In this document: positions 1 through 64,000 of the stretch, piece after piece
Layout of the letters: the number at the start of each line of letters is the position of its first letter
How positions within the stretch are numbered: position 1 is the stretch's first letter
Assembly: GCF_024582835.1 (NCBI RefSeq)
Contig: NZ_CP102097.1
Coordinates: forward strand, 806,001-870,000
DNA: 64,000 nucleotides
Direction: 5' to 3'
Source: Vibrio japonicus
Lineage (GTDB): Bacteria; Pseudomonadota; Gammaproteobacteria; Enterobacterales; Vibrionaceae
Position numbers and translations under genes: made by a program
Notes under the pieces: generated by a model
What the model was told of the DNA's origin: nothing
What the model saw: the letters and a program-made list of their open reading frames with translations, nothing else
Databases searched by the model: none

Positions 1-1133
1 TGCTTGGCTTTATCGGCGCAGGTTTTGTGATTGGTATTCGCCTCGTATCGGAGTGGTTTCCCCACAATGAGCTGGGTACGGCCGAAGGCATTTACGGCGG
101 TTGGGGCAACTTTGGTTCAGCAGCCGCAGCTTTCACACTACCGACAGCAGCTCTGATGTTTGGTGGCGAAGACGGTTGGCGCTACGCGATTGCGGTCACG
201 GGTGTGATGAGCTTAGTGTTCTCTGTGATTTTCTATCGTAGCGTGTCCGATACACCAAAAGGTTCTACTTACTTCAAACCTAAGCACTTATCTGCGATGG
301 AGGTGACCTCGAAAGGCGACTTCTTCTTTCTATTGCTGATGAAAGTGCCGATGTATGCCGTGTTAGCACTACTGGCATGGAAGCTGTCTGACGCAGGTAT
401 CGGAATGTTGTCTGACATCGCAGTAAACTCGATTTACGCGGGTTTGATTGCGCTGTATTTGGTTGAAGTAGCACAAGTCTGGAAGGTGAATAAAACCGTA
501 TTTGAAAAGCCCGTTGAAGAGATGCATCAGTACAAATTCAAACAAGTGGCGGTACTGAACGTGCTCTACTTTGCGACCTTTGGATCTGAACTGGCGGTCG
601 TTTCAATGTTGCCATTGTTTTTCTCAGAAACATTTGAGCTTTCGCCAGTATTGGCAGGCATGGTGGCATCGGCGTATGCCTTTATGAACTTGATGTCGAG
701 ACCGGGTGGTGGTTGGATTTCGGATCGCTATGGCCGTAAACCTACGCTACTGATTTTAACCGCAGGTCTTGCGGTGGGCTACTTCGTGATGGGACAAGTG
801 GGCAGTGAATGGCCGATTTGGCTGGCGGTAGCGGCGGCGATGGCATGCTCGTTCTTTGTTCAAGCGGGCGAGGGTGCGGTGTTTGCCACAGTGCCGCTGA
901 TTAAGCGTCGTATGACGGGCCAAATCGCTGGCATGACGGGTGCTTACGGTAACGTTGGTGCGGTGACTTACCTGACCATTCTGTCGTTTGTTGACTACCA
1001 AACGTTTTTCTTTGTCATCGCAGGTACGGCAGTTATTGGTTTTATTGCGCTAATGTTTATGGAAGAGCCAAACGGTAAGATCGCTGAAGTGAACGAAGAT
1101 GGTAGCGTGACGCTGATTGACGTCTCGAATTAA
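1..1133 (+). CDS. NarK-family nitrate/nitrite MFS transporter, 5' end outside window
   Basis: Inner-membrane major facilitator transporter of the nitrate/nitrite porter family, predicted to import nitrate or exchange nitrite. The reading frame is open from nt 3, so the first visible GTG at 27 is internal and the gene starts upstream of the window; about 376 residues are visible. The motif [14 protein letters not shown] with Gly-rich flanks matches the first nitrate-signature helix of NarK proteins, and [12 protein letters not shown] is the MFS loop between helices. Several hydrophobic helices follow. The C-terminus is short and polar. A hairpin terminator follows and then a PP2C/kinase gene, a pairing familiar in vibrio nitrate-assimilation regions, so an assimilatory role is plausible but inferred. 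Confidence 0.85.
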
Positions 1134-1199
1134 GAGATTATGAAATCGGGAGATGCGTGAGTCGCGAAGAATCCCCCGTTCGTGTCTGACGCATCGTTC

Positions 1200-1228
1200 A
1201 AAAGCTCAATGTCAATTGGGCTTTTGTT
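1200..1228 (+). terminator. Rho-independent terminator after the nitrate transporter
   Basis: Arms AAAAGCTCAAT (1200-1210) and ATTGGGCTTTT (1215-1225) pair over 11 positions with one G-U, with a 4-nt loop and a T-rich tail. It separates the transporter from the downstream phosphatase-kinase gene. Confidence 0.75.
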
Positions 1229-1255
1229 CTTCCACCATTTTAACGAAGAGCGTCT

Positions 1256-3004
1256 ATGAATCTGAGCAAAAATAAGCATTTCCCCCAGCTTTCATTGGAG
1301 CATGGAGGAACATCGTTAACAGGCACACGCGCCGAAAACCAAGATGCCATTCTGGTCAAAGTCCCCCATGACACTAACGTATTGGCACACAAAGGTATTG
1401 TCGCCTGTATCGCGGACGGCGTCAGTTGCAGCGATCATAGTCAAAAGGCCAGTCATACCGCTGTGGTGCAGTTTATTACTGACTACTACGCAACGCCCGA
1501 TAGCTGGAGTGTTAAACGTTCAGCCAGCCAAATTCTGACGTCTCTCAATTCATGGTTATATGAAGAGGGAAGTAAACAAGGGCTATCACACAACGGTTTG
1601 GTGACCACCTTTAGTGCCATCATTTTTAAATCTAACACTGCGCATTTGTTTCACGTTGGTGATACGCGTATTTATCGACTCAGAGGCAATAAATTACATC
1701 GACTCACAAACGATCATCAGCGAACCAATTTCGGTAAAAGTGCTTATCTGACACGCGCTCTCGGTATGGATAACAAACTGGATGTGGACTATCAGACACT
1801 GTCATTGAGAGAAGGGGATAGGTTTGTTCTAACCTCAGACGGTGTCCACGACTATCTAGACCATCAAATGCTGACTGATATGGTGGCATCGACTACTGAA
1901 GACATATCAAAGCTCACTCAAAAACTGTGTGAGTATGCACTGAGCAGTGACAGTCAAGATAATCTGAGCTGTTTAATTATCGATATTCGCCAATTGCCCG
2001 AACACTCACTGCTGGAACATCAACAAGCAGTGCTAATGCGGACACTCCCTCCTGCATTAGACATTGGCAATCGCTTGGACGTCTATCGCGTTGAGCGCAT
2101 CCTTTATGAAGGGTCGCGCAGTCACGTATATCAAGTGGAGGATGAGGAGAGTGGAAGGCAAATGGTGATGAAAGTGCCGTCTGTCCAATACAGTGACGAC
2201 AGGGAATATTTGATCAACTTTGCCAACGAATATTGGGTGGGTTCTCAGCTCAATAACGAGAGGGTAATGAAAGTGTTCCCGACGCCGAAAGACTCTAAAT
2301 TTACCTATCAGTTATGTGAGCTGGTGGAGGGGGTAACATTACGACAATGGATGTACGATAACCCCAACCCAGACCTTCAACGTGTGCGTACGATCTTAAG
2401 TGAGCTGGTCAAAGCAGCAAGGGTGTTTCAGCGTGCGGATATGGTGCATCGCGACCTTAAGCCAGAAAATGTCATGATCACACCATCAGGTGGCGTAAAA
2501 ATCATCGACTTTGGCGCAGTGAAAGTGAAGGGCTTGGAAGAGATCTCTCCTGAAAGTCAGGAAGGAACACCGCTGGGGGCGGTGAATTACATTGCGCCTG
2601 AATACATCAATAATGGTGAAGCGACAACTCAGTCAGATCTGTTCTCGATTGCCGTGATAGGGTTTGAAATGCTGACAGGCCAACTGCCGTACAAGTCTAC
2701 TAACACTCAGAACCTACAATCGGCAAGGCACGTGAAGTGGGACTATCGCTCTGTACGTTCTTATCGGGAAGACATTCCATTATCGGTTGATCTCGCATTT
2801 CGCAAAGCGGTTCATCATTTGCCCTCACGACGTTATCAAGTGTTGAGTGAGTTTGTTACAGACCTACACACTCCAAATAAAGCATTGCAAGCAGAGTTCA
2901 AAGAACGCCCGTTACTGCAGAGGAATCCGGTTTTGTTCTGGAAGACGACGGCATTAATCGCAATATCTGTCGCTGTTTTAGAATGGCTATTTATTTACAA
3001 CTAA
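1256..3004 (+). CDS. Fused PP2C-type protein phosphatase and Ser/Thr protein kinase with C-terminal membrane anchor
   Basis: 582-residue protein joining two opposing signalling enzymes. Residues about 15-245 form a PP2C (PPM) domain: RAENQD near 25, ADGVS near 54, VGDTRIYRL, LTSDGVHDYLD and a final DNLSC supply the usual metal-binding acidic residues. Residues about 275-545 form a eukaryotic-like kinase: glycine loop YEGSRSHVY, Lys in VMKVP near 305, HRDLKPEN near 397 and DFG near 417, all intact. A single hydrophobic helix at about 561-581 with a very short tail suggests tail-anchoring in the inner membrane with both domains cytoplasmic. Its place next to a nitrate transporter suggests control of nitrate uptake or assimilation; the substrate is unknown. 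Start chosen at ATG 1256. Confidence 0.9.
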   Translation: MNLSKNKHFPQLSLEHGGTSLTGTRAENQDAILVKVPHDTNVLAHKGIVACIADGVSCSDHSQKASHTAVVQFITDYYATPDSWSVKRSASQILTSLNSWLYEEGSKQGLSHNGLVTTFSAIIFKSNTAHLFHVGDTRIYRLRGNKLHRLTNDHQRTNFGKSAYLTRALGMDNKLDVDYQTLSLREGDRFVLTSDGVHDYLDHQMLTDMVASTTEDISKLTQKLCEYALSSDSQDNLSCLIIDIRQLPEHSLLEHQQAVLMRTLPPALDIGNRLDVYRVERILYEGSRSHVYQVEDEESGRQMVMKVPSVQYSDDREYLINFANEYWVGSQLNNERVMKVFPTPKDSKFTYQLCELVEGVTLRQWMYDNPNPDLQRVRTILSELVKAARVFQRADMVHRDLKPENVMITPSGGVKIIDFGAVKVKGLEEISPESQEGTPLGAVNYIAPEYINNGEATTQSDLFSIAVIGFEMLTGQLPYKSTNTQNLQSARHVKWDYRSVRSYREDIPLSVDLAFRKAVHHLPSRRYQVLSEFVTDLHTPNKALQAEFKERPLLQRNPVLFWKTTALIAISVAVLEWLFIYN

Positions 3005-3012
3005 TTGCATAT

Positions 3013-3031
3013 ATAACTAATAATCATTACT
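3013..3031 (+). promoter_or_regulatory. Possible Fur box before siderophore ABC operon
   Basis: The sequence contains the core ATAATCATTA and matches about 12 of 19 positions of the Fur consensus. It lies about 30 bp before the binding-protein start. Iron repression of the 3-7.7 kb operon is expected from function. Confidence 0.45.
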
Positions 3032-3061
3032 ATTTGCATCCTGTGTGAGATTTAAACAAGG

Positions 3062-4033
3062 ATGTCAATTTTGCGATTCGCTTTTCATGCGCAGAAACAA
3101 GGAATTCAGTTTCTGATTTGCTCTTTTATTTTTGCTTGGAGTTCGGTGGCCAATGCCTCTCAAGATAGTCCGCTTTTAGTACAACATGCGATGGGGCAGA
3201 GCACTGTACCCGCTAAAGCTCAGCGAGTCGTTACTCTTTTTCAAGGCGCGACAGACAGCGCAGTGGCATTAGGTATAAAGCCGGTCGGTGTTGTTGAATC
3301 TTGGGCTGAAAAACCCATGTACCAATATCTTAGAAAGGATCTAGACGGCGTAAAATACGTCGGTTTGGAAACCCAGCCCAACTTAGAAGAGATTGCTGCG
3401 CTGAAACCGGATGTCATTATTGGCACCAAAGTCCGCCACGAAAAGATTTTTCCTCAGCTACAGAAGATAGCTCCGACAGTACTTGCGTCAACGGTTTATG
3501 ATTTCCAATATTCACTGGAGTTAACGGGCGAAGCGACCGGACGAAAAGCACAAGCTGAGATCATTTGGAACCAATGGAAGCAGAGAACGCACAACCTACG
3601 TGAACAGTTGCGCCAAAAACAGGCGAACTGGCCTTTATCTGCGTCAATACTCAATGTTAGAGCCGATCATCTACGTTTGTATTTGGAGGAAAGTTTTCCA
3701 GGGGCGGTGTTGAAAGATATTGGCTTTCAGTTTCCTATCGAAAGCAATGGGCGTTCTGGATGGGGAATGAAGTTAAAAACCAAAGAAGCGCTGCCGAGTG
3801 TGAATGCAGATGTCTTTTTTGTCCTTCTTCACTCTGATCAACCTGTTGTTGAACAAAACTATCAATCTTGGGCGTCTCATCCTTTATGGAATATTTTAGA
3901 GGCACCACGACACAAACAGGTTTACGAAGTCGATAGCGTAACTTGGGTTCTATCTGGCGGGATATTGGGAGCAAACCAAATACTCGATCAGCTCGCTGAT
4001 ATTTATCAGTTACCAACGTTAAAAGATGAGTAA
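3062..4033 (+). CDS. Periplasmic ferric-siderophore binding protein of ABC transporter
   Basis: 323 residues, FecB/FhuD/BtuF-like class III solute-binding protein that would deliver a ferric siderophore to the permeases encoded just downstream. A hydrophobic stretch at about 14-31 followed by ANAS looks like a Sec signal peptide. The mature part has typical family signatures: QRVVTLFQGATDSAVALGI and the LEEIAALKPDVIIGT region. The first ATG is taken; an AAGG lies too close for ideal spacing, so the start is less certain than the frame. Only 3 nt separate its stop from the next gene, indicating one operon. The cognate siderophore cannot be read from sequence; the IutA-like receptor nearby suggests a hydroxamate/alpha-hydroxycarboxylate type. 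Confidence 0.85.
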   Translation: MSILRFAFHAQKQGIQFLICSFIFAWSSVANASQDSPLLVQHAMGQSTVPAKAQRVVTLFQGATDSAVALGIKPVGVVESWAEKPMYQYLRKDLDGVKYVGLETQPNLEEIAALKPDVIIGTKVRHEKIFPQLQKIAPTVLASTVYDFQYSLELTGEATGRKAQAEIIWNQWKQRTHNLREQLRQKQANWPLSASILNVRADHLRLYLEESFPGAVLKDIGFQFPIESNGRSGWGMKLKTKEALPSVNADVFFVLLHSDQPVVEQNYQSWASHPLWNILEAPRHKQVYEVDSVTWVLSGGILGANQILDQLADIYQLPTLKDE

Positions 4034-4036
4034 CTG

Positions 4037-5050
4037 ATGCTATTGCCCAGAAATAACAACTTGGCGCGATGGGGGATCATTGTCTTATCGGTCGGAACCC
4101 TCATTATTGCGTCGGTTTCCAGCATGACATTTGGTCAGTATCCCATTTCCTTTGGCCAAGTACTGGCTGCTTTTTGGCACTACGACCCAACATCAATCGA
4201 GCATGTGATTCTCACAACGACGAGACTCTCGAGAAGTCTTGTCGCTGTTTCTGTTGGGGCTTCTTTAGCCGTTGCTGGCGTGTTAATGCAAACGCTCACT
4301 CGTAACCCTCTCGCATCTCCAGCGATATTTGGTGTTAACGCGGGTGCGATCTTTTTTATCGTCCTTTTCTCACAGTTTTTTGTGATTGCTTCAATGAACT
4401 TATTTTTCTGGAGTGCATTTTTTGGCGCAGCGGTTGCCGGGGCATTGGTCTATGGCTTGGGGAGCATGGGAAGAGATGGGACGTCGCCAGTACGAATCGT
4501 ATTAGCAGGAGCCGCGATTTCCGCACTGTTCATTTCCTTTACCCAAGGCCTATTGGTTCTCGGACAAGAAGGTCTCGATAGTGTGCTTTTTTGGGTCGCT
4601 GGATCGGTGTCTGGGCGTGAGCTAGACGTTGTATTACCTGTGTTGCCTTATCTATTGGGCGCTATCGTGTGTGCGATGATACTCGCACCACACATTAATA
4701 TACTGCTTTCCGGAGACGACATAGCAACAGGTCTGGGACAAAATACACTGGGCTTAAAAGTGCTGCTTAGCGTACTGATTATTGGCTTAGCTGGGGCCTC
4801 AGTCGCGTTGTCTGGCAACATAGGTTTTATTGGCCTGATTGTGCCGCATATGGCGCGTTCGGTGGTCGGAAATGATCATAAATGGTTGATTGCTCTAAGT
4901 GCGCTATGGGGCGCGACTTTATTGCTGTTGGCCGATGTTCTAGGACGTTCTTTATTAGAGCCTGACGAAATCCCCATTGGCGTTATGACCGCCTTAATAG
5001 GCGCTCCTTTCTTTGTTTATTTAGCGCGTAGAGGGAACCGGTATGAATAA
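4037..5050 (+). CDS. Ferric-siderophore ABC permease (FecCD family), subunit 1
   Basis: 337 residues, polytopic inner-membrane permease of the FecC/FecD/BtuC family. Family marks are RLSRSLVAVSVGASLAVAG followed by LTRNPLASPAIFGVNAGA near residues 85-105, and GFIGLIVPHMAR near 270, the coupling loop that meets the ATPase. It starts 3 nt after the binding-protein stop and its end overlaps the next permease start by 8 nt, so translation is likely coupled. It forms the transport channel with subunit 2. Confidence 0.88.
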   Translation: MLLPRNNNLARWGIIVLSVGTLIIASVSSMTFGQYPISFGQVLAAFWHYDPTSIEHVILTTTRLSRSLVAVSVGASLAVAGVLMQTLTRNPLASPAIFGVNAGAIFFIVLFSQFFVIASMNLFFWSAFFGAAVAGALVYGLGSMGRDGTSPVRIVLAGAAISALFISFTQGLLVLGQEGLDSVLFWVAGSVSGRELDVVLPVLPYLLGAIVCAMILAPHINILLSGDDIATGLGQNTLGLKVLLSVLIIGLAGASVALSGNIGFIGLIVPHMARSVVGNDHKWLIALSALWGATLLLLADVLGRSLLEPDEIPIGVMTALIGAPFFVYLARRGNRYE

Positions 5051-6074
5051 ACCGTTGGTGGTTCGCGCTCGTTATCTGTCTTTCTTTGTTTCGCCCACAA
5101 CCATAGTCGCTAGCCTGTCTATCGCTGCCATGACCACTTTAGTGATACTGCTTGCGCTCTCTTCTGGGTCACAATGGTTGAGTCCACAACAGGTCGTGAC
5201 TGAGATTTTCATTGGCGATAATTCTGAAATTAACATTATTCTCGAGACACTTAGGCTTCCTCGCACTTTGATGGCCGCTCTGGTTGGGGCGGGTCTGGCC
5301 ACATCAGGTTTAATTCTTCAATCGGTCATTCGGAACCCGTTGGCATCGCCAGATGTGGTCGGTATGACAAGCGGCGCATCCGCTGCGGCAGTGGCTTTTT
5401 TGTCTTTTTTCCAAATGAGTTACGGCATCGAATGGTTGCCCATATTTTCTATTGCGGGCGCGCTTTTTGCTTCAAGTCTCATCTATTTGCTTGCGTGGCG
5501 TAATGGCGTCAGCCCGATGAGGATGATCTTAGTCGGCATTGGCATCTCTGCCATTATGGGGGCATTGACGACGTTTGTTATTTCTATCAGTTCGACCTCA
5601 ACCAGTATCTCTGCGTATATCTGGTTAACTGGTAGCGTTTATGGTGCGAATTGGAGTGATGTCCAAGCGCTTTTACCGTGGCTATGTGTAGGCCTGATGA
5701 TTGCCCTAGCGTTTTCGCGTCGTATCAATGCGTTGGAGTTGGGCGATAACTTAGCGACGGGGCTAGGACTCTCAGTACAAAGAGTCCGATTGGTTCTGGT
5801 TTTGCTGAGTGTTGTCCTTGCTGCACCAGCGGTTGCCTATTCCGGTGCGGTTGGGTTTGTGGGGCTTATTGCACCGCATATTGCACGACGTTTGGTGGTC
5901 AGAAGCTTTGCCGTGTTGCTACCTGTTACCGCATTGATTGGAGCCTGTTTGGTTGTGCTGGCTGATTTATGTGGACGGATGTTATTCCAGCCACTTGATA
6001 TCCCGGCAGGCGTGTTTGTTTCAGCCATAGGCGCACCATTTTTTATCTACTTACTCTTCCGACAACGATTTTAA
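5043..6074 (+). CDS. Ferric-siderophore ABC permease (FecCD family), subunit 2
   Basis: 343 residues, second FecCD-type permease. An N-terminal cytoplasmic tail of about 20 residues precedes the first helix. RLPRTLMAALVGAGLA, IRNPLASPDVVGMTSGA and FVGLIAPHIARRL are the conserved family segments. It overlaps the preceding permease by 8 nt and is followed 28 nt later by the ATPase gene. It should heterodimerise with subunit 1. Confidence 0.88.
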   Translation: MNKPLVVRARYLSFFVSPTTIVASLSIAAMTTLVILLALSSGSQWLSPQQVVTEIFIGDNSEINIILETLRLPRTLMAALVGAGLATSGLILQSVIRNPLASPDVVGMTSGASAAAVAFLSFFQMSYGIEWLPIFSIAGALFASSLIYLLAWRNGVSPMRMILVGIGISAIMGALTTFVISISSTSTSISAYIWLTGSVYGANWSDVQALLPWLCVGLMIALAFSRRINALELGDNLATGLGLSVQRVRLVLVLLSVVLAAPAVAYSGAVGFVGLIAPHIARRLVVRSFAVLLPVTALIGACLVVLADLCGRMLFQPLDIPAGVFVSAIGAPFFIYLLFRQRF

Positions 6075-6102
6075 ATACAACTCTACGAATGGGAAATACA
6101 CC

Positions 6103-6927
6103 ATGTCTATCAGCAGTTGCTCTAACCCGTTATCAACCAAGAATTTGGCGTTGGGTTATCACAATGACACGATTATCAAGTCACTTGATTTAAACATCGA
6201 ACCGAACCAGATCACCGTGTTGGTCGGAGGGAATGGGTGTGGAAAGTCGACACTGCTAAAGTCCATGGCGAGGTTACTCACACCGAAATCAGGAGAAGTG
6301 ACTTTGCACGGAAAAGACATTAACCGTATGTCCGGTAAAGAAGTGGCTCGTCGTCTTGCTATCTTGCCACAAGGGCCAACAGCGCCCGAAGGTTTGACGG
6401 TAGAGCAGCTTGTGCGACAGGGCCGCTATCCCCATCAAAACTGGCTACAGAGCTGGACTGAAAGTGATGAAAGACTGGTTTATAAAGCGCTTGAAGCAAC
6501 AAATATGCTGGAGCTAGCCAATCGCCCGATAGAAGCGTTATCCGGAGGGCAACGGCAGAGAGCATGGATTGCGATGGCGCTAGCGCAAGACACCGATATT
6601 TTGTTGTTAGATGAGCCCACAACCTATTTAGATTTAACGCATCAAATTGAAGTTTTGGACTTGCTGTTCGAACTCAATCAAACGCATCAAACTACTATTC
6701 TCATGGTGTTGCACGACCTCAATCTCGCCTGTCGTTACGCTCATCAAATGATCGCGGTAAAAGACGGCACTGTATTCAGGCAGGGGCCACCTGAAGAAAT
6801 CTTAGATATCGACATGATTGAAGCGGTTTTTGGCATGCAATGTCATCTCGATCGTGACCCGCTTTTTGGTACACCCATGTGTGTTCCAAAAGGTAAGGGA
6901 CGAAAGGTGCATCAACACAATGAGTGA
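6103..6927 (+). CDS. Ferric-siderophore ABC transporter ATPase (FecE/FhuC type)
   Basis: 274 residues. It energises the transporter at the cytoplasmic face. Walker A GGNGCGKSTL near residue 43, ABC signature LSGGQRQRAWIAMAL, Walker B ILLLDEPTTYLDL and the switch His in VLHDLNLACRYA are all present. FecE-type proteins share the RQRAWIAMA and TTYLDL wording. The stop overlaps the start of the following reductase gene by 8 nt, so the five genes from 3062 to 7699 read as one operon. Confidence 0.92.
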   Translation: MSISSCSNPLSTKNLALGYHNDTIIKSLDLNIEPNQITVLVGGNGCGKSTLLKSMARLLTPKSGEVTLHGKDINRMSGKEVARRLAILPQGPTAPEGLTVEQLVRQGRYPHQNWLQSWTESDERLVYKALEATNMLELANRPIEALSGGQRQRAWIAMALAQDTDILLLDEPTTYLDLTHQIEVLDLLFELNQTHQTTILMVLHDLNLACRYAHQMIAVKDGTVFRQGPPEEILDIDMIEAVFGMQCHLDRDPLFGTPMCVPKGKGRKVHQHNE

Positions 6928-7699
6928 GCACGAAACGGACGTTTTATCAAAAAACGAGTGGGATACGCTTTCTCGCTTTGGTTTGAAACAGCAAACACAC
7001 GCGTTTGGCCCAAATCATCTTGATTCCAGATGTTTGTTAGATCCACAACAATGCCTCTCGACACTTGAAAAGATTATGCCTGAACTTGGTGCGCCCGATC
7101 TTAAAGTGACGGCATCGCTGGTGATTAAGCGGATTGCTTTTTTGGCGCTTGCCCCAACGTTGTACGCGATGTCGGTATACAACAAAGGGCTAAATCTATC
7201 GATAAACAATAGCGTATTTGACTACCAGTTGGACAACCGCTTTTGGCAAAACGGAATGCCGTTAAAGAATACGACGGTTCGGCTTGCTTCTGGTGAACGC
7301 CAAAAATGGCGAGACGAAGTACTGCATCACGTTTTTGCTGAGCATTTAACACGGTTGGTTGAGCAGTTTTATGACGTAACCGGAGTGTCGCAACGAATAC
7401 TGTGGGAGAACATCGCGGTTCGTGTATTTAGTATTTATGAAAGGCGAATACTGCCCGATGTGACGTGTGCGCTCAAAGAGACCGCAGAAGAGGATCTGGC
7501 ATTTTTGGTTGATGCAGATACGCATCACATCTTTGCTATGAAAGAAAATCCATTGACGCGTTTTTATCGTAAGAAAACGCTGTTTGGCGAGCCACCAGAA
7601 CCGATCAGAATGAGACGGACGTGTTGTTACTACTATCAAGCAACAACCCCTGAAGTCTACTGCTCAAACTGCCCATTGTTATTAAAGAGTAGGGAGTAA
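6920..7699 (+). CDS. FhuF-like siderophore-iron reductase with [2Fe-2S] cysteines
   Basis: 259 residues from ATG 6920, chosen because it overlaps the ATPase stop by 8 nt; longer upstream extension would run inside the ATPase gene. The C-terminus carries CC-x11-C-x2-C (in RRTCCYYY to CSNCPLL), the arrangement that binds a [2Fe-2S] cluster in FhuF-type cytoplasmic ferric-siderophore reductases (E. coli FhuF has x10). The rest is poorly conserved, as is usual for the family. Role: reduce Fe(III) on the imported siderophore to release Fe(II). Its position as last gene of the transport operon supports this. Confidence 0.8.
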   Translation: MSEHETDVLSKNEWDTLSRFGLKQQTHAFGPNHLDSRCLLDPQQCLSTLEKIMPELGAPDLKVTASLVIKRIAFLALAPTLYAMSVYNKGLNLSINNSVFDYQLDNRFWQNGMPLKNTTVRLASGERQKWRDEVLHHVFAEHLTRLVEQFYDVTGVSQRILWENIAVRVFSIYERRILPDVTCALKETAEEDLAFLVDADTHHIFAMKENPLTRFYRKKTLFGEPPEPIRMRRTCCYYYQATTPEVYCSNCPLLLKSRE

Positions 7700-7732
7700 C
7701 AATGAGCACCCCATCATCGGCAGTGCTCATTG
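7700..7732. terminator. Convergent hairpin between reductase and TonB receptor genes
   Basis: Perfect 10-bp arms CAATGAGCAC (7700-7709) and GTGCTCATTG (7723-7732) in a 42-bp gap between two convergent genes. There is no strong T-run on either side, so it is a probable rather than textbook terminator. Confidence 0.55.
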
Positions 7733-7741
7733 AATTTGGCG

Positions 7742-9850
7742 TTAAAAATCTAGCTTATAAGCCAGTGTGATAGTTCGGCCTCTGCCTTTGAAGTAGAGGT
7801 CGTCATTTTTAAACGCGCTTTGAGAGTAATAAGTGAAATAGTCTTCATTGAGTAGGTTGGCAACAGAAAAGTTCATCTTACCCACGGGCAGTTGATAGCC
7901 CAAAGTCGCGTCGACTAAGGTAAAACCATCAAAATCGAGTTCTTTATCATCAAAGTCACGACTAAAGGCATGATTGGCTTGTAGCATAGACGTGAGCTCA
8001 TCATTCCATTGCGCAGTCCATGCGACTCTGAGCTTGTTCGGCGGGATATCTGATCCAGTTAGTTTGGTATCTACAGAACCGTCATCGTCGGTATCTGATT
8101 TGCCCTGAATGTATGAGTAGCCCGTGTCGATTTTATGGTTTTCTGTTAATTGGTAACCTAACGACGCTTCTACGCCATGAATTTCCTTTTTCTCGCGTTT
8201 TACTGTGTAGAGACCATTGCTCTCAACAATGCGGCTGCCAAGGTCGGAGTTAGATTCGTAGTAGCTGATTTCAAAGTCGATGTTTTCATTGTTAAAACGT
8301 ATTCCCCCTTCGTAGTTGTCTGTCACAATAGGAGACAAGTCGATAAGATCTTCGACATTTTGTCCTGGCGTATTCACGCCGCGCAAGACTCGTCCAACAT
8401 CAGGCATACCAAAGCCTTGCGAATAGTTAGCGAATAAACTTACACTCGGCAACACTCTTAAAACCGCACCAGCGTTATAGATCATCTCGTCAAATTCTGG
8501 CGATCCGCCTTCAACCGTGACGCTGTTTCGCGAGGCGACGGTTTGGTAAGTATCAATATCCAGCTTTGCATTTTCATAGCGGGCACCCGCTTGGAGCGTT
8601 AATCGTTCGATAGGCGTCAGCGAGAGCTGGATAAATGGTGCGTAGTTATCATAGGTGGTTTCAGGGACATATGTGCGACCCGTTAAGATCAATCTCTGAC
8701 TGGTTGTATCCCTAAGTAAATCTAAACCTACTGTTGTGTTCAGTTTGCCATTCAGTAATCCATTTTTGGATAGATTGAACTTGGCACCTATTTTTTCCGA
8801 TTCATTCTGTGATTGGTCATAAATGGTGTCTGGTGTGTTTGGATCTTGGAAACTCTTAGACGTTGCAGCGCCGTATCTTCCGGCAAAGTCTTGATAGAAC
8901 GCCTGTGTTTTCAGTTTCATGCCCATCACGTCGGTGTCTGTGTATTCCAAGTTGATGGTTTGTACTTGGTTAGAAGGGGCCTTACCTACCGGATTACCTT
9001 TGACCGAAGTAGTCGCAATGCCGTTTACTCGGTCACCTGTTACCGAGACATAATTCTTTTCCCCTGTCAGTTGGTAGCGGTTGTAGGAAAACTCAATATT
9101 TTGTTCATCGCTAAACCAATAGCCCAGTTTTGTAAAGGCATCGTAGCTTCGCGAGTCCATGATGTCACCGCGAGTGGTGTCCGCACCGATGTAGTCGCCA
9201 TTTGCGTCAAGAAAGACACCTTGCGTTTCGCCAGTAAGGCCGACTAAATAGTCAAAGTTATCTTTGGCCCCTTGAATCTGGTAACTGAGCTTATAGGACA
9301 TCGTATCACTGCTGATACGCTCTGTTGGTGCGGTCATTTGTACGCTGATATCTTGTTTCAACTCTTCTGAACTGTTTGATTTGGTAATAAAGTTGATGAT
9401 CCCCCCCGTTGCACCTAAGCCGTGAATCGCGCTGGCACCGTGGATCACTTCTATGCGTTCAACCATGGAAAGGTCAATGGTATGGGCAGAGCGACTGCCT
9501 TCTCGAAGAGGGTTTGACTGAGGCACGCCATCTATCATGTAGAGTACCGATCGTCCCCTAAAAGTTTGACTACTGTTATTGAGCTTTTGTGTGTTGAGAG
9601 AATATCCGGGTAGCAAGTTTGAAAGGACTTGTGAGCTGTCCGTTACGATGGAAAGCTGCGATTCAATTTGTTCTTTGGTTATGACAGTCACGACTTGAGG
9701 TGAGTCCTCCTGACGTGCGTCAATTCGGCTGGATTCCACAATGACGGCGTCAAATTCCGTAACGTCTGTTGCGAGTGCCAGTGGGGCGTGAGCGGCACAA
9801 ATGAGTGGTGCAATGGGCAAAAGTTTTCTTGGTGAAAGTGGGTAAAGCAT
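7742..9850 (-). CDS. TonB-dependent ferric siderophore receptor, IutA-like
   Basis: 702 residues; outer-membrane beta-barrel that takes up a ferric siderophore. Signal peptide about 1-28 (ends ALAT). A TonB-box-like DAVIVESS follows, then a plug domain (VVTVITKEQIES, VERIEVIHGASAIHGLGATGGIINFITK pattern) and a barrel ending in GRGRTITLAYKLDF with terminal Phe. The late segment YQLPVGKMNFSVANLLNEDY and the GRGRT ending resemble aerobactin receptor IutA and relatives, so a citrate- or hydroxycarboxylate-type siderophore is the best guess. Convergent with the ABC/reductase operon and preceded by a good Fur box. Exact ligand unknown. Confidence 0.85.
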   Translation of the reverse strand: MLYPLSPRKLLPIAPLICAAHAPLALATDVTEFDAVIVESSRIDARQEDSPQVVTVITKEQIESQLSIVTDSSQVLSNLLPGYSLNTQKLNNSSQTFRGRSVLYMIDGVPQSNPLREGSRSAHTIDLSMVERIEVIHGASAIHGLGATGGIINFITKSNSSEELKQDISVQMTAPTERISSDTMSYKLSYQIQGAKDNFDYLVGLTGETQGVFLDANGDYIGADTTRGDIMDSRSYDAFTKLGYWFSDEQNIEFSYNRYQLTGEKNYVSVTGDRVNGIATTSVKGNPVGKAPSNQVQTINLEYTDTDVMGMKLKTQAFYQDFAGRYGAATSKSFQDPNTPDTIYDQSQNESEKIGAKFNLSKNGLLNGKLNTTVGLDLLRDTTSQRLILTGRTYVPETTYDNYAPFIQLSLTPIERLTLQAGARYENAKLDIDTYQTVASRNSVTVEGGSPEFDEMIYNAGAVLRVLPSVSLFANYSQGFGMPDVGRVLRGVNTPGQNVEDLIDLSPIVTDNYEGGIRFNNENIDFEISYYESNSDLGSRIVESNGLYTVKREKKEIHGVEASLGYQLTENHKIDTGYSYIQGKSDTDDDGSVDTKLTGSDIPPNKLRVAWTAQWNDELTSMLQANHAFSRDFDDKELDFDGFTLVDATLGYQLPVGKMNFSVANLLNEDYFTYYSQSAFKNDDLYFKGRGRTITLAYKLDF

Positions 9851-9896
9851 AGTTTTCTCTAAACTTGTTGAATAAAAAGAAAACTATAATGAGACT

Positions 9897-9915
9897 GATA
9901 ATGATTATCAATTGA
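9897..9915 (-). promoter_or_regulatory. Fur box upstream of TonB receptor gene
   Basis: GATAATGATTATCAATTGA matches about 14 of 19 positions of the Fur consensus and continues into TGATATATGATAATTG, giving overlapping half-sites about 47-80 bp before the receptor start. Iron repression is expected. Confidence 0.7.
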
Positions 9916-10014
9916 TATATGATAATTGTTTTATATGTCTTATGTTTGCACCTGATACCGTGCCGTCGCTTTGGATGTTGGCGTGTGGTGTGATTTTTCT
10001 ATCAAACAGGTTAG

Positions 10015-10899
10015 CTAAAACCGGCTTCGAAACGCGCTTGGGGTCATCTCTTTGACGGCTTTGAACTGGCGATTGAAGTTGGAAAGGTTATGAAATCCTG
10101 TTTTTTCCGCGACAAGCGCAATGGGTAGTGAAGTGCTAGCCAGTAATTCACAGGCTTTGCCGATTCGAAACTGTTTTACGTGGTCAGAAAAGCTCATCCC
10201 ATAGTGCTTTTCAAACAGTCGATACGCGGAGCTTTCACTGATGTGTAAGGCTTTACACAGGTCAGATATCTTTATTGATGCGCTGTAGTTCTCCTCAATA
10301 AATCGGGTGGCACGTTCTACTTTTTTGTATGCATCTTTGTCTTCGGAAAGTTGTTTGAGTCGGTAAGGGGAAGAGGAGAGGCGTAAGTACTCGCTATCAT
10401 TGGAAAGAAGCAGTAGCACCTCAATGACGCGAATTGCCTGATATTGCCTCTCAACGCTGTCTATTCCTGCCAACAATTCCGCGATCTTTTGTGAAGTGTC
10501 AGCGCTGAATTTTACGCCATAAGCCGCCTGTTCTAATAAGCGTTTAATGTTACGTGCTTCTGGAATCGTGGCTTGCAGTTTCTCAATCCACGACTGTTTA
10601 AACCAGACGATTACTGAACGGTGGACTTTATCTTCGCTGCCCAGAAGCTGTCCGGTCAGCATGTGGGGCAATCCAGGGCCATAGAGTAACGCGGTGTTAT
10701 GGTGGATTTCACCGATGGCATCACCCGCTAGATAACTGCCGTTAAACACGCCATGCGGATCCTGATAAAGCACCAATTCGTACTCATTGTGATAGTGCCA
10801 AGGACATGAAAACTCTTCTTTATGCACTCGACAATGGTATGCATGTACCGTCCAGTCATTGTTGGTGGCGTTAAGGACGTTTTCAATAAATGGTTTCAT
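10015..10899 (-). CDS. AraC-family transcriptional regulator with N-terminal cupin-like sensor
   Basis: 294 residues. The N-terminal half has a cupin-type His pattern (CPWHYHNEYELVLY near residue 33) likely to bind a small ligand; the C-terminal about 100 residues contain two helix-turn-helix units: ISDLCKALHISESSAYRLFEKHYG and IALVAEKTGFHNLSNFNRQFKAVKEMTPSAFR. Good ribosome site GGGAGC before ATG 10899. It is divergent from a SetA-like sugar exporter with a 175-bp shared gap, which makes that exporter its most likely target. The downstream receptor gene has its own Fur-controlled promoter, though read-through cannot be excluded. Confidence 0.85.
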   Translation of the reverse strand: MKPFIENVLNATNNDWTVHAYHCRVHKEEFSCPWHYHNEYELVLYQDPHGVFNGSYLAGDAIGEIHHNTALLYGPGLPHMLTGQLLGSEDKVHRSVIVWFKQSWIEKLQATIPEARNIKRLLEQAAYGVKFSADTSQKIAELLAGIDSVERQYQAIRVIEVLLLLSNDSEYLRLSSSPYRLKQLSEDKDAYKKVERATRFIEENYSASIKISDLCKALHISESSAYRLFEKHYGMSFSDHVKQFRIGKACELLASTSLPIALVAEKTGFHNLSNFNRQFKAVKEMTPSAFRSRF

Positions 10900-11074
10900 G
10901 GACGTTGCTCCCGACTTTCCGCTTAGGCTAGCTCAACTGTTTCTCTGCTGTCAAAGTAACTCATTATTTTGAATGATTAGTATTGGAGGTGGGTCGAATA
11001 CTATCAATAGCGCTTCAGATATTTGAGTAGACTGTGCGGGTGTACAAAGTGGTCATTTGATTAGAGGAGTCTAA

Positions 11075-12295
11075 ATGTTCAAAGACAAAACCGCTTTATT
11101 GTTTGTGCTTACTGCGTTCGTGACAGGTTTATGCGGTGCATTTTTCTATCCCTTGTCTAGCTTATACATTGTTGAGGAGCTAGGTGCAGCTCCTATGATG
11201 CTCAGTGTCTATATGATTATGGCGATTGTCAGCTCTGTGATTGTGTCGCAGTTAATTGCAAGGCAATCGGATCGTAACTGGCAGCGAAAAACGATTTTGG
11301 TGGTTTCGCTCAGCTGTTATCTGGTGACGGTTGTGAGCTTTATTTTTGTGCGTGATTACTGGGTCGCAGTGGCGATAGCAACGGTGTTTGGTAGTGTCAG
11401 TGGCGCGTCGTTTGGTCAGCTGTTTGCTTTGGGACGCGAGTATGGTGACCGCTATGTAAAAGACAGTACGACTTTTCTCTCCACGATGCGTGCGGGCATT
11501 GCTATTGCGTGGGTGTTTGGCCCTCCAGCGGCCTTTATGTTGAAGGCGAGTTACGGTTTCAGCGCCACGTTTGGTGTGTCTGCTGCGGTGGTCAGTTTGG
11601 CAATTTTAGTCATTATTAAGTACTTACCATCCAGCGTTGTCGCGAAAGAAAAGAAAGAAAAGAAAGAAGAGAAAATCCACCAGCCGATACTAGCGTCGGG
11701 TGGAGCACGTCCTATGATCGTTCTTTACTGTTTGATCGTGGTATGCACCTTTGCGGCGAACAACTTGTACATTACCAGTATGCCTCTTTACTTGTCTCAG
11801 GAGTTGAAAGTCGATCCAAGTTGGTTGGGTCTACTGTTTGGGGCGGCGGCGGCGTGTGAAATTCCGGTAATGCTGAGTGCGGGTAAGATGGCTGAAAAGT
11901 TCGGTGCAATTAAGGTCATGACGTTAGGTGTCGCGATTGGTTGTGTGTTCTATCTAGTGATGATATTGAACACCTCATTCTCAGTGATGCTAGCGGCGCA
12001 GTTGTTAAACGGCTTTTACATTGGCGTATGCGCGACACTCGGCATGGTGGTGTTGCAAGATATGATGCGCGATCGCTTGGGCACAGCGTCAACCTTGTTC
12101 TCTAGTATGATGAACATGGCCATGCTGGTGGCGAGCCTATCGGTCGGTTTTGTTGGTGAGTTGCTCAACTATTACAGTACCTTGTATGTGAGCTTTGTTT
12201 CATCACTTATTGCGCTGGCGCTGTTGGTACTATTCTCTGTCAAAAGTAGTCAAGCACTGACTAAGCCACTTGAAGCGAGTTCAACGGCCTCTTAA
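11075..12295 (+). CDS. SetA-family sugar efflux MFS transporter
   Basis: 406 residues with about 12 membrane helices. The segment GQLFALGREYGDRY followed by FLSTMRAGIAIAWVFGPPAAFML is closely similar in layout to the E. coli SetA/SetB signature (QLFALAREYAD then SVMRAQLSLAWVIGPPLAFML), which supports sugar or sugar-analogue efflux. An unusually Lys/Glu-rich cytoplasmic loop (KEKKEKKEEK near residue 192) joins the two halves. AGAGGAG precedes the ATG at a good distance. Divergent from the AraC-type gene, which probably regulates it. The substrate is not determinable here. Confidence 0.82.
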   Translation: MFKDKTALLFVLTAFVTGLCGAFFYPLSSLYIVEELGAAPMMLSVYMIMAIVSSVIVSQLIARQSDRNWQRKTILVVSLSCYLVTVVSFIFVRDYWVAVAIATVFGSVSGASFGQLFALGREYGDRYVKDSTTFLSTMRAGIAIAWVFGPPAAFMLKASYGFSATFGVSAAVVSLAILVIIKYLPSSVVAKEKKEKKEEKIHQPILASGGARPMIVLYCLIVVCTFAANNLYITSMPLYLSQELKVDPSWLGLLFGAAAACEIPVMLSAGKMAEKFGAIKVMTLGVAIGCVFYLVMILNTSFSVMLAAQLLNGFYIGVCATLGMVVLQDMMRDRLGTASTLFSSMMNMAMLVASLSVGFVGELLNYYSTLYVSFVSSLIALALLVLFSVKSSQALTKPLEASSTAS

Positions 12296-12343
12296 TTTGG
12301 GCCAGCAGCGACCTCACTTTAAGTGAAAACAGAGACTCAAAAT

Positions 12344-12377
12344 AAAAGGCAGCAATACATTCATTGCTGCCTTTTTT
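12344..12377 (+). terminator. Terminator after SetA-like gene
   Basis: AAAGGCAGCAAT and ATTGCTGCCTTT form a 12-bp stem with a 6-nt loop, followed by a T-run. It may also serve the convergent ribB. Confidence 0.85.
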
Positions 12378-12426
12378 TGATCGTTTTATCGCTGTAACGG
12401 TCTCTGCTTTTGGCCCGTTTCTTTGA

Positions 12427-13083
12427 TTACGCGAGCTTCAGATCGAACTGCTTGCGGTATGCAACCATATCTTCAATGGTTAACACCGGCATGTTGTGCA
12501 GCTTGCCAAAGGCAACGATCTCTGGCGTTTTGCTCATAGAGCCGTCTGGGTTGGTCAGTTCACACAATACGCCAGCAGGTTGTAGGCCTGCCATTTGCAT
12601 TAGATCGACGGTTCCTTCTGTGTGACCACGACGGGTCATCACTCCACCTTTGCGCGCACGCAGTGGGAATACGTGCCCAGGGCGTGCAAGGTCTGTTGGT
12701 TGTGCAGTTGGGTTGGCTGCGGTTTTAATCGTCGTCACGCGGTCTTGAGCGGACACACCCGTTGTTACACCGACTTTCGCTTCGATAGAGACTGTAAATG
12801 CGGTTTGGTTCGCGCTGTTGTTCTCTACTACCATAGGCGGCAGTTCGAGTTTGTCAGCTTGTTCACCAGTCAAACACAAGCACACGATACCGCTGCATTC
12901 GCGGATCATCAACGCCATTTGCGCAGTGGTGAGGTGCTCTACTGAATAGATAATATCGCCTTCGTTCTCACGATCTTCATCGTCAAGAAGCAGAACGCCA
13001 CGGCCTTCTTTCAGTGCGATAAGTGCGTTTTCAACGCGAGTAATTGGGTCGCCAAATTCGGCAAGTAGTGATGACTGATTCAT
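12427..13083 (-). CDS. ribB: 3,4-dihydroxy-2-butanone-4-phosphate synthase
   Basis: 218 residues, monofunctional RibB that converts ribulose 5-phosphate to 3,4-dihydroxy-2-butanone 4-phosphate plus formate in riboflavin synthesis. The catalytic acidic loop [13 protein letters not shown] lies near residue 34-46 and [11 protein letters not shown] near 135-145 holds substrate-binding residues. The length is that of a stand-alone RibB; there is no GTP cyclohydrolase II domain. The gene lies alone with an FMN riboswitch in its long leader, so expression falls when FMN is abundant. Confidence 0.95.
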
Positions 13084-13298
13084 GGTTACTCCTAAATATC
13101 ACCAGAATCAGGGCAGACATGAGCACTGAAGAGCGAGAACAATTGCTGGGCTTGGCAGAATGTATGCAGAGCGCACAAAGCATGTCTACACGGCATTAAT
13201 AAGCTCGCTTGCAATCTTTCGCGATACTTCAGTCAAAACGAAATTCACCATGCACTGAGATCGACTGATTCTCAAGACGCTGGTGTTTTTTCATTCTC

Positions 13299-13426
13299 TC
13301 TCATCCGGACTGTAACCGTCGGCTCTGGCTTTTCACCAGATCTGCTGACCTCGACGAATCGAGCGCTCGCGGGCTCACCTAAGTAGGCATACCGCCGGTG
13401 GGGAGTTTCGCCCCGCCCTGAGAATA
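13299..13426 (-). ncRNA. FMN riboswitch (RFN element) in ribB leader
   Basis: Read on the minus strand, the region has all the conserved pieces of the RFN element in order: GGGCGGGGCGAAACTCCCC, ACCGGCGGTA, AGCCCGCGAGC, a variable arm, CAGATCTGGTGAAA and finally GACGGTTACAGTCCGGAT. It sits 215 nt upstream of ribB on the same strand. It would bind flavin mononucleotide and shut down ribB; the expression platform lies in the 13084-13298 stretch. Confidence 0.96.
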
Positions 13427-13589
13427 AACTAAACGTTTGCTAAGTAGCGCTTGGATTCTATCTCTTCTGATAATAAAAGCAATAAGGAGCGATTAGGGTT
13501 GATGTATCAAGCGCGCTTTAGAGTGGCAAAAAGAGGTGGTGGATGTTTTGTGCCGAAGGATAGGATGGAGTGTGTTGATAGGAGGAATA

Positions 13590-13609
13590 GCAAGGGCAGA
13601 AGCCCTTGC
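13590..13609 (-). terminator. Hairpin after DUF4870-like gene
   Basis: Perfect 8-bp arms GCAAGGGC and GCCCTTGC with a 4-nt loop, just past the stop of the minus-strand gene; only a weak pyrimidine tail. Confidence 0.5.
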
Positions 13610-13620
13610 CATTATATCTA

Positions 13621-13980
13621 TTAGTTGTAGCTTTTGTCTGAAGTGATACGAGCCAAACCTTTTACTACTTTCCACAGCGTGTAGATGAAGGCGACAAGAA
13701 TCAGAACGTATCCGATAACAAATACAGCCGTTAGGCCGCCAACAATACTTAGTACAAGTGAAACGAAGAAGGTTTTAGTAATGTTGTCGTAGTGATCAGC
13801 GAAGATAGTGTTTTGCGCGTCAGACTTTTTCACAATCCCCCAAATACCACCCATTAGGAAACCAATACCAGTAAAGAAACCCAGTAGCATTAGCGCGTAA
13901 GCAATGATTGCATGCGTTTTGGCATTTTTGTCAGCTTCGCTCAGTTGACCTTGAGATTGGATTGTTTGAGTGTCACTCAT
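13621..13980 (-). CDS. Small DUF4870-like inner-membrane protein
   Basis: 119 residues from ATG 13980, preferred over an upstream GTG because AGGGACA lies at ribosome-site distance and the upstream extension is basic and unlike the family. A hydrophilic N-terminal 20 residues are followed by three predicted membrane helices (about 25-48, 70-92, 95-112). The segment GIWGIVKKSDAQNTIFADHYDN resembles the polar loop after helix 1 of DUF4870 proteins. Function unknown. It appears monocistronic. Confidence 0.7.
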   Translation of the reverse strand: MSDTQTIQSQGQLSEADKNAKTHAIIAYALMLLGFFTGIGFLMGGIWGIVKKSDAQNTIFADHYDNITKTFFVSLVLSIVGGLTAVFVIGYVLILVAFIYTLWKVVKGLARITSDKSYN

Positions 13981-14527
13981 TTTATTGTCCCTATTTTTTG
14001 TAATGACGCATATAGATATACGCCTAGCCAATGCATTATATGCAACGAGATTATATTCATTCAGTGTTAATCAGGCAACGATTAGCGATAGATTACTTTT
14101 TATTTAACCTTCAATTAACAATATAAATAAGCTAAAGATACAAATAAAAATAGAAAGGATAAATATTAGACAATGATTTGGTTAAATAATTAACAGAGTA
14201 AAAATTCTATATATAAATGGTAGAATCCTTGGGGGAAACTTATCTATTTATTGATTGCTGGTAATGATAGCGGCGGGATAAGTGCGACTCTTATGATTCT
14301 GGTCAAATAAGCTTCAATTTCGAGATGTTATCCCATATTTTTTATTCTGTTATTGATAATTATATTTTTATTAATATTGAAATTGGTGACTTAATTCAAC
14401 TTAATAGACAAAAGAAATAAAGTGAATAGGAATAGTAAAGTGATCGTATCATCACTTTTGTATACTCCCGAAAAATTCACCTCGAATATTAAAACAGTAA
14501 AACGAAATCCCGAGAAAGGAGCAATTA
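13981..14527. other. AT-rich intergenic region with no gene seen
   Basis: About 550 bases between divergent genes. It is markedly AT-rich from about 14040 to 14500 and holds no credible reading frame. It presumably contains the promoters of both flanking genes and an AT-rich tract suited to H-NS-type binding; nothing more specific was recognised. Confidence 0.6.
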
Positions 14528-14875
14528 ATGAATTTTACTAAATTAGCGTCAGTAGTGGCATTGGCAGGTGCTTTGGTCGGTTGTGGCGATCACGGTTATG
14601 AAGGCGAATATCAAGCAAAAGCCGGTTCTTCTAACGAATTCATGAACGCATTTGCAGGCTCTGTAGGTTCACAAAGTTTGGTTATTGGCTCTGATTACAT
14701 CGAATCTGAAGGGGAGCGCCAAGAATTTGAAGAAATCTTTGTCCGCGAATCTGGAGCAGATAAGTACCTAGTGTTCAAAGATGAAGGGTCGGAAGAAGCC
14801 TGGAGAATCCTTGATGAAAATACGCTAATGCAAGGCAACGGCTTAATGAACATCAAACTTGTTCGCGTAAATTAA
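14528..14875 (+). CDS. Small predicted lipoprotein of unknown function
   Basis: 115 residues. The N-terminus is a lipoprotein signal: basic MNFTK, hydrophobic stretch, then lipobox LVGC with Cys at 19. The residue after Cys is Gly then Asp, and Asp at +3 does not give the classical inner-membrane Asp+2 signal, so outer-membrane sorting is likely. The mature part is acidic (many Glu/Asp) and probably beta-rich. AGAAAGGAG precedes the ATG. It has its own terminator and a long AT-rich upstream region, so it is a stand-alone gene. I do not recognise a named family. Confidence 0.75.
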   Translation: MNFTKLASVVALAGALVGCGDHGYEGEYQAKAGSSNEFMNAFAGSVGSQSLVIGSDYIESEGERQEFEEIFVRESGADKYLVFKDEGSEEAWRILDENTLMQGNGLMNIKLVRVN

Positions 14876-14884
14876 TCAGATTGT

Positions 14885-14920
14885 ACAACACCCAGAACAT
14901 CGTTTTGGGTGTTGTTTTTT
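14885..14920 (+). terminator. Terminator after small lipoprotein gene
   Basis: ACAACACCCA pairs with TGGGTGTTGT, extended by AAC/GTT, followed by a run of T. Strong Rho-independent signal. Confidence 0.88.
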
Positions 14921-15113
14921 TATACTCGTCAGCGTGATGTTGATCAACAAATTGGTAGGCACAGTCATCGAGTGAATGACGAAGCTCAAACAATCGAACT
15001 TCCGCAAAAATAGCTGGCTAGAAAGCATAGACTTCACGACTTTTTATCAGGCAAAGTGGTTGGGCAGGAAATAAAGACTCAATCAAAAAAAATCCTGGCA
15101 AGGAGTGCGAAAG

Positions 15114-15563
15114 ATGGAAGTAAGAAAAGCGGATTTAAGTGATCTACCCGATTTAATTGAATTTACTGTAGAGGAAGCGCGTGAAGCCGAAGATGTCGTC
15201 AAGGTTCCAGAGACGCTGGAACGAGGCATTAGCGCCGCGTTAAATGACAGCTCAATCGCGACCTATTGGGTTCTGGTGGACGAAAATGATTGCCCATGTG
15301 GGAACGTATCTGCGGTGCAAGAGTGGAGCGATTGGAACGCGGGTTATTACTGGTGGATTCAAAGCATGTACATCAAGCCTGAGTTTCGCGGACAAGGGTT
15401 GATGGCGAAACTCATTAACGCCGTAGAAGAAGAAATGAGTCGTCAAGGTGGCCTTGAGCTTAGAATCTATGTGCACAAGAATAACGCTATCGCTAAACGA
15501 GCCTACGAAAAAATCGGTTTCAATGATTCAAACTACAAAATGATGTCACTGCCAGTGAGCTAG
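15114..15563 (+). CDS. GNAT-family N-acetyltransferase
   Basis: 149 residues from ATG 15114, picked because AGGAG ends 8 nt before it; a GTG 9 nt upstream lies inside that ribosome site. GNAT fold: MEVRKADLSDLPDLIEFT at the start, acetyl-CoA loop FRGQGLMAKLI near residue 93-103 (R/Q-x-x-G-x-G/A form) and the C-terminal NAIAKRAYEKIGF typical of the family. Acceptor unknown; it could act on a small molecule or a protein N-terminus. No operon partner. Confidence 0.85.
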   Translation: MEVRKADLSDLPDLIEFTVEEAREAEDVVKVPETLERGISAALNDSSIATYWVLVDENDCPCGNVSAVQEWSDWNAGYYWWIQSMYIKPEFRGQGLMAKLINAVEEEMSRQGGLELRIYVHKNNAIAKRAYEKIGFNDSNYKMMSLPVS

Positions 15564-15714
15564 TCTGTCCTGAACCGCTCAGCGCGCCGTGCGTGCTGAG
15601 TGAAATGACGGTGTTCCATCTATTGAGAGCAGTCAGCTTGATTATTGTGGTTGTTGTGGAGGCGTTGTTCTTTCTCGATACATAGTACATAGAGATATGT
15701 GAAGGAGTCGTGAT

Positions 15715-16089
15715 ATGGAAATCAAACCAATACATAGAGCAAGTTGTCATTGTGGCGCGGTCGTGCTTGAACTAACCATGCCAAATGGTCTTGAAGACCC
15801 AAGGCGCTGCACTTGTTCAATGTGTCGTAAACGGGGCGCGATAGCGGCATCAGTATTACTCGAAAATCTACGTGTTGTTCAGGGCGAAGATAACCTGACG
15901 CTTTATCAATTCAACACCATGACCGCTAAACATTATTTTTGTAAAACCTGCGGTATTTACACCCATCACCAACGCCGTTCTAATCCGCATCAGTTTGCAA
16001 TCAACGTCGCGTGCTTGGAAGGTGTTAATCCCTATGAGTTAGAGCCTGTGAGGATCGCAGATGGTATCGCTCACCCCTCTGACAAGTGA
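15715..16089 (+). CDS. GFA/CENP-V domain zinc protein
   Basis: 124 residues, single GFA (glutathione-dependent formaldehyde-activating type) fold. Zinc-binding cysteines are visible as CHCG (near 13), CTCSMC (near 34) and CKTCG (near 81). Members are often annotated as formaldehyde-glutathione synthases, but most have no proven activity, so the enzyme name should not be assumed. GAAGGAG precedes the ATG. A second GFA paralogue is encoded 1.4 kb downstream. Confidence 0.82.
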   Translation: MEIKPIHRASCHCGAVVLELTMPNGLEDPRRCTCSMCRKRGAIAASVLLENLRVVQGEDNLTLYQFNTMTAKHYFCKTCGIYTHHQRRSNPHQFAINVACLEGVNPYELEPVRIADGIAHPSDK

Positions 16090-16158
16090 ACGGTGTAAAC
16101 CATGCCATATGGAAAGCTCATGAATGCTTCGAGTATCTAGAGGCTGAGTTACTGTCGA

Positions 16159-16725
16159 TTAATCCACAGCCTCATTTTGTAGAAGCGTATTTAACACCTG
16201 AATGCTCTTCTCACAGGCTTCTCTCCCTGATCCCGTCATATATGCCGTTGTAATAGCCCCTTCTTTTAACAGACAGATAGCATCGAGTAATAAAGGGTTC
16301 TCGTTGACCATTTGGCGATGGATGATGTCGCGTACTTCTTGTTTGTGTTTCGCGCAATAACGGGAAATCTCACTGTTGAAATCGCTGAACTCCGCAGACG
16401 TATTGATGAAGAAACAGCCTCTAAAATCCCCAAGCTGAGGCTCTGCACTATCAAACCAGCGCTCTAATGCCTGAAACAGCTTATTTATCAGTACTTGATG
16501 GGGGGCTGCACCGGAAATGCTCTCTTCTAACCATCTGCAAAAAATCGTGTGTCTGTGTTCAAGCGTCGCTAAAACCAATGCTTCTTTGCTGTCGAAATGG
16601 ATATAGAGCGTGCGCTTTGCAACCCCCGAGACTTTTAATATTTCGTTGATGCCAATGGAATTTATCCCATGTCTATAAAACAGATCGAGTGCCGTCTCGA
16701 TCAATAGCTGGCGCTTTTTACTCAT
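16159..16725 (-). CDS. TetR-family repressor
   Basis: 188 residues from ATG 16725, which has GGAGGG just upstream; a longer form from 16767 would overlap the operator. The N-terminal helix-turn-helix spans about residues 5-50 (RQLLIETALDLFYRHGINSIG then GVAKRTLYIHFDSKEAL). The C-terminal ligand/dimer domain is TetR_C-like and holds several Cys residues. Divergent from an HPP-family membrane gene with an inverted repeat between them, so it most likely represses that gene and itself. Confidence 0.88.
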   Translation of the reverse strand: MSKKRQLLIETALDLFYRHGINSIGINEILKVSGVAKRTLYIHFDSKEALVLATLEHRHTIFCRWLEESISGAAPHQVLINKLFQALERWFDSAEPQLGDFRGCFFINTSAEFSDFNSEISRYCAKHKQEVRDIIHRQMVNENPLLLDAICLLKEGAITTAYMTGSGREACEKSIQVLNTLLQNEAVD

Positions 16726-16769
16726 AAACCCTCCGCGTTTAAAAACAGTTTGACAAAAGTATACCAATT

Positions 16770-16804
16770 TGTCTACTTTAGATTTTGTAGACAGAGTGGT
16801 CTAC
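16770..16804. promoter_or_regulatory. Putative TetR operator between divergent regulator and HPP gene
   Basis: TGTCTAC (16770-16776) and GTAGACA (16787-16793) form a perfect 7-bp inverted repeat with a 10-nt centre; a third half-site GTCTAC follows at 16799-16804. It occupies the 95-bp gap and would cover both promoters. Confidence 0.7.
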
Positions 16805-16820
16805 TTTTAAGGAGATAAAT

Positions 16821-17267
16821 ATGAATCAACTACTTGTGTCTGTTGTAGCAGGCGTCGGTGCAACAATTGCGATAGGATTACTTTCATTTTTAGAATTTTC
16901 ACTGAGTGAAGTTGCGCTACTTATGGCACCATTTGGCGCAACCGCTGTTTTAGTTTTTGGTGTGCCTGATAGCCCATTAGCCCAACCTAAAAACGTAATA
17001 TTTGGTCATATGATCACGGCAATCATTGGTGTTGCGTTTGCACAATATGTTGGAGTTACACCGCTGACTTTAGCGCTGGCGACAGGTTTAGGGGTGAGTT
17101 TGATGTTGTTGACCAAAACCACGCATCCACCAGCAGGCGCAAACCCGATGCTAATCATGCTAGCTGGCCAAGGATGGAGTTTTATATTCACTCCCGTTTT
17201 GATCGGTGCAGTCCTAATCGTATTGGTTGGAAAAAGCATGCGTCGGTTACAGCAGCAATGGGCTTAA
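16821..17267 (+). CDS. HPP-family integral membrane protein
   Basis: 148 residues with four to five membrane helices and the family motif THPPAGANPM near residues 94-103, from which HPP proteins take their name. An early PFGATAVLVFG and DSPLAQPKNVIFGH segment are also typical. Some plant and cyanobacterial HPP proteins move nitrite, but bacterial members are mostly uncharacterised. AAGGAG precedes the ATG. Expression is probably controlled by the divergent TetR-type repressor through the palindrome in the gap. Confidence 0.85.
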   Translation: MNQLLVSVVAGVGATIAIGLLSFLEFSLSEVALLMAPFGATAVLVFGVPDSPLAQPKNVIFGHMITAIIGVAFAQYVGVTPLTLALATGLGVSLMLLTKTTHPPAGANPMLIMLAGQGWSFIFTPVLIGAVLIVLVGKSMRRLQQQWA

Positions 17268-17501
17268 CTGAATACGACACGGATCTTGTATGGCTTGCTG
17301 GAGAGCGAATGAATTTCCCGTTTCTACCGCGCAGTTTTGGACATTAAGACCGCGGAAGTGGTTGAATCACAACGCTTCTGATTTGTTTAAATAAACAGCG
17401 ATTTATCCTAGCGCACCGTACTTTTAGACGCTATGGTGAGTTAGGAGTGTTTTTGCTTGATTCTGGGTGAACAACGGAGCGATGTCAGCTTGGAGGTTTT
17501 T

Positions 17502-17936
17502 ATGAGTAATCAACATCAAGGTTCGTGTTTGTGTGGCGGTGTTCAATTTGAGCTGACTGGTGAGTTTGATAAGTTCTTTCTTTGCCATTGTCAGCGTTGT
17601 CAAAAAGGAACGGGTTCGGTCCACGCAGCAAACCTGTTTAGCCACCCTCAACAATTCAAGTGGTTAAAAGGTGAGGAGTTAGTCACGACGTACCGACTTC
17701 CCGATACTCGTCATTCAAGAAGTTTTTGCTCGAATTGTGGTTCAGCGGTGCCGACTTACGTTGAGAAATTGGGCTTGGCGGTTGTGCCTGCGGGCTGTTT
17801 AGATACAGAGGTTGATAAGGTGCCCGATGCGCGTATCTATGTGGGGAGTGCGGCAAGTTGGACAAAAAGGTTGGATAACATTCCAAGCTTTGATCAGTTT
17901 ATACCGAGCCCTGATAGCGCAGGAGGAAAAGACTAA
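17502..17936 (+). CDS. GFA/CENP-V domain zinc protein (second copy)
   Basis: 144 residues from ATG 17502, chosen for the ideal TGGAGG site; an upstream frame extension lacks one. Cysteine groups CLCGG, CHCQRC and CSNCGS form the two zinc sites of the GFA fold. It differs substantially from the paralogue at 15715, so this is not a recent duplication. The isochorismatase-like gene starts 45 nt after its stop and may be cotranscribed. Biochemical role not established. Confidence 0.82.
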   Translation: MSNQHQGSCLCGGVQFELTGEFDKFFLCHCQRCQKGTGSVHAANLFSHPQQFKWLKGEELVTTYRLPDTRHSRSFCSNCGSAVPTYVEKLGLAVVPAGCLDTEVDKVPDARIYVGSAASWTKRLDNIPSFDQFIPSPDSAGGKD

Positions 17937-17981
17937 AACACTTCGATTACTCAATTGGCTAGAGACGAACAAGGAAGGTTT

Positions 17982-18521
17982 ATGTTAATTAAAGAAAACA
18001 CTGGGCTTATCGTTGTCGATATTCAAGGAAAGCTCGCTAGGATAGTTCACGACAGCGAAACACTAATAGCAAATAGCGCCAAACTGATTAAAGGTGCTCA
18101 GGTTTTAGGTTTACCCATACTGTGGTTGGAACAAAATTCTGAGAAACTTGGCCCTACGGTTGAAGAGTTGGGTATTTTGCTCGATGAGCAGCAGCCGATA
18201 GAGAAATTCACTTTTAATGGCTGCGCTGAACCCAATTTTATGGAAGCGGTTCGCAGATCCGATGTTCAAACATGGCTGGTGTGTGGCATAGAGACGCACA
18301 TTTGTGTCTACCAAACTGCGATGGGCTTGAAGCATCATGGGTATGGAGTGCAGTTAGTGCAAGATTGTATTTCGTCGCGTACAGCGGAGAATAAGCAACT
18401 TGGGATTACTAAGCTGATCAACAATGGAATTGAGTTAACAGGGCTGGAAATGTGCCTTTATGAGTTGGTCAAAGACTGCCGGGAGACAGAGTTTAGAGAT
18501 GTACTTTCGCTGATTAAGTAA
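17982..18521 (+). CDS. Isochorismatase-like cysteine hydrolase
   Basis: 179 residues from ATG 17982 (AAGGAAGG upstream). Catalytic triad residues of the family are in place: Asp in VVDIQGKL near 12, Lys in IEKFTFNG near 78 and Cys in GIETHICVYQTA near 109. The GIETHICV form is typical of YcaC-like hydrolases rather than true isochorismatases, so a small amide or ester substrate is likelier than isochorismate; no siderophore-synthesis genes lie nearby. Follows the GFA gene closely. Confidence 0.85.
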   Translation: MLIKENTGLIVVDIQGKLARIVHDSETLIANSAKLIKGAQVLGLPILWLEQNSEKLGPTVEELGILLDEQQPIEKFTFNGCAEPNFMEAVRRSDVQTWLVCGIETHICVYQTAMGLKHHGYGVQLVQDCISSRTAENKQLGITKLINNGIELTGLEMCLYELVKDCRETEFRDVLSLIK

Positions 18522-18536
18522 TTGGCCTGAAACTAA

Positions 18537-18563
18537 AAAGCCAGCTCCCATCGAGCTGGCTTT
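18537..18563. terminator. Bidirectional terminator between isochorismatase-like and formate dehydrogenase genes
   Basis: AAAGCCAGCTC and GAGCTGGCTTT form a perfect 11-bp stem with a 5-nt loop in the gap between convergent genes. Confidence 0.88.
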
Positions 18564-18581
18564 GTATTTAGTGACAGAAAA

Positions 18582-21500
18582 TCAGTGAGTGTCTACCTCT
18601 TGAAGAGAGCACTCAGCCAACGCTTCAACTTTCACCGCCGCCACTTTGAACTCAGGGATCTTGGCATGAGGGTCGGTGGCTGTGGTGGTTAAACGGTTGA
18701 CTGGCGATTCAACAAAGTGGAACGGGATAAAAATCACGCCTTGTTGGATCCGTTTGGTCACAAACGCGTCGATCTCAATCTCGCCACGGCGAGTGGAAAC
18801 GCGTAGTCGTTGGCCGTTACTGATGCCAAGCGCTTCGGCATCCTGCACACTGATCATCGCTCTTGGCCCAGCCAGTTTGTCCAACCCTTTGGTTTTGCGC
18901 GTCATCGTTCCGGTATGGAACTGCTCCAGCACACGTCCGGTCGTCAGCACTAGCGGGTACTCTTCGTCCGGCAGCTCAGCGGCATAGCGGAACGGTACAC
19001 CAACCATCTGCCCTTTGCCGCGGGTAAACTGGGTCTGGTGCATGATGCGAGTGCCGTTCGGGTTGTTTTTGTTGCTCGGCCACTGTACACCGTCTGGCGT
19101 GATGCTGTTCCAGAGCAGTCCTGCATACTGCGGCGTGACTCGCGCGATTTCGGAAGTGATATCGGAAACGTTGTTGTAGTGCCAATCCCCACCCATTGCA
19201 TTGGCGATTTGTTGGATGATCCACCAATCTTCCTTGGCGTCCCCCGGTGCTTTTACTGCTGGATTAATGCGTTGCACACGGCGCTCGGTGTTGGTGAAAT
19301 GCCCGGACTTCTCAGCAAACGAGCATGATGGTAGCACCACATCGGCGTACTGCGCGGTTTCGGTGAGGAAGATATCTTGCACCACCAAGAAATCGAGCGC
19401 TTCCAGTCCTTCAATGACGTGCGCCTGATTTGGGTCACTTAATACTGGGTTTTCACCCATGATGTACATGCCACGAATCTCTCGCTGACATGCTGCATCG
19501 ATGATTTCTGTGAGTGTTAGACCCGGTTCGCTCGGTAAATCTGGCGCATTCCATTCAATCGCAAACTTCTGGCTAACTAACGGGTTGTAGACCTTCTGAT
19601 ATCCAGGATAACAGTTTGGCAACGCACCCATATCACACGCGCCTTGCACATTTGACTGACCACGCAACGGGTTAATCCCACCGCCTTCAATACCAATGTT
19701 GCCGCACAGCAATTGCAGGTTAGCAATCGAGCGCACATTGTCGTGCCCCGTCGTATGCTGAGTAATGCCCATCGAGTAGTACACCGCGGTTCGTTTCGCG
19801 GTACCTATCATGCGTGCCATTGCGAAAATGTCATCGGTGCTTACCCCTGTCACCAGCGAGACTTTATCTAACGCGTAGGCAGGGGACATCACTTCTTGCA
19901 GCAGCGTATCAAAACCGTCGACACGCTCTTCAATGTACTCAAGGTCGTACCATCCGTGTTTGATGATTTGCTGCATCACACCATTAAGCAGCATCACGTC
20001 GGTGCCTGGCCTGTGGGCGAGATACAACTCGGCGTGTTCCGCCATATCAATACGTTTTGGATCGGCGACGATAAGTCGTGCTCCGTGGTGGCGAATTGCT
20101 TGCTTGATGTGTGAGGCAATGATCGGGTGAGCAGACGTCGTATCTGAACCGATAATAAAAATTACGTCTGAGTGTTTGATGCTCGGTATGTCATTGGTCA
20201 TCGCGCCACTGCCTAGTGAGGCTTCTAATCCGGTCACACTAGAGGCGTGACATAATCGAGCACAGTGATCAATGTTGTTGGTGCCCAATTCGCGACGAAT
20301 GAATTTCTGAAACGCGTAGTTATCTTCGTTGGTGGTTTTTGCCGAAGAGAATCCTGCCAGTGCATGGCCACCAAAACCTTGCTTAATAGCGGTAAACTTA
20401 TCGGCAATCAACTGGATAGCTTCCTCCCAGCTCGCAGGTTGCAGCCAACCATCTTTACGGATAAGCGGCGTAGTCAGGCGCGCATCACTAGCCACAAAGT
20501 CAAACCCAAAGCGTCCTTTGACGCACAACATTCCTTGGTTCACCAGTGAGTTGGCACCAGTGACATAGCGGATGGTGTTTGCGGATTCATCCACATGCAA
20601 GGTGAGTTTGCAGCCTACACCGCAGTAGGTACAGATGGTGTCGACTTTTTTCAGTGTATCACTGCGGCCTTGCGATTTGTCTCGGCTGTCGACCATTGCG
20701 CCCGTCGGACAAGCTTGAACGCATGCACCACACTGAACACATTTCGAATCCCCCATCAGCACTCTTCCATCCTTGTTTGAACCAAAATGTGGACGATCGT
20801 CTGGTCTGAGCGCTGGTCTACCGTGCTGGTCGGTGACAAAGTTAAGTACTCCGTGTACAGCTTGCTCACGACAGGCTTGAATGCACTGGCCGCAACTGAT
20901 GCAGCGGTTGGCATCAAACTCGATGAACTGCGAGCTACGGTCAACGGCGAATTTATGGCGTGGATCTTTAGCACGCAAGGTCAGCCAATCTTGGTGATCT
21001 TTGACATCGACTGAATGGTTAAAGTGTTGCTCTGCGCCATACTCGGTCGAGTAGTCACGCAGGTCGCAGCTGGTGTTCGCCTGACAACCACACTCCAAAC
21101 AACGTGCGGCCTCTTGGATCGCGTCATCGTTATCAAAGCCTAGCTCGACCTCGGCAAAGCTCTGCTCTCGTTGCGCGGGTGTCAGTTCTGGCATTACGGT
21201 GCGAGCAACTTTCTGAATGTTTTCAAATTGCAGTGGGTCGACTTGCGAGAGTTTTTTCTCTTTGCGCGAGTTGAACGCAGGCCTTGGCATCTCGGCCATA
21301 TCGCCATTTAAAAACAGATCGATCGCTTTAGCTGCGATTCTGCCGTCGCCAACCGCTTCGACTGCTGTGGCTGGGCCGCGTCGAAAATCGCCGATACTGA
21401 ACAAGTTTCCCGTACCTGTATGCATGGTGAAGTCGTCAGATTCAGACGTATTCCAACGAGTGAGTGGAATCGACAAATCGTCGTTCTCCAGAAAACTTAA

Positions 21501-22805
21501 ATCGGGCTTTTGAGAGACCGCTGCAATGACCGTATCAAATGCCTCAGTAAAGTACTCTCCGGTGGCTTCAGGGCGGCGGCGACCGGAAGCATCTGGTTCG
21601 CCTAGCGCCATACGTTCAAGACGGATCGCTTGAACATGACCGTGTTCGTCAGCGAGGTTTTCTACCGGATTGGTCAAAAATAAGAAGTTCACGCCTTCAT
21701 GCACAGCCTCTTCGATTTCGTAATCTTCTGCGGGCATTTCTTCACGGGTACGGCGGTAGATCAGGGTAGTTTCAGCGCCGGCTCGACGAGCGGTTCTCGC
21801 ACAGTCGATCGCGGTGTTGCCGCCACCTATTACTGCGACTTTTTCACCAGTTTTGTATTGCTGTTCGGTGACATAATCTTTTAGGTAATCGACACCGAGG
21901 TAGCAGCCTTTCAACTCACTGCCCGGATAATACATTTCTACCGCTTGTGACGCGCCGACGGCCAGACAGACGGCATCGTACTCTTCACTCAGGCGCGACA
22001 GCGTGAAGTCTTGGCCGAGCTTATGATTGGTTTTGATGGTCATCCCGTTGCGACACATCAACTCGATCTCTTTGTCGAGGATATCTTTTGGCAAGCGGTA
22101 TTCAGGGATGCCGTATCGTAACCAACCGCCCGCTTTTGGCATCGCTTCAAACACGGTGACTTCGTAGCCTTCGTTCGATAGGTAATAACCCGTAGTGAGT
22201 CCGCCTGGACCACTGCCGACAATGGCGATGGAGTATGGCTTGGCGGGCTTTTTCTCTGGGACGTACGCTTCGTGTGCGGCAAGATCCGCGTCCGCTGCAT
22301 GACGTTTAAGCTGACGAATCGCGATAGGTTCATCGACTAAGGAGCGGCGGCATTCGCTTTCACAAAACGCGGGGCAAACGCGGCCAATAGACAGTGGCAT
22401 CGGCAGGGTTTTCTTGATGATTTCGATCGCTTTTTGGTGGTCGTTCTGTGCGATGAAATAGAGATAAGACTGGATGTCGACACCTGCCGGACAAGCGGTC
22501 TTACATGGCGCTTCACAATCAGCGTAGTGATCTTGCATGATGCGGTTCAGTGCTTTTTTCCGGTGCGCGCTGAGTGCATCAGATTGCGTTTTCACGTTCA
22601 ATCCACCATATACGTTTAGCTCACATGCGCGTTGCATGCCGCCACTTTCCACTTCAACCACGCACAAATCGCACGGTACTTTTTCGTCTGATTTGTTTAA
22701 TCCGCACAGTGACGGAATGTCTACACCACACACCTTGGCGGCTTCGAGCAAGGTCGAGCCTTGTTCAGCAATTCGGTATTTTCCGTCGATAATGATTTCA
22801 ATCAT
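18582..22805 (-). CDS. Multidomain formate dehydrogenase: ferredoxin, GltD-like FAD/NAD(P) module and molybdopterin catalytic domain in one chain
   Basis: 1407 residues from ATG 22805 (GAGGAAT site). Order: NuoG-like 2Fe-2S domain (1-80, CGVDIPSLCG and CDLC); GltD-like domain with CKTACPAGVD, VGSGPGGL for FAD and VIGGGNTAIDCARTARRAGA for NAD(P) (about 95-580); CLECGC; two 4Fe-4S sites CISCGQCIQAC and CVQCGACVQACPTGAM (about 630-700); then the molybdopterin domain opening with CTYCGVGC and ending in a molydopterin dinucleotide-binding fold. The position of selenocysteine in E. coli FdhF is Cys here (HCARLCHAS, about residue 852; codon TGT). Likely reaction: formate oxidation coupled to NAD(P)+ or ferredoxin, in the cytoplasm. 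The electron acceptor is inferred. Confidence 0.9.
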   Translation of the reverse strand: MIEIIIDGKYRIAEQGSTLLEAAKVCGVDIPSLCGLNKSDEKVPCDLCVVEVESGGMQRACELNVYGGLNVKTQSDALSAHRKKALNRIMQDHYADCEAPCKTACPAGVDIQSYLYFIAQNDHQKAIEIIKKTLPMPLSIGRVCPAFCESECRRSLVDEPIAIRQLKRHAADADLAAHEAYVPEKKPAKPYSIAIVGSGPGGLTTGYYLSNEGYEVTVFEAMPKAGGWLRYGIPEYRLPKDILDKEIELMCRNGMTIKTNHKLGQDFTLSRLSEEYDAVCLAVGASQAVEMYYPGSELKGCYLGVDYLKDYVTEQQYKTGEKVAVIGGGNTAIDCARTARRAGAETTLIYRRTREEMPAEDYEIEEAVHEGVNFLFLTNPVENLADEHGHVQAIRLERMALGEPDASGRRRPEATGEYFTEAFDTVIAAVSQKPDLSFLENDDLSIPLTRWNTSESDDFTMHTGTGNLFSIGDFRRGPATAVEAVGDGRIAAKAIDLFLNGDMAEMPRPAFNSRKEKKLSQVDPLQFENIQKVARTVMPELTPAQREQSFAEVELGFDNDDAIQEAARCLECGCQANTSCDLRDYSTEYGAEQHFNHSVDVKDHQDWLTLRAKDPRHKFAVDRSSQFIEFDANRCISCGQCIQACREQAVHGVLNFVTDQHGRPALRPDDRPHFGSNKDGRVLMGDSKCVQCGACVQACPTGAMVDSRDKSQGRSDTLKKVDTICTYCGVGCKLTLHVDESANTIRYVTGANSLVNQGMLCVKGRFGFDFVASDARLTTPLIRKDGWLQPASWEEAIQLIADKFTAIKQGFGGHALAGFSSAKTTNEDNYAFQKFIRRELGTNNIDHCARLCHASSVTGLEASLGSGAMTNDIPSIKHSDVIFIIGSDTTSAHPIIASHIKQAIRHHGARLIVADPKRIDMAEHAELYLAHRPGTDVMLLNGVMQQIIKHGWYDLEYIEERVDGFDTLLQEVMSPAYALDKVSLVTGVSTDDIFAMARMIGTAKRTAVYYSMGITQHTTGHDNVRSIANLQLLCGNIGIEGGGINPLRGQSNVQGACDMGALPNCYPGYQKVYNPLVSQKFAIEWNAPDLPSEPGLTLTEIIDAACQREIRGMYIMGENPVLSDPNQAHVIEGLEALDFLVVQDIFLTETAQYADVVLPSCSFAEKSGHFTNTERRVQRINPAVKAPGDAKEDWWIIQQIANAMGGDWHYNNVSDITSEIARVTPQYAGLLWNSITPDGVQWPSNKNNPNGTRIMHQTQFTRGKGQMVGVPFRYAAELPDEEYPLVLTTGRVLEQFHTGTMTRKTKGLDKLAGPRAMISVQDAEALGISNGQRLRVSTRRGEIEIDAFVTKRIQQGVIFIPFHFVESPVNRLTTTATDPHAKIPEFKVAAVKVEALAECSLQEVDTH

Positions 22806-22983
22806 GTCATTCCTCGCAGATTCAATTAAACCATACACTTTGTAGGTACAACCTCTTGCAAGGAAAGTTCGTGTGACAAAAAACTCGCTATGCAGTTGTT
22901 TCTATGAGGTTAACTAGTCATCCCTGTCTGGTTAAGTAAATGGGGTTAGTTGGTTAATATAAGCGCCATATCACTTCGCTTTA

Positions 22984-22997
22984 TTGATAATTATCAA
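22984..22997. promoter_or_regulatory. Perfect FNR/CRP-family palindrome TTGATAATTATCAA
   Basis: Exact match to the FNR consensus TTGAT-N4-ATCAA, 179 bp before the formate dehydrogenase start and 192 bp before fecB. Anaerobic control of the dehydrogenase is the natural reading; the site also shares bases with Fur half-sites. Confidence 0.65.
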
Positions 22998-23123
22998 AAC
23001 AGCTTGGATACACCTCTTGTGAGGTATGTATAACCACATAAAGAAGGAGACCCAGAGTGATGAGCCAAGAGTGAATCTTTCGTAGCGAGAGCGTTATCAA
23101 CTAATCGTTTTGAATATGATTTT

Positions 23124-23142
23124 GAGATTGATTATCATTTTA
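23124..23142 (+). promoter_or_regulatory. Fur box upstream of fecB
   Basis: GAGATTGATTATCATTTTA agrees at about 14 of 19 positions with the Fur consensus and lies about 48 bp before fecB. Iron repression of fecBCDE is expected. Confidence 0.6.
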
Positions 23143-23189
23143 ATATTGCATAGTATTCACGCAATTAATTTTGATATTGGATATCTGTC

Positions 23190-24086
23190 ATGCTCAAAGG
23201 ATTGCTTGCAAAGCTGTTTTTCGTCGTCCCTCTCTTTTTTACTCCTCTTGCTTCAGCAGATGATCGTACGATTCAAGACGAGCAGGGTACGTTTACTATC
23301 TCGGGTACACCACAACGCATCGTTGCATTGGAGTTCTCATTTATTGATGCGTTAGCGGCAGTGGGCGTTTCACCTGTTGGCGTGGCGGATGACAAAAACA
23401 ATGAGCGCGTTATTCCATCGGTGCGTGCGGCGATTCAGCCTTGGACTTCGGTTGGCATGCGCTCTCAGCCAAGCCTTGAAGTGATTGCAGATTTGAAACC
23501 CGATCTGATTATCGCGGATGCTGAGCGCCATACAGCGGTGTACCAAGATTTATCTCGTATTGCGCCAACGCTATTGCTGAAAAGCCGAGGCGAGACTTAT
23601 GCCGAGAACCTTGAATCGGCCGCGTTAGTTGGTATTGCAGTAAACAAAGAGCAAGAGATGCAAGCTCGTATCGCCAAACACAAGGCGGTGATGGCGGAAT
23701 ACAAAACGCACTTTTCCAACCAAGACACTATTCAGTTTGCGGTGATCACCGATAAAGGCATGTGGATGCACGGTCCAGCGTCTTATGCAGGTGGTGTGAT
23801 TACCCAGCTTGGCCTCAATAGTCCGATTCCGGAGCAAACCGAAAAAGCGTACCTGCCAACCAGTTTTGAGCAACTGCTGAAAGTGAATCCCGATTGGTTA
23901 TTAATAGGCGCGTACTCTGAGCAAACGGTGGTTGATGAATGGCAGAAAAATCCGTTATTTAAGATGCTGAAAGTCAGCCAAAGTTCGCGCTTGGTTGAGG
24001 TGGCCCCAGAGCTGTGGTCACTCAACCGTGGCATGCTAGCAGCGGAAGGCATCGCGAAAAATCTAGAGGAAATCCTGGCTAATTAA
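23190..24086 (+). CDS. fecB: Iron(III) dicitrate-type periplasmic binding protein
   Basis: 298 residues. Signal peptide about 1-23 with cleavage after ASA. Mature protein begins [25 protein letters not shown], the usual FecB opening, followed by [14 protein letters not shown] and [14 protein letters not shown]. It captures the ferric ligand in the periplasm and passes it to FecCD. First of four genes in order B-C-D-E; a Fur box lies upstream. Ferric dicitrate is the best guess from family resemblance and from a FecA-like receptor elsewhere in the window, but related binding proteins accept other ferric chelates. Confidence 0.82.
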
Positions 24087-24089
24087 CTC

Positions 24090-24134
24090 TTCTGACTAAG
24101 TAACGATTCTGACTAACTAACGATTCTGACTAAT
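24090..24134 (+). repeat. 17-bp tandem repeat (2.6 copies) between fecB and fecC
   Basis: TTCTGACTAAGTAACGA (24090-24106) is followed by TTCTGACTAACTAACGA (24107-24123) and a partial third copy running into the fecC ATG at 24136. It fills the whole gap and leaves no evident Shine-Dalgarno site for fecC. Confidence 0.85.
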
Positions 24135-24135
24135 A

Positions 24136-25134
24136 ATGATACGTGCAATTTCGCGACCAACGACTTGGGCATTTCTCGCCGGCATTCCAATTGCCGGCTT
24201 TTGCTTTTCTATGCTTGCTTGGTCTAGCTTTACTCTCTCTTTTCCTCATCTAGTGGGTTACCTATCTTCATTTGATACCAGCAGTATGGAGCAGCAAATT
24301 CTTGCTACCCTGCGAGCACCTCGTGTGTATGCCAGTCTGGTGATCGGCGCGAACCTCGCCGTCGCAGGCGTATTGATGCAGGGGCTTACTCGTAACCCTT
24401 TGGCGTCACCTTCCGTGTTGGGCATTAACGCGGGTGCGGCGTGCTTTATGGCGTTGGCCAGTGTCGGCTTTGCATTTTTTGCTCACATCCCCGGCGTGAT
24501 TGTCGCCGCTTTGGGCGGGGTACTGAGTGGCGGATTGGTGATGATACTGGGCGGTTTTTTCTCCCCTAGGCCGCATCCACTTAAGTTAGTCTTGGCCGGT
24601 ATCGCGGTCAATGCGCTGCTGATTGGTGTGACGCGCGCCTCGGTGATTATGGCCGATGATATGGCGTACAGCGTGATCTATTGGTTATCGGGTACGGTGG
24701 CTAACATCGGTTGGCAGCAATGGCATCAATTATGGCCTGTCAGCTTACTGGGGCTAGGGCTCGCGATGAGTATCGCCAAATCGCTCAACTTACTCGCACT
24801 CGGGGATGATGTGGCAACGGGGCTGGGTTTAAACCTCAGCCGAACACGCGCCTTAGCTTGTGTTGCGATTGTACTTCTGACTGCGTCTAGCGTTGCTGTG
24901 GCTGGACCAATCGGCTTTGTTGGTTTGTTGATTCCGCACATCGCACGTAAGTTGGTCGGCAGTAACTTTTTGTTGTTGATTCCTGCTAGTGCTTTATGCG
25001 GTGCAGCGTTATTGGTGTGGGCTGACGGATTTTCCCGAGCGATTGCCTTTCCTAGTGAAACCCCCGTCGGCGTGATTACCGCATTACTAGGCACTCCGTG
25101 CTTTATTCTCCTCGCGGTAAGGAGCAAATTATGA
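24136..25134 (+). CDS. fecC: Iron(III) dicitrate-type ABC permease FecC
   Basis: 332 residues, polytopic permease. TLRAPRVYASLVIGANLAVAG and LTRNPLASPSVLGINAGAA near residues 55-100, and FVGLLIPHIARKLVG near 265 are FecCD-family landmarks. The stop overlaps the fecD start as ATGA, implying coupled translation. There is no recognisable ribosome site before ATG 24136 because a 17-bp tandem repeat occupies the leader; a downstream start cannot be excluded but would remove part of helix 1. Confidence 0.87.
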   Translation: MIRAISRPTTWAFLAGIPIAGFCFSMLAWSSFTLSFPHLVGYLSSFDTSSMEQQILATLRAPRVYASLVIGANLAVAGVLMQGLTRNPLASPSVLGINAGAACFMALASVGFAFFAHIPGVIVAALGGVLSGGLVMILGGFFSPRPHPLKLVLAGIAVNALLIGVTRASVIMADDMAYSVIYWLSGTVANIGWQQWHQLWPVSLLGLGLAMSIAKSLNLLALGDDVATGLGLNLSRTRALACVAIVLLTASSVAVAGPIGFVGLLIPHIARKLVGSNFLLLIPASALCGAALLVWADGFSRAIAFPSETPVGVITALLGTPCFILLAVRSKL

Positions 25135-26105
25135 CGCTCAATTCTCGTTTAGTTGCGATGTTTACTTTGTTGCTGCTTCTTGGTGTCGCCAGCTTGTTTA
25201 TTGGCGCGGTTGATTTGAGCGTTGCTCAGGTACGTCAGGCACTGTTTTCTGCCAGCGAGTTCGATTTCATCATCAACCAGTATCGACTTCCTCGCTTAGT
25301 ACTGGCGCTTGGCGTTGGCGCGGGCTTGGGACTGTCTGGCGCTTTGGTGCAAGGAATAATTCGTAATCCGCTGGCTTCCCCTGATCTGATGGGGATCAGT
25401 GCTGGCGCAGGGCTTGCCGCGACCGCGTTGTTGGTCTATTTGCCTAATGCCCCGCTGTATATGTTGCCAGTGAGCGCAATGCTTGGAGGACTGTTTGCCG
25501 CCGCAATGATTATGGCGTTGGCCTATTTTTCCAATCCTACTCCCGCGAGGTTGGCCTTGATTGGCATCGCGATTAGCGCGTTTCTCGCCAGCGGCATTGA
25601 CTTCTTAATGATCGTCAATCCCATCGAAATCAACACCGCCATGGTTTGGCTCACTGGCAGTTTATGGGGCAGAAACTGGGATCAAGTGCCGTTTATCTGG
25701 TGGACACTTGCGTTGTTAGTTCCGCTTGCGTTCTGGTTGGCGTGGCGTTTGGACATTATGGGATTGGGAGAAGAAGTGGCGGGTTCACTCGGTATCTCTC
25801 CCAATAAAATCCAGCTTATGGCGTTAGTGTGCGCTGTTGTACTGGCAAGCGTGAGTGTGTCTGTGTGTGGCACGATCAGTTTTGTTGGTTTACTCGCACC
25901 ACATTTGGCTCGCATGCTATTTGGACACAATCATAAGTTGTTGCTGCCCGGATCGTCGATGATCGGCGCATTATTAGTGCTGCTTTCCGATATGCTCGCT
26001 CGCGGAATCCAGCCACCGGTTGAGCTTCCGGCTGGGGTATTAACTTCTCTGATTGGTGCTCCTTATTTTATTTTTTTACTTCAACGTTATAAGGGTTGGT
26101 CATGA
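25131..26105 (+). CDS. fecD: Iron(III) dicitrate-type ABC permease FecD
   Basis: 324 residues from ATG 25131, fixed by the AAGGAG just upstream and the 4-nt ATGA overlap with fecC. RLPRLVLALGVGAGLGLSGA, IRNPLASPDLMGISAGAG and SFVGLLAPHLARML mark the family. It pairs with FecC to form the channel. Its stop overlaps the fecE start, again as ATGA. Confidence 0.9.
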   Translation: MTLNSRLVAMFTLLLLLGVASLFIGAVDLSVAQVRQALFSASEFDFIINQYRLPRLVLALGVGAGLGLSGALVQGIIRNPLASPDLMGISAGAGLAATALLVYLPNAPLYMLPVSAMLGGLFAAAMIMALAYFSNPTPARLALIGIAISAFLASGIDFLMIVNPIEINTAMVWLTGSLWGRNWDQVPFIWWTLALLVPLAFWLAWRLDIMGLGEEVAGSLGISPNKIQLMALVCAVVLASVSVSVCGTISFVGLLAPHLARMLFGHNHKLLLPGSSMIGALLVLLSDMLARGIQPPVELPAGVLTSLIGAPYFIFLLQRYKGWS

Positions 26106-26866
26106 TCACGACACAGCAACTCTCCGTCGCGTATGGCGATACTACTATCATAGAGAATTTGTCGGTGACGATTCCCAAAGGCAAAGTCACCGCCTTGATT
26201 GGTCCCAACGGCTGCGGTAAATCGACGCTGCTGAAAACGCTATCGCGCATCAACAAACCGAAATCGGGTGAGATTTTTGTCGAGCAGACCCCGCTCGGCA
26301 AAATTAAAGATAAAATTCTCGCTCAGCAGCTTTCACTGCTTCCACAGGTATTGGTCAGCCCTGAAGGGATTACGGTGAGAAAGTTGGTCGAATATGGCCG
26401 CTCGCCGTATGTGTCGCATTGGGGGCGGCTATCCCAAGCTGACAAAGCGATTGTCGAGCAAGCCATGACGGAAACTGGCGTATTGGATCTCGCTGAGCAG
26501 AATGTTGAATCTCTGTCTGGCGGACAAAGGCAGCGCGCGTGGATCGCTATGGTACTGGCGCAGGACACCGAGATTGTGATGCTGGATGAACCGACAACCT
26601 ACCTCGACCTGTCTCATCAAATCGAACTGATGGAGCTGATGCGAACAATGAACGAGCAAGGTAAAACCGTGATTGTGGTGCTGCATGATTTAAACCAAGC
26701 ATGCCGCTATTGTGACCATTTGGTGGTGCTCAAAAAAGGCCAGTTAATGGCACAGGGCTCACCTGAAGATGTGTTTACTGAACAGCTACTGCAAGAGGTA
26801 TTCGACCTTGATGCCGTGGTCATCAATGACCCGATTGCCAGTAGTCCTATGTGTATTGCTAAATAA
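26102..26866 (+). CDS. fecE: Iron(III) dicitrate-type ABC ATPase FecE
   Basis: 254 residues from ATG 26102. Walker A GPNGCGKSTLL, signature LSGGQRQRAWIAMVL, Walker B IVMLDEPTTYLDL and switch His in VLHDLNQACRY are intact. The chain is clearly paralogous to the ATPase at 6103 but not nearly identical, so the two systems are old duplicates or separately acquired. Completes fecBCDE. Confidence 0.92.
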   Translation: MITTQQLSVAYGDTTIIENLSVTIPKGKVTALIGPNGCGKSTLLKTLSRINKPKSGEIFVEQTPLGKIKDKILAQQLSLLPQVLVSPEGITVRKLVEYGRSPYVSHWGRLSQADKAIVEQAMTETGVLDLAEQNVESLSGGQRQRAWIAMVLAQDTEIVMLDEPTTYLDLSHQIELMELMRTMNEQGKTVIVVLHDLNQACRYCDHLVVLKKGQLMAQGSPEDVFTEQLLQEVFDLDAVVINDPIASSPMCIAK

Positions 26867-26999
26867 ATCACTCGGGGGAGCTCACGATCTTCCTTGAGTG
26901 CGGTGTGGGTGAAGCGTATCGAATGGAATAAGGAACTGGAATAAGAGTGGTTCGACTTGGCACCTGTCAGTGGAGATAAAGCAGGTGCCAACAACTTGA

Positions 27000-27434
27000 T
27001 TATTCTGCTTGCGCTTCTAATTCAAGAATAGAGTTTTTGATGGATTCTGGCAGCGTCGCTTTGCGGTTGTTTTTGAAATCAAACATGACGCCTGTTGCTT
27101 TGCCAACAGTGCTCACTTTGCCAAGTTTTTTGCTGACGATACAGTATTCCATCGTGAAGCGGTCTTCTTGAATATCCGTCACTTTAGAGCCGACGAGTAG
27201 TGTGTCTGGGTAAGTGATCGGCAATTTGTAGCGACAAGTCGTTTCGCTCAAGACTGGACCAATGTGGCTGTCAGCGAGGTTTACTAGCAGATTGATCGCA
27301 CTGAAATACTCCAGTCTCGCGGTTTCAAAATAGCGAAAATAAACCACGTTATTTACGTGTTGCAGGGCATCCATTTCACCCCATGCAACAGGGATTTCGG
27401 TAATCACCGGAAACCCTTTCAGCAAGCTTTCCAT
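27000..27434 (-). CDS. Hotdog-fold acyl-CoA thioesterase (4HBT family)
   Basis: 144 residues; AAGGAAG precedes ATG 27434. The N-terminal VAWGEMDALQHVNNVVYFRYFETAR segment (residues about 17-41) carries the Asp (in WGEMDALQHVNN) and the His/Asn that activate water in 4-hydroxybenzoyl-CoA-type thioesterases. It would hydrolyse an acyl-CoA in the cytoplasm; YbgC/YbaW-like members act on short chains or aromatic thioesters. Stand-alone gene, convergent with fecBCDE. Confidence 0.87.
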   Translation of the reverse strand: MESLLKGFPVITEIPVAWGEMDALQHVNNVVYFRYFETARLEYFSAINLLVNLADSHIGPVLSETTCRYKLPITYPDTLLVGSKVTDIQEDRFTMEYCIVSKKLGKVSTVGKATGVMFDFKNNRKATLPESIKNSILELEAQAE

Positions 27435-27638
27435 AATTCTTCCTTGGTTGATGTAGAAGCTGAGTTTTTATTCTAAGTACAAAAATCATCTTGTGGGTAA
27501 AATGTTATAGAAATGTGATCTTCAAATAAAAACAGACATCATGGCTGGGTGAATACAAAGCTCAGCCTTCACCACTAAGGGAAGTGGTGTTGTCCAAATG
27601 CAAAGTGAAAAGGCGAGGTTAATTGAGAAATGGTGGGG

Positions 27639-27965
27639 TTACGGGCTGTCGCTCACTTCCCACATTTTCAGTACGTGGCTGGTATCGGTACAGCGGCCCA
27701 TTAAGATCTGATATTTGGGATCGTAGGGATCGCCAATGTACGTAGTGCGGATCAGTTCGCTGCTTTTAAGATCCACCTGCGTGACCGTACGGCCGACAAA
27801 ATTCTGGAAAATGGCAAATTGGTGGCTCTTGTAGACCATCTGTTCCTTGTAAAACCAAAAATTATCGGCGGTATTGAGTAAATGGCATTTCAACGGAAGC
27901 GCAGCAGCATCGACAGTCGGCGAGGGCGTAGAAAGCAGCAGTGCGTAAAGAATGAGAGTGTTCAT
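27639..27965 (-). CDS. Small secreted protein of unknown function
   Basis: 108 residues. The N-terminal 21 residues are hydrophobic with Ala-rich end (DAAALPLKC) and fit a signal peptide. Two Cys remain in the mature part (CHLLN near 27 and GRCTD near 91), able to form a disulphide in the periplasm. GAGGAAGGCC lies before the ATG. No family recognised. Placed between a thioesterase gene and a divergent membrane-protein gene. Confidence 0.6.
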   Translation of the reverse strand: MNTLILYALLLSTPSPTVDAAALPLKCHLLNTADNFWFYKEQMVYKSHQFAIFQNFVGRTVTQVDLKSSELIRTTYIGDPYDPKYQILMGRCTDTSHVLKMWEVSDSP

Positions 27966-28158
27966 GTGGCCTTCCTCTTACCACCTTTTATATTAAGTTA
28001 ATTATAGATAGCACGCGGTGCTTTGCAGATTTGAGCGGAGAATTAGTAACAATTGGATACGACTTTGTCGTGAAAGGTGGCGTAAAAGTTTGAATTAACT
28101 CGAAACTGTTTTGCAACGTTTGCAGTAGACTGCCACTTTTATTGATAGAAAAATAGTT

Positions 28159-28506
28159 ATGAGCTACGAAACTAAGTTAGACAAAGCGGTGGATGAACTG
28201 GAACGCGCGGGGATTCGTTCTTCAAGCCACCATGCTTTCTCCCACCGATTCTTGCGTAAGCTGGGCATTCAGGTTCGCCCTTCCTATTACGAGCCTATTT
28301 GGCGCAACTTCTTGGTGTTAAGTGCCGAGTTCTTTGTGTTGTTCTTCGCCTTTAGTGTGATTTTCCGCTACGACCCACCGACGGACACCTACTTAACGTT
28401 GGCGAATGAGGTGATGCTGGGTACAAGCGCTTACGCATTGTTGATGTGCTTGTATTACATCTTTATGGCGCGACGCTGCAACTTAACCCCATGGAATAAG
28501 CTCTAA
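28159..28506 (+). CDS. Small membrane protein, DUF6404-like
   Basis: 115 residues. A basic/acidic N-terminal region of about 45 residues (ELERAGIRSSSHHAFSHRFLRKLGI) precedes two predicted helices at about 50-70 and 83-105. The overall layout resembles DUF6404 proteins of vibrios; the name rests on pattern memory. Function unknown. Monocistronic. Confidence 0.65.
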   Translation: MSYETKLDKAVDELERAGIRSSSHHAFSHRFLRKLGIQVRPSYYEPIWRNFLVLSAEFFVLFFAFSVIFRYDPPTDTYLTLANEVMLGTSAYALLMCLYYIFMARRCNLTPWNKL

Positions 28507-28583
28507 CCCGTCCTTTTATTCTTATCTTCTCTCGCATCACATACCTGCTTTTAGTTAATTAAGCGCAGGTTGCGATAGATGAA

Positions 28584-29351
28584 CTAGGGCAAGGACATTG
28601 AGATGCGCTGAGCTGTTTCCTGTAAGGCGGGAACAAATTCATTGATCATCCGTTCTACCGAGGTTTTGCTGGAGTGGCAGCTGACGTTCAAGGTCAGTCT
28701 GAGTTTACCATTGCGGTTAAACACAGGGACAGCTACGGAACGTAGGCCTAGCTCAAGTTCCTGGTCATTGATGGCGTACCCCTGCTCACGGACATTGGCA
28801 ATCTCTGCCTTGAGATCACTGTGCGACGTCAGCGTATACGGTGTCAACTTTACAAGATTCGACTGCTCGAGCAATTGGTCCAATTCGACTTCTGGTAGTG
28901 CAGACAGCAGCACTCGTCCCATCGACGTTGCGTACGCCGGAAGTCTGGCACCGATCTGTAAGTTGAAAGCCATAAGAGGGCGGACGGGGATCCGAGCGAT
29001 ATAAACGATGTTTTCGCCCTCGAGTACGGCGGCCGAACTAGACTCTCCAAGCTGTTGGGTGAGCAGTTCCAACTGTGTAGATACTGTACCGCCTACATCC
29101 AGTGTGGAGAGGTAAGAGTATCCTAGCTCAAGAACTTTCGCGGTCAGAGAGAACCTATTGCCGTCGGTTTCAACGTAGCCGAGTTTTAGCATGGTCAGTA
29201 AGAAGCGCCTTGCCGATGCTCTGGATAGGTCGTTCTTTTTTGCTACCTCTGTGAGAGTCATACTCATCGAATTAGGCTCGAATGAACGGATTACGTTGAG
29301 TCCTTTAGCGAACGTAGTCAGAAAATCTTTATCAGAAGTGCCATGTTCCAT
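28584..29351 (-). CDS. pcaR: IclR-family regulator of 3-oxoadipate pathway (PcaR/PcaU type)
   Basis: 255 residues from ATG 29351; longer in-frame extension to 29447 would run over the promoter and operator, so it is rejected. Winged helix-turn-helix at about 10-75 (LTEVAKKNDLSRASARRFLLTML) and an IclR effector domain with YIARIPVRPLMAFNLQIGARLPAYATSMGRVLLSALP. PcaR/PcaU members sense 3-oxoadipate or protocatechuate-pathway compounds. It lies beside pcaD-pcaF-catJ-catI on the same strand, and a 15-bp palindrome lies both before it and, twice, before catI, which supports control of that operon and itself. Confidence 0.85.
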   Translation of the reverse strand: MEHGTSDKDFLTTFAKGLNVIRSFEPNSMSMTLTEVAKKNDLSRASARRFLLTMLKLGYVETDGNRFSLTAKVLELGYSYLSTLDVGGTVSTQLELLTQQLGESSSAAVLEGENIVYIARIPVRPLMAFNLQIGARLPAYATSMGRVLLSALPEVELDQLLEQSNLVKLTPYTLTSHSDLKAEIANVREQGYAINDQELELGLRSVAVPVFNRNGKLRLTLNVSCHSSKTSVERMINEFVPALQETAQRISMSLP

Positions 29352-29377
29352 TTTAATACATCCAACACCGAATAATT

Positions 29378-29392
29378 GTGCGATTATCGCAC
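29378..29392. promoter_or_regulatory. PcaR-type box GTGCGATTATCGCAC upstream of pcaR
   Basis: Near-perfect palindrome 27 bp before the pcaR start. It matches at 13 of 15 positions the P. putida PcaR box as I recall it (GTTCGATAATCGCAC), and resembles the two boxes at 33140 and 33245. Suggests autoregulation. Confidence 0.7.
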
Positions 29393-29448
29393 TGTAGAAA
29401 AAGACAATCAATGTCTGTAAAGAAGGAAAAATGGTTGTTGTATCCATG

Positions 29449-29485
29449 AAAAAGCAGGCATCACCGTCATTGCGGCGATGCCTGC
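29449..29485 (-). terminator. Terminator of the catIJ-pcaF-pcaD operon
   Basis: GCAGGCATC and GATGCCTGC arms (29454-29462, 29477-29485) with extra pairing inside, followed on the minus strand by a T-run (AAAAA at 29449). Confidence 0.75.
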
Positions 29486-29495
29486 ATATTTCAAA

Positions 29496-30284
29496 TTAAT
29501 ACATGTTTGTTAGGAGTATTTTGCTAAACAACACAGGATCTTCTACCGATGGGACGTGACCGATACCATCGAGAATAATAGGTGCATCCGCGTTGCTTAG
29601 GTCAGCCAGTTGTTGAAGCGACTGAGGAGGGGTGGCTACATCATCCGAGCCTCCGACTAAGACTAACTGCACTTCTTTGTTCAACGGTTTCTGACGAAAA
29701 TCGGTTTGTCCGAGCATTTCACACAGTAGCGCATAACTGCGGTTATCGCACTCAGCGAGCTTGTGTTTCCATGCGTCAATCAGGCCTGGCTGTTGTCGGC
29801 AAGCCAGTTGACCGAACCAACGCGGCACAATTTGCTCCGCCATCAAGCCTAGCCCTTTGTCGAGTACATCTGTGGAGCGAGTCTGCCAGTTTTCTGGGGT
29901 TCCGATCACTGCGCCTGTATTGGTCAGCACCGCTGAAATTAAGCGGTCACTGTGGTTGATCAGTAGCTGCTGCCCAATAACGCCACCAATGGATGTACCG
30001 ACAAAATGAAAACGCTCTTCCCCGACTTGGTCGGCCAGCGCAAGCACTTCTCCTGCCAAGTCATCAGGCATGATTTCTGTCGCATCTTCAGCCAGAGCCT
30101 CACTTTTTCCATGACCGGGAAGATCCCAAGTCACGACTTTAAAGCTAGGGATGAGGTAAGGCAAAACCCCTTCCCAGACGGTTTGATTCATGCCAAGAGG
30201 GTGCGCCAATATCAGTAGCGGTTTCCCTTCTTCTCCATGGCTATGGTAGCAGATAGCGCGACCTTGATAGCTCATAAAACCCAT
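29496..30284 (-). CDS. pcaD: 3-oxoadipate enol-lactonase
   Basis: 262 residues from ATG 30284 (AAGGAG 6 nt before). Alpha/beta hydrolase that opens 3-oxoadipate enol-lactone to 3-oxoadipate. Oxyanion region HPLGMNQTVWEGV near 28, nucleophile Ser in FVGTSIGGVIG near 97, acidic residue in VGGSDDVATP near 213 and His in GIGHVPSVEDP near 241. Last gene of the minus-strand operon catI-catJ-pcaF-pcaD; its start region overlaps the 3' side of pcaF by about 14 nt in sequence terms after pcaF stop at 30298. Confidence 0.92.
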   Translation of the reverse strand: MGFMSYQGRAICYHSHGEEGKPLLILAHPLGMNQTVWEGVLPYLIPSFKVVTWDLPGHGKSEALAEDATEIMPDDLAGEVLALADQVGEERFHFVGTSIGGVIGQQLLINHSDRLISAVLTNTGAVIGTPENWQTRSTDVLDKGLGLMAEQIVPRWFGQLACRQQPGLIDAWKHKLAECDNRSYALLCEMLGQTDFRQKPLNKEVQLVLVGGSDDVATPPQSLQQLADLSNADAPIILDGIGHVPSVEDPVLFSKILLTNMY

Positions 30285-30297
30285 GCGATCTCCTTGC

Positions 30298-31500
30298 TTA
30301 AGCTCGTTCGATAAGTGTCGCGATACCTTGTCCAACGCCAACACACATAGTACATAGGGCGTAACGTCCACCCGTTCGTTGTAATTGGTATGCGGCTGTC
30401 ATCAGTAAACGAGCACCTGACATGCCTAGAGGATGGCCCAAAGCAATCGCGCCGCCATTCGGGTTAACTCTAGGGTCGTCGTCGGCAACGCCTAACTCTC
30501 TCAACACTGCTAGCCCTTGAGCTGCAAATGCTTCATTCAGTTCGATAACATCTATATCTTGAATGCTTATTCTGTGCTTCTCCAGCAATTTTTTCACCGC
30601 TGGCACTGGGCCAATGCCCATCACTCTAGGTTCCACGCCCGCTGTTGCCATCCCCAATATTTTGGCTACCGGCGTTAGGCCATGTTGATTGACCGATTCC
30701 TCATTGGCAACGAGCATCGCCGCTGCACCGTCATTTACACCCGAGGCATTGCCTGCGGTTACACTCCCGCCTTCTCTGAATGGGGCTGGCAGCGAAGCGA
30801 GCTTTTCCAACGTGCTTGGTCGTGGGTGTTCATCGGTATCGAATATCAACGGTTCTTGTCGTTTGCGCGGAATAACGATTGGCACGATCTCTTGTGCAAA
30901 AATCTGTTCAGCCTGTGCTTTTTGGACTTTTTGCTGTGACAGAAAAGCAAAACGATCCTGATCTTCACGTGAAACATTATAGGTTTCAGCGACATTTTCC
31001 GCCGTCTCAGGCATGGAGTCGACACCGTATAATTCTTTCATTAATGGGTTAACGAAGCGCCAACCAATCGTGGTGTCTTCAATTTTTTGGTTTCGTGAGA
31101 ACGGGCTGTCGGCTTTCCCCATAACATAAGGTGCTCGTGACATTGATTCCACACCACCAGCCAGTACCAAATCCATCTCACCCGCTTTGATAGCGCGAAA
31201 AGCAGTACCGACCGCGTCCATGCCTGATCCACATAGTCGGTTAATTGTGGTACCTGGAACGGATGTCGGTAAGCCGGCTAACAGAGACGACATACGTGCA
31301 ACATTTCGGTTGTCTTCGCCTGCTTGGTTAGCCGAGCCCATGATGACCTCATCGATGGCTGCAGGATCCAGGTTGGGTGCTTGTTCTAAGACAGCTTTAA
31401 AAACTTGGGCTGCAAGATCATCAGGGCGAACACTCGATAATGTGCCACCGAAACGACCGATAGCGGAACGACGCGGGTTACAAAGATAAACAGTAGTCAT
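30298..31500 (-). CDS. pcaF: 3-oxoadipyl-CoA thiolase
   Basis: 400 residues from ATG 31500, the usual PcaF length; a GTG 12 nt earlier is an alternative. Cleaves 3-oxoadipyl-CoA with CoA into succinyl-CoA and acetyl-CoA. Active-site Cys in NRLCGSGMDAVG near 90, His in GGAIALGHPLGMSGAR near 353 and second Cys in CTMCVGVGQG near 386 are present. Lies 8 nt after the catJ stop and 13 nt before pcaD, so one operon. Confidence 0.93.
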   Translation of the reverse strand: MTTVYLCNPRRSAIGRFGGTLSSVRPDDLAAQVFKAVLEQAPNLDPAAIDEVIMGSANQAGEDNRNVARMSSLLAGLPTSVPGTTINRLCGSGMDAVGTAFRAIKAGEMDLVLAGGVESMSRAPYVMGKADSPFSRNQKIEDTTIGWRFVNPLMKELYGVDSMPETAENVAETYNVSREDQDRFAFLSQQKVQKAQAEQIFAQEIVPIVIPRKRQEPLIFDTDEHPRPSTLEKLASLPAPFREGGSVTAGNASGVNDGAAAMLVANEESVNQHGLTPVAKILGMATAGVEPRVMGIGPVPAVKKLLEKHRISIQDIDVIELNEAFAAQGLAVLRELGVADDDPRVNPNGGAIALGHPLGMSGARLLMTAAYQLQRTGGRYALCTMCVGVGQGIATLIERA

Positions 31501-31508
31501 AGCATTTC

Positions 31509-32285
31509 TCACTCTTGGTTAGCATGTTGACGCTGCGTTCTTTCTTTCAGCTCGCGTAACACTTTTAGTTCAAGGTCACTTGGTTCTGGCGTGGTTTCAA
31601 GATTATCTGAAAATTGAATATCCCAACCGGTTGCGTCGATCACGTCCTCGCGTGTCACACCAGGGTGTAGCGACACCACGACCAATTCCTTGGTTGAAGG
31701 ATCAGGGCGAAGGATACATAAGTCAGTGATGACAACAGTCGGGCCTTTGCCCAGATTAGGAACATTGTCTCTTGCCTTACCATCACGGCCGAATCCAACG
31801 GTAGTGATGAAATCAACATCTTTCACAAAGGTACGTTTTGAATGCTTAACAGTAATGAAGACTTCTTTTGCATTCGTCGCAATTTCTGGTGCGCCGCCAC
31901 CGCCTGGTAGGCGAACTTTTGGCTCACGGTAATCACCAACTAGCGTTGTGTTTAGGTTGGCAAAGCGATCGATTTGTGCCGTACCTAAAAAACCTACGCT
32001 GATGTGTCCACCTTGTAACCAGTAACGAAACATTTCTGGCACTGACACAGTACTCAACGCTGAATGACACAGTTCACCGTCACCTATAGACAACGGCAAC
32101 ACGTTGGGTTTGGTCTGTAACGTGCCTGATTCATAAATAAGGGTAATATTTGGCGCATGAGTCAGTCGGGCAAGGTTCGCGGCTTCACTTGGCAGACCGA
32201 TGCCGACAAAACAAGTCATGTTATCCGTTAGAGCTCGAGCAGCGGTGATGCTCATCATTTCTGAAGATGTGTATTCAAAACTCAT
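31509..32285 (-). CDS. catJ: 3-oxoadipate CoA-transferase subunit B, glutaconate-CoA-transferase-like (CatJ type)
   Basis: 258 residues from ATG 32285, which overlaps the catI stop by one base (TAATG). With CatI it moves CoA from succinyl-CoA to 3-oxoadipate. The catalytic Glu is in LIYESGTLQTKP near residue 52, matching the VESG context of glutaconate CoA-transferase GctB; the SENG form of PcaJ is absent. LPGGGGAPEIA near 130 and LHPGVTREDVIDATGWD near 214 are also GctB-like. This is therefore the CatI/CatJ lineage rather than PcaI/PcaJ. Confidence 0.87.
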   Translation of the reverse strand: MSFEYTSSEMMSITAARALTDNMTCFVGIGLPSEAANLARLTHAPNITLIYESGTLQTKPNVLPLSIGDGELCHSALSTVSVPEMFRYWLQGGHISVGFLGTAQIDRFANLNTTLVGDYREPKVRLPGGGGAPEIATNAKEVFITVKHSKRTFVKDVDFITTVGFGRDGKARDNVPNLGKGPTVVITDLCILRPDPSTKELVVVSLHPGVTREDVIDATGWDIQFSDNLETTPEPSDLELKVLRELKERTQRQHANQE

Positions 32286-33100
32286 TATGCTTCTCCCTGT
32301 TCGAAGATGTTTTCCTGTACCCAAGCTTGGAAGCTTGTGCGATCACGTGATATGCCATCCCATTGTTTGTAGAAGCTGTTGTCACGCTCATAGTAGCCCA
32401 AGGCATATGAAGGTTTTGCACCTAAAGGAACGTGTGAAATAGCAGTGATTGCCCAAGAAGGCAGAACGCAAGCGTTAACTGAAGCATCCAGTTCATCGAC
32501 GATTTCTTCCACAGTGACAATGCTGCGTTTGGCGGCTAGGACAGCCTCTTTTTGTACACCGAGTATGCCTTCGATCAGCACATTCCCTTTTTTATCGGCT
32601 TTTTGAGCGTGAATGACGGTGACGTCTGGTCTAATAGAAGGTACGGCAGCCAACTGCTCATTGCTAAACGGGCAGGTAATAAATTTGATCTGTTCATTCA
32701 CTTTTGGGAGGTCGCTACCGACATAGCCACGCAACACTGCAAGAGGTAAACCAGAGGCTCCAGCTTCATAAGCGCATGCCATTGCCGCATGGCTGTGTTC
32801 AAGGATTTCCAATTGATGTGGCCAGCCTTTTTCTACAGCGTCTCGTAGTCGGTGTAACGATCCTACCCCTGGATTACCTCCCCAAGAAAAGATCAACTTT
32901 TTCACACATCCAGCGCCAATTAACTGGTCATAAACCAAATCAGGCGTCATACGAATTAACGTTAAATCCCTTTTTTCCTGACGGATGATTTCATGTCCCG
33001 CTGCGAACGGAATGAGGTGGGTAAAACCTTCCATCGCGACAGTGTCGCCGTGAAAAATATGTTTGCTTATCGCTTCTTTAAGAGAAAGGAACTCAGCCAT
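32285..33100 (-). CDS. catI: 3-oxoadipate CoA-transferase subunit A, glutaconate-CoA-transferase-like (CatI type)
   Basis: 271 residues from ATG 33100 (AAGGAGAC 8 nt before); a GTG directly in front is less likely. GctA-type fold: SLKEAISKHIFHGDTVAMEGFTHLIPFAAGHEIIRQ at the N-terminus and SWGGNPGVGSLHR near 92. First gene of the operon catI-catJ-pcaF-pcaD. The promoter region holds two oppositely oriented PcaR-type boxes. Specificity for 3-oxoadipate is inferred from the pathway context. Confidence 0.87.
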   Translation of the reverse strand: MAEFLSLKEAISKHIFHGDTVAMEGFTHLIPFAAGHEIIRQEKRDLTLIRMTPDLVYDQLIGAGCVKKLIFSWGGNPGVGSLHRLRDAVEKGWPHQLEILEHSHAAMACAYEAGASGLPLAVLRGYVGSDLPKVNEQIKFITCPFSNEQLAAVPSIRPDVTVIHAQKADKKGNVLIEGILGVQKEAVLAAKRSIVTVEEIVDELDASVNACVLPSWAITAISHVPLGAKPSYALGYYERDNSFYKQWDGISRDRTSFQAWVQENIFEQGEA

Positions 33101-33138
33101 CACAATGTCTCCTTACTGATTATGTGTCTCACATGAAA

Positions 33139-33260
33139 TGTGCGATATACGCACCAAATATTCTCTATTCGTACATAATGTTTGCTCAAATTATCGCCCA
33201 CCGTCAAGAGGGGAAGGCAAAAAAGTTCGAATATTATTTGTTTGGTGCGTATATCGCACA
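33139..33260. promoter_or_regulatory. Paired PcaR-type operator boxes upstream of catI (20-bp perfect inverted repeat, 82-bp spacer)
   Basis: GTGCGATATACGCAC (33140-33154) and its reverse complement GTGCGTATATCGCAC (33245-33259), each near-palindromic, sit in 20-bp exactly matching arms at 33139-33158 and 33241-33260. Centres are 105 bp apart, ten turns of the helix. The same box occurs before pcaR. The whole gap 33101-33408 holds no other gene. Confidence 0.8.
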
Positions 33261-33408
33261 AATGATGACTGGACGCACCTGGCTAATGCAGGGGGAATTG
33301 AGTTGTTTCAAACAGGGATTATTTGTGGGGAGGAATGCGTAGAAAGTGGCATTGAAGCCACATAAACTTATGATCAATAAGGAAAAGGTACTCTAACCCA
33401 TTCAAGGG

Positions 33409-34311
33409 CTAGGAGTATCGGCCTGTTCTGCGGTTTTCAACCAACTCTTCCAAGATCGTGTTGACGAGTCGCATAACAGCATTGGCATTGTCGCCTCGGC
33501 GGCGAGAAGCGAGCACTTGTGTGGTGATGCTGGTATCTTGAAGTTTGACGTACTCAATCCCTTCTCGTCTGAGCTTATGGACTTGCTCCGGCACCAATGT
33601 ATATCCCATCTCAGAAGCAACCAAAGAGAGTGCCGTTTGTAGGTCGTTAACTTGCTGGCTAACGTTGCTCTTTAAGCCACGGTTGTAAAATACGCCCTGA
33701 ATAAAATCAGAAAAGTGGGCACCCGGTCCGGTTGGAAATGTGATCATAGGAAATTCGGATAACTCTTTGAGGGAAGGGCTATGCGTTCCTAATTCGTGGC
33801 CGCTTGGAATGGCCGCTAGCAGCGGTTCTTCAAAGAGTAATTCTTGTTCAACATCAGGATCATCGATACGAAGTCGGCCGAATCCGATATCAATTTTCCC
33901 TGTTTTCAGCGCTTCTATTTGCTCTTGGGTTTTTAACTCATGCAAGACAATTTCTAAGTTTTTGTTTTTTCTCAGCCGTCTGACCATTAAGGGCAATTGG
34001 CCGTAAAACACTGAAGGAACAAAACCGATAGAGAACAACGTTTTGCGCTTTTTAGCAATTTGCTGAGTTCCCTCAATGGTGACCATCACTTTGTCGAGGA
34101 TTTGTTTCGCATGCACTAAAAAGTAGGCGCCGCCATCCGTCAGCTCTAACCCTCGGGGCTTACGAATAAACAGTGGTACGCCCACCATTTCTTCCAGTTG
34201 TTTGATTTGTCTAGTCAGCGGGGGCTGGGCAATACAGAGCTTTTCTGCAGCTCTGGTGAGATTCCCTTCCTCAGCGACCGCGACAAAGTATCGCAAGTGT
34301 CTTAACTCCAT
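33409..34311 (-). CDS. catM: LysR-type regulator of benzoate/catechol genes (CatM/BenM type)
   Basis: 300 residues from ATG 34311 (MELRHLRYF, the start typical of CatM/BenM); an ATG immediately before it is possible but is too near the GGAGG site. Winged helix-turn-helix at about 1-60 (LTRAAEKLCIAQPPLTRQIKQLEE) and an effector-binding domain with IDIGFGRLRIDDPDVEQELL, very like BenM/CatM, which respond to cis,cis-muconate. Divergent from catB, with an ATAC-N7-GTAT motif in the gap. Expected to activate catBCA and benABCDK. Whether it answers to muconate, benzoate or both is inference. Confidence 0.88.
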   Translation of the reverse strand: MELRHLRYFVAVAEEGNLTRAAEKLCIAQPPLTRQIKQLEEMVGVPLFIRKPRGLELTDGGAYFLVHAKQILDKVMVTIEGTQQIAKKRKTLFSIGFVPSVFYGQLPLMVRRLRKNKNLEIVLHELKTQEQIEALKTGKIDIGFGRLRIDDPDVEQELLFEEPLLAAIPSGHELGTHSPSLKELSEFPMITFPTGPGAHFSDFIQGVFYNRGLKSNVSQQVNDLQTALSLVASEMGYTLVPEQVHKLRREGIEYVKLQDTSITTQVLASRRRGDNANAVMRLVNTILEELVENRRTGRYS

Positions 34312-34312
34312 C

Positions 34313-34327
34313 ATACCTCCAGGGTAT
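34313..34327. promoter_or_regulatory. CatM/BenM-type operator ATAC-N7-GTAT
   Basis: ATAC (34313-34316) and GTAT (34324-34327) are separated by 7 bases, the exact BenM/CatM consensus. The spacer CCTCCAG is also the complement of the regulator's ribosome site. A weaker half-site GTAC-N7-ATAT follows near 34331. Confidence 0.6.
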
Positions 34328-34440
34328 TGCTTGGTACTTATTTGATATTTGTAGCAACAGGCTAAGCTATATAACCTTTAAAGCACAAATGATTTACATG
34401 TCATTTACATGTTATTTAATGAAAACCATCTGGAGATCAC

Positions 34441-35559
34441 ATGTCAGCAACTATTTACTCCATCGAAACGAGTCTGATTGATATCCCAACAATTCGTCCG
34501 CACAAGCTTTCTGTAACAACCATGGGAGTGCAAACCATGGTGATTGTTCGGATTAAAGATTCCGATGGATTTGAGGGGATCGGAGAGGCAACCACAATTG
34601 GTGGTTTGGCTTATGGAGCGGAAAGCCCTGAAAGTGTAAAACTGACCATTGATACCTATTTTGCCCCACACCTTATTGGTGAGCAATCGCACAACATCAA
34701 TACTTTAAAGGTAAGGCTGAATTCTGCCATTCGCGGTAACAACCTAGCGAAGTCAGCAATAGAGACCGCATTGTTGGATTTACAAGGTAAGCGCTTAAAT
34801 CTCCCAGTGTCTGAGTTGCTTGGAGGCGCTGTCCATCAACACCTTCCAGTTCTTTGGACTTTAGCCAGCGGTAATACCAATCAAGATATCGATGAAGCAT
34901 TAAGTTTAATAGACGCTCAGCGCCACTGTGACTTCAAGTTAAAAATCGGTTCTGGCGCGTTAAAAGATGATGTTAACCACGTCATTGCAATCAAGCAGGC
35001 CTTAGGTGACTCGGCCAGCATTCGTGTCGATGTAAACCAAGCCTGGGATGAATCCAGCGCCGGGATTGCCATGGCAAAGTTTAGCGATGCAGGAGTCGAC
35101 TTGGTCGAACAGCCAACACCAATGAAAGACTTTGATGCTTTGGTTCGCTTGTCTCAGAAGTTTTCCCTACCGATTCTGGCCGATGAATCAGTTGCTGATT
35201 CGAAAGATATGTATCACCTGGCCAAGGCCGGATTTGCAGGCTCAGTCGCGTTAAAAATCGCTAAAGCAGGCGGTCCAATCCAAGCCTTGCAACAAGCGTA
35301 CGTTGCTCAAGCGGCAGGTATCGGTTTATACGGCGGCACACTCTTGGAAGGCACGATTGGCACAGCTGCCTCGTTACACGCCTGGTCAACACTAGAAACC
35401 TTGCATTGGGGAACGGAGATGTTTGGTCCGTTGCTGATGAAGGATGACATCGTGACCACTCCGCTGAATTTCCATCACAACGGGGTCGATTTACCGACTG
35501 GTCCAGGCCTAGGTATCGAGATCGATGAAGACAAATTCGCGTATTACCGCCGAAGCTAA
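34441..35559 (+). CDS. catB: Muconate cycloisomerase
   Basis: 372 residues. Enolase-superfamily enzyme converting cis,cis-muconate to muconolactone. Catalytic KxK in CDFKLKIGSG near 166-168, metal ligands Asp in RVDVNQAWD near 199, Glu in VEQPTP near 224 and Asp in ILADES near 250, and the general base Lys in ALKIAKAGG near 275. TGGAGATC precedes the ATG. First gene of the plus-strand run catB-catC-catA-benABCD-benK, divergent from catM. Confidence 0.95.
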   Translation: MSATIYSIETSLIDIPTIRPHKLSVTTMGVQTMVIVRIKDSDGFEGIGEATTIGGLAYGAESPESVKLTIDTYFAPHLIGEQSHNINTLKVRLNSAIRGNNLAKSAIETALLDLQGKRLNLPVSELLGGAVHQHLPVLWTLASGNTNQDIDEALSLIDAQRHCDFKLKIGSGALKDDVNHVIAIKQALGDSASIRVDVNQAWDESSAGIAMAKFSDAGVDLVEQPTPMKDFDALVRLSQKFSLPILADESVADSKDMYHLAKAGFAGSVALKIAKAGGPIQALQQAYVAQAAGIGLYGGTLLEGTIGTAASLHAWSTLETLHWGTEMFGPLLMKDDIVTTPLNFHHNGVDLPTGPGLGIEIDEDKFAYYRRS

Positions 35560-35578
35560 CCCACAGGAGTAAACCCTT

Positions 35579-35869
35579 ATGTTATTCAAAGTTGAAATGA
35601 CGGTAAAAATCCCACATTCCCTGCCGGAAGATACGGTCGCCGAAATAAAAGCGAAAGAGAAAGCTTACGCGCAACAACTTCAGCAATCAGGTAAATGGCG
35701 ACATTTGTGGCGAGTAGCAGGCAGCTACGCCAACGTCAGTATTTTCGATGTAAAAGATAACGCGGAACTACAGGATTTGATTAGCCAGTTACCGCTGTTT
35801 CCTTATATGGACATCAGTGTATCCCCTTTATGTCGTCACCCTTCGTCCATTCACGAAGATGACCGATGA
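35579..35869 (+). CDS. catC: Muconolactone delta-isomerase
   Basis: 96 residues, the usual length for the small decameric enzyme that converts muconolactone to 3-oxoadipate enol-lactone. MLFKVEMTVKIP at the start, EKAYAQQLQQSGKWRHLWRVAG in the middle and LPLFPYMDISVSPLCRHPS near the end are typical. Begins 19 nt after catB with an AGGAG site. Confidence 0.95.
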   Translation: MLFKVEMTVKIPHSLPEDTVAEIKAKEKAYAQQLQQSGKWRHLWRVAGSYANVSIFDVKDNAELQDLISQLPLFPYMDISVSPLCRHPSSIHEDDR

Positions 35870-35926
35870 GAACACCGAAGTGATATCAACTAACTGATAA
35901 GTAACGAAATAAAGCAAGGAGAAGAA

Positions 35927-36871
35927 ATGATGAACGTTAAAACTATGCACACACCGGAAGTACAAGAGCTACTAGAGAAAGTTGCAGGTTTCAATAATTC
36001 TGACGGTAATGAAAGGGTTAAAACTATCCTGCACCGCGTTATGCACGATGTCTTCCAGATTATTGAAGATCTGGACATCACACAGGATGAATTATGGACA
36101 GCGGTCTATTACATCAACCAACTGGGTGCGAATGGTGAGGCGGCTCTGTTAGCTCCAGGTCTTGGAATCGACAAGTACCTAGATATTCGTTCGGACGAGG
36201 CGGATAAGCAAGCTGGACTCTATGGCGGAACACCAAGAACGATTGAAGGCCCTCTATATGTAGCGGGTTCGCCGAAGAGTGAAGGTTTTGCTCGCATGGA
36301 TGATGGTACCGACACTGAATCAGAAGTTATGTTACTGACTGGACAGGTTACGGATCAAGACGGCAACCCAATTCGCAACGCCGTGGTAGACATTTGGCAT
36401 GCAAACAGTATGGGTGCGTACTCTTACTTTGATAAATCTCAAAGTGAATACAACCTGCGTCGTCGAATCGAGACTGATGAAAACGGCCGCTACACGGCTC
36501 GCTCGATTATTCCGGCAGGCTACGGTTGTCCTCCAGAAGGCTCAACTCAGCATTTGCTTAACCAGTTAGGACGTCATGGTAACCGACCTGCTCATATTCA
36601 CTTCTTTATTTCTAAGCCGGGTTACAAACACCTAACCACTCAGATCAACCTAGCCGGTGATGAATACACTTACGATGATTTTGCTTTTGCAACCCTTGAA
36701 GAGTTGGTTATTGAAGCACAACGTATCGAAGATCCAGCTAAGGCAGACGCTCTAGGATTAGAAGGTCCATTCACTCAGGTTGAATTCGATATCCAACTGC
36801 TCAGCACAGAAAAGTCAGAACTTCACGTTCGCCACTCTCGCTTGCGCGCCCTTGAGGGTGAACAGGCTTAA
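35927..36871 (+). CDS. catA: Catechol 1,2-dioxygenase
   Basis: 314 residues (or 313 from the next ATG at 35930; AAGGAG fits either). Intradiol ring-cleaving enzyme making cis,cis-muconate from catechol. Non-heme Fe(III) ligands are all visible: Tyr in GAYSYFD near 165, Tyr in PAGYGCPP near 200, and two His in RPAHIHFF near 224 and 226. An N-terminal helical dimer domain precedes the catalytic beta-sandwich. GGTPRTIEGPLYVAGSP near 100-114 is strongly conserved. Followed by a hairpin and then benA. Confidence 0.96.
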   Translation: MMNVKTMHTPEVQELLEKVAGFNNSDGNERVKTILHRVMHDVFQIIEDLDITQDELWTAVYYINQLGANGEAALLAPGLGIDKYLDIRSDEADKQAGLYGGTPRTIEGPLYVAGSPKSEGFARMDDGTDTESEVMLLTGQVTDQDGNPIRNAVVDIWHANSMGAYSYFDKSQSEYNLRRRIETDENGRYTARSIIPAGYGCPPEGSTQHLLNQLGRHGNRPAHIHFFISKPGYKHLTTQINLAGDEYTYDDFAFATLEELVIEAQRIEDPAKADALGLEGPFTQVEFDIQLLSTEKSELHVRHSRLRALEGEQA

Positions 36872-36899
36872 CAAACTTACCCTACTTATTGCCCTGTGC

Positions 36900-36925
36900 T
36901 AACCACCTCAGTATTGGGGTGGTTA
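36900..36925 (+). other. Hairpin between catA and benA
   Basis: TAACCACC and GGTGGTTA form an 8-bp stem with a 10-nt loop in the 100-bp gap. No T-run follows, so it is more likely an RNA stability or processing element than a terminator. Confidence 0.5.
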
Positions 36926-36971
36926 CAGCGCCCCTGTACCCGAAACTCAGGATGCAAAAGGAATAAATATA

Positions 36972-38348
36972 ATGAATAGCAAACTCAAGCAACTAGCAGA
37001 CAACGTACGAAACGCCGTTGTTGCCGATCCAGACACTGGACGTTACCAGTGTGACCGTGGCATTTTCACCGATCGTGAACTGTTTGAACTGGAAATGAAG
37101 TACATCTTTGAAGGTAACTGGGTTTATCTTGCTCACGAAAGCCAAATTCCTAATCCAGGTGACTACTACTCAGTCACTGTCGGCAGACAGCCTGTTATCA
37201 TCACTCGAACCAAAGACGGCGATTTAAAAGCCATCCTCAATACGTGTACCCACCGTGGCGCAACTCTGTGCCGTAAGAAACGCGGTAACAAAGCTTCTTT
37301 TACTTGTCCGTTCCACGGATGGACCTTCCGCAACGACGGAAAACTACTCAAGGCGAAAGACCAGAAAAAGGGTGGGTATCCGGATCAATTCAATACTGAC
37401 GGTTCCCATGATTTGAAAGAGATGGCTAAGTTCGGGAACTATCGCGGATTTCTATTCGGTAGTTTAAGCGCCGATGTACTCCCATTAGAAGAGTATTTGG
37501 GTGAAACGACCAAAATCATCGATAACATTGTTGATCAAGCGGAAGATGGGTTGGAAATACTGCGCGGCAGTTCAACTTACACCTACGAAGGTAACTGGAA
37601 GTTAACAGCAGAGAATGGGGCTGATGGCTACCACGTGAGTTCAGTGCACTGGAACTACCTGTCAACTATGGGTCAGCGAAACTATGAAAAAGGCGGCACA
37701 GAGGCGGTAGATGCGAAAAGTTGGTCAGCGGAAGGCGGTTTCTACTCATTTGAAAACGGCCATATGATGCTTTGGACCCGCTTGTTAAACCCTGAGGTGC
37801 GTCCAGTTTTCGGCCAACTAGAGCGATTGGAAAAGACCTTTGGTGAGGCGAGAGCCGACTCTATCGTTCGCACGACCAAAAACCTATGTCTATATCCGAA
37901 TGTTTACTTGATGGATCAGTTCTCCACTCAAATCCGAGTCAGTCGTCCGATTGATGTGAACAAAACTGAAGTCACCATTTATGCCTTCGCGCCAAAGAAC
38001 GAATCAGCAGAATTACGTGCCAAGCGTATCCGTCAGTACGAAGATTTCTTCAATGTATCTGGCATGGGTACTCCTGACGATCTGGAAGAATTCCGCGCTT
38101 GCCAAGATGGATACGAAGCAAGAGGCGCACGATGGAATGACATGAGCCGCGGCGCAACGCACTGGATTGACGGCCCTGATGACCATGCAAACCAATTGGA
38201 TATGAAGCCTCTAATGAGCGGGACTAAACCGGAAGATGAAGGCCTATATGTGAATCACCACCGCCACTGGCAGGACGAAATGCTAAGAGCTATTGAAGCT
38301 GAATCTGACCAAATTATTCCGGTACTGAACAAGGAGACTGACGCATGA
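36972..38348 (+). CDS. benA: Benzoate 1,2-dioxygenase, large (alpha) subunit
   Basis: 458 residues. Catalytic subunit of the Rieske oxygenase that makes the cis-1,2-dihydrodiol of benzoate. Rieske cluster in CTHRG near 91-95 and CPFHGW near 112-117. Mononuclear iron His pair in [12 protein letters not shown] near 221 and 226, with the bridging Asp in ADGYH. The ring-hydroxylating C-terminal domain continues to 450. The gene overlaps benB by 4 nt (ATGA). Confidence 0.96.
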
Positions 38349-38836
38349 GCTTGAATTACCACGATATACAGCAGTTTATTAACCGTGAAGCCCGCTATCT
38401 CGATGATAAAGAGTGGGATAACTGGCTAGCGTGTTATCACAAAGATGTGACGTACTGGATGCCAGCATGGGATGACGATGAGGAGCTGACGGAAGATCCG
38501 CAGCGTGAGATCTCACTGATTTACTACCCGAACCGAGATGGCTTAGAAGACCGTGTATACCGATTGAAAACGGAACGTTCCGGTGCAAGCTCGTTGCCAG
38601 AACCGCGCACCAAACACTTTATTAGCGGGTTGGAGATCCTATCGCATGAAGGAAGTGAATTGCAGCTGCGTTTCAACTGGTTGACGAAGTCTTATCGCTA
38701 TAAGAAGACACAGGAATTTTACGGTACATCTTTTTACACCTTAGACATCAGCGGCGAAACCCCTTTAATCACGTACAAAAAAATTGTGCTGACTAACGAC
38801 TGCATCAATCAGGCGGTTGATGTTTACCACTTGTAA
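38345..38836 (+). CDS. benB: Benzoate 1,2-dioxygenase, small (beta) subunit
   Basis: 163 residues, NTF2-like fold partner of BenA needed for the hexameric oxygenase. [29 protein letters not shown] near residues 12-40 is the family's signature region and the C-terminus ends in VDVYHL. Start overlaps the benA stop. Confidence 0.94.
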
Positions 38837-38856
38837 TGGATTGCGGGAGCATCAAT

Positions 38857-39888
38857 ATGACTTATAACATTGCACTCAATTTCGAAGATGGCGTCACTCG
38901 TGTCATTAACTGTAACGACGGTGAGACGGTTCTCGATGCGGCATACCGCGCACAATTGAACCTGCCTATGGACTGTTCCGACGGAGTTTGCGGTACGTGT
39001 AAGGGCACTTGCCGTCAAGGAAAATACGATTTAGGCGAAGAGTATATCGACGAAGCGCTAACGGATGAAGAAGCTGAAAAAGGGCTTATCCTAACCTGTC
39101 AAATGGTGCCTTCCAGCGATTGTGTCGTCGAAATCCCAGCGGTTTCTTCAATGTGTAGTAAGGCCGCAAACAGCACAGTTACGGGAACTGTCGATGTGGT
39201 CAACCTCATATCGCCGACCGCTATCGAACTAAAAATTACCGCTGATAACGATATCGGCTTCCTACCTGGCCAGTACGTCAACATTCAGGTGCCAGGTAGT
39301 GATGAAACAAGAGCTTACTCTTTCAGCTCACTGCCAGGTAGCCGTCAATTGAGTTTCTTGATCCGAAATGTACCCGGCGGTCTGATGAGCTCTTGGCTGG
39401 TCGGTAAAGCTAAGTCCAACGATACCGTATCGTTAACTGGCCCAATGGGTGTGTTCTACTTACGTCCGGTTGAGCGCCCTGTCTTGATGCTTGCCGGTGG
39501 CACAGGATTGGCTCCGTTCCTTTCGATGCTAGAACACCTGAAGGAAAAAGGGTGCGATCAGCCAGTACATCTGATCTACGGCGTCACCAACGACGACGAT
39601 CTGGTGTGTGTATCAGCCTTGGAAGCCTTTGCCGCTAGTATTCCTAATTTCAGTTTTAAAACGGTTATCGCGAATGAAGAAAGCGATCATCCGCGCAAAG
39701 GATACGTGACCAATCATATGGAAGACGCGCCTTTCAATGACGGTGATGTTGACGTTTATCTTTGTGGCCCACCTCCGATGGTGAATGCGGTATTAGGTCA
39801 TTTCGAATCTCAGGGAATCAAACCGAATTCTTTCCATTACGAAAAATTCACTGCGAGTGTGACTCCTGCTTCTGAGGAGGCCGCATGA
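38857..39888 (+). CDS. benC: Benzoate 1,2-dioxygenase electron-transfer (ferredoxin reductase) component
   Basis: 343 residues from ATG 38857, which has GCGGGAG at a good distance; an earlier ATG at 38836 overlapping the benB stop lacks one. N-terminal plant-type 2Fe-2S ferredoxin (CSDGVCGTCKGTC near 40-52, last Cys in LTCQ near 84), FAD domain (RAYSFSSLP near 152) and NAD domain (GGTGLAPFLSML near 216 and CGPPPMV near 302). Passes electrons from NADH to BenAB. Confidence 0.95.
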   Translation: MTYNIALNFEDGVTRVINCNDGETVLDAAYRAQLNLPMDCSDGVCGTCKGTCRQGKYDLGEEYIDEALTDEEAEKGLILTCQMVPSSDCVVEIPAVSSMCSKAANSTVTGTVDVVNLISPTAIELKITADNDIGFLPGQYVNIQVPGSDETRAYSFSSLPGSRQLSFLIRNVPGGLMSSWLVGKAKSNDTVSLTGPMGVFYLRPVERPVLMLAGGTGLAPFLSMLEHLKEKGCDQPVHLIYGVTNDDDLVCVSALEAFAASIPNFSFKTVIANEESDHPRKGYVTNHMEDAPFNDGDVDVYLCGPPPMVNAVLGHFESQGIKPNSFHYEKFTASVTPASEEAA

Positions 39889-40664
39889 GTGCCCGCTTTA
39901 TCAATAAGGTCATGGTTGTCACTGGCGCCGCGCAAGGGATTGGTAAGCGCGTAGCAGAACTGGCTGCGAGTGAAGGCGCAAAGCTAGTTCTGGTTGATAT
40001 CGCCGACTATGTTCACGGCGTGGCCTCGCAACTGCAAGAGCAAGGCACGGAAGTACTGGCGCTTCAAGCTGACTTGGAAACATGGCAAGGCGCACAATCT
40101 GTCATGGAGAAAGCTTACGCACAATATGGTCGTATCGACATTCTCATCAACAATGTTGGTGGAACCATTTGGGCTCAGCCTTTTGAACACTATCAACCAG
40201 AGCAAATCGAGAAGGAAATACAGCGATCGCTCTTTCCAACTCTGTGGTGCTGCAGAGCAGCCATCCCATACATGTTAGAGCACCAAAGCGGGGCTATCGT
40301 GAATGTGTCATCTGTGGCCACCCGCGGTCTGATGCGAGTGCCTTACGGTGCTGCGAAGGGAGGCATTAATGCGCTAACAGTGAATATGGCATTCGAATAC
40401 GCTGAGCGTGGGATCAGAATCAACGCTACCGCACCAGGGGGAACTGAGGCGCCTACACGCTTGACGCCGCGTAATAGTGCACCTCAGAAGGAACAGGAAA
40501 AAGAGTGGTATCAATCCCTCGTCGAACAGACGAATGCCACTAGCTTTATGCATCGTTATGGAACACTCGATGAGCAGGCTGAACCGATCCTATTTTTGGC
40601 CTCTGATGCCGCTAGTTACATCACTGGCACAGTCCTTCCTGTTGCAGGGGGCGATTTGGGCTAG
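39885..40664 (+). CDS. benD: 1,6-dihydroxycyclohexa-2,4-diene-1-carboxylate dehydrogenase
   Basis: 259-residue short-chain dehydrogenase that oxidises and decarboxylates the benzoate cis-diol to catechol. NAD site TGAAQGIGKRV near 12-22, NNVGG near 89, Ser in VNVSSVATRG near 140 and Tyr/Lys in YGAAKGG near 154-158. It overlaps benC by 4 nt (ATGA), so benABCD is tightly coupled. Confidence 0.94.
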   Translation: MSARFINKVMVVTGAAQGIGKRVAELAASEGAKLVLVDIADYVHGVASQLQEQGTEVLALQADLETWQGAQSVMEKAYAQYGRIDILINNVGGTIWAQPFEHYQPEQIEKEIQRSLFPTLWCCRAAIPYMLEHQSGAIVNVSSVATRGLMRVPYGAAKGGINALTVNMAFEYAERGIRINATAPGGTEAPTRLTPRNSAPQKEQEKEWYQSLVEQTNATSFMHRYGTLDEQAEPILFLASDAASYITGTVLPVAGGDLG

Positions 40665-40729
40665 TGAATAACCGGAACGGGTTTTAATGACCTAAGTTCA
40701 CAAACTAAAGTACATGCAAGGAGAGCAAG

Positions 40730-40786
40730 ATGAACAACCAAAAGCAGCCTATTACCAACCACAATGAGGTGGCTGAGTATGAGTAG
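40730..40786 (+). CDS. Possible 18-codon leader ORF overlapping benK start
   Basis: ATG 40730 has a strong AAGGAGAG 6 nt before it and encodes MNNQKQPITNHNEVAEYE, ending in TAG at 40784-40786. The benK ATG at 40779 lies inside its last codons, in another frame. It may couple benK translation to ribosomes finishing the leader. No homologue is recognised; it may equally be a relic. Confidence 0.4.
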   Translation: MNNQKQPITNHNEVAEYE

Positions 40787-42101
40787 CATCAATATTACCG
40801 AGGTTGTCGATAACGCCAAATTTAACCGCTTTCACTGGAAGGTATTATTTTGGTGTACCTTAATCATCATTTTTGATGGCTACGATCTTGTCATTTATGG
40901 CGTAGTATTGCCTAAACTGATGAGTCAATGGGACCTAGACCCCTATGTTGCCGGTATGCTGGGAAGCGCCGCACTGTTTGGGATGATGTTCGGTGCGATG
41001 GGGTTCGGGATGCTGTCGGACAAACTTGGCCGGAAAAAAACCATACTGATGTGTGTGGTACTGTTTAGTGCAGTCAGCGCCGTGAATGGCTTAGCCAGCA
41101 CTCCATGGCAGTTCGGTATTCTGCGCTTTATCGCTGGCCTAGGTATCGGGGGAGTAATGCCTAATGTCGTCTCACTCATGACCGAATACTCGCCGAAAAA
41201 GAGCCGAAGTACATTGGTTGCATTGATGTTCTCTGGTTATGCCATCGGTGGGATGATGTCTGCAGGACTAGGTATCTGGATCGTACCCCGCTTCGGTTGG
41301 GAGATCATGTTCTTCCTTGCTGCGGTTCCGCTTGTGCTGTTGCCGCTGATGATCAAGCATTTGCCGGAATCACTGACATTCTTGGTTACGCAAAAGCGCG
41401 AGCAAGAAGCGCGTGAGTTACTCGTGAAGGTGGAGCCAAGCTGTGATAACAACAAGGACTCGGAGCTGGTTGTTGCATCTGCCCAAAAGGCTCAAGCTCC
41501 AGTATTAGAGCTATTCCGTGACGGACGTATGTTTAGCACGCTGATGTTTTGGACGGCGTTTTTCTGTTGTCTACTGATGGTTTACGCACTAGGCTCTTGG
41601 CTGCCAAAATTGATGTCCGTGGCGGGTTACGGATTAAGCTCAAGCCTGATGTTCCTAATGATACTCAATGTAGGTGCTATCATCGGTGCGGTCGGTGGTG
41701 GTTGGCTAGCGGATAAGTTCTCCCTACGCTCGGTCCTTGTGTGCTTCTTTATCCTTGGCTCTCTGTCGCTCATTATGCTCGGTTACAAGAACCCAACTTG
41801 GGTACTGTATACTCTCGTAGGTATTGCTGGTGCTGCGACTATTGGTTCCCAGATCCTGCTGTATGCGTATGTGGCTCAATACTACCCAACTCACATCCGA
41901 TCAACTGGTTTGGGCTGGGCATCTGGAGTTGGCCGTAACGGTGCCATTTTTGGTCCGATGGTTGGTGGTGCATTATTGGCCATGGCGCTTCCTCACCAGA
42001 TCAATTTCTTAGTACTGGCTGTACCAGGAGTTATCGCAACCATTTCAATGATATTCGTTGATCGAAACTTTAGCCGTCAGCCGCGCTCAGTAGAAGCGTA
42101 A
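40779..42101 (+). CDS. benK: Benzoate MFS transporter
   Basis: 440 residues from ATG 40779; GAGG 9 nt before it supports this start over ATG 40764. Aromatic-acid:H+ symporter family with 12 helices: VIYGVVLPKLM near 40 and LIIIFDGYDLV (membrane Asp motif of the family) near 30, loop DKLGRKKTI near 85. The N-terminus ITEVVDNAKFNRFHWKVLFW resembles BenK of Acinetobacter and Pseudomonas. Imports benzoate across the inner membrane. Last gene of the cluster, followed by a strong terminator. Confidence 0.93.
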   Translation: MSSINITEVVDNAKFNRFHWKVLFWCTLIIIFDGYDLVIYGVVLPKLMSQWDLDPYVAGMLGSAALFGMMFGAMGFGMLSDKLGRKKTILMCVVLFSAVSAVNGLASTPWQFGILRFIAGLGIGGVMPNVVSLMTEYSPKKSRSTLVALMFSGYAIGGMMSAGLGIWIVPRFGWEIMFFLAAVPLVLLPLMIKHLPESLTFLVTQKREQEARELLVKVEPSCDNNKDSELVVASAQKAQAPVLELFRDGRMFSTLMFWTAFFCCLLMVYALGSWLPKLMSVAGYGLSSSLMFLMILNVGAIIGAVGGGWLADKFSLRSVLVCFFILGSLSLIMLGYKNPTWVLYTLVGIAGAATIGSQILLYAYVAQYYPTHIRSTGLGWASGVGRNGAIFGPMVGGALLAMALPHQINFLVLAVPGVIATISMIFVDRNFSRQPRSVEA

Positions 42102-42133
42102 CCTCCCTTTTGGAGAACAGTGAAAAAACTCTC

Positions 42134-42170
42134 TCCCGGCACCTAATGCGTGCCGGGAATCTTTTCTTTT
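42134..42170 (+). terminator. Terminator of the cat-ben operon
   Basis: CCCGGCAC and GTGCCGGG arms with a 7-nt loop, then a T-rich tail. Lies between benK and convergent arfB. Confidence 0.85.
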
Positions 42171-42237
42171 CCGATTACTGTTACTCCGAATTTAGGTCAA
42201 CACGCTTTTGCAAACTAACGGTATAACCTGAGGCAAA

Positions 42238-42651
42238 TTAATGCTTAATGCGGCCACGTAAAGATTTAGTCTGAGACTTGATGTTTTTACCTTTCAGTCT
42301 ACGCTCTTTGGAAGCGCGGGTCGGTTTGGTCTCTTTACGTGCCTTTTGTACCACCATCGCCGCGCGGATCAGCTCTGCCAATCGGTTTAATGCATCTTCT
42401 TTGTTTTGTTCTTGGGTACGAAACTGCTGCGCCTTAATCGTGATCACACCGTCTTTAGAAATTCTCGAATCCTTCAGCGCTAAAATTCGCTCTTTGTACA
42501 CATCCGGCAGGGTGGAGTGTTTGACATCGAACTGAAGATGGATAGCCGACGAGACTTTATTCACATTTTGCCCGCCGGAGCCTTGCGCTCGGATGGCAGT
42601 CAATTGGATTTCCCACGCTTGCAGGGTAACGGTGTTGGATATTTTGAGCAT
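42238..42651 (-). CDS. arfB: Alternative ribosome-rescue factor B (peptidyl-tRNA hydrolase)
   Basis: 137 residues, YaeJ/ArfB type. Carries the release-factor GGQ motif in AQGSGGQNVNKV near 23-34, which hydrolyses peptidyl-tRNA on stalled ribosomes, and a Lys/Arg-rich C-terminal tail (KERRLKGKNIKSQTKSLRGR) that enters the empty mRNA channel. Length and tail separate it from full release factors, which have a stop-codon-reading domain. Stand-alone gene. Confidence 0.93.
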   Translation of the reverse strand: MLKISNTVTLQAWEIQLTAIRAQGSGGQNVNKVSSAIHLQFDVKHSTLPDVYKERILALKDSRISKDGVITIKAQQFRTQEQNKEDALNRLAELIRAAMVVQKARKETKPTRASKERRLKGKNIKSQTKSLRGRIKH

Positions 42652-42829
42652 AAGGCAGTATGGATGCTTGGTGTTGTTCAGTTCGCGGTCATTCTAACGC
42701 ATCTTAGGGCAGGGCGTAGATCCTTTTATTTTCTGTGAAAATGCGATCGAATCGTCCATCCCCTTCTGGCAACAGACTGATATTAAGCTAGCTTTAAATC
42801 GACTGCGGCAAAACCAGGAGGCACAGCAG

Positions 42830-43204
42830 ATGAATCCAGTAGGCTGGTTTGAAATTTATGTTGATGACATGGAACGGGCGAAAGCATTCTACGAGGCGGT
42901 GTTTGAAGTCACGCTAGAGCAGATTGATGATCCCGCCAACGTCGGCATTGTGATGTGGGGCTTTCCATCGTCGATGGATCGATATGGCGCGACGGGTGCG
43001 TTGGCGAAGATGGAAGGTGTGCGAGCTGGTGGCAATAGCACGATGGTGTACTTCGCCTGTGAAGATTGCGCCACGGAAGAATCACGCGTGGTCGATGCGG
43101 GAGGAAGCGTGGAACATTCTAAGTTCTCAATCGGTAAATATGGCTGTATCTCAATCGTCAGTGATACCGAAGGGAATATGATTGGCTTGCATTCGATGAG
43201 TTGA
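42830..43204 (+). CDS. VOC-superfamily (glyoxalase/bleomycin-resistance fold) protein
   Basis: 124 residues, two beta-alpha-beta-beta-beta modules of the vicinal oxygen chelate fold. The start NPVGWFEIYVDDMERAKAFYEAVFEVTLE is the usual first module, and SIGKYGCISIVSDTEGNMIGLHSM ends the second. The metal-site Glu is often in the final segment, but a full set of His/Glu ligands is not obvious, so an enzyme activity is not claimed. Monocistronic. Confidence 0.85.
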   Translation: MNPVGWFEIYVDDMERAKAFYEAVFEVTLEQIDDPANVGIVMWGFPSSMDRYGATGALAKMEGVRAGGNSTMVYFACEDCATEESRVVDAGGSVEHSKFSIGKYGCISIVSDTEGNMIGLHSMS

Positions 43205-43270
43205 GGTGCAAGCAAACATAAGCGGAACATTGCAGCAAGTCGAAATCGCAATTCTGACTAATACCCTGAT

Positions 43271-43295
43271 TTCCAGCCATATTATATGGCTGGAA
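43271..43295. other. Perfect inverted repeat after VOC gene
   Basis: TTCCAGCCATAT and ATATGGCTGGAA are 12-bp arms around one base. It could be a hairpin terminator for the VOC gene, though no T-run follows, or a binding site. Confidence 0.5.
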
Positions 43296-43443
43296 GCATC
43301 CCTAAGACTCTTGCTTTGCGAGTTTCTTGCCCAATCGCTTGAATAGTTCCATTCAGATTCCTTAAACGTCTGCTTAGGCTCTTTTCCTAATCCATGTTTT
43401 AGGGTGTCATCCATCGTTATTCGTAATTTTCTCTCAGATAAAT

Positions 43444-43854
43444 CTATCGCATACGTACTACATTGGTCTCTTGTTGCTTTTTCATTTTCTCGAAGGTCAA
43501 GATGAATGGCTCAGATCGTTGTACATTCTGAGGCAACGTCTGGATTGCGCGATAAGCCTCATTTTTTGTTCTAAAGTCCCCAACGGTTACAGCATACCAA
43601 CGTGCTCCACGACTGGACTTCCAGTTTACCCATACCGGATAGTCGGGCTTAATATGACTAATATATTCTTGAATATCAGCTTGTTGCCTCAGCGCCAAAA
43701 CTTGCATGGTAAAGTGGTTAGAGTTCATATTCCCGTAAGCATCCTGAGAAGTCATGACACCGACGCATTGTGCTTCTGGAATTGAGTTGGGCATGGTACT
43801 GCATCCCAATAACATTAAACTGAGTAACAGAGGGGTGGCTCTTAATAGTTTCAT
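43444..43854 (-). CDS. Small lipoprotein with SPOR-like domain
   Basis: 136 residues. Lipobox LLGC with Cys at 18 after a hydrophobic signal. The mature region has two halves: HFTMQVLALRQQADIQEYIS and RWYAVTVGDFRTKNEAYRAIQTLP, the paired beta-alpha pattern and VGDFxxxxEA wording of SPOR peptidoglycan-binding domains. It is therefore likely to be an outer-membrane lipoprotein that touches the cell wall, perhaps at division sites. A basic tail ends in VVRMR. Stand-alone. Confidence 0.75.
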   Translation of the reverse strand: MKLLRATPLLLSLMLLGCSTMPNSIPEAQCVGVMTSQDAYGNMNSNHFTMQVLALRQQADIQEYISHIKPDYPVWVNWKSSRGARWYAVTVGDFRTKNEAYRAIQTLPQNVQRSEPFILTFEKMKKQQETNVVRMR

Positions 43855-44032
43855 ATTTTTCCCTAACTAATAATGACGGCTTACAACTACCTATTACTTA
43901 TAAGGCGACAGAAATCATGTAAGGTTTACCTGAATTTTCAGTTTATGACTGGTATGACATAGGATTTGATGTATGTAACTCGAATAGAAGGCGGAAGTTG
44001 TAGGGGTATGTTTGTAGTGACTTAGTGAATTT

Positions 44033-44190
44033 AGCCTCCAACATCGCGTTGGAGGCTCAGAACTTACACTAAGGTAGCAGCGGTTTGCTCGCCCATCTCA
44101 ATCAGATTATCAAGAATACGTTCGCCGTCAGCGCGCAGGCCATTGTGCTCGAACTCGTTGGTGATCCACGCTTTCGAATTTGGGATTAGC
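44033..44190. repeat. Direct repeat copy A: duplicated 3' end plus terminator of the alpha/beta hydrolase gene
   Basis: 158 bp that matches 46902-47059 with 7 mismatches (about 96% identity), in the same orientation, 2869 bp apart. It contains the terminator hairpin AGCCTCCAA/TTGGAGGCT and the last 42 codons of the hydrolase. It stops one base before the stop codon of the ATP-grasp gene. Confidence 0.93.
44064..44190 (-). pseudogene. Fragment of alpha/beta hydrolase gene (last 42 codons)
   Basis: In-frame remnant coding for the C-terminal end of the hydrolase at 46933-48231, with intact stop at 44064-44066. Five of the 7 differences from the full gene fall in the coding part, and four of these are synonymous (the fifth changes Lys to Asn). 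No start codon or upstream part remains, so it is not a functional gene. It lies directly downstream of the ATP-grasp ligase gene and may supply that gene's terminator. Confidence 0.9.
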
Positions 44191-44191
44191 A

Positions 44192-45643
44192 TCAGAAACC
44201 ACGCATTTGAATTCGTCGTAAAAATTCCGTGACAATCCGGTCATAAAGTAAATCACCCAAAAAGGCATCTTCAACATGATGGTCAATGCTTGGGTTGTCA
44301 TTGACTTCAATGACATAAGCTTTATCACCAATCTCTTTTACGTCAACGCCATAGATCCCATTGCTAATTAAATTCGCGGCTTTAGTCGCGGCATCAAGTA
44401 CATGTTTAGGGACATGTTTTATATCGAGCGTTTCAAAGCCACCAGAAGTAACCCTACCAGAATTATGGTGTTGATAAATTTGCCAATGGCCACGACTCAT
44501 TAAGTACTTGCACGCATAAATAGGTTGGCGATTAAGGATGCCTATTCGCCAATCGAAATCCGTTGGTAGATATTCTTGTGCCAGAATCAAAGCACTTTTC
44601 TCAAAAACCTTATCACACTGCTGCGTCAGCTCTTCGAGATTTTTGACTTTCACTACGCCAATGGAGAATGCACCATCCGGCACTTTTAGCACCATAGGGA
44701 AACCGATTTTGTTTACAACCTCTTCCAACTGCTCATTGGCACCCGCACGCAGAACCATACTATTTGGTACCGGCACTTTGTGTAAGGTCAGCAATTCCGT
44801 TAAAAACACTTTGTTCGTGCATTTCATGATCGACTCAGGGTCATCCATGACCACCAGCCCTAAGTTTTCCGCGGCTTTGGCAAACTTATACGTAAAGTTG
44901 GAGATATTGGTGGTAGCACGAATAAAGAGTCCATCAAACTCCCCAAGCCTACCCAAATCATCCGGCCCAATGATTTCCATATTAATCCCAATTCGATTAG
45001 CGGCACGTTGGAAACGTCGAATCGCTTTAGGATCGGAAGGCGGCATCTTTTCTTCTGGATCAATCAGTATGGCAATGTCATAACGATAGTTTTTGCTTTT
45101 CTTTTTCTTGCGCCAGACTTTGTTTGAAAACGACTCTAACGAGGAAGCAAAAAAATCCTGCTCACTATCGTTTAAAGATTGAAATGCACACGCTTCTAAG
45201 CGAGCCAATTGCCATTTATTGTTGACGCGGATAAAGCTTGCATCGAGCACTGGAACCATAAAGTGTTCAAATACTTGATGAGCGATTTTTTCCAACCCAG
45301 TGACTTCGGTTCGACCAAAGTAAATTTTGGCATCAATCTGATCTTGATCGCGAAAGTGCTTCTCAAAGTAAGTTTGCTTTAGGTTAAGCATAAATTGTTG
45401 AGTGAGGTCATTCATCGTCATCACTCTTGGGATGACTCGATGCCCTCGTGCCTCAGCCATTAAGGAGCAATAGTAACCATTACTCATATAATCATAAGAG
45501 CGACAAAGGTTGATTACTTGAATACTTTTGTTCTCGGTAAACGCGCCACTGGTAAGGTAATCATTTACAGACACAACATTTTCGGAAGGGAAGTACTGTT
45601 TCCAGTCACCTAGTTCATCAGTAACAATAAGGATGTTCGCCAT
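44192..45643 (-). CDS. RimK-type ATP-grasp ligase with N-terminal RLAN domain
   Basis: 483 residues from ATG 45643 (AGGAATT before it); an in-frame extension to 45694 lacks a site. The first about 150 residues (ILIVTDELGDWKQYFPSENVVSVNDYL onward) fit the RLAN domain found before RimK-type ligases. The ATP-grasp core follows: KVPDGAFSIGVVKV near 330 and VDVKEIGDKAYVIEVNDNPSIDHHVEDAF near 430-460, with the Mg-binding Glu/Asn in EVNDNPS. Such ligases join an amino acid to a carboxylate by way of an acyl phosphate. Divergent from a GNAT-C39 fusion; the pair is seen together in other proteobacteria and a peptide-modifying role has been suggested, but no substrate is known. Confidence 0.85.
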   Translation of the reverse strand: MANILIVTDELGDWKQYFPSENVVSVNDYLTSGAFTENKSIQVINLCRSYDYMSNGYYCSLMAEARGHRVIPRVMTMNDLTQQFMLNLKQTYFEKHFRDQDQIDAKIYFGRTEVTGLEKIAHQVFEHFMVPVLDASFIRVNNKWQLARLEACAFQSLNDSEQDFFASSLESFSNKVWRKKKKSKNYRYDIAILIDPEEKMPPSDPKAIRRFQRAANRIGINMEIIGPDDLGRLGEFDGLFIRATTNISNFTYKFAKAAENLGLVVMDDPESIMKCTNKVFLTELLTLHKVPVPNSMVLRAGANEQLEEVVNKIGFPMVLKVPDGAFSIGVVKVKNLEELTQQCDKVFEKSALILAQEYLPTDFDWRIGILNRQPIYACKYLMSRGHWQIYQHHNSGRVTSGGFETLDIKHVPKHVLDAATKAANLISNGIYGVDVKEIGDKAYVIEVNDNPSIDHHVEDAFLGDLLYDRIVTEFLRRIQMRGF

Positions 45644-45717
45644 CAGTTCAATTCCTGTTGAGAGATTTCTGTTTTTACTTTTAAATGACAGCATTAAAGC
45701 GAATAACCGAGGCTGAA

Positions 45718-46833
45718 ATGGAATACAGCAACGCTCAACTCGATGATTTAGATTCTCTGCTTCATTTGGAAAATCAAGTATTCACCAGTGACAATATAAA
45801 CCGTCGGCAAATGAAGCGGTTTATTCAGTCTCATCACTGTCAGTTCTTTGTCGCCAAAGAGAACGATCGACTTGCTGGATATGCACTCGTGCTTTTCAAC
45901 CAAGCGACGCAACTTGCACGAATCTACTCCATTGCAGTATCGCCAGATTTTAGAGGTCAAGGCATTGCAGACCAGTTGATTATCCAATGTGAGCAAAGCA
46001 CTGTGGAACGAGGCTACATTACTCTAAGGCTTGAAGTTAGGGAAGATAATTCAGCGGCTATACGTCTCTATGAAAAGCATGGATTTAAGCGATTAAAAAC
46101 CTTGATTCATTACTACGATGGCCTGATAGATGGACTGAGGATGCAGAAACGTCTTGGTACATTAGGTCCCACACTCGCGCTGTCGATGCCGTTGTATGTT
46201 CAAACGCTTCCATTCACATGTGGTGCAGCGTGTCTGCTTATGAGTTTTGCCGCACTCGGGCACTCAACATCGCCTTCGCGCAAGAAGGAAGTACAGCTTT
46301 GGCGTGAAGCCACAACGATTTTTATGGCAGGCGGTCATGGTGGTTGTAGTGGGCAAGGTTTAGCACTTGCCGCAAATCGACGTGGCTTTGCTGTCGAGCT
46401 GTGGTCTCACTCGCGAGGGACACCTTTTATTCACTCCGTTCGTGACCCATTGAAAAAATCTGTGATCGAGCTGGTCCATGCCGACTTTATGGATCAAATC
46501 GAGCAGACCGATATTAAAGTTGAGCAAGCCCCTCCGCACATTCCGCAAATAGAAAACTGGATTGAACAGGGGGCAGCGGTGTTATTGCTGATTAGCACCT
46601 ACCGATTTAATGGGTGTAAAGAGCCCCACTGGATTGTGCTCAGCGGTATGAGCGACCACTTTTTTTACTTTCATGACCCATTGGTCGAAGAAGCACAAGA
46701 CGCTGTCACGGCTGCATATGTGCCAATAGGTAAGAGCGCTCTAGAGCAGATTGTTGGTTTTGGAAAACAAAAGCATACGGCTTGTGTTGTTATATTCCCC
46801 AAAGAAGTCCAAACAAGTGTGGTCAACGACTAG
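45718..46833 (+). CDS. GNAT acetyltransferase fused to C39-like peptidase domain (DUF3335 type)
   Basis: 371 residues from ATG 45718; ATG 45685 is possible but lacks a ribosome site and would leave only 41 bp for two divergent promoters. Residues about 1-140 are a GNAT domain (SIAVSPDFRGQGIADQLI near 82, acetyl-CoA loop RGQGIA; NSAAIRLYEKHGFKRLK). Residues about 160-365 resemble the C39 peptidase-like family: Cys in LPFTCGAACLLMSF near 174, His in EPHWIVLSGM near 303, Asp in FHDPLV near 318. This is a papain-like triad layout. Together with the divergent ATP-grasp ligase it suggests a small peptide tailoring system (ligate, acetylate, cleave). That activity is inference. Confidence 0.85.
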   Translation: MEYSNAQLDDLDSLLHLENQVFTSDNINRRQMKRFIQSHHCQFFVAKENDRLAGYALVLFNQATQLARIYSIAVSPDFRGQGIADQLIIQCEQSTVERGYITLRLEVREDNSAAIRLYEKHGFKRLKTLIHYYDGLIDGLRMQKRLGTLGPTLALSMPLYVQTLPFTCGAACLLMSFAALGHSTSPSRKKEVQLWREATTIFMAGGHGGCSGQGLALAANRRGFAVELWSHSRGTPFIHSVRDPLKKSVIELVHADFMDQIEQTDIKVEQAPPHIPQIENWIEQGAAVLLLISTYRFNGCKEPHWIVLSGMSDHFFYFHDPLVEEAQDAVTAAYVPIGKSALEQIVGFGKQKHTACVVIFPKEVQTSVVND

Positions 46834-46897
46834 TGGAAGGAACAACCTTATGTAAAGCAATGAGTGACTGTGGACAGAGGCCGTCTAGATTATTGTT

Positions 46898-46926
46898 AAA
46901 AAGCCTCCAATATCGCGTTGGAGGCT
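46898..46926 (-). terminator. Terminator of alpha/beta hydrolase gene
   Basis: AGCCTCCAA (46902-46910) and TTGGAGGCT (46918-46926) form a 9-bp stem; minus-strand tail is a T-run (AAAA at 46898). Confidence 0.8.
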
Positions 46927-47059
46927 CAGGACTTACACTAAGGTAGCAGCGGTTTGCTCGCCCATCTCAATCAGCTTATCGAGAATACGTTCGCCGTCAG
47001 CGCGCAGGCCATTGTGTTCGAACTCATTGGTGATCCACGCTTTCGAATTTGGGATCAGC
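46902..47059. repeat. Direct repeat copy B within the intact hydrolase gene and its terminator
   Basis: Partner of 44033-44190 (about 96% identity). Here it belongs to the complete gene; the sequences part at 47060, inside codon territory of the hydrolase. Confidence 0.93.
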
Positions 47060-48231
47060 GCTAGCGTCTCGCGGCTGATGTCCATTTCCACAAACATATC
47101 ATCGGCGTACACCGCGCAGCTTACCGGAACCTTGTTGTTTGCCAGTTGCTCTGCGTTATAGAGCGGGCTCCAATCTTCTTTCTCTGCCAAAATTTGTGCG
47201 GCTTGTTTAAGCGGTTTTAAGCACTCGTATTGGTCGAACATCCACGGGAATACCATCTCACCCGTAAAGTAGAACGGTTGCCCTTGTTGATAGTTGAATT
47301 CTTCACGGCTTTGACGCACGCGATGCGCACTCCAGTTAGACGCAAAGCCTTGGCAGTAAATCGATTCATGCAAAATCGCATAGATAGGATTGGTCTGGAA
47401 ACCTTGCTGCATCAGCATACTGTTTAAGAACTCATAGCGAAGCTGAGGCTCGCCATTCACCGTCACAAAGGCATTTTCCAGTTGGTAGTATGTCGGTAAG
47501 AAGGTATCACTCATACCGAAGTTAATGCCAATCTGCTGAAACTGCTCAACGGTAAAGCGTTGGCCGTTAGGCAGAAACTCTTCGTTTTCTAGCAAATGGT
47601 CGGCAATCTTTTGGCACATCTGCTGCGCTTGTGGGAATTGCTGGAAGAACGCCTGATTCTTTTCCATCGTGCGTTTAAAGGTCGCTTCATACACATCATC
47701 TGGATGGCGTGAAATCGACGGCACACCACCGGTGATGTAGCTGCGCGATAGGCTTTCAGGGAACAGAGAGAGGTAAGTAAGCGAGCAGAAACCGCCGAAG
47801 CTCTGGCCTAAAATCGCCCATTGGTCGACATTAAATTGCTGGCGGATAAATTCTGCGTCACGCACGATGTTGTCTGCGCGGAAATGAGCGAGGTATTCTG
47901 CCTGCTCTTCTGCGCTCAAATGGCCGAGCGTTTGGCTGTGGATGACCGAGCTATTACCCGTACCGCGCTGGTCGAGCAGAAGGATACGGTATTGCTGCAA
48001 AACGCGCTTTACCCAGCCATTATTGCCATTTTGGCGTGGTGATGGAAAGCCAGGACCACCTTGAAAGTACACCAGCCACGGTTTCGTACTTTCGCCATCT
48101 GAAACGAGTGATAGCTCGCGTGCAAACACCTCAATTTGGCCTTTGCTTTCGTTGGAGTAATCCAAAGGAACTTGGAAAGTATGTGGAGTGTATTTCACTC
48201 CTGCATCTGTAAATTCTAGAGCATTCATCAT
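46933..48231 (-). CDS. Alpha/beta-fold hydrolase, proline iminopeptidase-like
   Basis: 432 residues, long form of the prolyl aminopeptidase-like family. HG-region PWLVYFQGGPGFPSPRQNG near 52-70, LLDQRGTGNSS near 86, nucleophile Ser in AILGQSFGGFCSLTYLS near 140, Asp in VSCAVYADDMFVE near 365 and His in FEHNGLRADGERIL near 405 give the catalytic triad. It would remove N-terminal residues (Pro preferred) from peptides in the cytoplasm; no signal peptide. Start at 48231 or at the next ATG 48228. Its 3' end is duplicated at 44 kb. Confidence 0.87.
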   Translation of the reverse strand: MMNALEFTDAGVKYTPHTFQVPLDYSNESKGQIEVFARELSLVSDGESTKPWLVYFQGGPGFPSPRQNGNNGWVKRVLQQYRILLLDQRGTGNSSVIHSQTLGHLSAEEQAEYLAHFRADNIVRDAEFIRQQFNVDQWAILGQSFGGFCSLTYLSLFPESLSRSYITGGVPSISRHPDDVYEATFKRTMEKNQAFFQQFPQAQQMCQKIADHLLENEEFLPNGQRFTVEQFQQIGINFGMSDTFLPTYYQLENAFVTVNGEPQLRYEFLNSMLMQQGFQTNPIYAILHESIYCQGFASNWSAHRVRQSREEFNYQQGQPFYFTGEMVFPWMFDQYECLKPLKQAAQILAEKEDWSPLYNAEQLANNKVPVSCAVYADDMFVEMDISRETLALIPNSKAWITNEFEHNGLRADGERILDKLIEMGEQTAATLV

Positions 48232-48409
48232 TGTTGTTATAACGTCCTTGATAATAGGAATCGTTATATTAACGTGATGCTATCTCTTTACCAAATCTTA
48301 CCAAAGTCTAAACTCATTCAAATTTTTCGAACAAGTGGCTCTAATCCTCCTTGTCCTGTTTTGTTTCACAAGTATTACACTCACTCCATCAGTCAGACGG
48401 AGAAGAATT

Positions 48410-49258
48410 ATGAGCAACTATCGTAAAATCGTACAAACAATCCGATCGCATGCCACATCAGATGGTGATGGTGTGAAGATCCAGCGTGTTGCCGGATTCA
48501 ACAATTCCCGTTTTTCACCGTTTTTGATGGTTGATGAGCTGAAGTCTGATAAACGCGCTGACTATGTAGGCGGATTTCCTCCGCACCCACACCGTGGCAT
48601 TGAAACGCTTACTTACATGATGAAAGGCCATTTCCAGCATCGTGATCATATGGGGAATGTCGGTGAGCTCAGGTCGGGTGGCGCACAATGGATGGCGGCG
48701 GGACGCGGAGTGATCCACAGCGAAATGCCAATTATGGAAGATGGTGACTTGCACGGCTTCCAAATTTGGATTAATCAACCTGCGCGCGACAAGATGAAAC
48801 CCGCGCAGTACTTTGACTTCCAGCCGGAAATGATAACGGAAAACCAGACGGAACAAGCAGGTTTGGTACGTATTTTGGCGGGCTCGTTAAATGCGAATGA
48901 CCAAGTGCTTAATGGCCCATTAAACCAAACCGGTGTTGAGCTAACCGTTGCAGACTGGCGCGCTGAATCAGGGCATAAGCTCGATCTTGTAACCCCCGCT
49001 GAGTTCAACGCGATGTTGTATGTTTATCAAGGCAGGGTCAATGTGGCTGGTGGAGAGGCCAAACAAGGCGACATGGTATTGCTCTCTAAAGGAGATAAGG
49101 TCGATTTGAACTCACTAGAGCAGAGTGGGGTGTTGATCTTTATCGGTGAGCCGATTGACGAGCCAGTTGTTCACTATGGGCCTTTTGTTATGAACAGCAT
49201 GCAAGAGATTGAACAAACCATCAAAGACTACAATTCTGGTGTGTTTGAAACTTATTAA
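48410..49258 (+). CDS. Pirin-family cupin protein
   Basis: 282 residues from ATG 48410 (ACGGAG 8 nt before). Pirin N-terminal cupin: FPPHPHRGIETLTYMMKG near 60-77 supplies two His and the Glu of the metal site, with another His in HRDHMG. A second cupin forms the C-terminal half and ends in YGPFVMNSMQEIEQTIKDYNSG. Bacterial pirins are iron-binding; some have quercetin 2,3-dioxygenase activity while others bind metabolic enzymes, so the role here is open. Confidence 0.88.
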   Translation: MSNYRKIVQTIRSHATSDGDGVKIQRVAGFNNSRFSPFLMVDELKSDKRADYVGGFPPHPHRGIETLTYMMKGHFQHRDHMGNVGELRSGGAQWMAAGRGVIHSEMPIMEDGDLHGFQIWINQPARDKMKPAQYFDFQPEMITENQTEQAGLVRILAGSLNANDQVLNGPLNQTGVELTVADWRAESGHKLDLVTPAEFNAMLYVYQGRVNVAGGEAKQGDMVLLSKGDKVDLNSLEQSGVLIFIGEPIDEPVVHYGPFVMNSMQEIEQTIKDYNSGVFETY

Positions 49259-49328
49259 TTAGGGTGCGTTTTGAACCTTATTTATGTGCGAAAGGTGACA
49301 CATCCACTGCCACCCTTATCCTGCACTT

Positions 49329-49354
49329 GCCACGCTTTATGCGTGGCTTTTTTT
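49329..49354 (+). terminator. Terminator after pirin gene
   Basis: GCCACGC and GCGTGGC arms, 5-nt loop, followed by seven T. A strong signal. Confidence 0.87.
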
Positions 49355-49410
49355 GGGCGCAATAAAGGCGACAACGATACTTATTGATTAATATGCGACC
49401 GGAAAGAAGC

Positions 49411-49437
49411 AAAAAAGGAAGCCGAAACTTCCTTTTT
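49411..49437 (-). terminator. Terminator after ABC exporter gene
   Basis: AAAAAGGAAG and CTTCCTTTTT arms around CCGAAA, with T-runs on both strands; serves the minus-strand gene ending at 49471. Confidence 0.75.
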
Positions 49438-49470
49438 GTTTTGTGGTTTTTTGCGTTTGTTGAGATGCCT

Positions 49471-51324
49471 TTAGGCGATTTGCTGAGTATTCTCTTCATC
49501 ACCGATAAAACCACCCGTCTGGTGCGCCCAGAGCTGCGCGTAGATACCACCGCTCTTAACGAGTTCTTGGTGTGTACCTTGCTCTACAATTTCCCCTTTG
49601 TCCAAAACGATCAAGCGATCCATTGCGGCAATCGTTGAGAGGCGGTGAGCAATCGCAATGACCGTCTTGCCTTTCATAAGCTCGTTCAAGCTTTCTTGAA
49701 TCGCGGCTTCTACTTCAGAATCCAGTGCAGAAGTTGCTTCGTCTAGAATTAGCAAAGGCGCATCTTTCAGTAGTACACGAGAAATAGCGATACGTTGACG
49801 CTGACCACCTGAAAGTTTCACCCCGCGTTCACCCACTTGAGCATCGTAACCCGTGTTTCCAAATGGGTCGTTAAGGTTTTCGATAAACTCATGAGCGTGA
49901 GCTTGTTTGGTCGCGCGCAGCAAATCTTCCTCTGTCGCGTCTGGATTACCGTAAAGAATGTTGTCACGAATCGAACGGTGCAGCAGCGAAGTATCTTGCG
50001 TCACCATGCCAATTTTCGCGCGCAGCGAGTCTTGAGTGACGTCAGAGATCACTTGACCATCAATCTTAATCTTGCCGCTTTCAACATCATGGAAACGTAG
50101 CAACAAGTTCACCAATGTTGATTTACCCGCACCTGAACGGCCAACTAAGCCGACTTTTTCACCTGGCTTGATATTTAGGTTTAAGTGACTAATCACGCCT
50201 TTGGTTTTATCGCCGTAGTGGAAGCTAACGTTATCAAACTCGATGCCACCGTCGTTGACCACTAAGTCTTTCGCGTTGGGTTTGTCTTGAATATCAACAG
50301 GTTTAGATAGCGTTTTCATGCCATCGACGACTGTTCCCATGTTTTCAAACAGTGCGCCGACTTCCCACATGATCCACATCGACATCCCGTTGATACGCAG
50401 TGCGAGTGCAATGGCGATGGCGATGGCACCGACACTGATGGAGTTGCCCATCCATAGGTAGACAGATAGCGCACCAATTGAGAATACGAGAATGTAGTTG
50501 GTAATTGAAACGGCGACGTTAAATCCTGTCACCAAGCGCATTTGTCGATACACAGTATCTAGGAAGCCGCGCATGCCGTTTTCTGCGTATTCGGTTTCAC
50601 GTTTGCTGTGTGAGAATAGCTTAACGGTCGCGATGTTGGTGTAGCTGTCTACAATGCGTCCGGTCATTGTTGAGCGCGCGTCGGCCTGTTCAGAGGCAAC
50701 ACGTTTCAGCTTAGGCACAAAGTAGATCTGGATGCTGATGTAACAAGCCAGCCAAATCAGCATTGGGATCATCAGTCGGATATCGGCCTGCGCCAGTAGT
50801 ACTATCATAGAGGTAAAGTACACAGACACATAGACGAACACATCCATGGTTTTCATTACCGTTTCGCGTACTGCCAGCGAGGTTTGCATCACTTTTGTGG
50901 CGACACGACCCGCAAAGTCATCCTGATAAAAGTTGATGCTTTGCTTGAGTAGGTAACGGTGAGCAAGCCAACGAATCGACATTGGGTAGTTGCCCAGTAG
51001 CGTTTGGTGGATCAGCAAGGAGTATCCAACAACCAAGATCGGCATCACAACCACCAGCAACACACCATAAAAGATCAGCTGACTGCTGTTTTCTTGCCAA
51101 AACGTTTCTGGGTTGCTGTTTGATAGCCAGTCAACCAAGTTACCCATTGCACCGAAGAGCGATACTTCAACAATGGCAACGATGGTAGACATGATCGACA
51201 TAATAATAAGTGGCACTTCAAAACCACGCGTGTAATAGCGGCAAAATGCCAGAATGCCGCTAGGTGGCTGAGTGGGCTCATTCTTCGGGAAGGGCTTGGT
51301 AAATCCTTCAAATTTCTTAAACAT
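49471..51324 (-). CDS. ABC exporter half-transporter (fused membrane and ATPase domains)
   Basis: 617 residues. Six membrane helices at about 40-325, then an ATPase domain: Walker A GLVGRSGAGKSTLV near 395, signature KLSGGQRQRIAISRVLL near 505, Walker B LLILDEATSALDSE near 525 and switch His in IAHRLST near 560. A homodimer is expected, in the MsbA/LmrA lineage. Substrate unknown; could be a lipid, peptide or drug. There is no accessory membrane-fusion gene nearby. Confidence 0.92.
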   Translation of the reverse strand: MFKKFEGFTKPFPKNEPTQPPSGILAFCRYYTRGFEVPLIIMSIMSTIVAIVEVSLFGAMGNLVDWLSNSNPETFWQENSSQLIFYGVLLVVVMPILVVGYSLLIHQTLLGNYPMSIRWLAHRYLLKQSINFYQDDFAGRVATKVMQTSLAVRETVMKTMDVFVYVSVYFTSMIVLLAQADIRLMIPMLIWLACYISIQIYFVPKLKRVASEQADARSTMTGRIVDSYTNIATVKLFSHSKRETEYAENGMRGFLDTVYRQMRLVTGFNVAVSITNYILVFSIGALSVYLWMGNSISVGAIAIAIALALRINGMSMWIMWEVGALFENMGTVVDGMKTLSKPVDIQDKPNAKDLVVNDGGIEFDNVSFHYGDKTKGVISHLNLNIKPGEKVGLVGRSGAGKSTLVNLLLRFHDVESGKIKIDGQVISDVTQDSLRAKIGMVTQDTSLLHRSIRDNILYGNPDATEEDLLRATKQAHAHEFIENLNDPFGNTGYDAQVGERGVKLSGGQRQRIAISRVLLKDAPLLILDEATSALDSEVEAAIQESLNELMKGKTVIAIAHRLSTIAAMDRLIVLDKGEIVEQGTHQELVKSGGIYAQLWAHQTGGFIGDEENTQQIA

Positions 51325-51637
51325 ACATGTTTCCTAAACGCGCAAAAGACCAAGAACTGTCGTTACTATAGGCGTGTTAATCCATACACAGGGAGGGAAA
51401 GGCCAATGGTATACTTTTGGTCATTAAAATGTAACTGGTAGAATATCACCCGCTTTGCATATTATTCAGACAACTCTTTGGTTGGATAATTCCAAAAGTT
51501 ATATTTACTGAAATGTTTTTTAATTGCAGCAATTATTTCTGTTGGAGTGGCAAAATTGTAGTTAATTTCAGTAAATAATCATTTAACATTATGTCTACAA
51601 TTTGCTTAATTTAGTGAGAAAAAATGAGTTTGTCACA
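51325..51637. other. Divergent promoter region
   Basis: 313 bases between the ABC exporter and the CtlX-like gene. AT-rich toward 51540-51600, presumably holding both promoters. No operator with a recognised consensus was found. Confidence 0.5.
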
Positions 51638-52615
51638 ATGTTGAAACAGCAAGCATTACAACAAAAACAATCAAAAACGGTACAAAACGCGAACTGCGTT
51701 GTGATGGTGCCGCCAAAAGAATTTGCGTTTAACGCTGAAACTGCAAAAGACAATGAATTTCAGCATAAAGTGAATGACACCACTGATCATATCCGTGAAC
51801 TCGCGATGCAAGAGTTCAATACGATGGTGGACGAGTTGCGCCAAGCTGGTGTTCAAGTAGTGGTTTTTGATTACCCATTAGGGGAAGTCGAAACACCAGA
51901 TGCGGTGTTCCCAAACAACTGGTTCAGCACCACAGCAAAGGGAGAGATGTTTACCTTCCCAATGGCGTGTACTAACCGTCAGCACGAGGTTAAATCTGAG
52001 GATCTCTCTGCTGCTTTGGAAGCTGCTGGTCGCAACGTTGTATCAGTCGACTCATTGACTTCATATTTAGATGTGAATGCGCATTTGGAAAGTACAGGTG
52101 TTATGGTGATCGACCATATCAACCGAACTATCTATGCGGCACTTTCACAGCGTTGTGATCGTGAAGTATTGGAAGATTACGCAGAGCGTATCGGCTATGA
52201 GCGCGTTGTGTCTTTCCAGACGGCTCTACCATCAGGTAAACCGATTTACCATACCAACGTAATGATGGCGATTGGTGAAGGTTTCTGCGTGATTTGTGAT
52301 GAAGTGATCCCAGAATTTGAGCGTCGTTTTGTACTTAAGTCTTTAGCAAAAGATAAGCAAGTGATTTCAATTTCACTTGAGCAGATGAACCAGTTCTGCG
52401 CCAATATTCTTCAGCTTGAAACGATCAACGGCGACAAAGTAATTGCGATGTCTCAATCGGCTTACGATGCGTTTTCTCCAGCGCAGCGTACACAACTGTC
52501 GAGCCATGGTCGCCTAATGCCATTTAACGTGCAAACGATCGAAAACATCGGCGGCGGCAGCGTTCGCTGTATGTTGGGTGAAGTTTTCTTGCCAACTCGC
52601 GAAACACAGCTGTAG
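51638..52615 (+). CDS. Arginine deiminase-related amidinotransferase-fold protein (CtlX-like)
   Basis: 325 residues from ATG 51638; a longer start at 51602 is also possible as neither has a strong ribosome site. Guanidine-modifying superfamily: PDAVFPNNWFSTTAKGEMFTFPM near 86-108, LESTGVMVIDHINRTIYAALSQR near 150-172, His in KPIYHTNVMMAIGEGF near 212-225, and Cys in GGGSVRCMLGEVFLP near 310. Members of this branch are annotated as citrulline utilisation hydrolase CtlX or arginine deiminase-like. It would release ammonia or ornithine/citrulline from an arginine-type substrate; exact reaction not proven. Confidence 0.85.
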   Translation: MLKQQALQQKQSKTVQNANCVVMVPPKEFAFNAETAKDNEFQHKVNDTTDHIRELAMQEFNTMVDELRQAGVQVVVFDYPLGEVETPDAVFPNNWFSTTAKGEMFTFPMACTNRQHEVKSEDLSAALEAAGRNVVSVDSLTSYLDVNAHLESTGVMVIDHINRTIYAALSQRCDREVLEDYAERIGYERVVSFQTALPSGKPIYHTNVMMAIGEGFCVICDEVIPEFERRFVLKSLAKDKQVISISLEQMNQFCANILQLETINGDKVIAMSQSAYDAFSPAQRTQLSSHGRLMPFNVQTIENIGGGSVRCMLGEVFLPTRETQL

Positions 52616-52642
52616 CGATATTTTTGTAAAGCACAATATAAA

Positions 52643-52686
52643 GAACACCCATGAACTTTGCTCGAAAGTTTCATGGGTGTTTTTTT
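52643..52686 (+). terminator. Terminator after CtlX-like gene
   Basis: AACACCCATGAA and TTCATGGGTGTT with further CTTT/AAAG pairing, then a T-run. Confidence 0.87.
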
Positions 52687-53207
52687 ATGAACTTCTTCCA
52701 TCCCATACCCGTATTTCAACTTTTCTCTTTTAAACGATCATGTTCAGTGATCAAAAGCAAAATATAATTTTTCTGTTTTGAAAGACATTAATGAGAATCC
52801 AATTCGTTTTTCAGAGTTGAAAAATAATTTATGCATTTATCACGGCAAAAAAAGCAGTTGTTTAGAGCCTATAAACCTAGGTGAGAGACGTTAATGTGAA
52901 GGCCTTATCAAAACTCGATTAAACATGATGGTTTTCGCATGAAGTTGAGTGGGTTTATATTCAATATTTATGAATCAACCAGACGATAATATTCGCCTTT
53001 ATCTATTAAATTTAAGCCATCTTGGATAATTAGTCTGCACCTGATTAATTATCCTGTTATTGGCCACTTTATCGTGAAATTAGACTTTGATACTTCTCAC
53101 AATTAATACCTGATATTTCACTTACCATCCTGTCACTTTAGTTATTCTTTCAAATAAACCCTACCAAAGAAAAACTATATCTTTGATAATTATAGGAAAA
53201 TATCATT
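52687..53207. other. Intergenic region with no gene seen
   Basis: About 520 AT-rich bases before the triple RidA gene. No reading frame, tRNA or repeat stands out; it presumably holds a long leader or promoter with regulatory sites. A GATAAT-type -10 could lie at several places, so none is proposed. Confidence 0.5.
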
Positions 53208-54476
53208 ATGGCTGGCGGTATCATTAAAGTTTCAAGAAATACTGACAACGCACCAAAAAGCGAGTTCTCTACACAAACAGTGGCTTTCTCCCACTACAAC
53301 AATATCTCAGCACAGCTGCCAGTAGACCCTAAAACGGGCGAAATTGTGGTCGGCAGTGTCAAAGAGCAAACAATGCAGTGTTTAAATAACATAAAAGCCA
53401 TTGTGGAGAGCATCAATCATAGTATGGACGATGTCGTTAAGGTCAATGTATTCCTTAAAAACATGTCGGATATCGAGGTTGTAGACGATGTTTATGCCGC
53501 ATTCTTCCCGAACCTTCTTCCTACGCGTACAACCGTCGGCGTTGATGCCCTGCCGCTGAACGACGCACTAGTGCAAATTGATGCGGTTATTTCAAATGGC
53601 GAGGGGACCGCGCCTCAAGAGCCTTGTGAACTTATAAAACTGTCACGAAACACAGAAAGTGCGCCGACAAGTCAGGTTTCGACTCAAACGGTTGCCTTTT
53701 CTCACTATAACAACGTTTCAGCACAGTTGCCGATCGACCCTAAAACAGGCGTACTTGTCGAAGGTGGTATTAAAGAGCAAACAGGGCAGTGTTTAAGAAA
53801 CATTAAAACCATTTTAGAGAGCATTGACGTTCCTTTTGACGATATCGTGAAAGTGACTATCTTTGTTCGTAACCTTGAAGATATGACAGCGGTGAACGAA
53901 GTTTACACAACGTTTTTCCCAGATTCCGCGATCGCAAGAACGGTTGCTTACGTTCCTGCTCGCACCATCGTTGCTGCTGCTGACTTACCGATGGATGCGT
54001 TGGTACAAATTGATGCCGTTGTATCTCATGGAGATGGCACACCTCCACAAGAAGTCGAAGACAGACACGGCATTGTGATAAGAGCGAACAACACGGAATT
54101 GGCACCACTGAATTCACTTTACACGCAAACGGTGGCGTTCTCTCATTACAATCATATTGCTGCTCAGTTACCGCTCGATCTTAACACGAGCAAAGTGATT
54201 GCCGGTGGCGCGAAAGAGCAAGCTGAGCAGTGTATGAATCACATTAAGACCATCGTCGAGAGCGTAGGACACGTAATGGATGACGTAGTGAAGGTGAACA
54301 TCCAACTGAAAGATATGTCTGATTTGGATGCTGTTAACGACGTTTACACCGCTTTCTTTAATGGCGAACTACCAGCAAGAACGGTGGTTGGTGTGTCAGA
54401 TATAGAGAAGGGCGCATTGGTACAGATTGATGCGGTTGTGTCCAACGGGGAAGGGACGCCTCCTCAGATTAAATAA
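53208..54476 (+). CDS. Protein of three tandem RidA (YjgF/YER057c/UK114) domains
   Basis: 422 residues built of three about 135-140-residue repeats. Each repeat contains TQTVAFSHYN (near 22, 159 and 305), an AQLP-xD segment, a KEQ-x-QC-N-IK helix and a closing ALVQIDAV. Single RidA proteins (about 128 residues) hydrolyse reactive enamine/imine intermediates through a conserved Arg; that Arg is present in each repeat (PTRTTVGV, PARTIVAAAD, PARTVVGV). Repeat 2 has about 8 extra residues that repeat the ART wording (IARTVAYVPARTIV). Because RidA works as a trimer, this chain could fold as a covalent pseudotrimer. No signal peptide. Confidence 0.9.
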   Translation: MAGGIIKVSRNTDNAPKSEFSTQTVAFSHYNNISAQLPVDPKTGEIVVGSVKEQTMQCLNNIKAIVESINHSMDDVVKVNVFLKNMSDIEVVDDVYAAFFPNLLPTRTTVGVDALPLNDALVQIDAVISNGEGTAPQEPCELIKLSRNTESAPTSQVSTQTVAFSHYNNVSAQLPIDPKTGVLVEGGIKEQTGQCLRNIKTILESIDVPFDDIVKVTIFVRNLEDMTAVNEVYTTFFPDSAIARTVAYVPARTIVAAADLPMDALVQIDAVVSHGDGTPPQEVEDRHGIVIRANNTELAPLNSLYTQTVAFSHYNHIAAQLPLDLNTSKVIAGGAKEQAEQCMNHIKTIVESVGHVMDDVVKVNIQLKDMSDLDAVNDVYTAFFNGELPARTVVGVSDIEKGALVQIDAVVSNGEGTPPQIK

Positions 54477-54490
54477 GTCCTGAAACCCGT

Positions 54491-54519
54491 AAAGCCGCCA
54501 GCACACCTTGGCGGCTTTT
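54491..54519. terminator. Terminator between triple RidA and msrA genes
   Basis: AAAGCCGCCA and TGGCGGCTTT form a 10-bp stem with an 8-nt loop between convergent genes. Confidence 0.82.
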
Positions 54520-54534
54520 GCATTAATAGGGTAA

Positions 54535-55020
54535 TTAACGTTTGTTTTTGTACTTGTACAGCAGATCTAACGGAATGTGGCAAAAGCTATGATCTTCAGG
54601 ATGTAAGGTGAGTCTATCTTGATGCTCATCATCGCTTTTTACATAGTTGGTTAAAGGCAGCACTTCTACCGCAATGTTGTCTGCGTCTTCTCTGGCTGCA
54701 ATATGCTTTCTAACCCGTTTAAGGTGCTCAGGGTTGCGACTATAAACGCCGGTACGGTACTTTTCTCCGACATCGTTCCCTTGTTTATTCACGCTATATG
54801 GGTCGATAATTTCGAACAAATGGTCGATTAATCGTTCTACCGTCAGTTGAGACGGTTCAAACTCCACCCGCACACATTCCGCATAGCCGTCGTAGTCGCT
54901 TGAGGTCGTATTGGTTGCTCCGTTGACACGACCTGCTTCTGTCGAGGTCACTCCTGGCACATATTTGAGAAACTCCTGAACGCCCCAAAGGCAGCCGCCT
55001 GCAAGATAAATTTGTTCCAT
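54535..55020 (-). CDS. msrA: Peptide methionine-(S)-sulfoxide reductase
   Basis: 161 residues. Catalytic Cys in AGGCLWGVQ near residue 10 (GGCFWG in most MsrA; Leu replaces Phe here). DPYSVNKQGNDVGEKYRTGVY near 75-95 is the conserved substrate-binding stretch (Asp, Gln, Gly-Asn-Asp, Tyr-Arg). The enzyme reduces methionine S-sulfoxide in proteins with thioredoxin. It is a short form without the N-terminal extension of E. coli MsrA, and the C-terminal recycling Cys is represented at most by Cys in HSFCHIPLD near 147. The Leu for Phe change could affect substrate fit. Confidence 0.88.
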   Translation of the reverse strand: MEQIYLAGGCLWGVQEFLKYVPGVTSTEAGRVNGATNTTSSDYDGYAECVRVEFEPSQLTVERLIDHLFEIIDPYSVNKQGNDVGEKYRTGVYSRNPEHLKRVRKHIAAREDADNIAVEVLPLTNYVKSDDEHQDRLTLHPEDHSFCHIPLDLLYKYKNKR

Positions 55021-55284
55021 CTGAATTGATACTACTTTGAATGAATAGGGATGACTTTAGCAAAATTGTCATTAGTGTGACTGCTTATTTTAATATGTAG
55101 GGTACATACGCTTTTACTATAGATGGCTTTTCAGCTGTAAATTCATGTTTATCAACGATATTCATAAGTAATTCACAGAAACAGTTCAATTGTCATGTTA
55201 CCTTTCGTTAACTGAATGCTGTCTTGTTTATCGTTAGATAATGTTAAGTCATGCCTATTTTGCTGCTGTTTGGTCATTCACATA

Positions 55285-56889
55285 ATGAAAAGTATATCTA
55301 TAAAATTATTAATCATTCCTGCTTTTTTCGTTGCTGTACTACTGGGGTATCATGCTAAATCTACGTCGACCTCCCACTCTGTTATGGATAGTTTTAACAG
55401 TGTATATGTCGACAGGGTTGTGCCACTTTCTTCTTTAAAATCCATTTCAGATTTGTATGCGATCAATGTTATTGACGCGGCGAATAAGCAACATGTTGGA
55501 TTGATTTCTTATCAGGACTTCGCGATCGGTGTGGATGCCTCAGTGAGGCAGGCAAGAAACATACTCAATCAATACCTAGAGACAAAACTCACGCCGAAAG
55601 AGAAAGAACTGGCGTCGATTTTGGATAAAAAGGTCACTCAATTGGAACAAGTCCTTCCAACGGTCATCGCGAAGAGAACGTCAGAGGAATTAGATGACCA
55701 AGCCATGATAATTGAGCTTTATCGACTGATCGATGACTTGGGTATCGAGCTATCTAAGCTTGTAGAACTTCAATTGAGTGTTGCAGAAAAAGAGTTAAGC
55801 GCATCTCAAGATACGTTTAGTGACGCGAATATTTACGGTTGGGTGATTTTGATCGTCAGTGCTTTGCTGTCCATCTTGTTTTCAGTGTTTATGGTGAAAA
55901 GAGAACTCAGAAACTTGCCCGCTTTCCTCTCATGGTTGGAAGATATTTCAAACGGAAAAGTACGCGAACGCGAATGGAATAAGTCTAATAATGAGTTAGA
56001 CCTGATAGGAGAAAGACTGACGAATCTATCGACCAAACTCCAAGGGTTTGTCAGTGGAAGCCATAAAAACATGCAAGCGCTATCAGGTAGTCAAGATGAA
56101 ATTGCCTCTTCCATATTGAATAACGAAAGAAACTCTCAGTTAGAGTTGTCATCGGTAGAGCAAGTTGCGACAGCGGCTACGGAATTGTCATCGACGGCTG
56201 CAGATGTGGCTGCCAACGCGGTTAGGGCAGAAGAGTCGGTGTCGGAAGCCTCTGATATTATTGCAATCAGCAACGAGGTACTGCAAAAGTCCAGTGCGAC
56301 AACTGAGCGTGTCAGTGAATCTATTTATGAAGCAAGATCAATCGTCAATGAGTTAAGAGAATACTCAGAAAAAATCAGCTCTGTGGTTGATGTGATTAAT
56401 GGTATTTCCGAACAAACGAACTTGTTAGCGTTAAATGCGGCAATTGAAGCGGCGAGAGCTGGCGAGCAAGGCCGTGGTTTTGCGGTCGTTGCCGATGAAG
56501 TGAGAGCGTTGGCAGCCAAAACGCAGCAATCTACAATCGATATTCAATCCATCATTACTTTGCTTCAAGAACAGTCTCAAAAAGCGGACTCCTCAATGAT
56601 TCAAAACGTTGAGTTGATCGACGAAACGCAACAGGCGACTCAGGAGTTAATCGAAGCGTTTGGTAATGTTGCCCATAAAGTTGCTGCGATATCTGAGGTT
56701 AACTCGATTGTGGCGACGGCAGCTGAAGAACAAAATGCTGTGACGCAAGACATTTCAAGGCAGCTTGAAGAGGTAAACCACCTAGTGCAGGAAAACTTAA
56801 GAGGGATAGGAAATACCAACCTAGCCAACCAAGAAATTTCAAAGTTAACTCATCAACTGAGAGATGAATTGTCATTCTTTAAAGTGTAG
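55285..56889 (+). CDS. Methyl-accepting chemotaxis protein
   Basis: 534 residues from ATG 55285; a start at 55216 would add hydrophobic residues of low plausibility. Helix 1 at about 5-22, periplasmic four-helix-bundle-type sensor about 23-190, helix 2 at about 195-217, then a HAMP region and a cytoplasmic coiled-coil. The conserved hairpin tip [32 protein letters not shown] (about 373-405) identifies an MCP that couples to CheA/CheW. There is no CheR-docking pentapeptide. The ligand cannot be predicted. Confidence 0.92.
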
Positions 56890-56928
56890 TGTTTTGAATA
56901 AAGCACGTTCAGAGTAATAACAAACATT

Positions 56929-56952
56929 AGCCGCTGAGTAATAGCGGCTTTT
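56929..56952 (+). terminator. Terminator after chemotaxis receptor gene
   Basis: AGCCGCT and AGCGGCT arms with a 7-nt loop, followed by six T. Confidence 0.83.
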
Positions 56953-57054
56953 TTACACCTTCTTTCGGTGCATACCGCTATCCCAACGCATGATTCATCT
57001 TCGCGCTTCAGGCGATGCTTTACAGTGTAAACAAAAAGTCGGCAGACACTTCCG

Positions 57055-57444
57055 TCACTTATCGAGATAAACGACCAGTAAGTCTGCTTCAACGGCATTG
57101 GCTACTTTGGGCACGGATGAGAATAAACGGCTCCACAACTTATGGTGGTGACCACAAACAACCAGATCGACGCCTGTTTCTTTGACAATGCCTGAGAGTT
57201 TCATATGAAGATCGCCGACGACAATTAAAGCATTATCAATAGGATAAGTGCTCTGGTCGGCCAGTGTTTTGATCTGTTCTTCTAATGATTGTTTGTCTTT
57301 GGGTTCTAGAACAACTCTATCAACATCCACAAAAACGAGTGAAATTTTGCTGTTTTCGCCTTTTGCCAGCGAGATCGCTTTATCGATAACTTTTTGGCTC
57401 GATGAGGTGAGATCAACCGCCACCAAAATATGCGCGTAGCTCAT
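57055..57444 (-). CDS. Universal stress protein (UspA family)
   Basis: 129 residues, shorter than most UspA-type proteins (about 140). HILVAVDLTSSSQKVIDKA at the start and DLVVCGHHHKLWSRLFSSVPKVANAVEADLLVVYL at the end fit the family, in which the last stretch usually reads as an ATP-binding G-x2-G-x9-GS. Here the motif is degenerate (GHHHKLW then SSV), so it is nearer to the non-nucleotide UspA branch. AGGAGGC precedes the ATG. Stand-alone. Confidence 0.87.
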   Translation of the reverse strand: MSYAHILVAVDLTSSSQKVIDKAISLAKGENSKISLVFVDVDRVVLEPKDKQSLEEQIKTLADQSTYPIDNALIVVGDLHMKLSGIVKETGVDLVVCGHHHKLWSRLFSSVPKVANAVEADLLVVYLDK

Positions 57445-57510
57445 TACTGCCTCCTAAGTTCAGGCTATACGTGTCATTAAAGTCTAGCAGCCAATACGCG
57501 CTCGTTGACC

Positions 57511-57547
57511 AAAAAAGCCCCAACTCAAATATTGATGTTGGGGCTTT
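57511..57547 (-). terminator. Terminator of the ADH-cupin-SDR operon
   Basis: AAAGCCCCAAC and GTTGGGGCTTT make an 11-bp stem with a 12-nt loop; on the minus strand it ends in a T-run. Confidence 0.87.
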
Positions 57548-57561
57548 AACCAAACAATGAA

Positions 57562-58632
57562 TCAGCTTTCGCTTTCGAAGGCTTGTAACTGACCTGTTCG
57601 CCAAGGTTCAATCAAGACTTTGATATGGTCATTTGGCGTCATAAGTTGTTTAAACGTCCCCTCCACACCATCAATCCCGACTTTTGCAGTCAGCAGCTTT
57701 TGCCACGGCAATTTGTGTTCTGCAATCGCGTTGAGGCACTGCTCAAACTCATGCGGTTGATAGTAGTAAGAGAACCTCAAATCTATCTCTTTTACCGTTG
57801 CATACGCATAGTTTATTGTTGCTGGTGTGGTGTGAATCCCGGTGACCACGACGCGAGCATTAGCGGGCGCTCGACGGATAAAGTTATCAATGAGTGTATG
57901 TTTACCGACACACTCGAAAATGACCAAACGAGAATCTGCTGCATACTCTGCGCCCACCACGACCTCATCTTCTTTGGTTGGATTGATCAAGCGAGTCGCG
58001 CCAAATTCGCTGGCGATGTGTAGCTTATCTTCTTGCAAGTCGACCGCGAGGATATTGGTAACACCACGTTGTTTCAGAGCGGTAATGACCGCTAAGCCAA
58101 TGGGTCCACATCCTACGACAAGGGCCGTCTCTTGAACCTCGATATCACTGCGATTGACAGCATGTAAACCAACCGCTAATGGTTCGGTTAACGCTGCCGC
58201 TTCTGATGGGACGTCATCAGGTACTGGTAAAAGCAGTGCTTCATCAAGCAAGAAGTATTCAGAATAAGCACCATGTACCCCCGGCGTTACGCCCACACCC
58301 GCACCGCTTTGGCTTAGCAGTATAGGCACAGAAGTGACTCGGCTACCCACGGGTAGTGTCTGCTGCGTTTCGTCGCCGTATTCGACAATTTCCGCGCAAA
58401 ACTCGTGTCCCAACATAACGGGCGTATGATCTTCCATCGAATCAGGCATTACCCCTAGCTTACGATAAACGTCGAACACTTCCTCTGAGTGACGCGTAAT
58501 GTGCAAATCCGAGCCGCAAATACCGCAAGCTAAGCTACGGACCAGCACTTGACCAGCTTCAGGTTTAGGCACCGCTACTTTCTGTAAGCTCACGTGGCCA
58601 TCTTGCATCACAATACTGTTCATTGTTTGCAT
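57562..58632 (-). CDS. Zinc-type medium-chain alcohol dehydrogenase
   Basis: 356 residues from ATG 58632 (GGAG 8 nt before). Catalytic zinc ligands: Cys in ACGICGSDLH near 37 and His/Glu in LGHEFCAEI near 74. NAD-binding Rossmann motif VVGCGPIGLAVI near 168. The four-Cys structural zinc loop of classical ADHs is missing. It probably oxidises or reduces a secondary alcohol or diol. Last of a three-gene minus-strand operon with an SDR and a cupin, 4 nt after the cupin stop. Confidence 0.88.
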   Translation of the reverse strand: MQTMNSIVMQDGHVSLQKVAVPKPEAGQVLVRSLACGICGSDLHITRHSEEVFDVYRKLGVMPDSMEDHTPVMLGHEFCAEIVEYGDETQQTLPVGSRVTSVPILLSQSGAGVGVTPGVHGAYSEYFLLDEALLLPVPDDVPSEAAALTEPLAVGLHAVNRSDIEVQETALVVGCGPIGLAVITALKQRGVTNILAVDLQEDKLHIASEFGATRLINPTKEDEVVVGAEYAADSRLVIFECVGKHTLIDNFIRRAPANARVVVTGIHTTPATINYAYATVKEIDLRFSYYYQPHEFEQCLNAIAEHKLPWQKLLTAKVGIDGVEGTFKQLMTPNDHIKVLIEPWRTGQLQAFESES

Positions 58633-58636
58633 GGTG

Positions 58637-59149
58637 TTACTCCGCTAGTTCGTCGCTTAACCCTGCAATCGCGCCAGGTTTAATGTAGCGAGGAGTGATA
58701 CCTTGAGCTTTGGCCGCTGCAATCAATACTTGTTCGATCCAGCCAGCATCCATGATGTTTAGGAAATTGTCGTTTTCATCGAAGTTGATGTTCGCACCCG
58801 AAATGACCATGAAGCCATCTGCACCGCCTGACTCTTCTGGGCAATGGAAAGTATGGATAGATCCGCCCGGTTCATAGAGGTAGCTGCCCGCAGTTTGCGG
58901 CTGTTCTGGATATTCTAGGTAGTGCCACATGCCGCTCAGAGTATAGAAATGCACAACACCAGTGTGGAAGTGCTTAGGTAGAGTGGTACCTGGTTTAAAT
59001 TTAGCGCGAAGTACCCAAGTCCCATTTTCTGGGTCAAGAAACAGTGGGTAAACATCAACACCCGGCAAAGCATCTTTGATGATTGATTCTTCATTGGTGT
59101 TCAGTGTGAGCAGGAAATCTTGATGCTGAATAACTTCTGGTAATGACAT
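58637..59149 (-). CDS. Cupin of the 2,4'-dihydroxyacetophenone dioxygenase-like family
   Basis: 170 residues, single cupin. KFKPGTTLPKHFHTGVVHFYTLSG near 51-74 supplies two His (HFH) and a further His, with YLYEPGGSIHTFHCPEES near 90-107 giving the last His; together a mononuclear metal site. Homologues include carbon-carbon-bond-cleaving dioxygenases for hydroxyacetophenones and ChrR-like cupins without enzyme activity. Lies between SDR and ADH genes in one operon, so it may act on their ketone product. Confidence 0.8.
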   Translation of the reverse strand: MSLPEVIQHQDFLLTLNTNEESIIKDALPGVDVYPLFLDPENGTWVLRAKFKPGTTLPKHFHTGVVHFYTLSGMWHYLEYPEQPQTAGSYLYEPGGSIHTFHCPEESGGADGFMVISGANINFDENDNFLNIMDAGWIEQVLIAAAKAQGITPRYIKPGAIAGLSDELAE

Positions 59150-59189
59150 AGCTTACATCCTCGTGATTGTAGTAATGTGGCGTACTTGC

Positions 59190-59951
59190 CTATCCCATTA
59201 GTGGGTATTTGAAATTTTCAAAGCCATCTGAAGCGTTGATAGTGCAGCCATTTATGCAGTTTGCTTTTTCACTGACTAGAAAAGCCACAACGTCTGCGAT
59301 CTCTTCTGGTTGGGTAAAGGTCTGGCGCATCTGTTCTTTACGAATGTGATCCCAAAGGCCAATTTCTTCGTATTGTCTTAACATCGGAGTGTCAACACGG
59401 CCAGGCGCAACAGCGCATACGCGAACACCAAGCGGCGCCAGCTCTAAGGCGGCACATTTGGTCATCATATCGACGGCGGCTTTGCTGACGTTGTAGGCGA
59501 AGGTCATCTCTGCCGCCATTTGAGCGTATACAGAGGAAGTATTAAGAATCACGCCCGGTGTGCCTTGAGCTTGGAACTGACGCCCCGCAGCTAAAATACC
59601 GTAGTAAACGCCGTTTTGGTTGACCTTTGAGACAGGTTCAAAATCTGCAATTGGGTCGTGCTCAAGGAGTGGTTTTGCCAAACCGATACCAGCGTTGTTA
59701 ACCATGATATCGAGCTTTCCGAAATGGTTGGTCGCTTGTTTGACCATTGCTTCCACTTGCTGGTAGTCGGTCACATTTGCAACAAACGTTCGCAGTTGGC
59801 TATCGTCATATCCTTCAAATACTTGCAATGATTGTTCGGAAATGTCGACGGCAAGTACTTTCGCTCCTTGAGCAAGAAGTTTATGAATAATCGCTTGGCC
59901 AATGCCACCTGCAGCTCCCGTGACTATTGCGGTTTTGTTGATAAGTTCCAT
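59190..59951 (-). CDS. Short-chain dehydrogenase/reductase
   Basis: 253 residues from ATG 59951 (AGGCG before it). Cofactor site TGAAGGIGQAI near 10-20, NNAG near 85, Ser in LNTSSVYAQM near 136 and Tyr/Lys in YNVSKAAVDM near 150-154. VTGAAGG with DIS following strand 2 points to NAD rather than NADP. First gene of the operon SDR-cupin-ADH and divergent from an AraC-family regulator. Confidence 0.9.
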   Translation of the reverse strand: MELINKTAIVTGAAGGIGQAIIHKLLAQGAKVLAVDISEQSLQVFEGYDDSQLRTFVANVTDYQQVEAMVKQATNHFGKLDIMVNNAGIGLAKPLLEHDPIADFEPVSKVNQNGVYYGILAAGRQFQAQGTPGVILNTSSVYAQMAAEMTFAYNVSKAAVDMMTKCAALELAPLGVRVCAVAPGRVDTPMLRQYEEIGLWDHIRKEQMRQTFTQPEEIADVVAFLVSEKANCINGCTINASDGFENFKYPLMG

Positions 59952-60081
59952 AAAGCGCCTGTCCATGTTTGTTTGTTATCAAAATGTAACTTAGATCAAC
60001 TCGTCGGCACTCACTTGACCTTTTGCGAAGTTAATTTGATATATTGCGATTTACAACTTGTTAACATTTAAAAATCGAGAC

Positions 60082-61083
60082 ATGGATATCGTAAGAAGTG
60101 GTGCAGCAGACAAATTTGATAGCTTGGTTTCTGAACTTGGTCAGAACCCTATTGAGATCATGAAGCAAGCAGGGCTGTCAGCGGCACAGTTTCGCGATCC
60201 CAATACGTATATTGCAAACTCTCGATTGGCTGAATTATTGGAAGTGGCCGCATTGCGCTGTCATCAGCCATTGTTTGGCGTGATGCTCGTTCAGCGCCAA
60301 ACCACGAACGCGTTAGGTGATTTGCCGATGTTGGTTGCGCGGTCAAAAACGGTCGGTGATGCGTTAAAGAAAGCGAGTGATTACCTTTATCTGCAATCGT
60401 CCGGCGTAAAGTTCTCGATGACTCAGCATGATGAATGGATACGGCTGTCGCTCAGCTTTGACGCTTACAGCGAGCAAGGTGTCAGGCAGTTAATGCAAGT
60501 CAGTGTTGCCCAGTTAGCCAAGTTTGTTGCTAGCTTGCTCAATATTGATCGCAACAGTTTTTGTTTGCACCTATCTCAAGCCAGTGGTGTTGAGATAGCA
60601 GAAAATGTTCTGTCCAATTCGCTTCAAATACGTTTTGGTGAAAAGTTTGATGGCATCATGCTCAAAGCAAGTTTGCTCAGCACTAAAAATCACCAAGACG
60701 AAGAGGTGCTAGAGCGCCATTTTCAGGAACATTTGAAGTATCTACAAAACCGCTATCCGAATAACTTGCGTGATCAAGCCGCAGATATGATCGGAAGGCT
60801 TTTACCAACCGGGGAGTGCAGTGTAGAGCAAGTCGCCCGAGCATTAGATATGCACCCTAGAATGTTGCAGGCTCGGTTGAAAGCACAGAGCAATAGCTAT
60901 CGACAGATACTGCAACAAATTCGACAAAATTTCGCCGAGCAAAGACTCAGTGAAAATGTACAAAGTATCACTGACATCGCTCTCCAACTGGGTTACGCAG
61001 AAACCGCCGTCTTCAGCCGACACTTTCGTCGATGGACAGGCAAATCACCCAGCCAGTGGCGGCAGGATAATGTAAATAAGTAG
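60082..61083 (+). CDS. AraC-family regulator with ArgR/OruR-type N-terminal ligand domain
   Basis: 333 residues from ATG 60082. Residues about 15-200 are the Arabinose_bd-like ligand region (NTYIANSRLAELLEVAALRC, FGVMLVQRQTTNALGDLPMLVARSKTVGDALKKAS). The C-terminal 90 residues hold the AraC DNA-binding pair, with SVEQVARALDMHPRMLQARLK and ITDIALQLGYAETAVFSRHFRRWTGKSPSQWR. Divergent from the SDR-cupin-ADH operon with a 130-bp gap, so activation of that operon by its substrate is likely. Confidence 0.9.
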   Translation: MDIVRSGAADKFDSLVSELGQNPIEIMKQAGLSAAQFRDPNTYIANSRLAELLEVAALRCHQPLFGVMLVQRQTTNALGDLPMLVARSKTVGDALKKASDYLYLQSSGVKFSMTQHDEWIRLSLSFDAYSEQGVRQLMQVSVAQLAKFVASLLNIDRNSFCLHLSQASGVEIAENVLSNSLQIRFGEKFDGIMLKASLLSTKNHQDEEVLERHFQEHLKYLQNRYPNNLRDQAADMIGRLLPTGECSVEQVARALDMHPRMLQARLKAQSNSYRQILQQIRQNFAEQRLSENVQSITDIALQLGYAETAVFSRHFRRWTGKSPSQWRQDNVNK

Positions 61084-61096
61084 TTATTCTCTTATG

Positions 61097-61120
61097 AGAC
61101 GTCAGGAAAAACGTCTTTTT
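61097..61120 (+). terminator. Terminator after AraC-family gene
   Basis: AGACGT and ACGTCT arms with an 8-nt loop, then T-run; short but well formed. Confidence 0.6.
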
Positions 61121-61189
61121 GGGTCTCTTGCTATGAGCCCTGTTCAGAAAGCAAAGAATATAAAATATAAAAAACATATTGAAAATATA

Positions 61190-61208
61190 AATGATATTTG
61201 TTCTTATT
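61190..61208 (+). promoter_or_regulatory. Possible Fur box upstream of siderophore receptor
   Basis: AATGATATTTGTTCTTATT agrees with the Fur consensus at all but three of the informative positions, 44 bp before the receptor start. Confidence 0.5.
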
Positions 61209-61251
61209 CGTATCCGATTGATTTTATACTCACTCAAATGGAATTTGATTA

Positions 61252-63300
61252 ATGAACAAATGCTCGCCTTTGCATCCTGTCGCGCTCGCTGTGGGTGCAT
61301 CACTGGCCACGTTAACTTTCACTTCTACCGCTTTAGCTACTGACGACCTCATCAGCGATAAAACGACGCTAGACACACTGACAGTGTATGGGCATCAGTA
61401 TGAAGGGTACGCAGAGCACTCGCCTCAATCAGGAACAAAAACCAACGTCGAATGGTTGGACGTACCTCAAGCTGTTTCAGTGGTGACCAAGACGGAAATT
61501 CAGGATCGAGGTGCTGTAAGGCTTGTTGACGCACTCGATGGCGTGGCAGGTGTTAACAACACGCTTGGTGAAGGCAGCCGAGACCAATTTGTCATTCGTG
61601 GCTTTGATGCCCTGAATGATATGTATCGCGATGGTATGCGTGACGATGGAACACTTCAGTCTTACCGCAGTCTGGCGAATATTGAACGCGTTGAAGTTGT
61701 GAAAGGTCCGGCAGGTGCGTTATATGGACGAGGTTCAGCAGGCGGTATCATCAATTTAGTGACCAAACGTGCAAATGGCGAGACTTTCACGCATGTAAAC
61801 GGCAGCGTAGGAAGTAATAGCCAATTTATAGGTCAAATTGACAGTTCTGGTTCTTTCTCTGAAACGGTAAATGGGCGAATTAACTTGGAATACCGACAAG
61901 CGGATTCCTATGTGGATTATGTCGATTCGAACGACTTTTTTATTGCGCCAACGATTCGAGTTCTGCCAGCGGAAGGTCATGTGGTTGATATTGATGTCGA
62001 GTACGCTCAACAAGAGTTAGTTCCATATCGCGGCGTGCCATCTAAAGACGGGAAGCCTGTTGATGTGCCTGCAAAGACGTACTTTGGCGCAATGGATGAT
62101 TTTCAAGAGTCTGACAGTTTACGCTTGGCAATTAACTATGAATGGAAGTTAAACGATCAGTGGGTATGGAATAACCGTGCGTCTTATAACCACATTGAGC
62201 TTGAGCAAAAAGGGACTCGCCAGGGAGCGGTTACTGGTGATCAGGTTTCTCAAACTGTAAACAACTTTGGTTATGACCCGAGAACCACCACCACACTTCA
62301 ATCCGAGTTGGTGTGGCAAACAGAGGACAATCAGTTGTTGATCGGTGCAGATTACAACCAGATTGAGATTGATCTCACCCTAGCCAGTGACAAAACGCTT
62401 CCTTCACAAAATATTTACGACCCTGTGGTTGGTTCTACCCCAAACCCCGGCTTTAAACCCTTCCGCGACAATACCACCACGAGCACCGGGCTCTATGTAC
62501 AAGATGTTTTCACGCTTGGCGACCTGTCTCTTATTGGTAACGTGCGTTACGACGCAATGGATCTAGAACAGCAAAAAGCCGGATCAGACAAAGAAAATCT
62601 GGACGATAGCAAATTCAGTTACCGAACTGGTGTTGTTTACCGAATTAACTATGACGTATCGGTTTATGCGAGTTTAGCGCGTTCTTGGCAGCTTCCTTAT
62701 TCGGGTATCTACATCAATCCAAAATTAGCGGAGTTTTTCCATACCGATCTTAAAGAAGTGGGTGCGAAAGCCTATCTGCTGGATGATGCGTTAATGCTGA
62801 ACGCCGCACTATTTCAAATCGACCAAGAGCAGCCACAAACTAACATTGATGGTGATGTGATTGATAAAATTGAAGCGCGCCATCAGGGGATAGAGTTGGA
62901 AGCACGTGGTCAGCTTAACGATCAATGGGATATTTCTATCGGCTATAGCTACCTAGATGCAGAAGATAAAGATACGGGTAAAAAACCGAATGATGTGTCG
63001 GACCACTTGTTCTCACTTTGGAGTTCCTACCAACTTAACGACAATTGGCGAATCGGTGGCGGCTTAAAGTATGTTGGAGATCGCTACGCAGGAAATGATG
63101 AAACCGTCGCACTTGGAGACTACACCACGGTAGATTTGGTGGCGGCCTATACGACCGGTCGCCATAAGATTCAAGCCAACGCGTATAACATCTTCGATGA
63201 AAAATACATTCTGGGCGCAACCAATGGCACGTCTGGCCTCAACCAAATCGGTTACGGTTCGCCAGCGGAATTTATGCTCAGCTATGGTTATCAGCTTTAA
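61252..63300 (+). CDS. TonB-dependent siderophore receptor (FhuA/catecholate class)
   Basis: 682 residues. Signal peptide about 1-29 ending ALAT, a TonB-box-like LDTLTVYGH near 40, plug domain with NTTLGEGSRDQFVIRGFDALNDMYRDG near 95-125 and VERVEVVKGPAGALYGRGSAGGIINLVTK (RGS/GGIIN) near 145, then a beta-barrel ending in Leu. GPAGALYGRGSAGGIIN is the usual wording of hydroxamate and catecholate receptors. Ligand not assignable. A FecA-like receptor gene follows 100 nt later. Confidence 0.87.
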   Translation: MNKCSPLHPVALAVGASLATLTFTSTALATDDLISDKTTLDTLTVYGHQYEGYAEHSPQSGTKTNVEWLDVPQAVSVVTKTEIQDRGAVRLVDALDGVAGVNNTLGEGSRDQFVIRGFDALNDMYRDGMRDDGTLQSYRSLANIERVEVVKGPAGALYGRGSAGGIINLVTKRANGETFTHVNGSVGSNSQFIGQIDSSGSFSETVNGRINLEYRQADSYVDYVDSNDFFIAPTIRVLPAEGHVVDIDVEYAQQELVPYRGVPSKDGKPVDVPAKTYFGAMDDFQESDSLRLAINYEWKLNDQWVWNNRASYNHIELEQKGTRQGAVTGDQVSQTVNNFGYDPRTTTTLQSELVWQTEDNQLLIGADYNQIEIDLTLASDKTLPSQNIYDPVVGSTPNPGFKPFRDNTTTSTGLYVQDVFTLGDLSLIGNVRYDAMDLEQQKAGSDKENLDDSKFSYRTGVVYRINYDVSVYASLARSWQLPYSGIYINPKLAEFFHTDLKEVGAKAYLLDDALMLNAALFQIDQEQPQTNIDGDVIDKIEARHQGIELEARGQLNDQWDISIGYSYLDAEDKDTGKKPNDVSDHLFSLWSSYQLNDNWRIGGGLKYVGDRYAGNDETVALGDYTTVDLVAAYTTGRHKIQANAYNIFDEKYILGATNGTSGLNQIGYGSPAEFMLSYGYQL

Positions 63301-63347
63301 CGCTTCTCTCAATTTTTCTTCCTCAGTTTGAGGAACTTTATCCCTTC

Positions 63348-63377
63348 GGGTTACGGCAAATTTATGTGCTGTAACCC
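63348..63377 (+). other. Hairpin between the two TonB receptor genes
   Basis: GGGTTACGGCA and TGCTGTAACCC pair over 11 positions with one G-U, with an 8-nt loop. No T-run, so probably an RNA stability or attenuation element between genes that may be cotranscribed. Confidence 0.5.
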
Positions 63378-63400
63378 TCAAATCCCTTAAAGGAGTACCA

Positions 63401-64000
63401 ATGTCTTACCAGAACTTGGATGGTAAAGTGTGCCTGCGATACAACATTTTAGCAGCAGCTATTGCCTCTGTGACTTCCATGAGCGCCACGGCGGCGTCGC
63501 ACAACCATGAAGATACAACGAAACTAGATACGGTGGTGGTGAGTGCCAGTGTGATTGGGAATTCACAAATCGACGATGTAAAAGAGTATCCGGGTGCTCG
63601 TACTGTCATCGACAAATCGCACTTAGAGAAAACAGCGGCGCAATCAATCGATATGGCGCTGCAAAGCGTTCCAGGCATTAAAGTACAAGATGAATCTGGT
63701 ACAGGTGTGCTACCTAATATTTCCGTTCGTGGCCTGAAAGCAAGCCGCAGTGGTCACGCGCAATTCTTAATGGATGGCGTTCCGTTGACGCTTGCACCAT
63801 ACGGTCATACCGGACAATCTATTTTCCCGGCAACCCTCTCAATGCTAGACAGGATCGATATTGTTCGCGGCGGTGCTGCGGTTCAGTACGGTCCTAACAA
63901 CGTGGGTGGCGTGATCAACTTGGTCACTAAACCTATTCCTGATGTTTGGCAGACTGAAATCAGCAATCGTCTGACTGTGTTTGAAGGTGGTGACACACCA
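63401..64000 (+). CDS. fecA: FecA-like TonB-dependent receptor (3' end outside window)
   Basis: 200 residues visible; the frame runs off the window. AAAGGAG lies 6 nt before ATG 63401. Signal peptide about 1-33 (TAAS), TonB-box-like DTVVVSAS near 42, then plug segments that track E. coli FecA closely: YPGARTVIDKSHLEKT, SVPGIKVQDESGTGVLPNISVRGL, FLMDGVPLTLAPYG and IDIVRGGAAVQYGPNNVGGVINLVTK. The N-terminal signalling domain found in E. coli FecA before the plug is absent here, so transcription signalling through FecR/FecI is not expected. Likely to work with FecBCDE encoded at 23-27 kb for ferric dicitrate. Confidence 0.85.
   Translation, partial: MSYQNLDGKVCLRYNILAAAIASVTSMSATAASHNHEDTTKLDTVVVSASVIGNSQIDDVKEYPGARTVIDKSHLEKTAAQSIDMALQSVPGIKVQDESGTGVLPNISVRGLKASRSGHAQFLMDGVPLTLAPYGHTGQSIFPATLSMLDRIDIVRGGAAVQYGPNNVGGVINLVTKPIPDVWQTEISNRLTVFEGGDTP

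Follow-up and report, generated by a model that had tools for sequence, protein, structure and literature searches.

Gene ends that are duplicated on both sides of inserted DNA have been described for a prophage and for circles that integrate by a single crossover. In case of the prophage e14 of E. coli K-12, the displaced end of icd (icdC) shows 12 exchanges and two conservative amino-acid changes over 165 bp, as given in the passages on icdC of PMC11148124. For E. coli conjugation, the sections of PMC3240628 on duplications report a duplication-diagnostic PCR product in 56 of 60 screened clones and, for 14 sequenced clones, duplications of 109-950 bp that a single crossover with a shortened circle accounts for. 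The locus of Vibrio japonicus described here shares with these cases a duplicated gene end next to inserted genes, namely the 3' end of a hydrolase gene on either side of a pair encoding a ligase and an acetyltransferase-peptidase fusion.

Organization of the Locus

All positions refer to the window, i.e., the whole stretch of 64,000 nucleotides of contig NZ_CP102097.1 that was analysed. The locus comprises the following features:

42830-43204, + strand: glyoxalase-like gene, the convergent neighbour of the hydrolase gene in seven genomes with an empty site
43205-44032: SPOR-lipoprotein segment with 40.9% G+C; SPOR gene at 43444-43854, - strand (Pfam)
44033-44190, - strand: copy A, made up of the terminal 127 nt of the hydrolase gene and 31 nt that contain a hairpin; it stands alone behind the ligase gene
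44192-45694, - strand: gene of a ligase with RLAN and RimK-like ATP-grasp domains (Pfam)
45685-46833, + strand: gene of a GNAT and DUF3335 (papain-like, C39-like) fusion protein (Pfam), divergent from the ligase gene
46834-46901: spacer between the fusion gene and copy B
46902-47059, - strand: copy B, the hydrolase 3' end in place, with hairpin and T-run
46933-48231, - strand: alpha/beta hydrolase gene, full length, 432 aa (Pfam)

The domain assignments of the ligase, the fusion and the SPOR protein, which had been made in an earlier note from the sequence, were confirmed by Pfam. The ligase gene ends with its stop codon at 44192-44194 (- strand), and copy A starts one base past this codon in the direction of transcription. 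The likely start of the ligase is codon 18 (ATG, 45643), most relatives aligning from about residue 17-18. Apart from the pair and overlapping frames, no further large ORF was listed for the 2869-bp unit. A second copy of 46800-46903 was not found in the own genome, and neither was a source of the spacer.

Residues C179, H315, and D331 of the papain-like part, presumably its catalytic residues, are invariant or variable in one of 48 aligned rows. Compared to the copy of Vibrio sp. S9_S30, dN/dS amounts to 0.03 for the ligase and 0.04 for the fusion, both rough values since dS is near 2. Profile matches of the two proteins are confined to general ligase and acetyltransferase families and include no phage-specific profile, and PADLOC returned no defence-system match for the three proteins submitted. 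For proteins of this type an acyltransferase or ligase role is suggested in parts of PMC10318531.

Two Copies of the Hydrolase Gene End

Copies A and B are direct repeats of 158 nt, spaced by 2869 bp and identical at 151 of 158 positions without a gap, with an abrupt end of similarity on either side. They contain the 41 final sense codons and the stop codon of the hydrolase gene, then a single base and the hairpin that follows. A search of the whole 4.24-Mb genome with copy B matched only A and B (E = 2.3e-68 for A), which reproduces the same-orientation repeat with seven mismatches of the earlier note as one with two genomic copies and rules out a chance or dispersed repeat. An assembly artefact is unlikely in view of the seven differences and the single 1.44-Mb contig. 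Inverted repeats of at least 20 nt, as a transposon feature, are absent from the ends of the unit.

Third codon positions account for all five coding mismatches; four of these are synonymous, as noted before, and one exchanges K for N. Two further mismatches fall into the 31 non-coding bases. For unconstrained change (127 bases, 43 third positions), five out of five third positions are expected with P = 0.0038, a value resting on five changes, and at least four silent changes out of five with P = 0.011, 0.019, and 0.028 at a transition bias of 1, 2, and 4, respectively. Over the 41 codons dS is 0.156 and dN 0.011, compared to a dS of 1.53 for the hydrolase genes of V. japonicus and its closest relative G180. 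Due to the third-position and mostly silent nature of the differences, the simplest reading is that A and B represent two alleles of a working gene which diverged in different strains, and the earlier suggestion of divergence as working coding sequence is supported by the five third-position changes. Rooting the comparison on G180 as outgroup assigns four coding changes to A and one to B; since this is also expected from a decaying duplicate, it counts against two working alleles.

Both hairpins appear on folding (z = -3.2 for A and -1.9 for B), and a terminator pattern scan listed neither. The hairpin is followed by TTTTT at B only and by AAATT at A. Its missing T-run weighs little, because the hydrolase genes of G047 and G132 are also followed by a hairpin without a clean T-run.

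Insertion Site in the Genus

The hydrolase was detected in 148 of 196 genus genomes (E <= 1e-60) and the glyoxalase in 69 of 196 (E <= 1e-30). Both genes occur within 10 kb on the same contig in 14 genomes including V. japonicus. In seven of these (G029, G033, G047, G068, G070, G128, and G132) they are convergent and separated by 38-67 bp with nothing in between, which supports the view that the ligase/fusion pair is not original to this spot. The gap is filled in V. japonicus (3.7 kb), G180 (5.2 kb), G114, G147, and G186 (2.4 kb each), G161 (2.8 kb), and G012 (6.9 kb). The ORFs in the gaps of G180, G147, G161, and G012 comprise neither the pair nor the SPOR gene, and none of the six filled gaps outside V. 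japonicus is accompanied by a second hydrolase tail. Given these varied fillings, the hydrolase-glyoxalase gap takes up DNA repeatedly. Direct repeats of at least 30 nt are absent from the searched parts of L063, L067, and L068.

None of 29 other loci, each covering 1.5-11 kb downstream, has the SPOR gene behind the hydrolase gene. The SPOR segment is therefore probably a separate insertion; relatives of the gene occur elsewhere in 25 of 195 other genomes. An empty site as pictured in the earlier note, with the hydrolase gene beside the SPOR gene and a single 3' end, was accordingly not found among these 29 loci. The opposite case named there, that the pair sits between the same two genes in every close relative, was not observed either.

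Distribution and Transfer of the Gene Pair

In 47 of 48 loci returned from genome contigs the two genes are adjacent and divergent, the exception being the deleted remnant L130. The ligase itself was detected (E <= 1e-60) in 48 of the 196 genus genomes, in most cases with 62-68% identity. The subfamily of the V. japonicus ligase is rare, with intact members in two of 227 genus genomes (E <= 1e-235) and three of 329 family genomes (E <= 1e-238); further protein clusters were found at 79-93%, e.g., in Vibrio sp. FJH11 and YIC-376. The distribution of the pair is sporadic. The three closest pair loci found (84-93% ligase identity) are all situated in other genomic places. In Vibrio sp. S9_S30 the pair adjoins genes resembling phosphate transport genes, which we presume from their sequence to be such, in Enterovibrio sp. 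JCM 19048 a MATCAP-family gene and an ABC transporter gene, and in Vibrio sp. Hep-1b-8 a remnant of the pair lies next to a symporter-like gene, named from sequence and taken by us to encode a symporter. The ABC transporter gene of Enterovibrio is a 73% homologue of one located 2.6 kb from the neighbourhood of the pair in V. japonicus, in different order and orientation.

Plasmids and phages were considered as sources of the ligase and rejected: the best of 12 plasmid records reached 44%, and 14 phage records aligned at 22.7-25.2% over part of the ATP-grasp region. A location of the locus on a plasmid-labelled replicon was discarded likewise (one record, 14% of the query at 76%). Six peptide patterns, suited to close relatives only, had no match in viral contigs.

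Between V. japonicus and Hep-1b-8, fourfold sites differ at 105/154 in the hydrolase gene, 33/41 in the glyoxalase gene, 40/58 in arfB, and 56/92 in the pirin gene, vs 24/72 in a ligase piece and 2/17 and 16/31 in two pieces of the fusion gene, the last of which is not far under the neighbour genes. The similarity stops within some bases of both stop codons. The pair seems to have diverged more recently than the genomes, and this lower silent divergence of the remnant, compared to the four genes around the hydrolase locus, supports horizontal transfer and disfavours vertical descent of the pair for Hep-1b-8. For S9_S30 no recent exchange can be claimed, since the silent sites of the ligase are saturated (92/158). 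With the silent sites of the ligase saturated in both comparisons, vertical descent with loss elsewhere may apply to the pair of S9_S30 or Enterovibrio. The ABC protein is 82% identical between V. japonicus and S9_S30, little under the 89% of the ligase.

Origin of the Duplicated Gene End

While the acquisition of the pair is supported, its route can be named at about even odds. We favour, at slightly below an even chance, a RecA-dependent single-crossover integration of donor DNA that had been circularised at a microhomology of 3-5 bp. The steps of this event, i.e., circle, microhomology joint, donor, single crossover, and reversibility, are those we infer from the sequence. The pair would derive from a donor strain of V. 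japonicus itself or of a species very close to it. The circle would have held the hydrolase 3' end of this donor, the spacer and the pair. It would have been closed at GCT or GCTGA, shared by the sequence that directly follows the ligase stop codon (TGATGCT) and by a site in the hydrolase gene that lies 127 nt ahead of the gene end. By one RecA crossover between this 158-bp arm and the hydrolase 3' end of the recipient, an intact hydrolase gene with end B would result, followed by the pair and by end A behind the ligase gene, where the hairpin of A may serve the ligase transcript. The repeats should also allow RecA to excise the pair again as a 2869-bp circle.

Behind the ligase gene Hep-1b-8 reads TGATGCTGAAG and V. 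japonicus TGATGCTAATCCC, and copy B starts with GCTGATCCC. The joint has three common bases (GCT), or five (GCTGA) if the fourth base of copy A changed later, a short microhomology that is read against one relative, with a broken copy located elsewhere. As in a Campbell-type integration, a direct repeat of the homologous arm is present on both sides of the insert, and the third-position pattern, seen in one strain, fits two alleles of this arm. The lack of a sharp step in hydrolase identity to G180 near the gene end counts against this route.

The main rival, which we consider unlikely, is a site-specific element that entered the hydrolase 3' end with a replacement end of its own and subsequently lost its integrase and other genes, the pair being its cargo. 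The duplicated 3' end next to an intact target gene agrees with this, and the 165-bp displaced gene end of e14 in icd has the same anatomy (PMC11148124, part on icdC). On the other hand, a search limited to PF00589 gave no match between the copies and the nearest one about 157 kb off, in agreement with the absence of an integrase stated in the earlier note. Neither a phage-specific profile nor a close relative in viral contigs was found for the pair, and recurrent use of the hydrolase gene end by elements is absent among the 148 hydrolase-bearing genomes: tail-like second matches were obtained in two of them, V. japonicus and, as the only one of the 147 others, G134, with a weak match of 28 residues at 50% on another contig. 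The likeness to gene-regenerating 3'-end integration put forward in the earlier note holds for the anatomy and keeps such an integration among the candidates, but an integrase-free truncated circle and one crossover give the same anatomy. A local event is rather unlikely as well. Here the pair would have been inserted otherwise, a unit from the hydrolase end to the ligase tandem-duplicated at microhomology, and the second pair deleted with A left behind. This needs no donor of particular arrangement, explains the lost T-run of A as a deletion end and agrees with most coding changes polarising to A; yet a decaying copy should change at all codon positions, whereas none of the five changes is at position 1 or 2, and more steps are needed, except if DNA of another strain took the place of one copy later on.

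One-sided transformation by homology-facilitated illegitimate recombination, in which a linear fragment recombined in the hydrolase gene and formed an illegitimate joint opposite while a sister chromosome kept the end of the recipient, is very unlikely in our view. It is known in three competent species with 3-10 bp of microhomology at most joints, but its usual product is an insertion with a deletion and without a duplication (PMC3240628, as far as its treatment of such joints goes). It is extremely improbable that the pair moves as a unit of its own and that flanking direct repeats take part in this movement. Among 49 loci, comprising V. japonicus and 48 others (L096 with one flank of just 497 bases), six showed direct repeats across the pair. 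These are near to the pair at both ends in three loci, namely V. japonicus (gaps of 72 and 5 bases), L111 of Vibrio sp. CK2-1 (184 bp, 91%), and L112 of V. litoralis (76 bp, 100%). Against this reading, 43 of the 49 loci lack a repeat across the pair, those of L104, L105, and L127 are farther off or weak, those of L111 and L112 lie between genes and match, fully or in part, 19 and 21 places of the respective genome, and in L107, L109, and L110 the pair has the same two neighbours but no repeats of this kind.

Returning to the circle and single RecA crossover, seven genus genomes have an empty site between the hydrolase and glyoxalase genes, and PF00589 has no match nearer than about 157 kb. 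This route has an experimental precedent and gives the anatomy of the gene end without an integrase. The locus would represent a natural footprint of a small gene pair that enters a chromosome without a recombinase of its own, leaves the target gene intact and borrows a hairpin. An empty site in conspecific strains, together with intact hydrolase genes that carry the silent changes of A, would open the circle and single-crossover route to testing at a natural locus. Duplicated gene ends that lack an integrase would then not have to be taken for decayed prophages. One might even speculate, with very little confidence, that the 2869-bp unit is a recombinase-free portable cassette for which a host gene 3' end serves both as homology arm and as terminator; RecA would excise it as a circle, and it could re-enter harmlessly at that gene in any conspecific strain.

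Comparison with Known Systems

The kind of event is already known, and the V. japonicus locus is a new example. With the RLAN ligase and GNAT-DUF3335 pairs of the Vibrionaceae, Shewanella, and others, it shares the same two genes, adjacent and divergent in all 47 loci with an uncut ligase. As for prophage e14 in icd of E. coli K-12, the target gene is intact, the displaced 3' end (165 vs 158 bp) lies on the far side, and the differences keep the reading frame and nearly all residues (part of PMC11148124 on icdC); unlike e14, the V. japonicus unit consists of two genes only, and no PF00589 gene occurs within about 157 kb. As in the shortened-circle integration during E. coli conjugation, described in the duplication sections of PMC3240628, the insert lies between direct repeats of a target-gene segment. 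There the integrating DNA was a laboratory plasmid, whereas the V. japonicus locus would stem from a natural event with two alleles of the arm.

Gene content next to the hydrolase gene

The gene content of the gap between the alpha/beta hydrolase gene and the glyoxalase-like gene varies by species, as observed in four genomes of the genus:

L063:8290-13486, hydrolase-glyoxalase gap, G180
L068:4645-7447, hydrolase-glyoxalase gap, G161
L067:5143-7580, hydrolase-glyoxalase gap, G147
L080:256-7123, hydrolase-glyoxalase gap, G012

Because the genes in the gap differ among these genomes, the gap is a site of repeated DNA uptake. The window carries here a segment with a SPOR lipoprotein gene:

43205-44032, SPOR lipoprotein segment, window

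Its G+C content is 40.9%, compared to 46.6% for the window, and no such segment was found behind the hydrolase gene in the 29 other loci examined. Its best relatives are two copies in genome G173 (81 and 77%).

In G134, the hydrolase gene and a lone relic resembling its 3' end (50% over 28 residues) are located on separate contigs, the relic adjoining a very large gene:

L142:9162-9245 (-), hydrolase tail-like relic, G134

The ligase/GNAT-C39 pair in other genomes

L111:6637-6820 and 9476-9656, intergenic direct repeat, Vibrio sp. CK2-1
L112:6744-6819 and 9471-9546, intergenic direct repeat, V. litoralis
L077:8959-10179, internally deleted remnant of the pair, Vibrio sp. Hep-1b-8
L084:5684-6940 (-), MATCAP-family gene (PF08014), Enterovibrio sp. 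JCM 19048

The direct repeats of L111 and L112 closely flank the pair, and parts of them have further matches elsewhere in both genomes. The Hep-1b-8 remnant is situated at a different site from that of the window's pair. The MATCAP-family gene adjoins the pair in one of the 48 loci with relatives of the pair.

Degradation-type genes

36972-42101, consecutive Rieske dioxygenase-like, small subunit, reductase, dehydrogenase and transporter genes, window

Judged from the gene sequences, this row resembles a benzoate-type degradation cluster.
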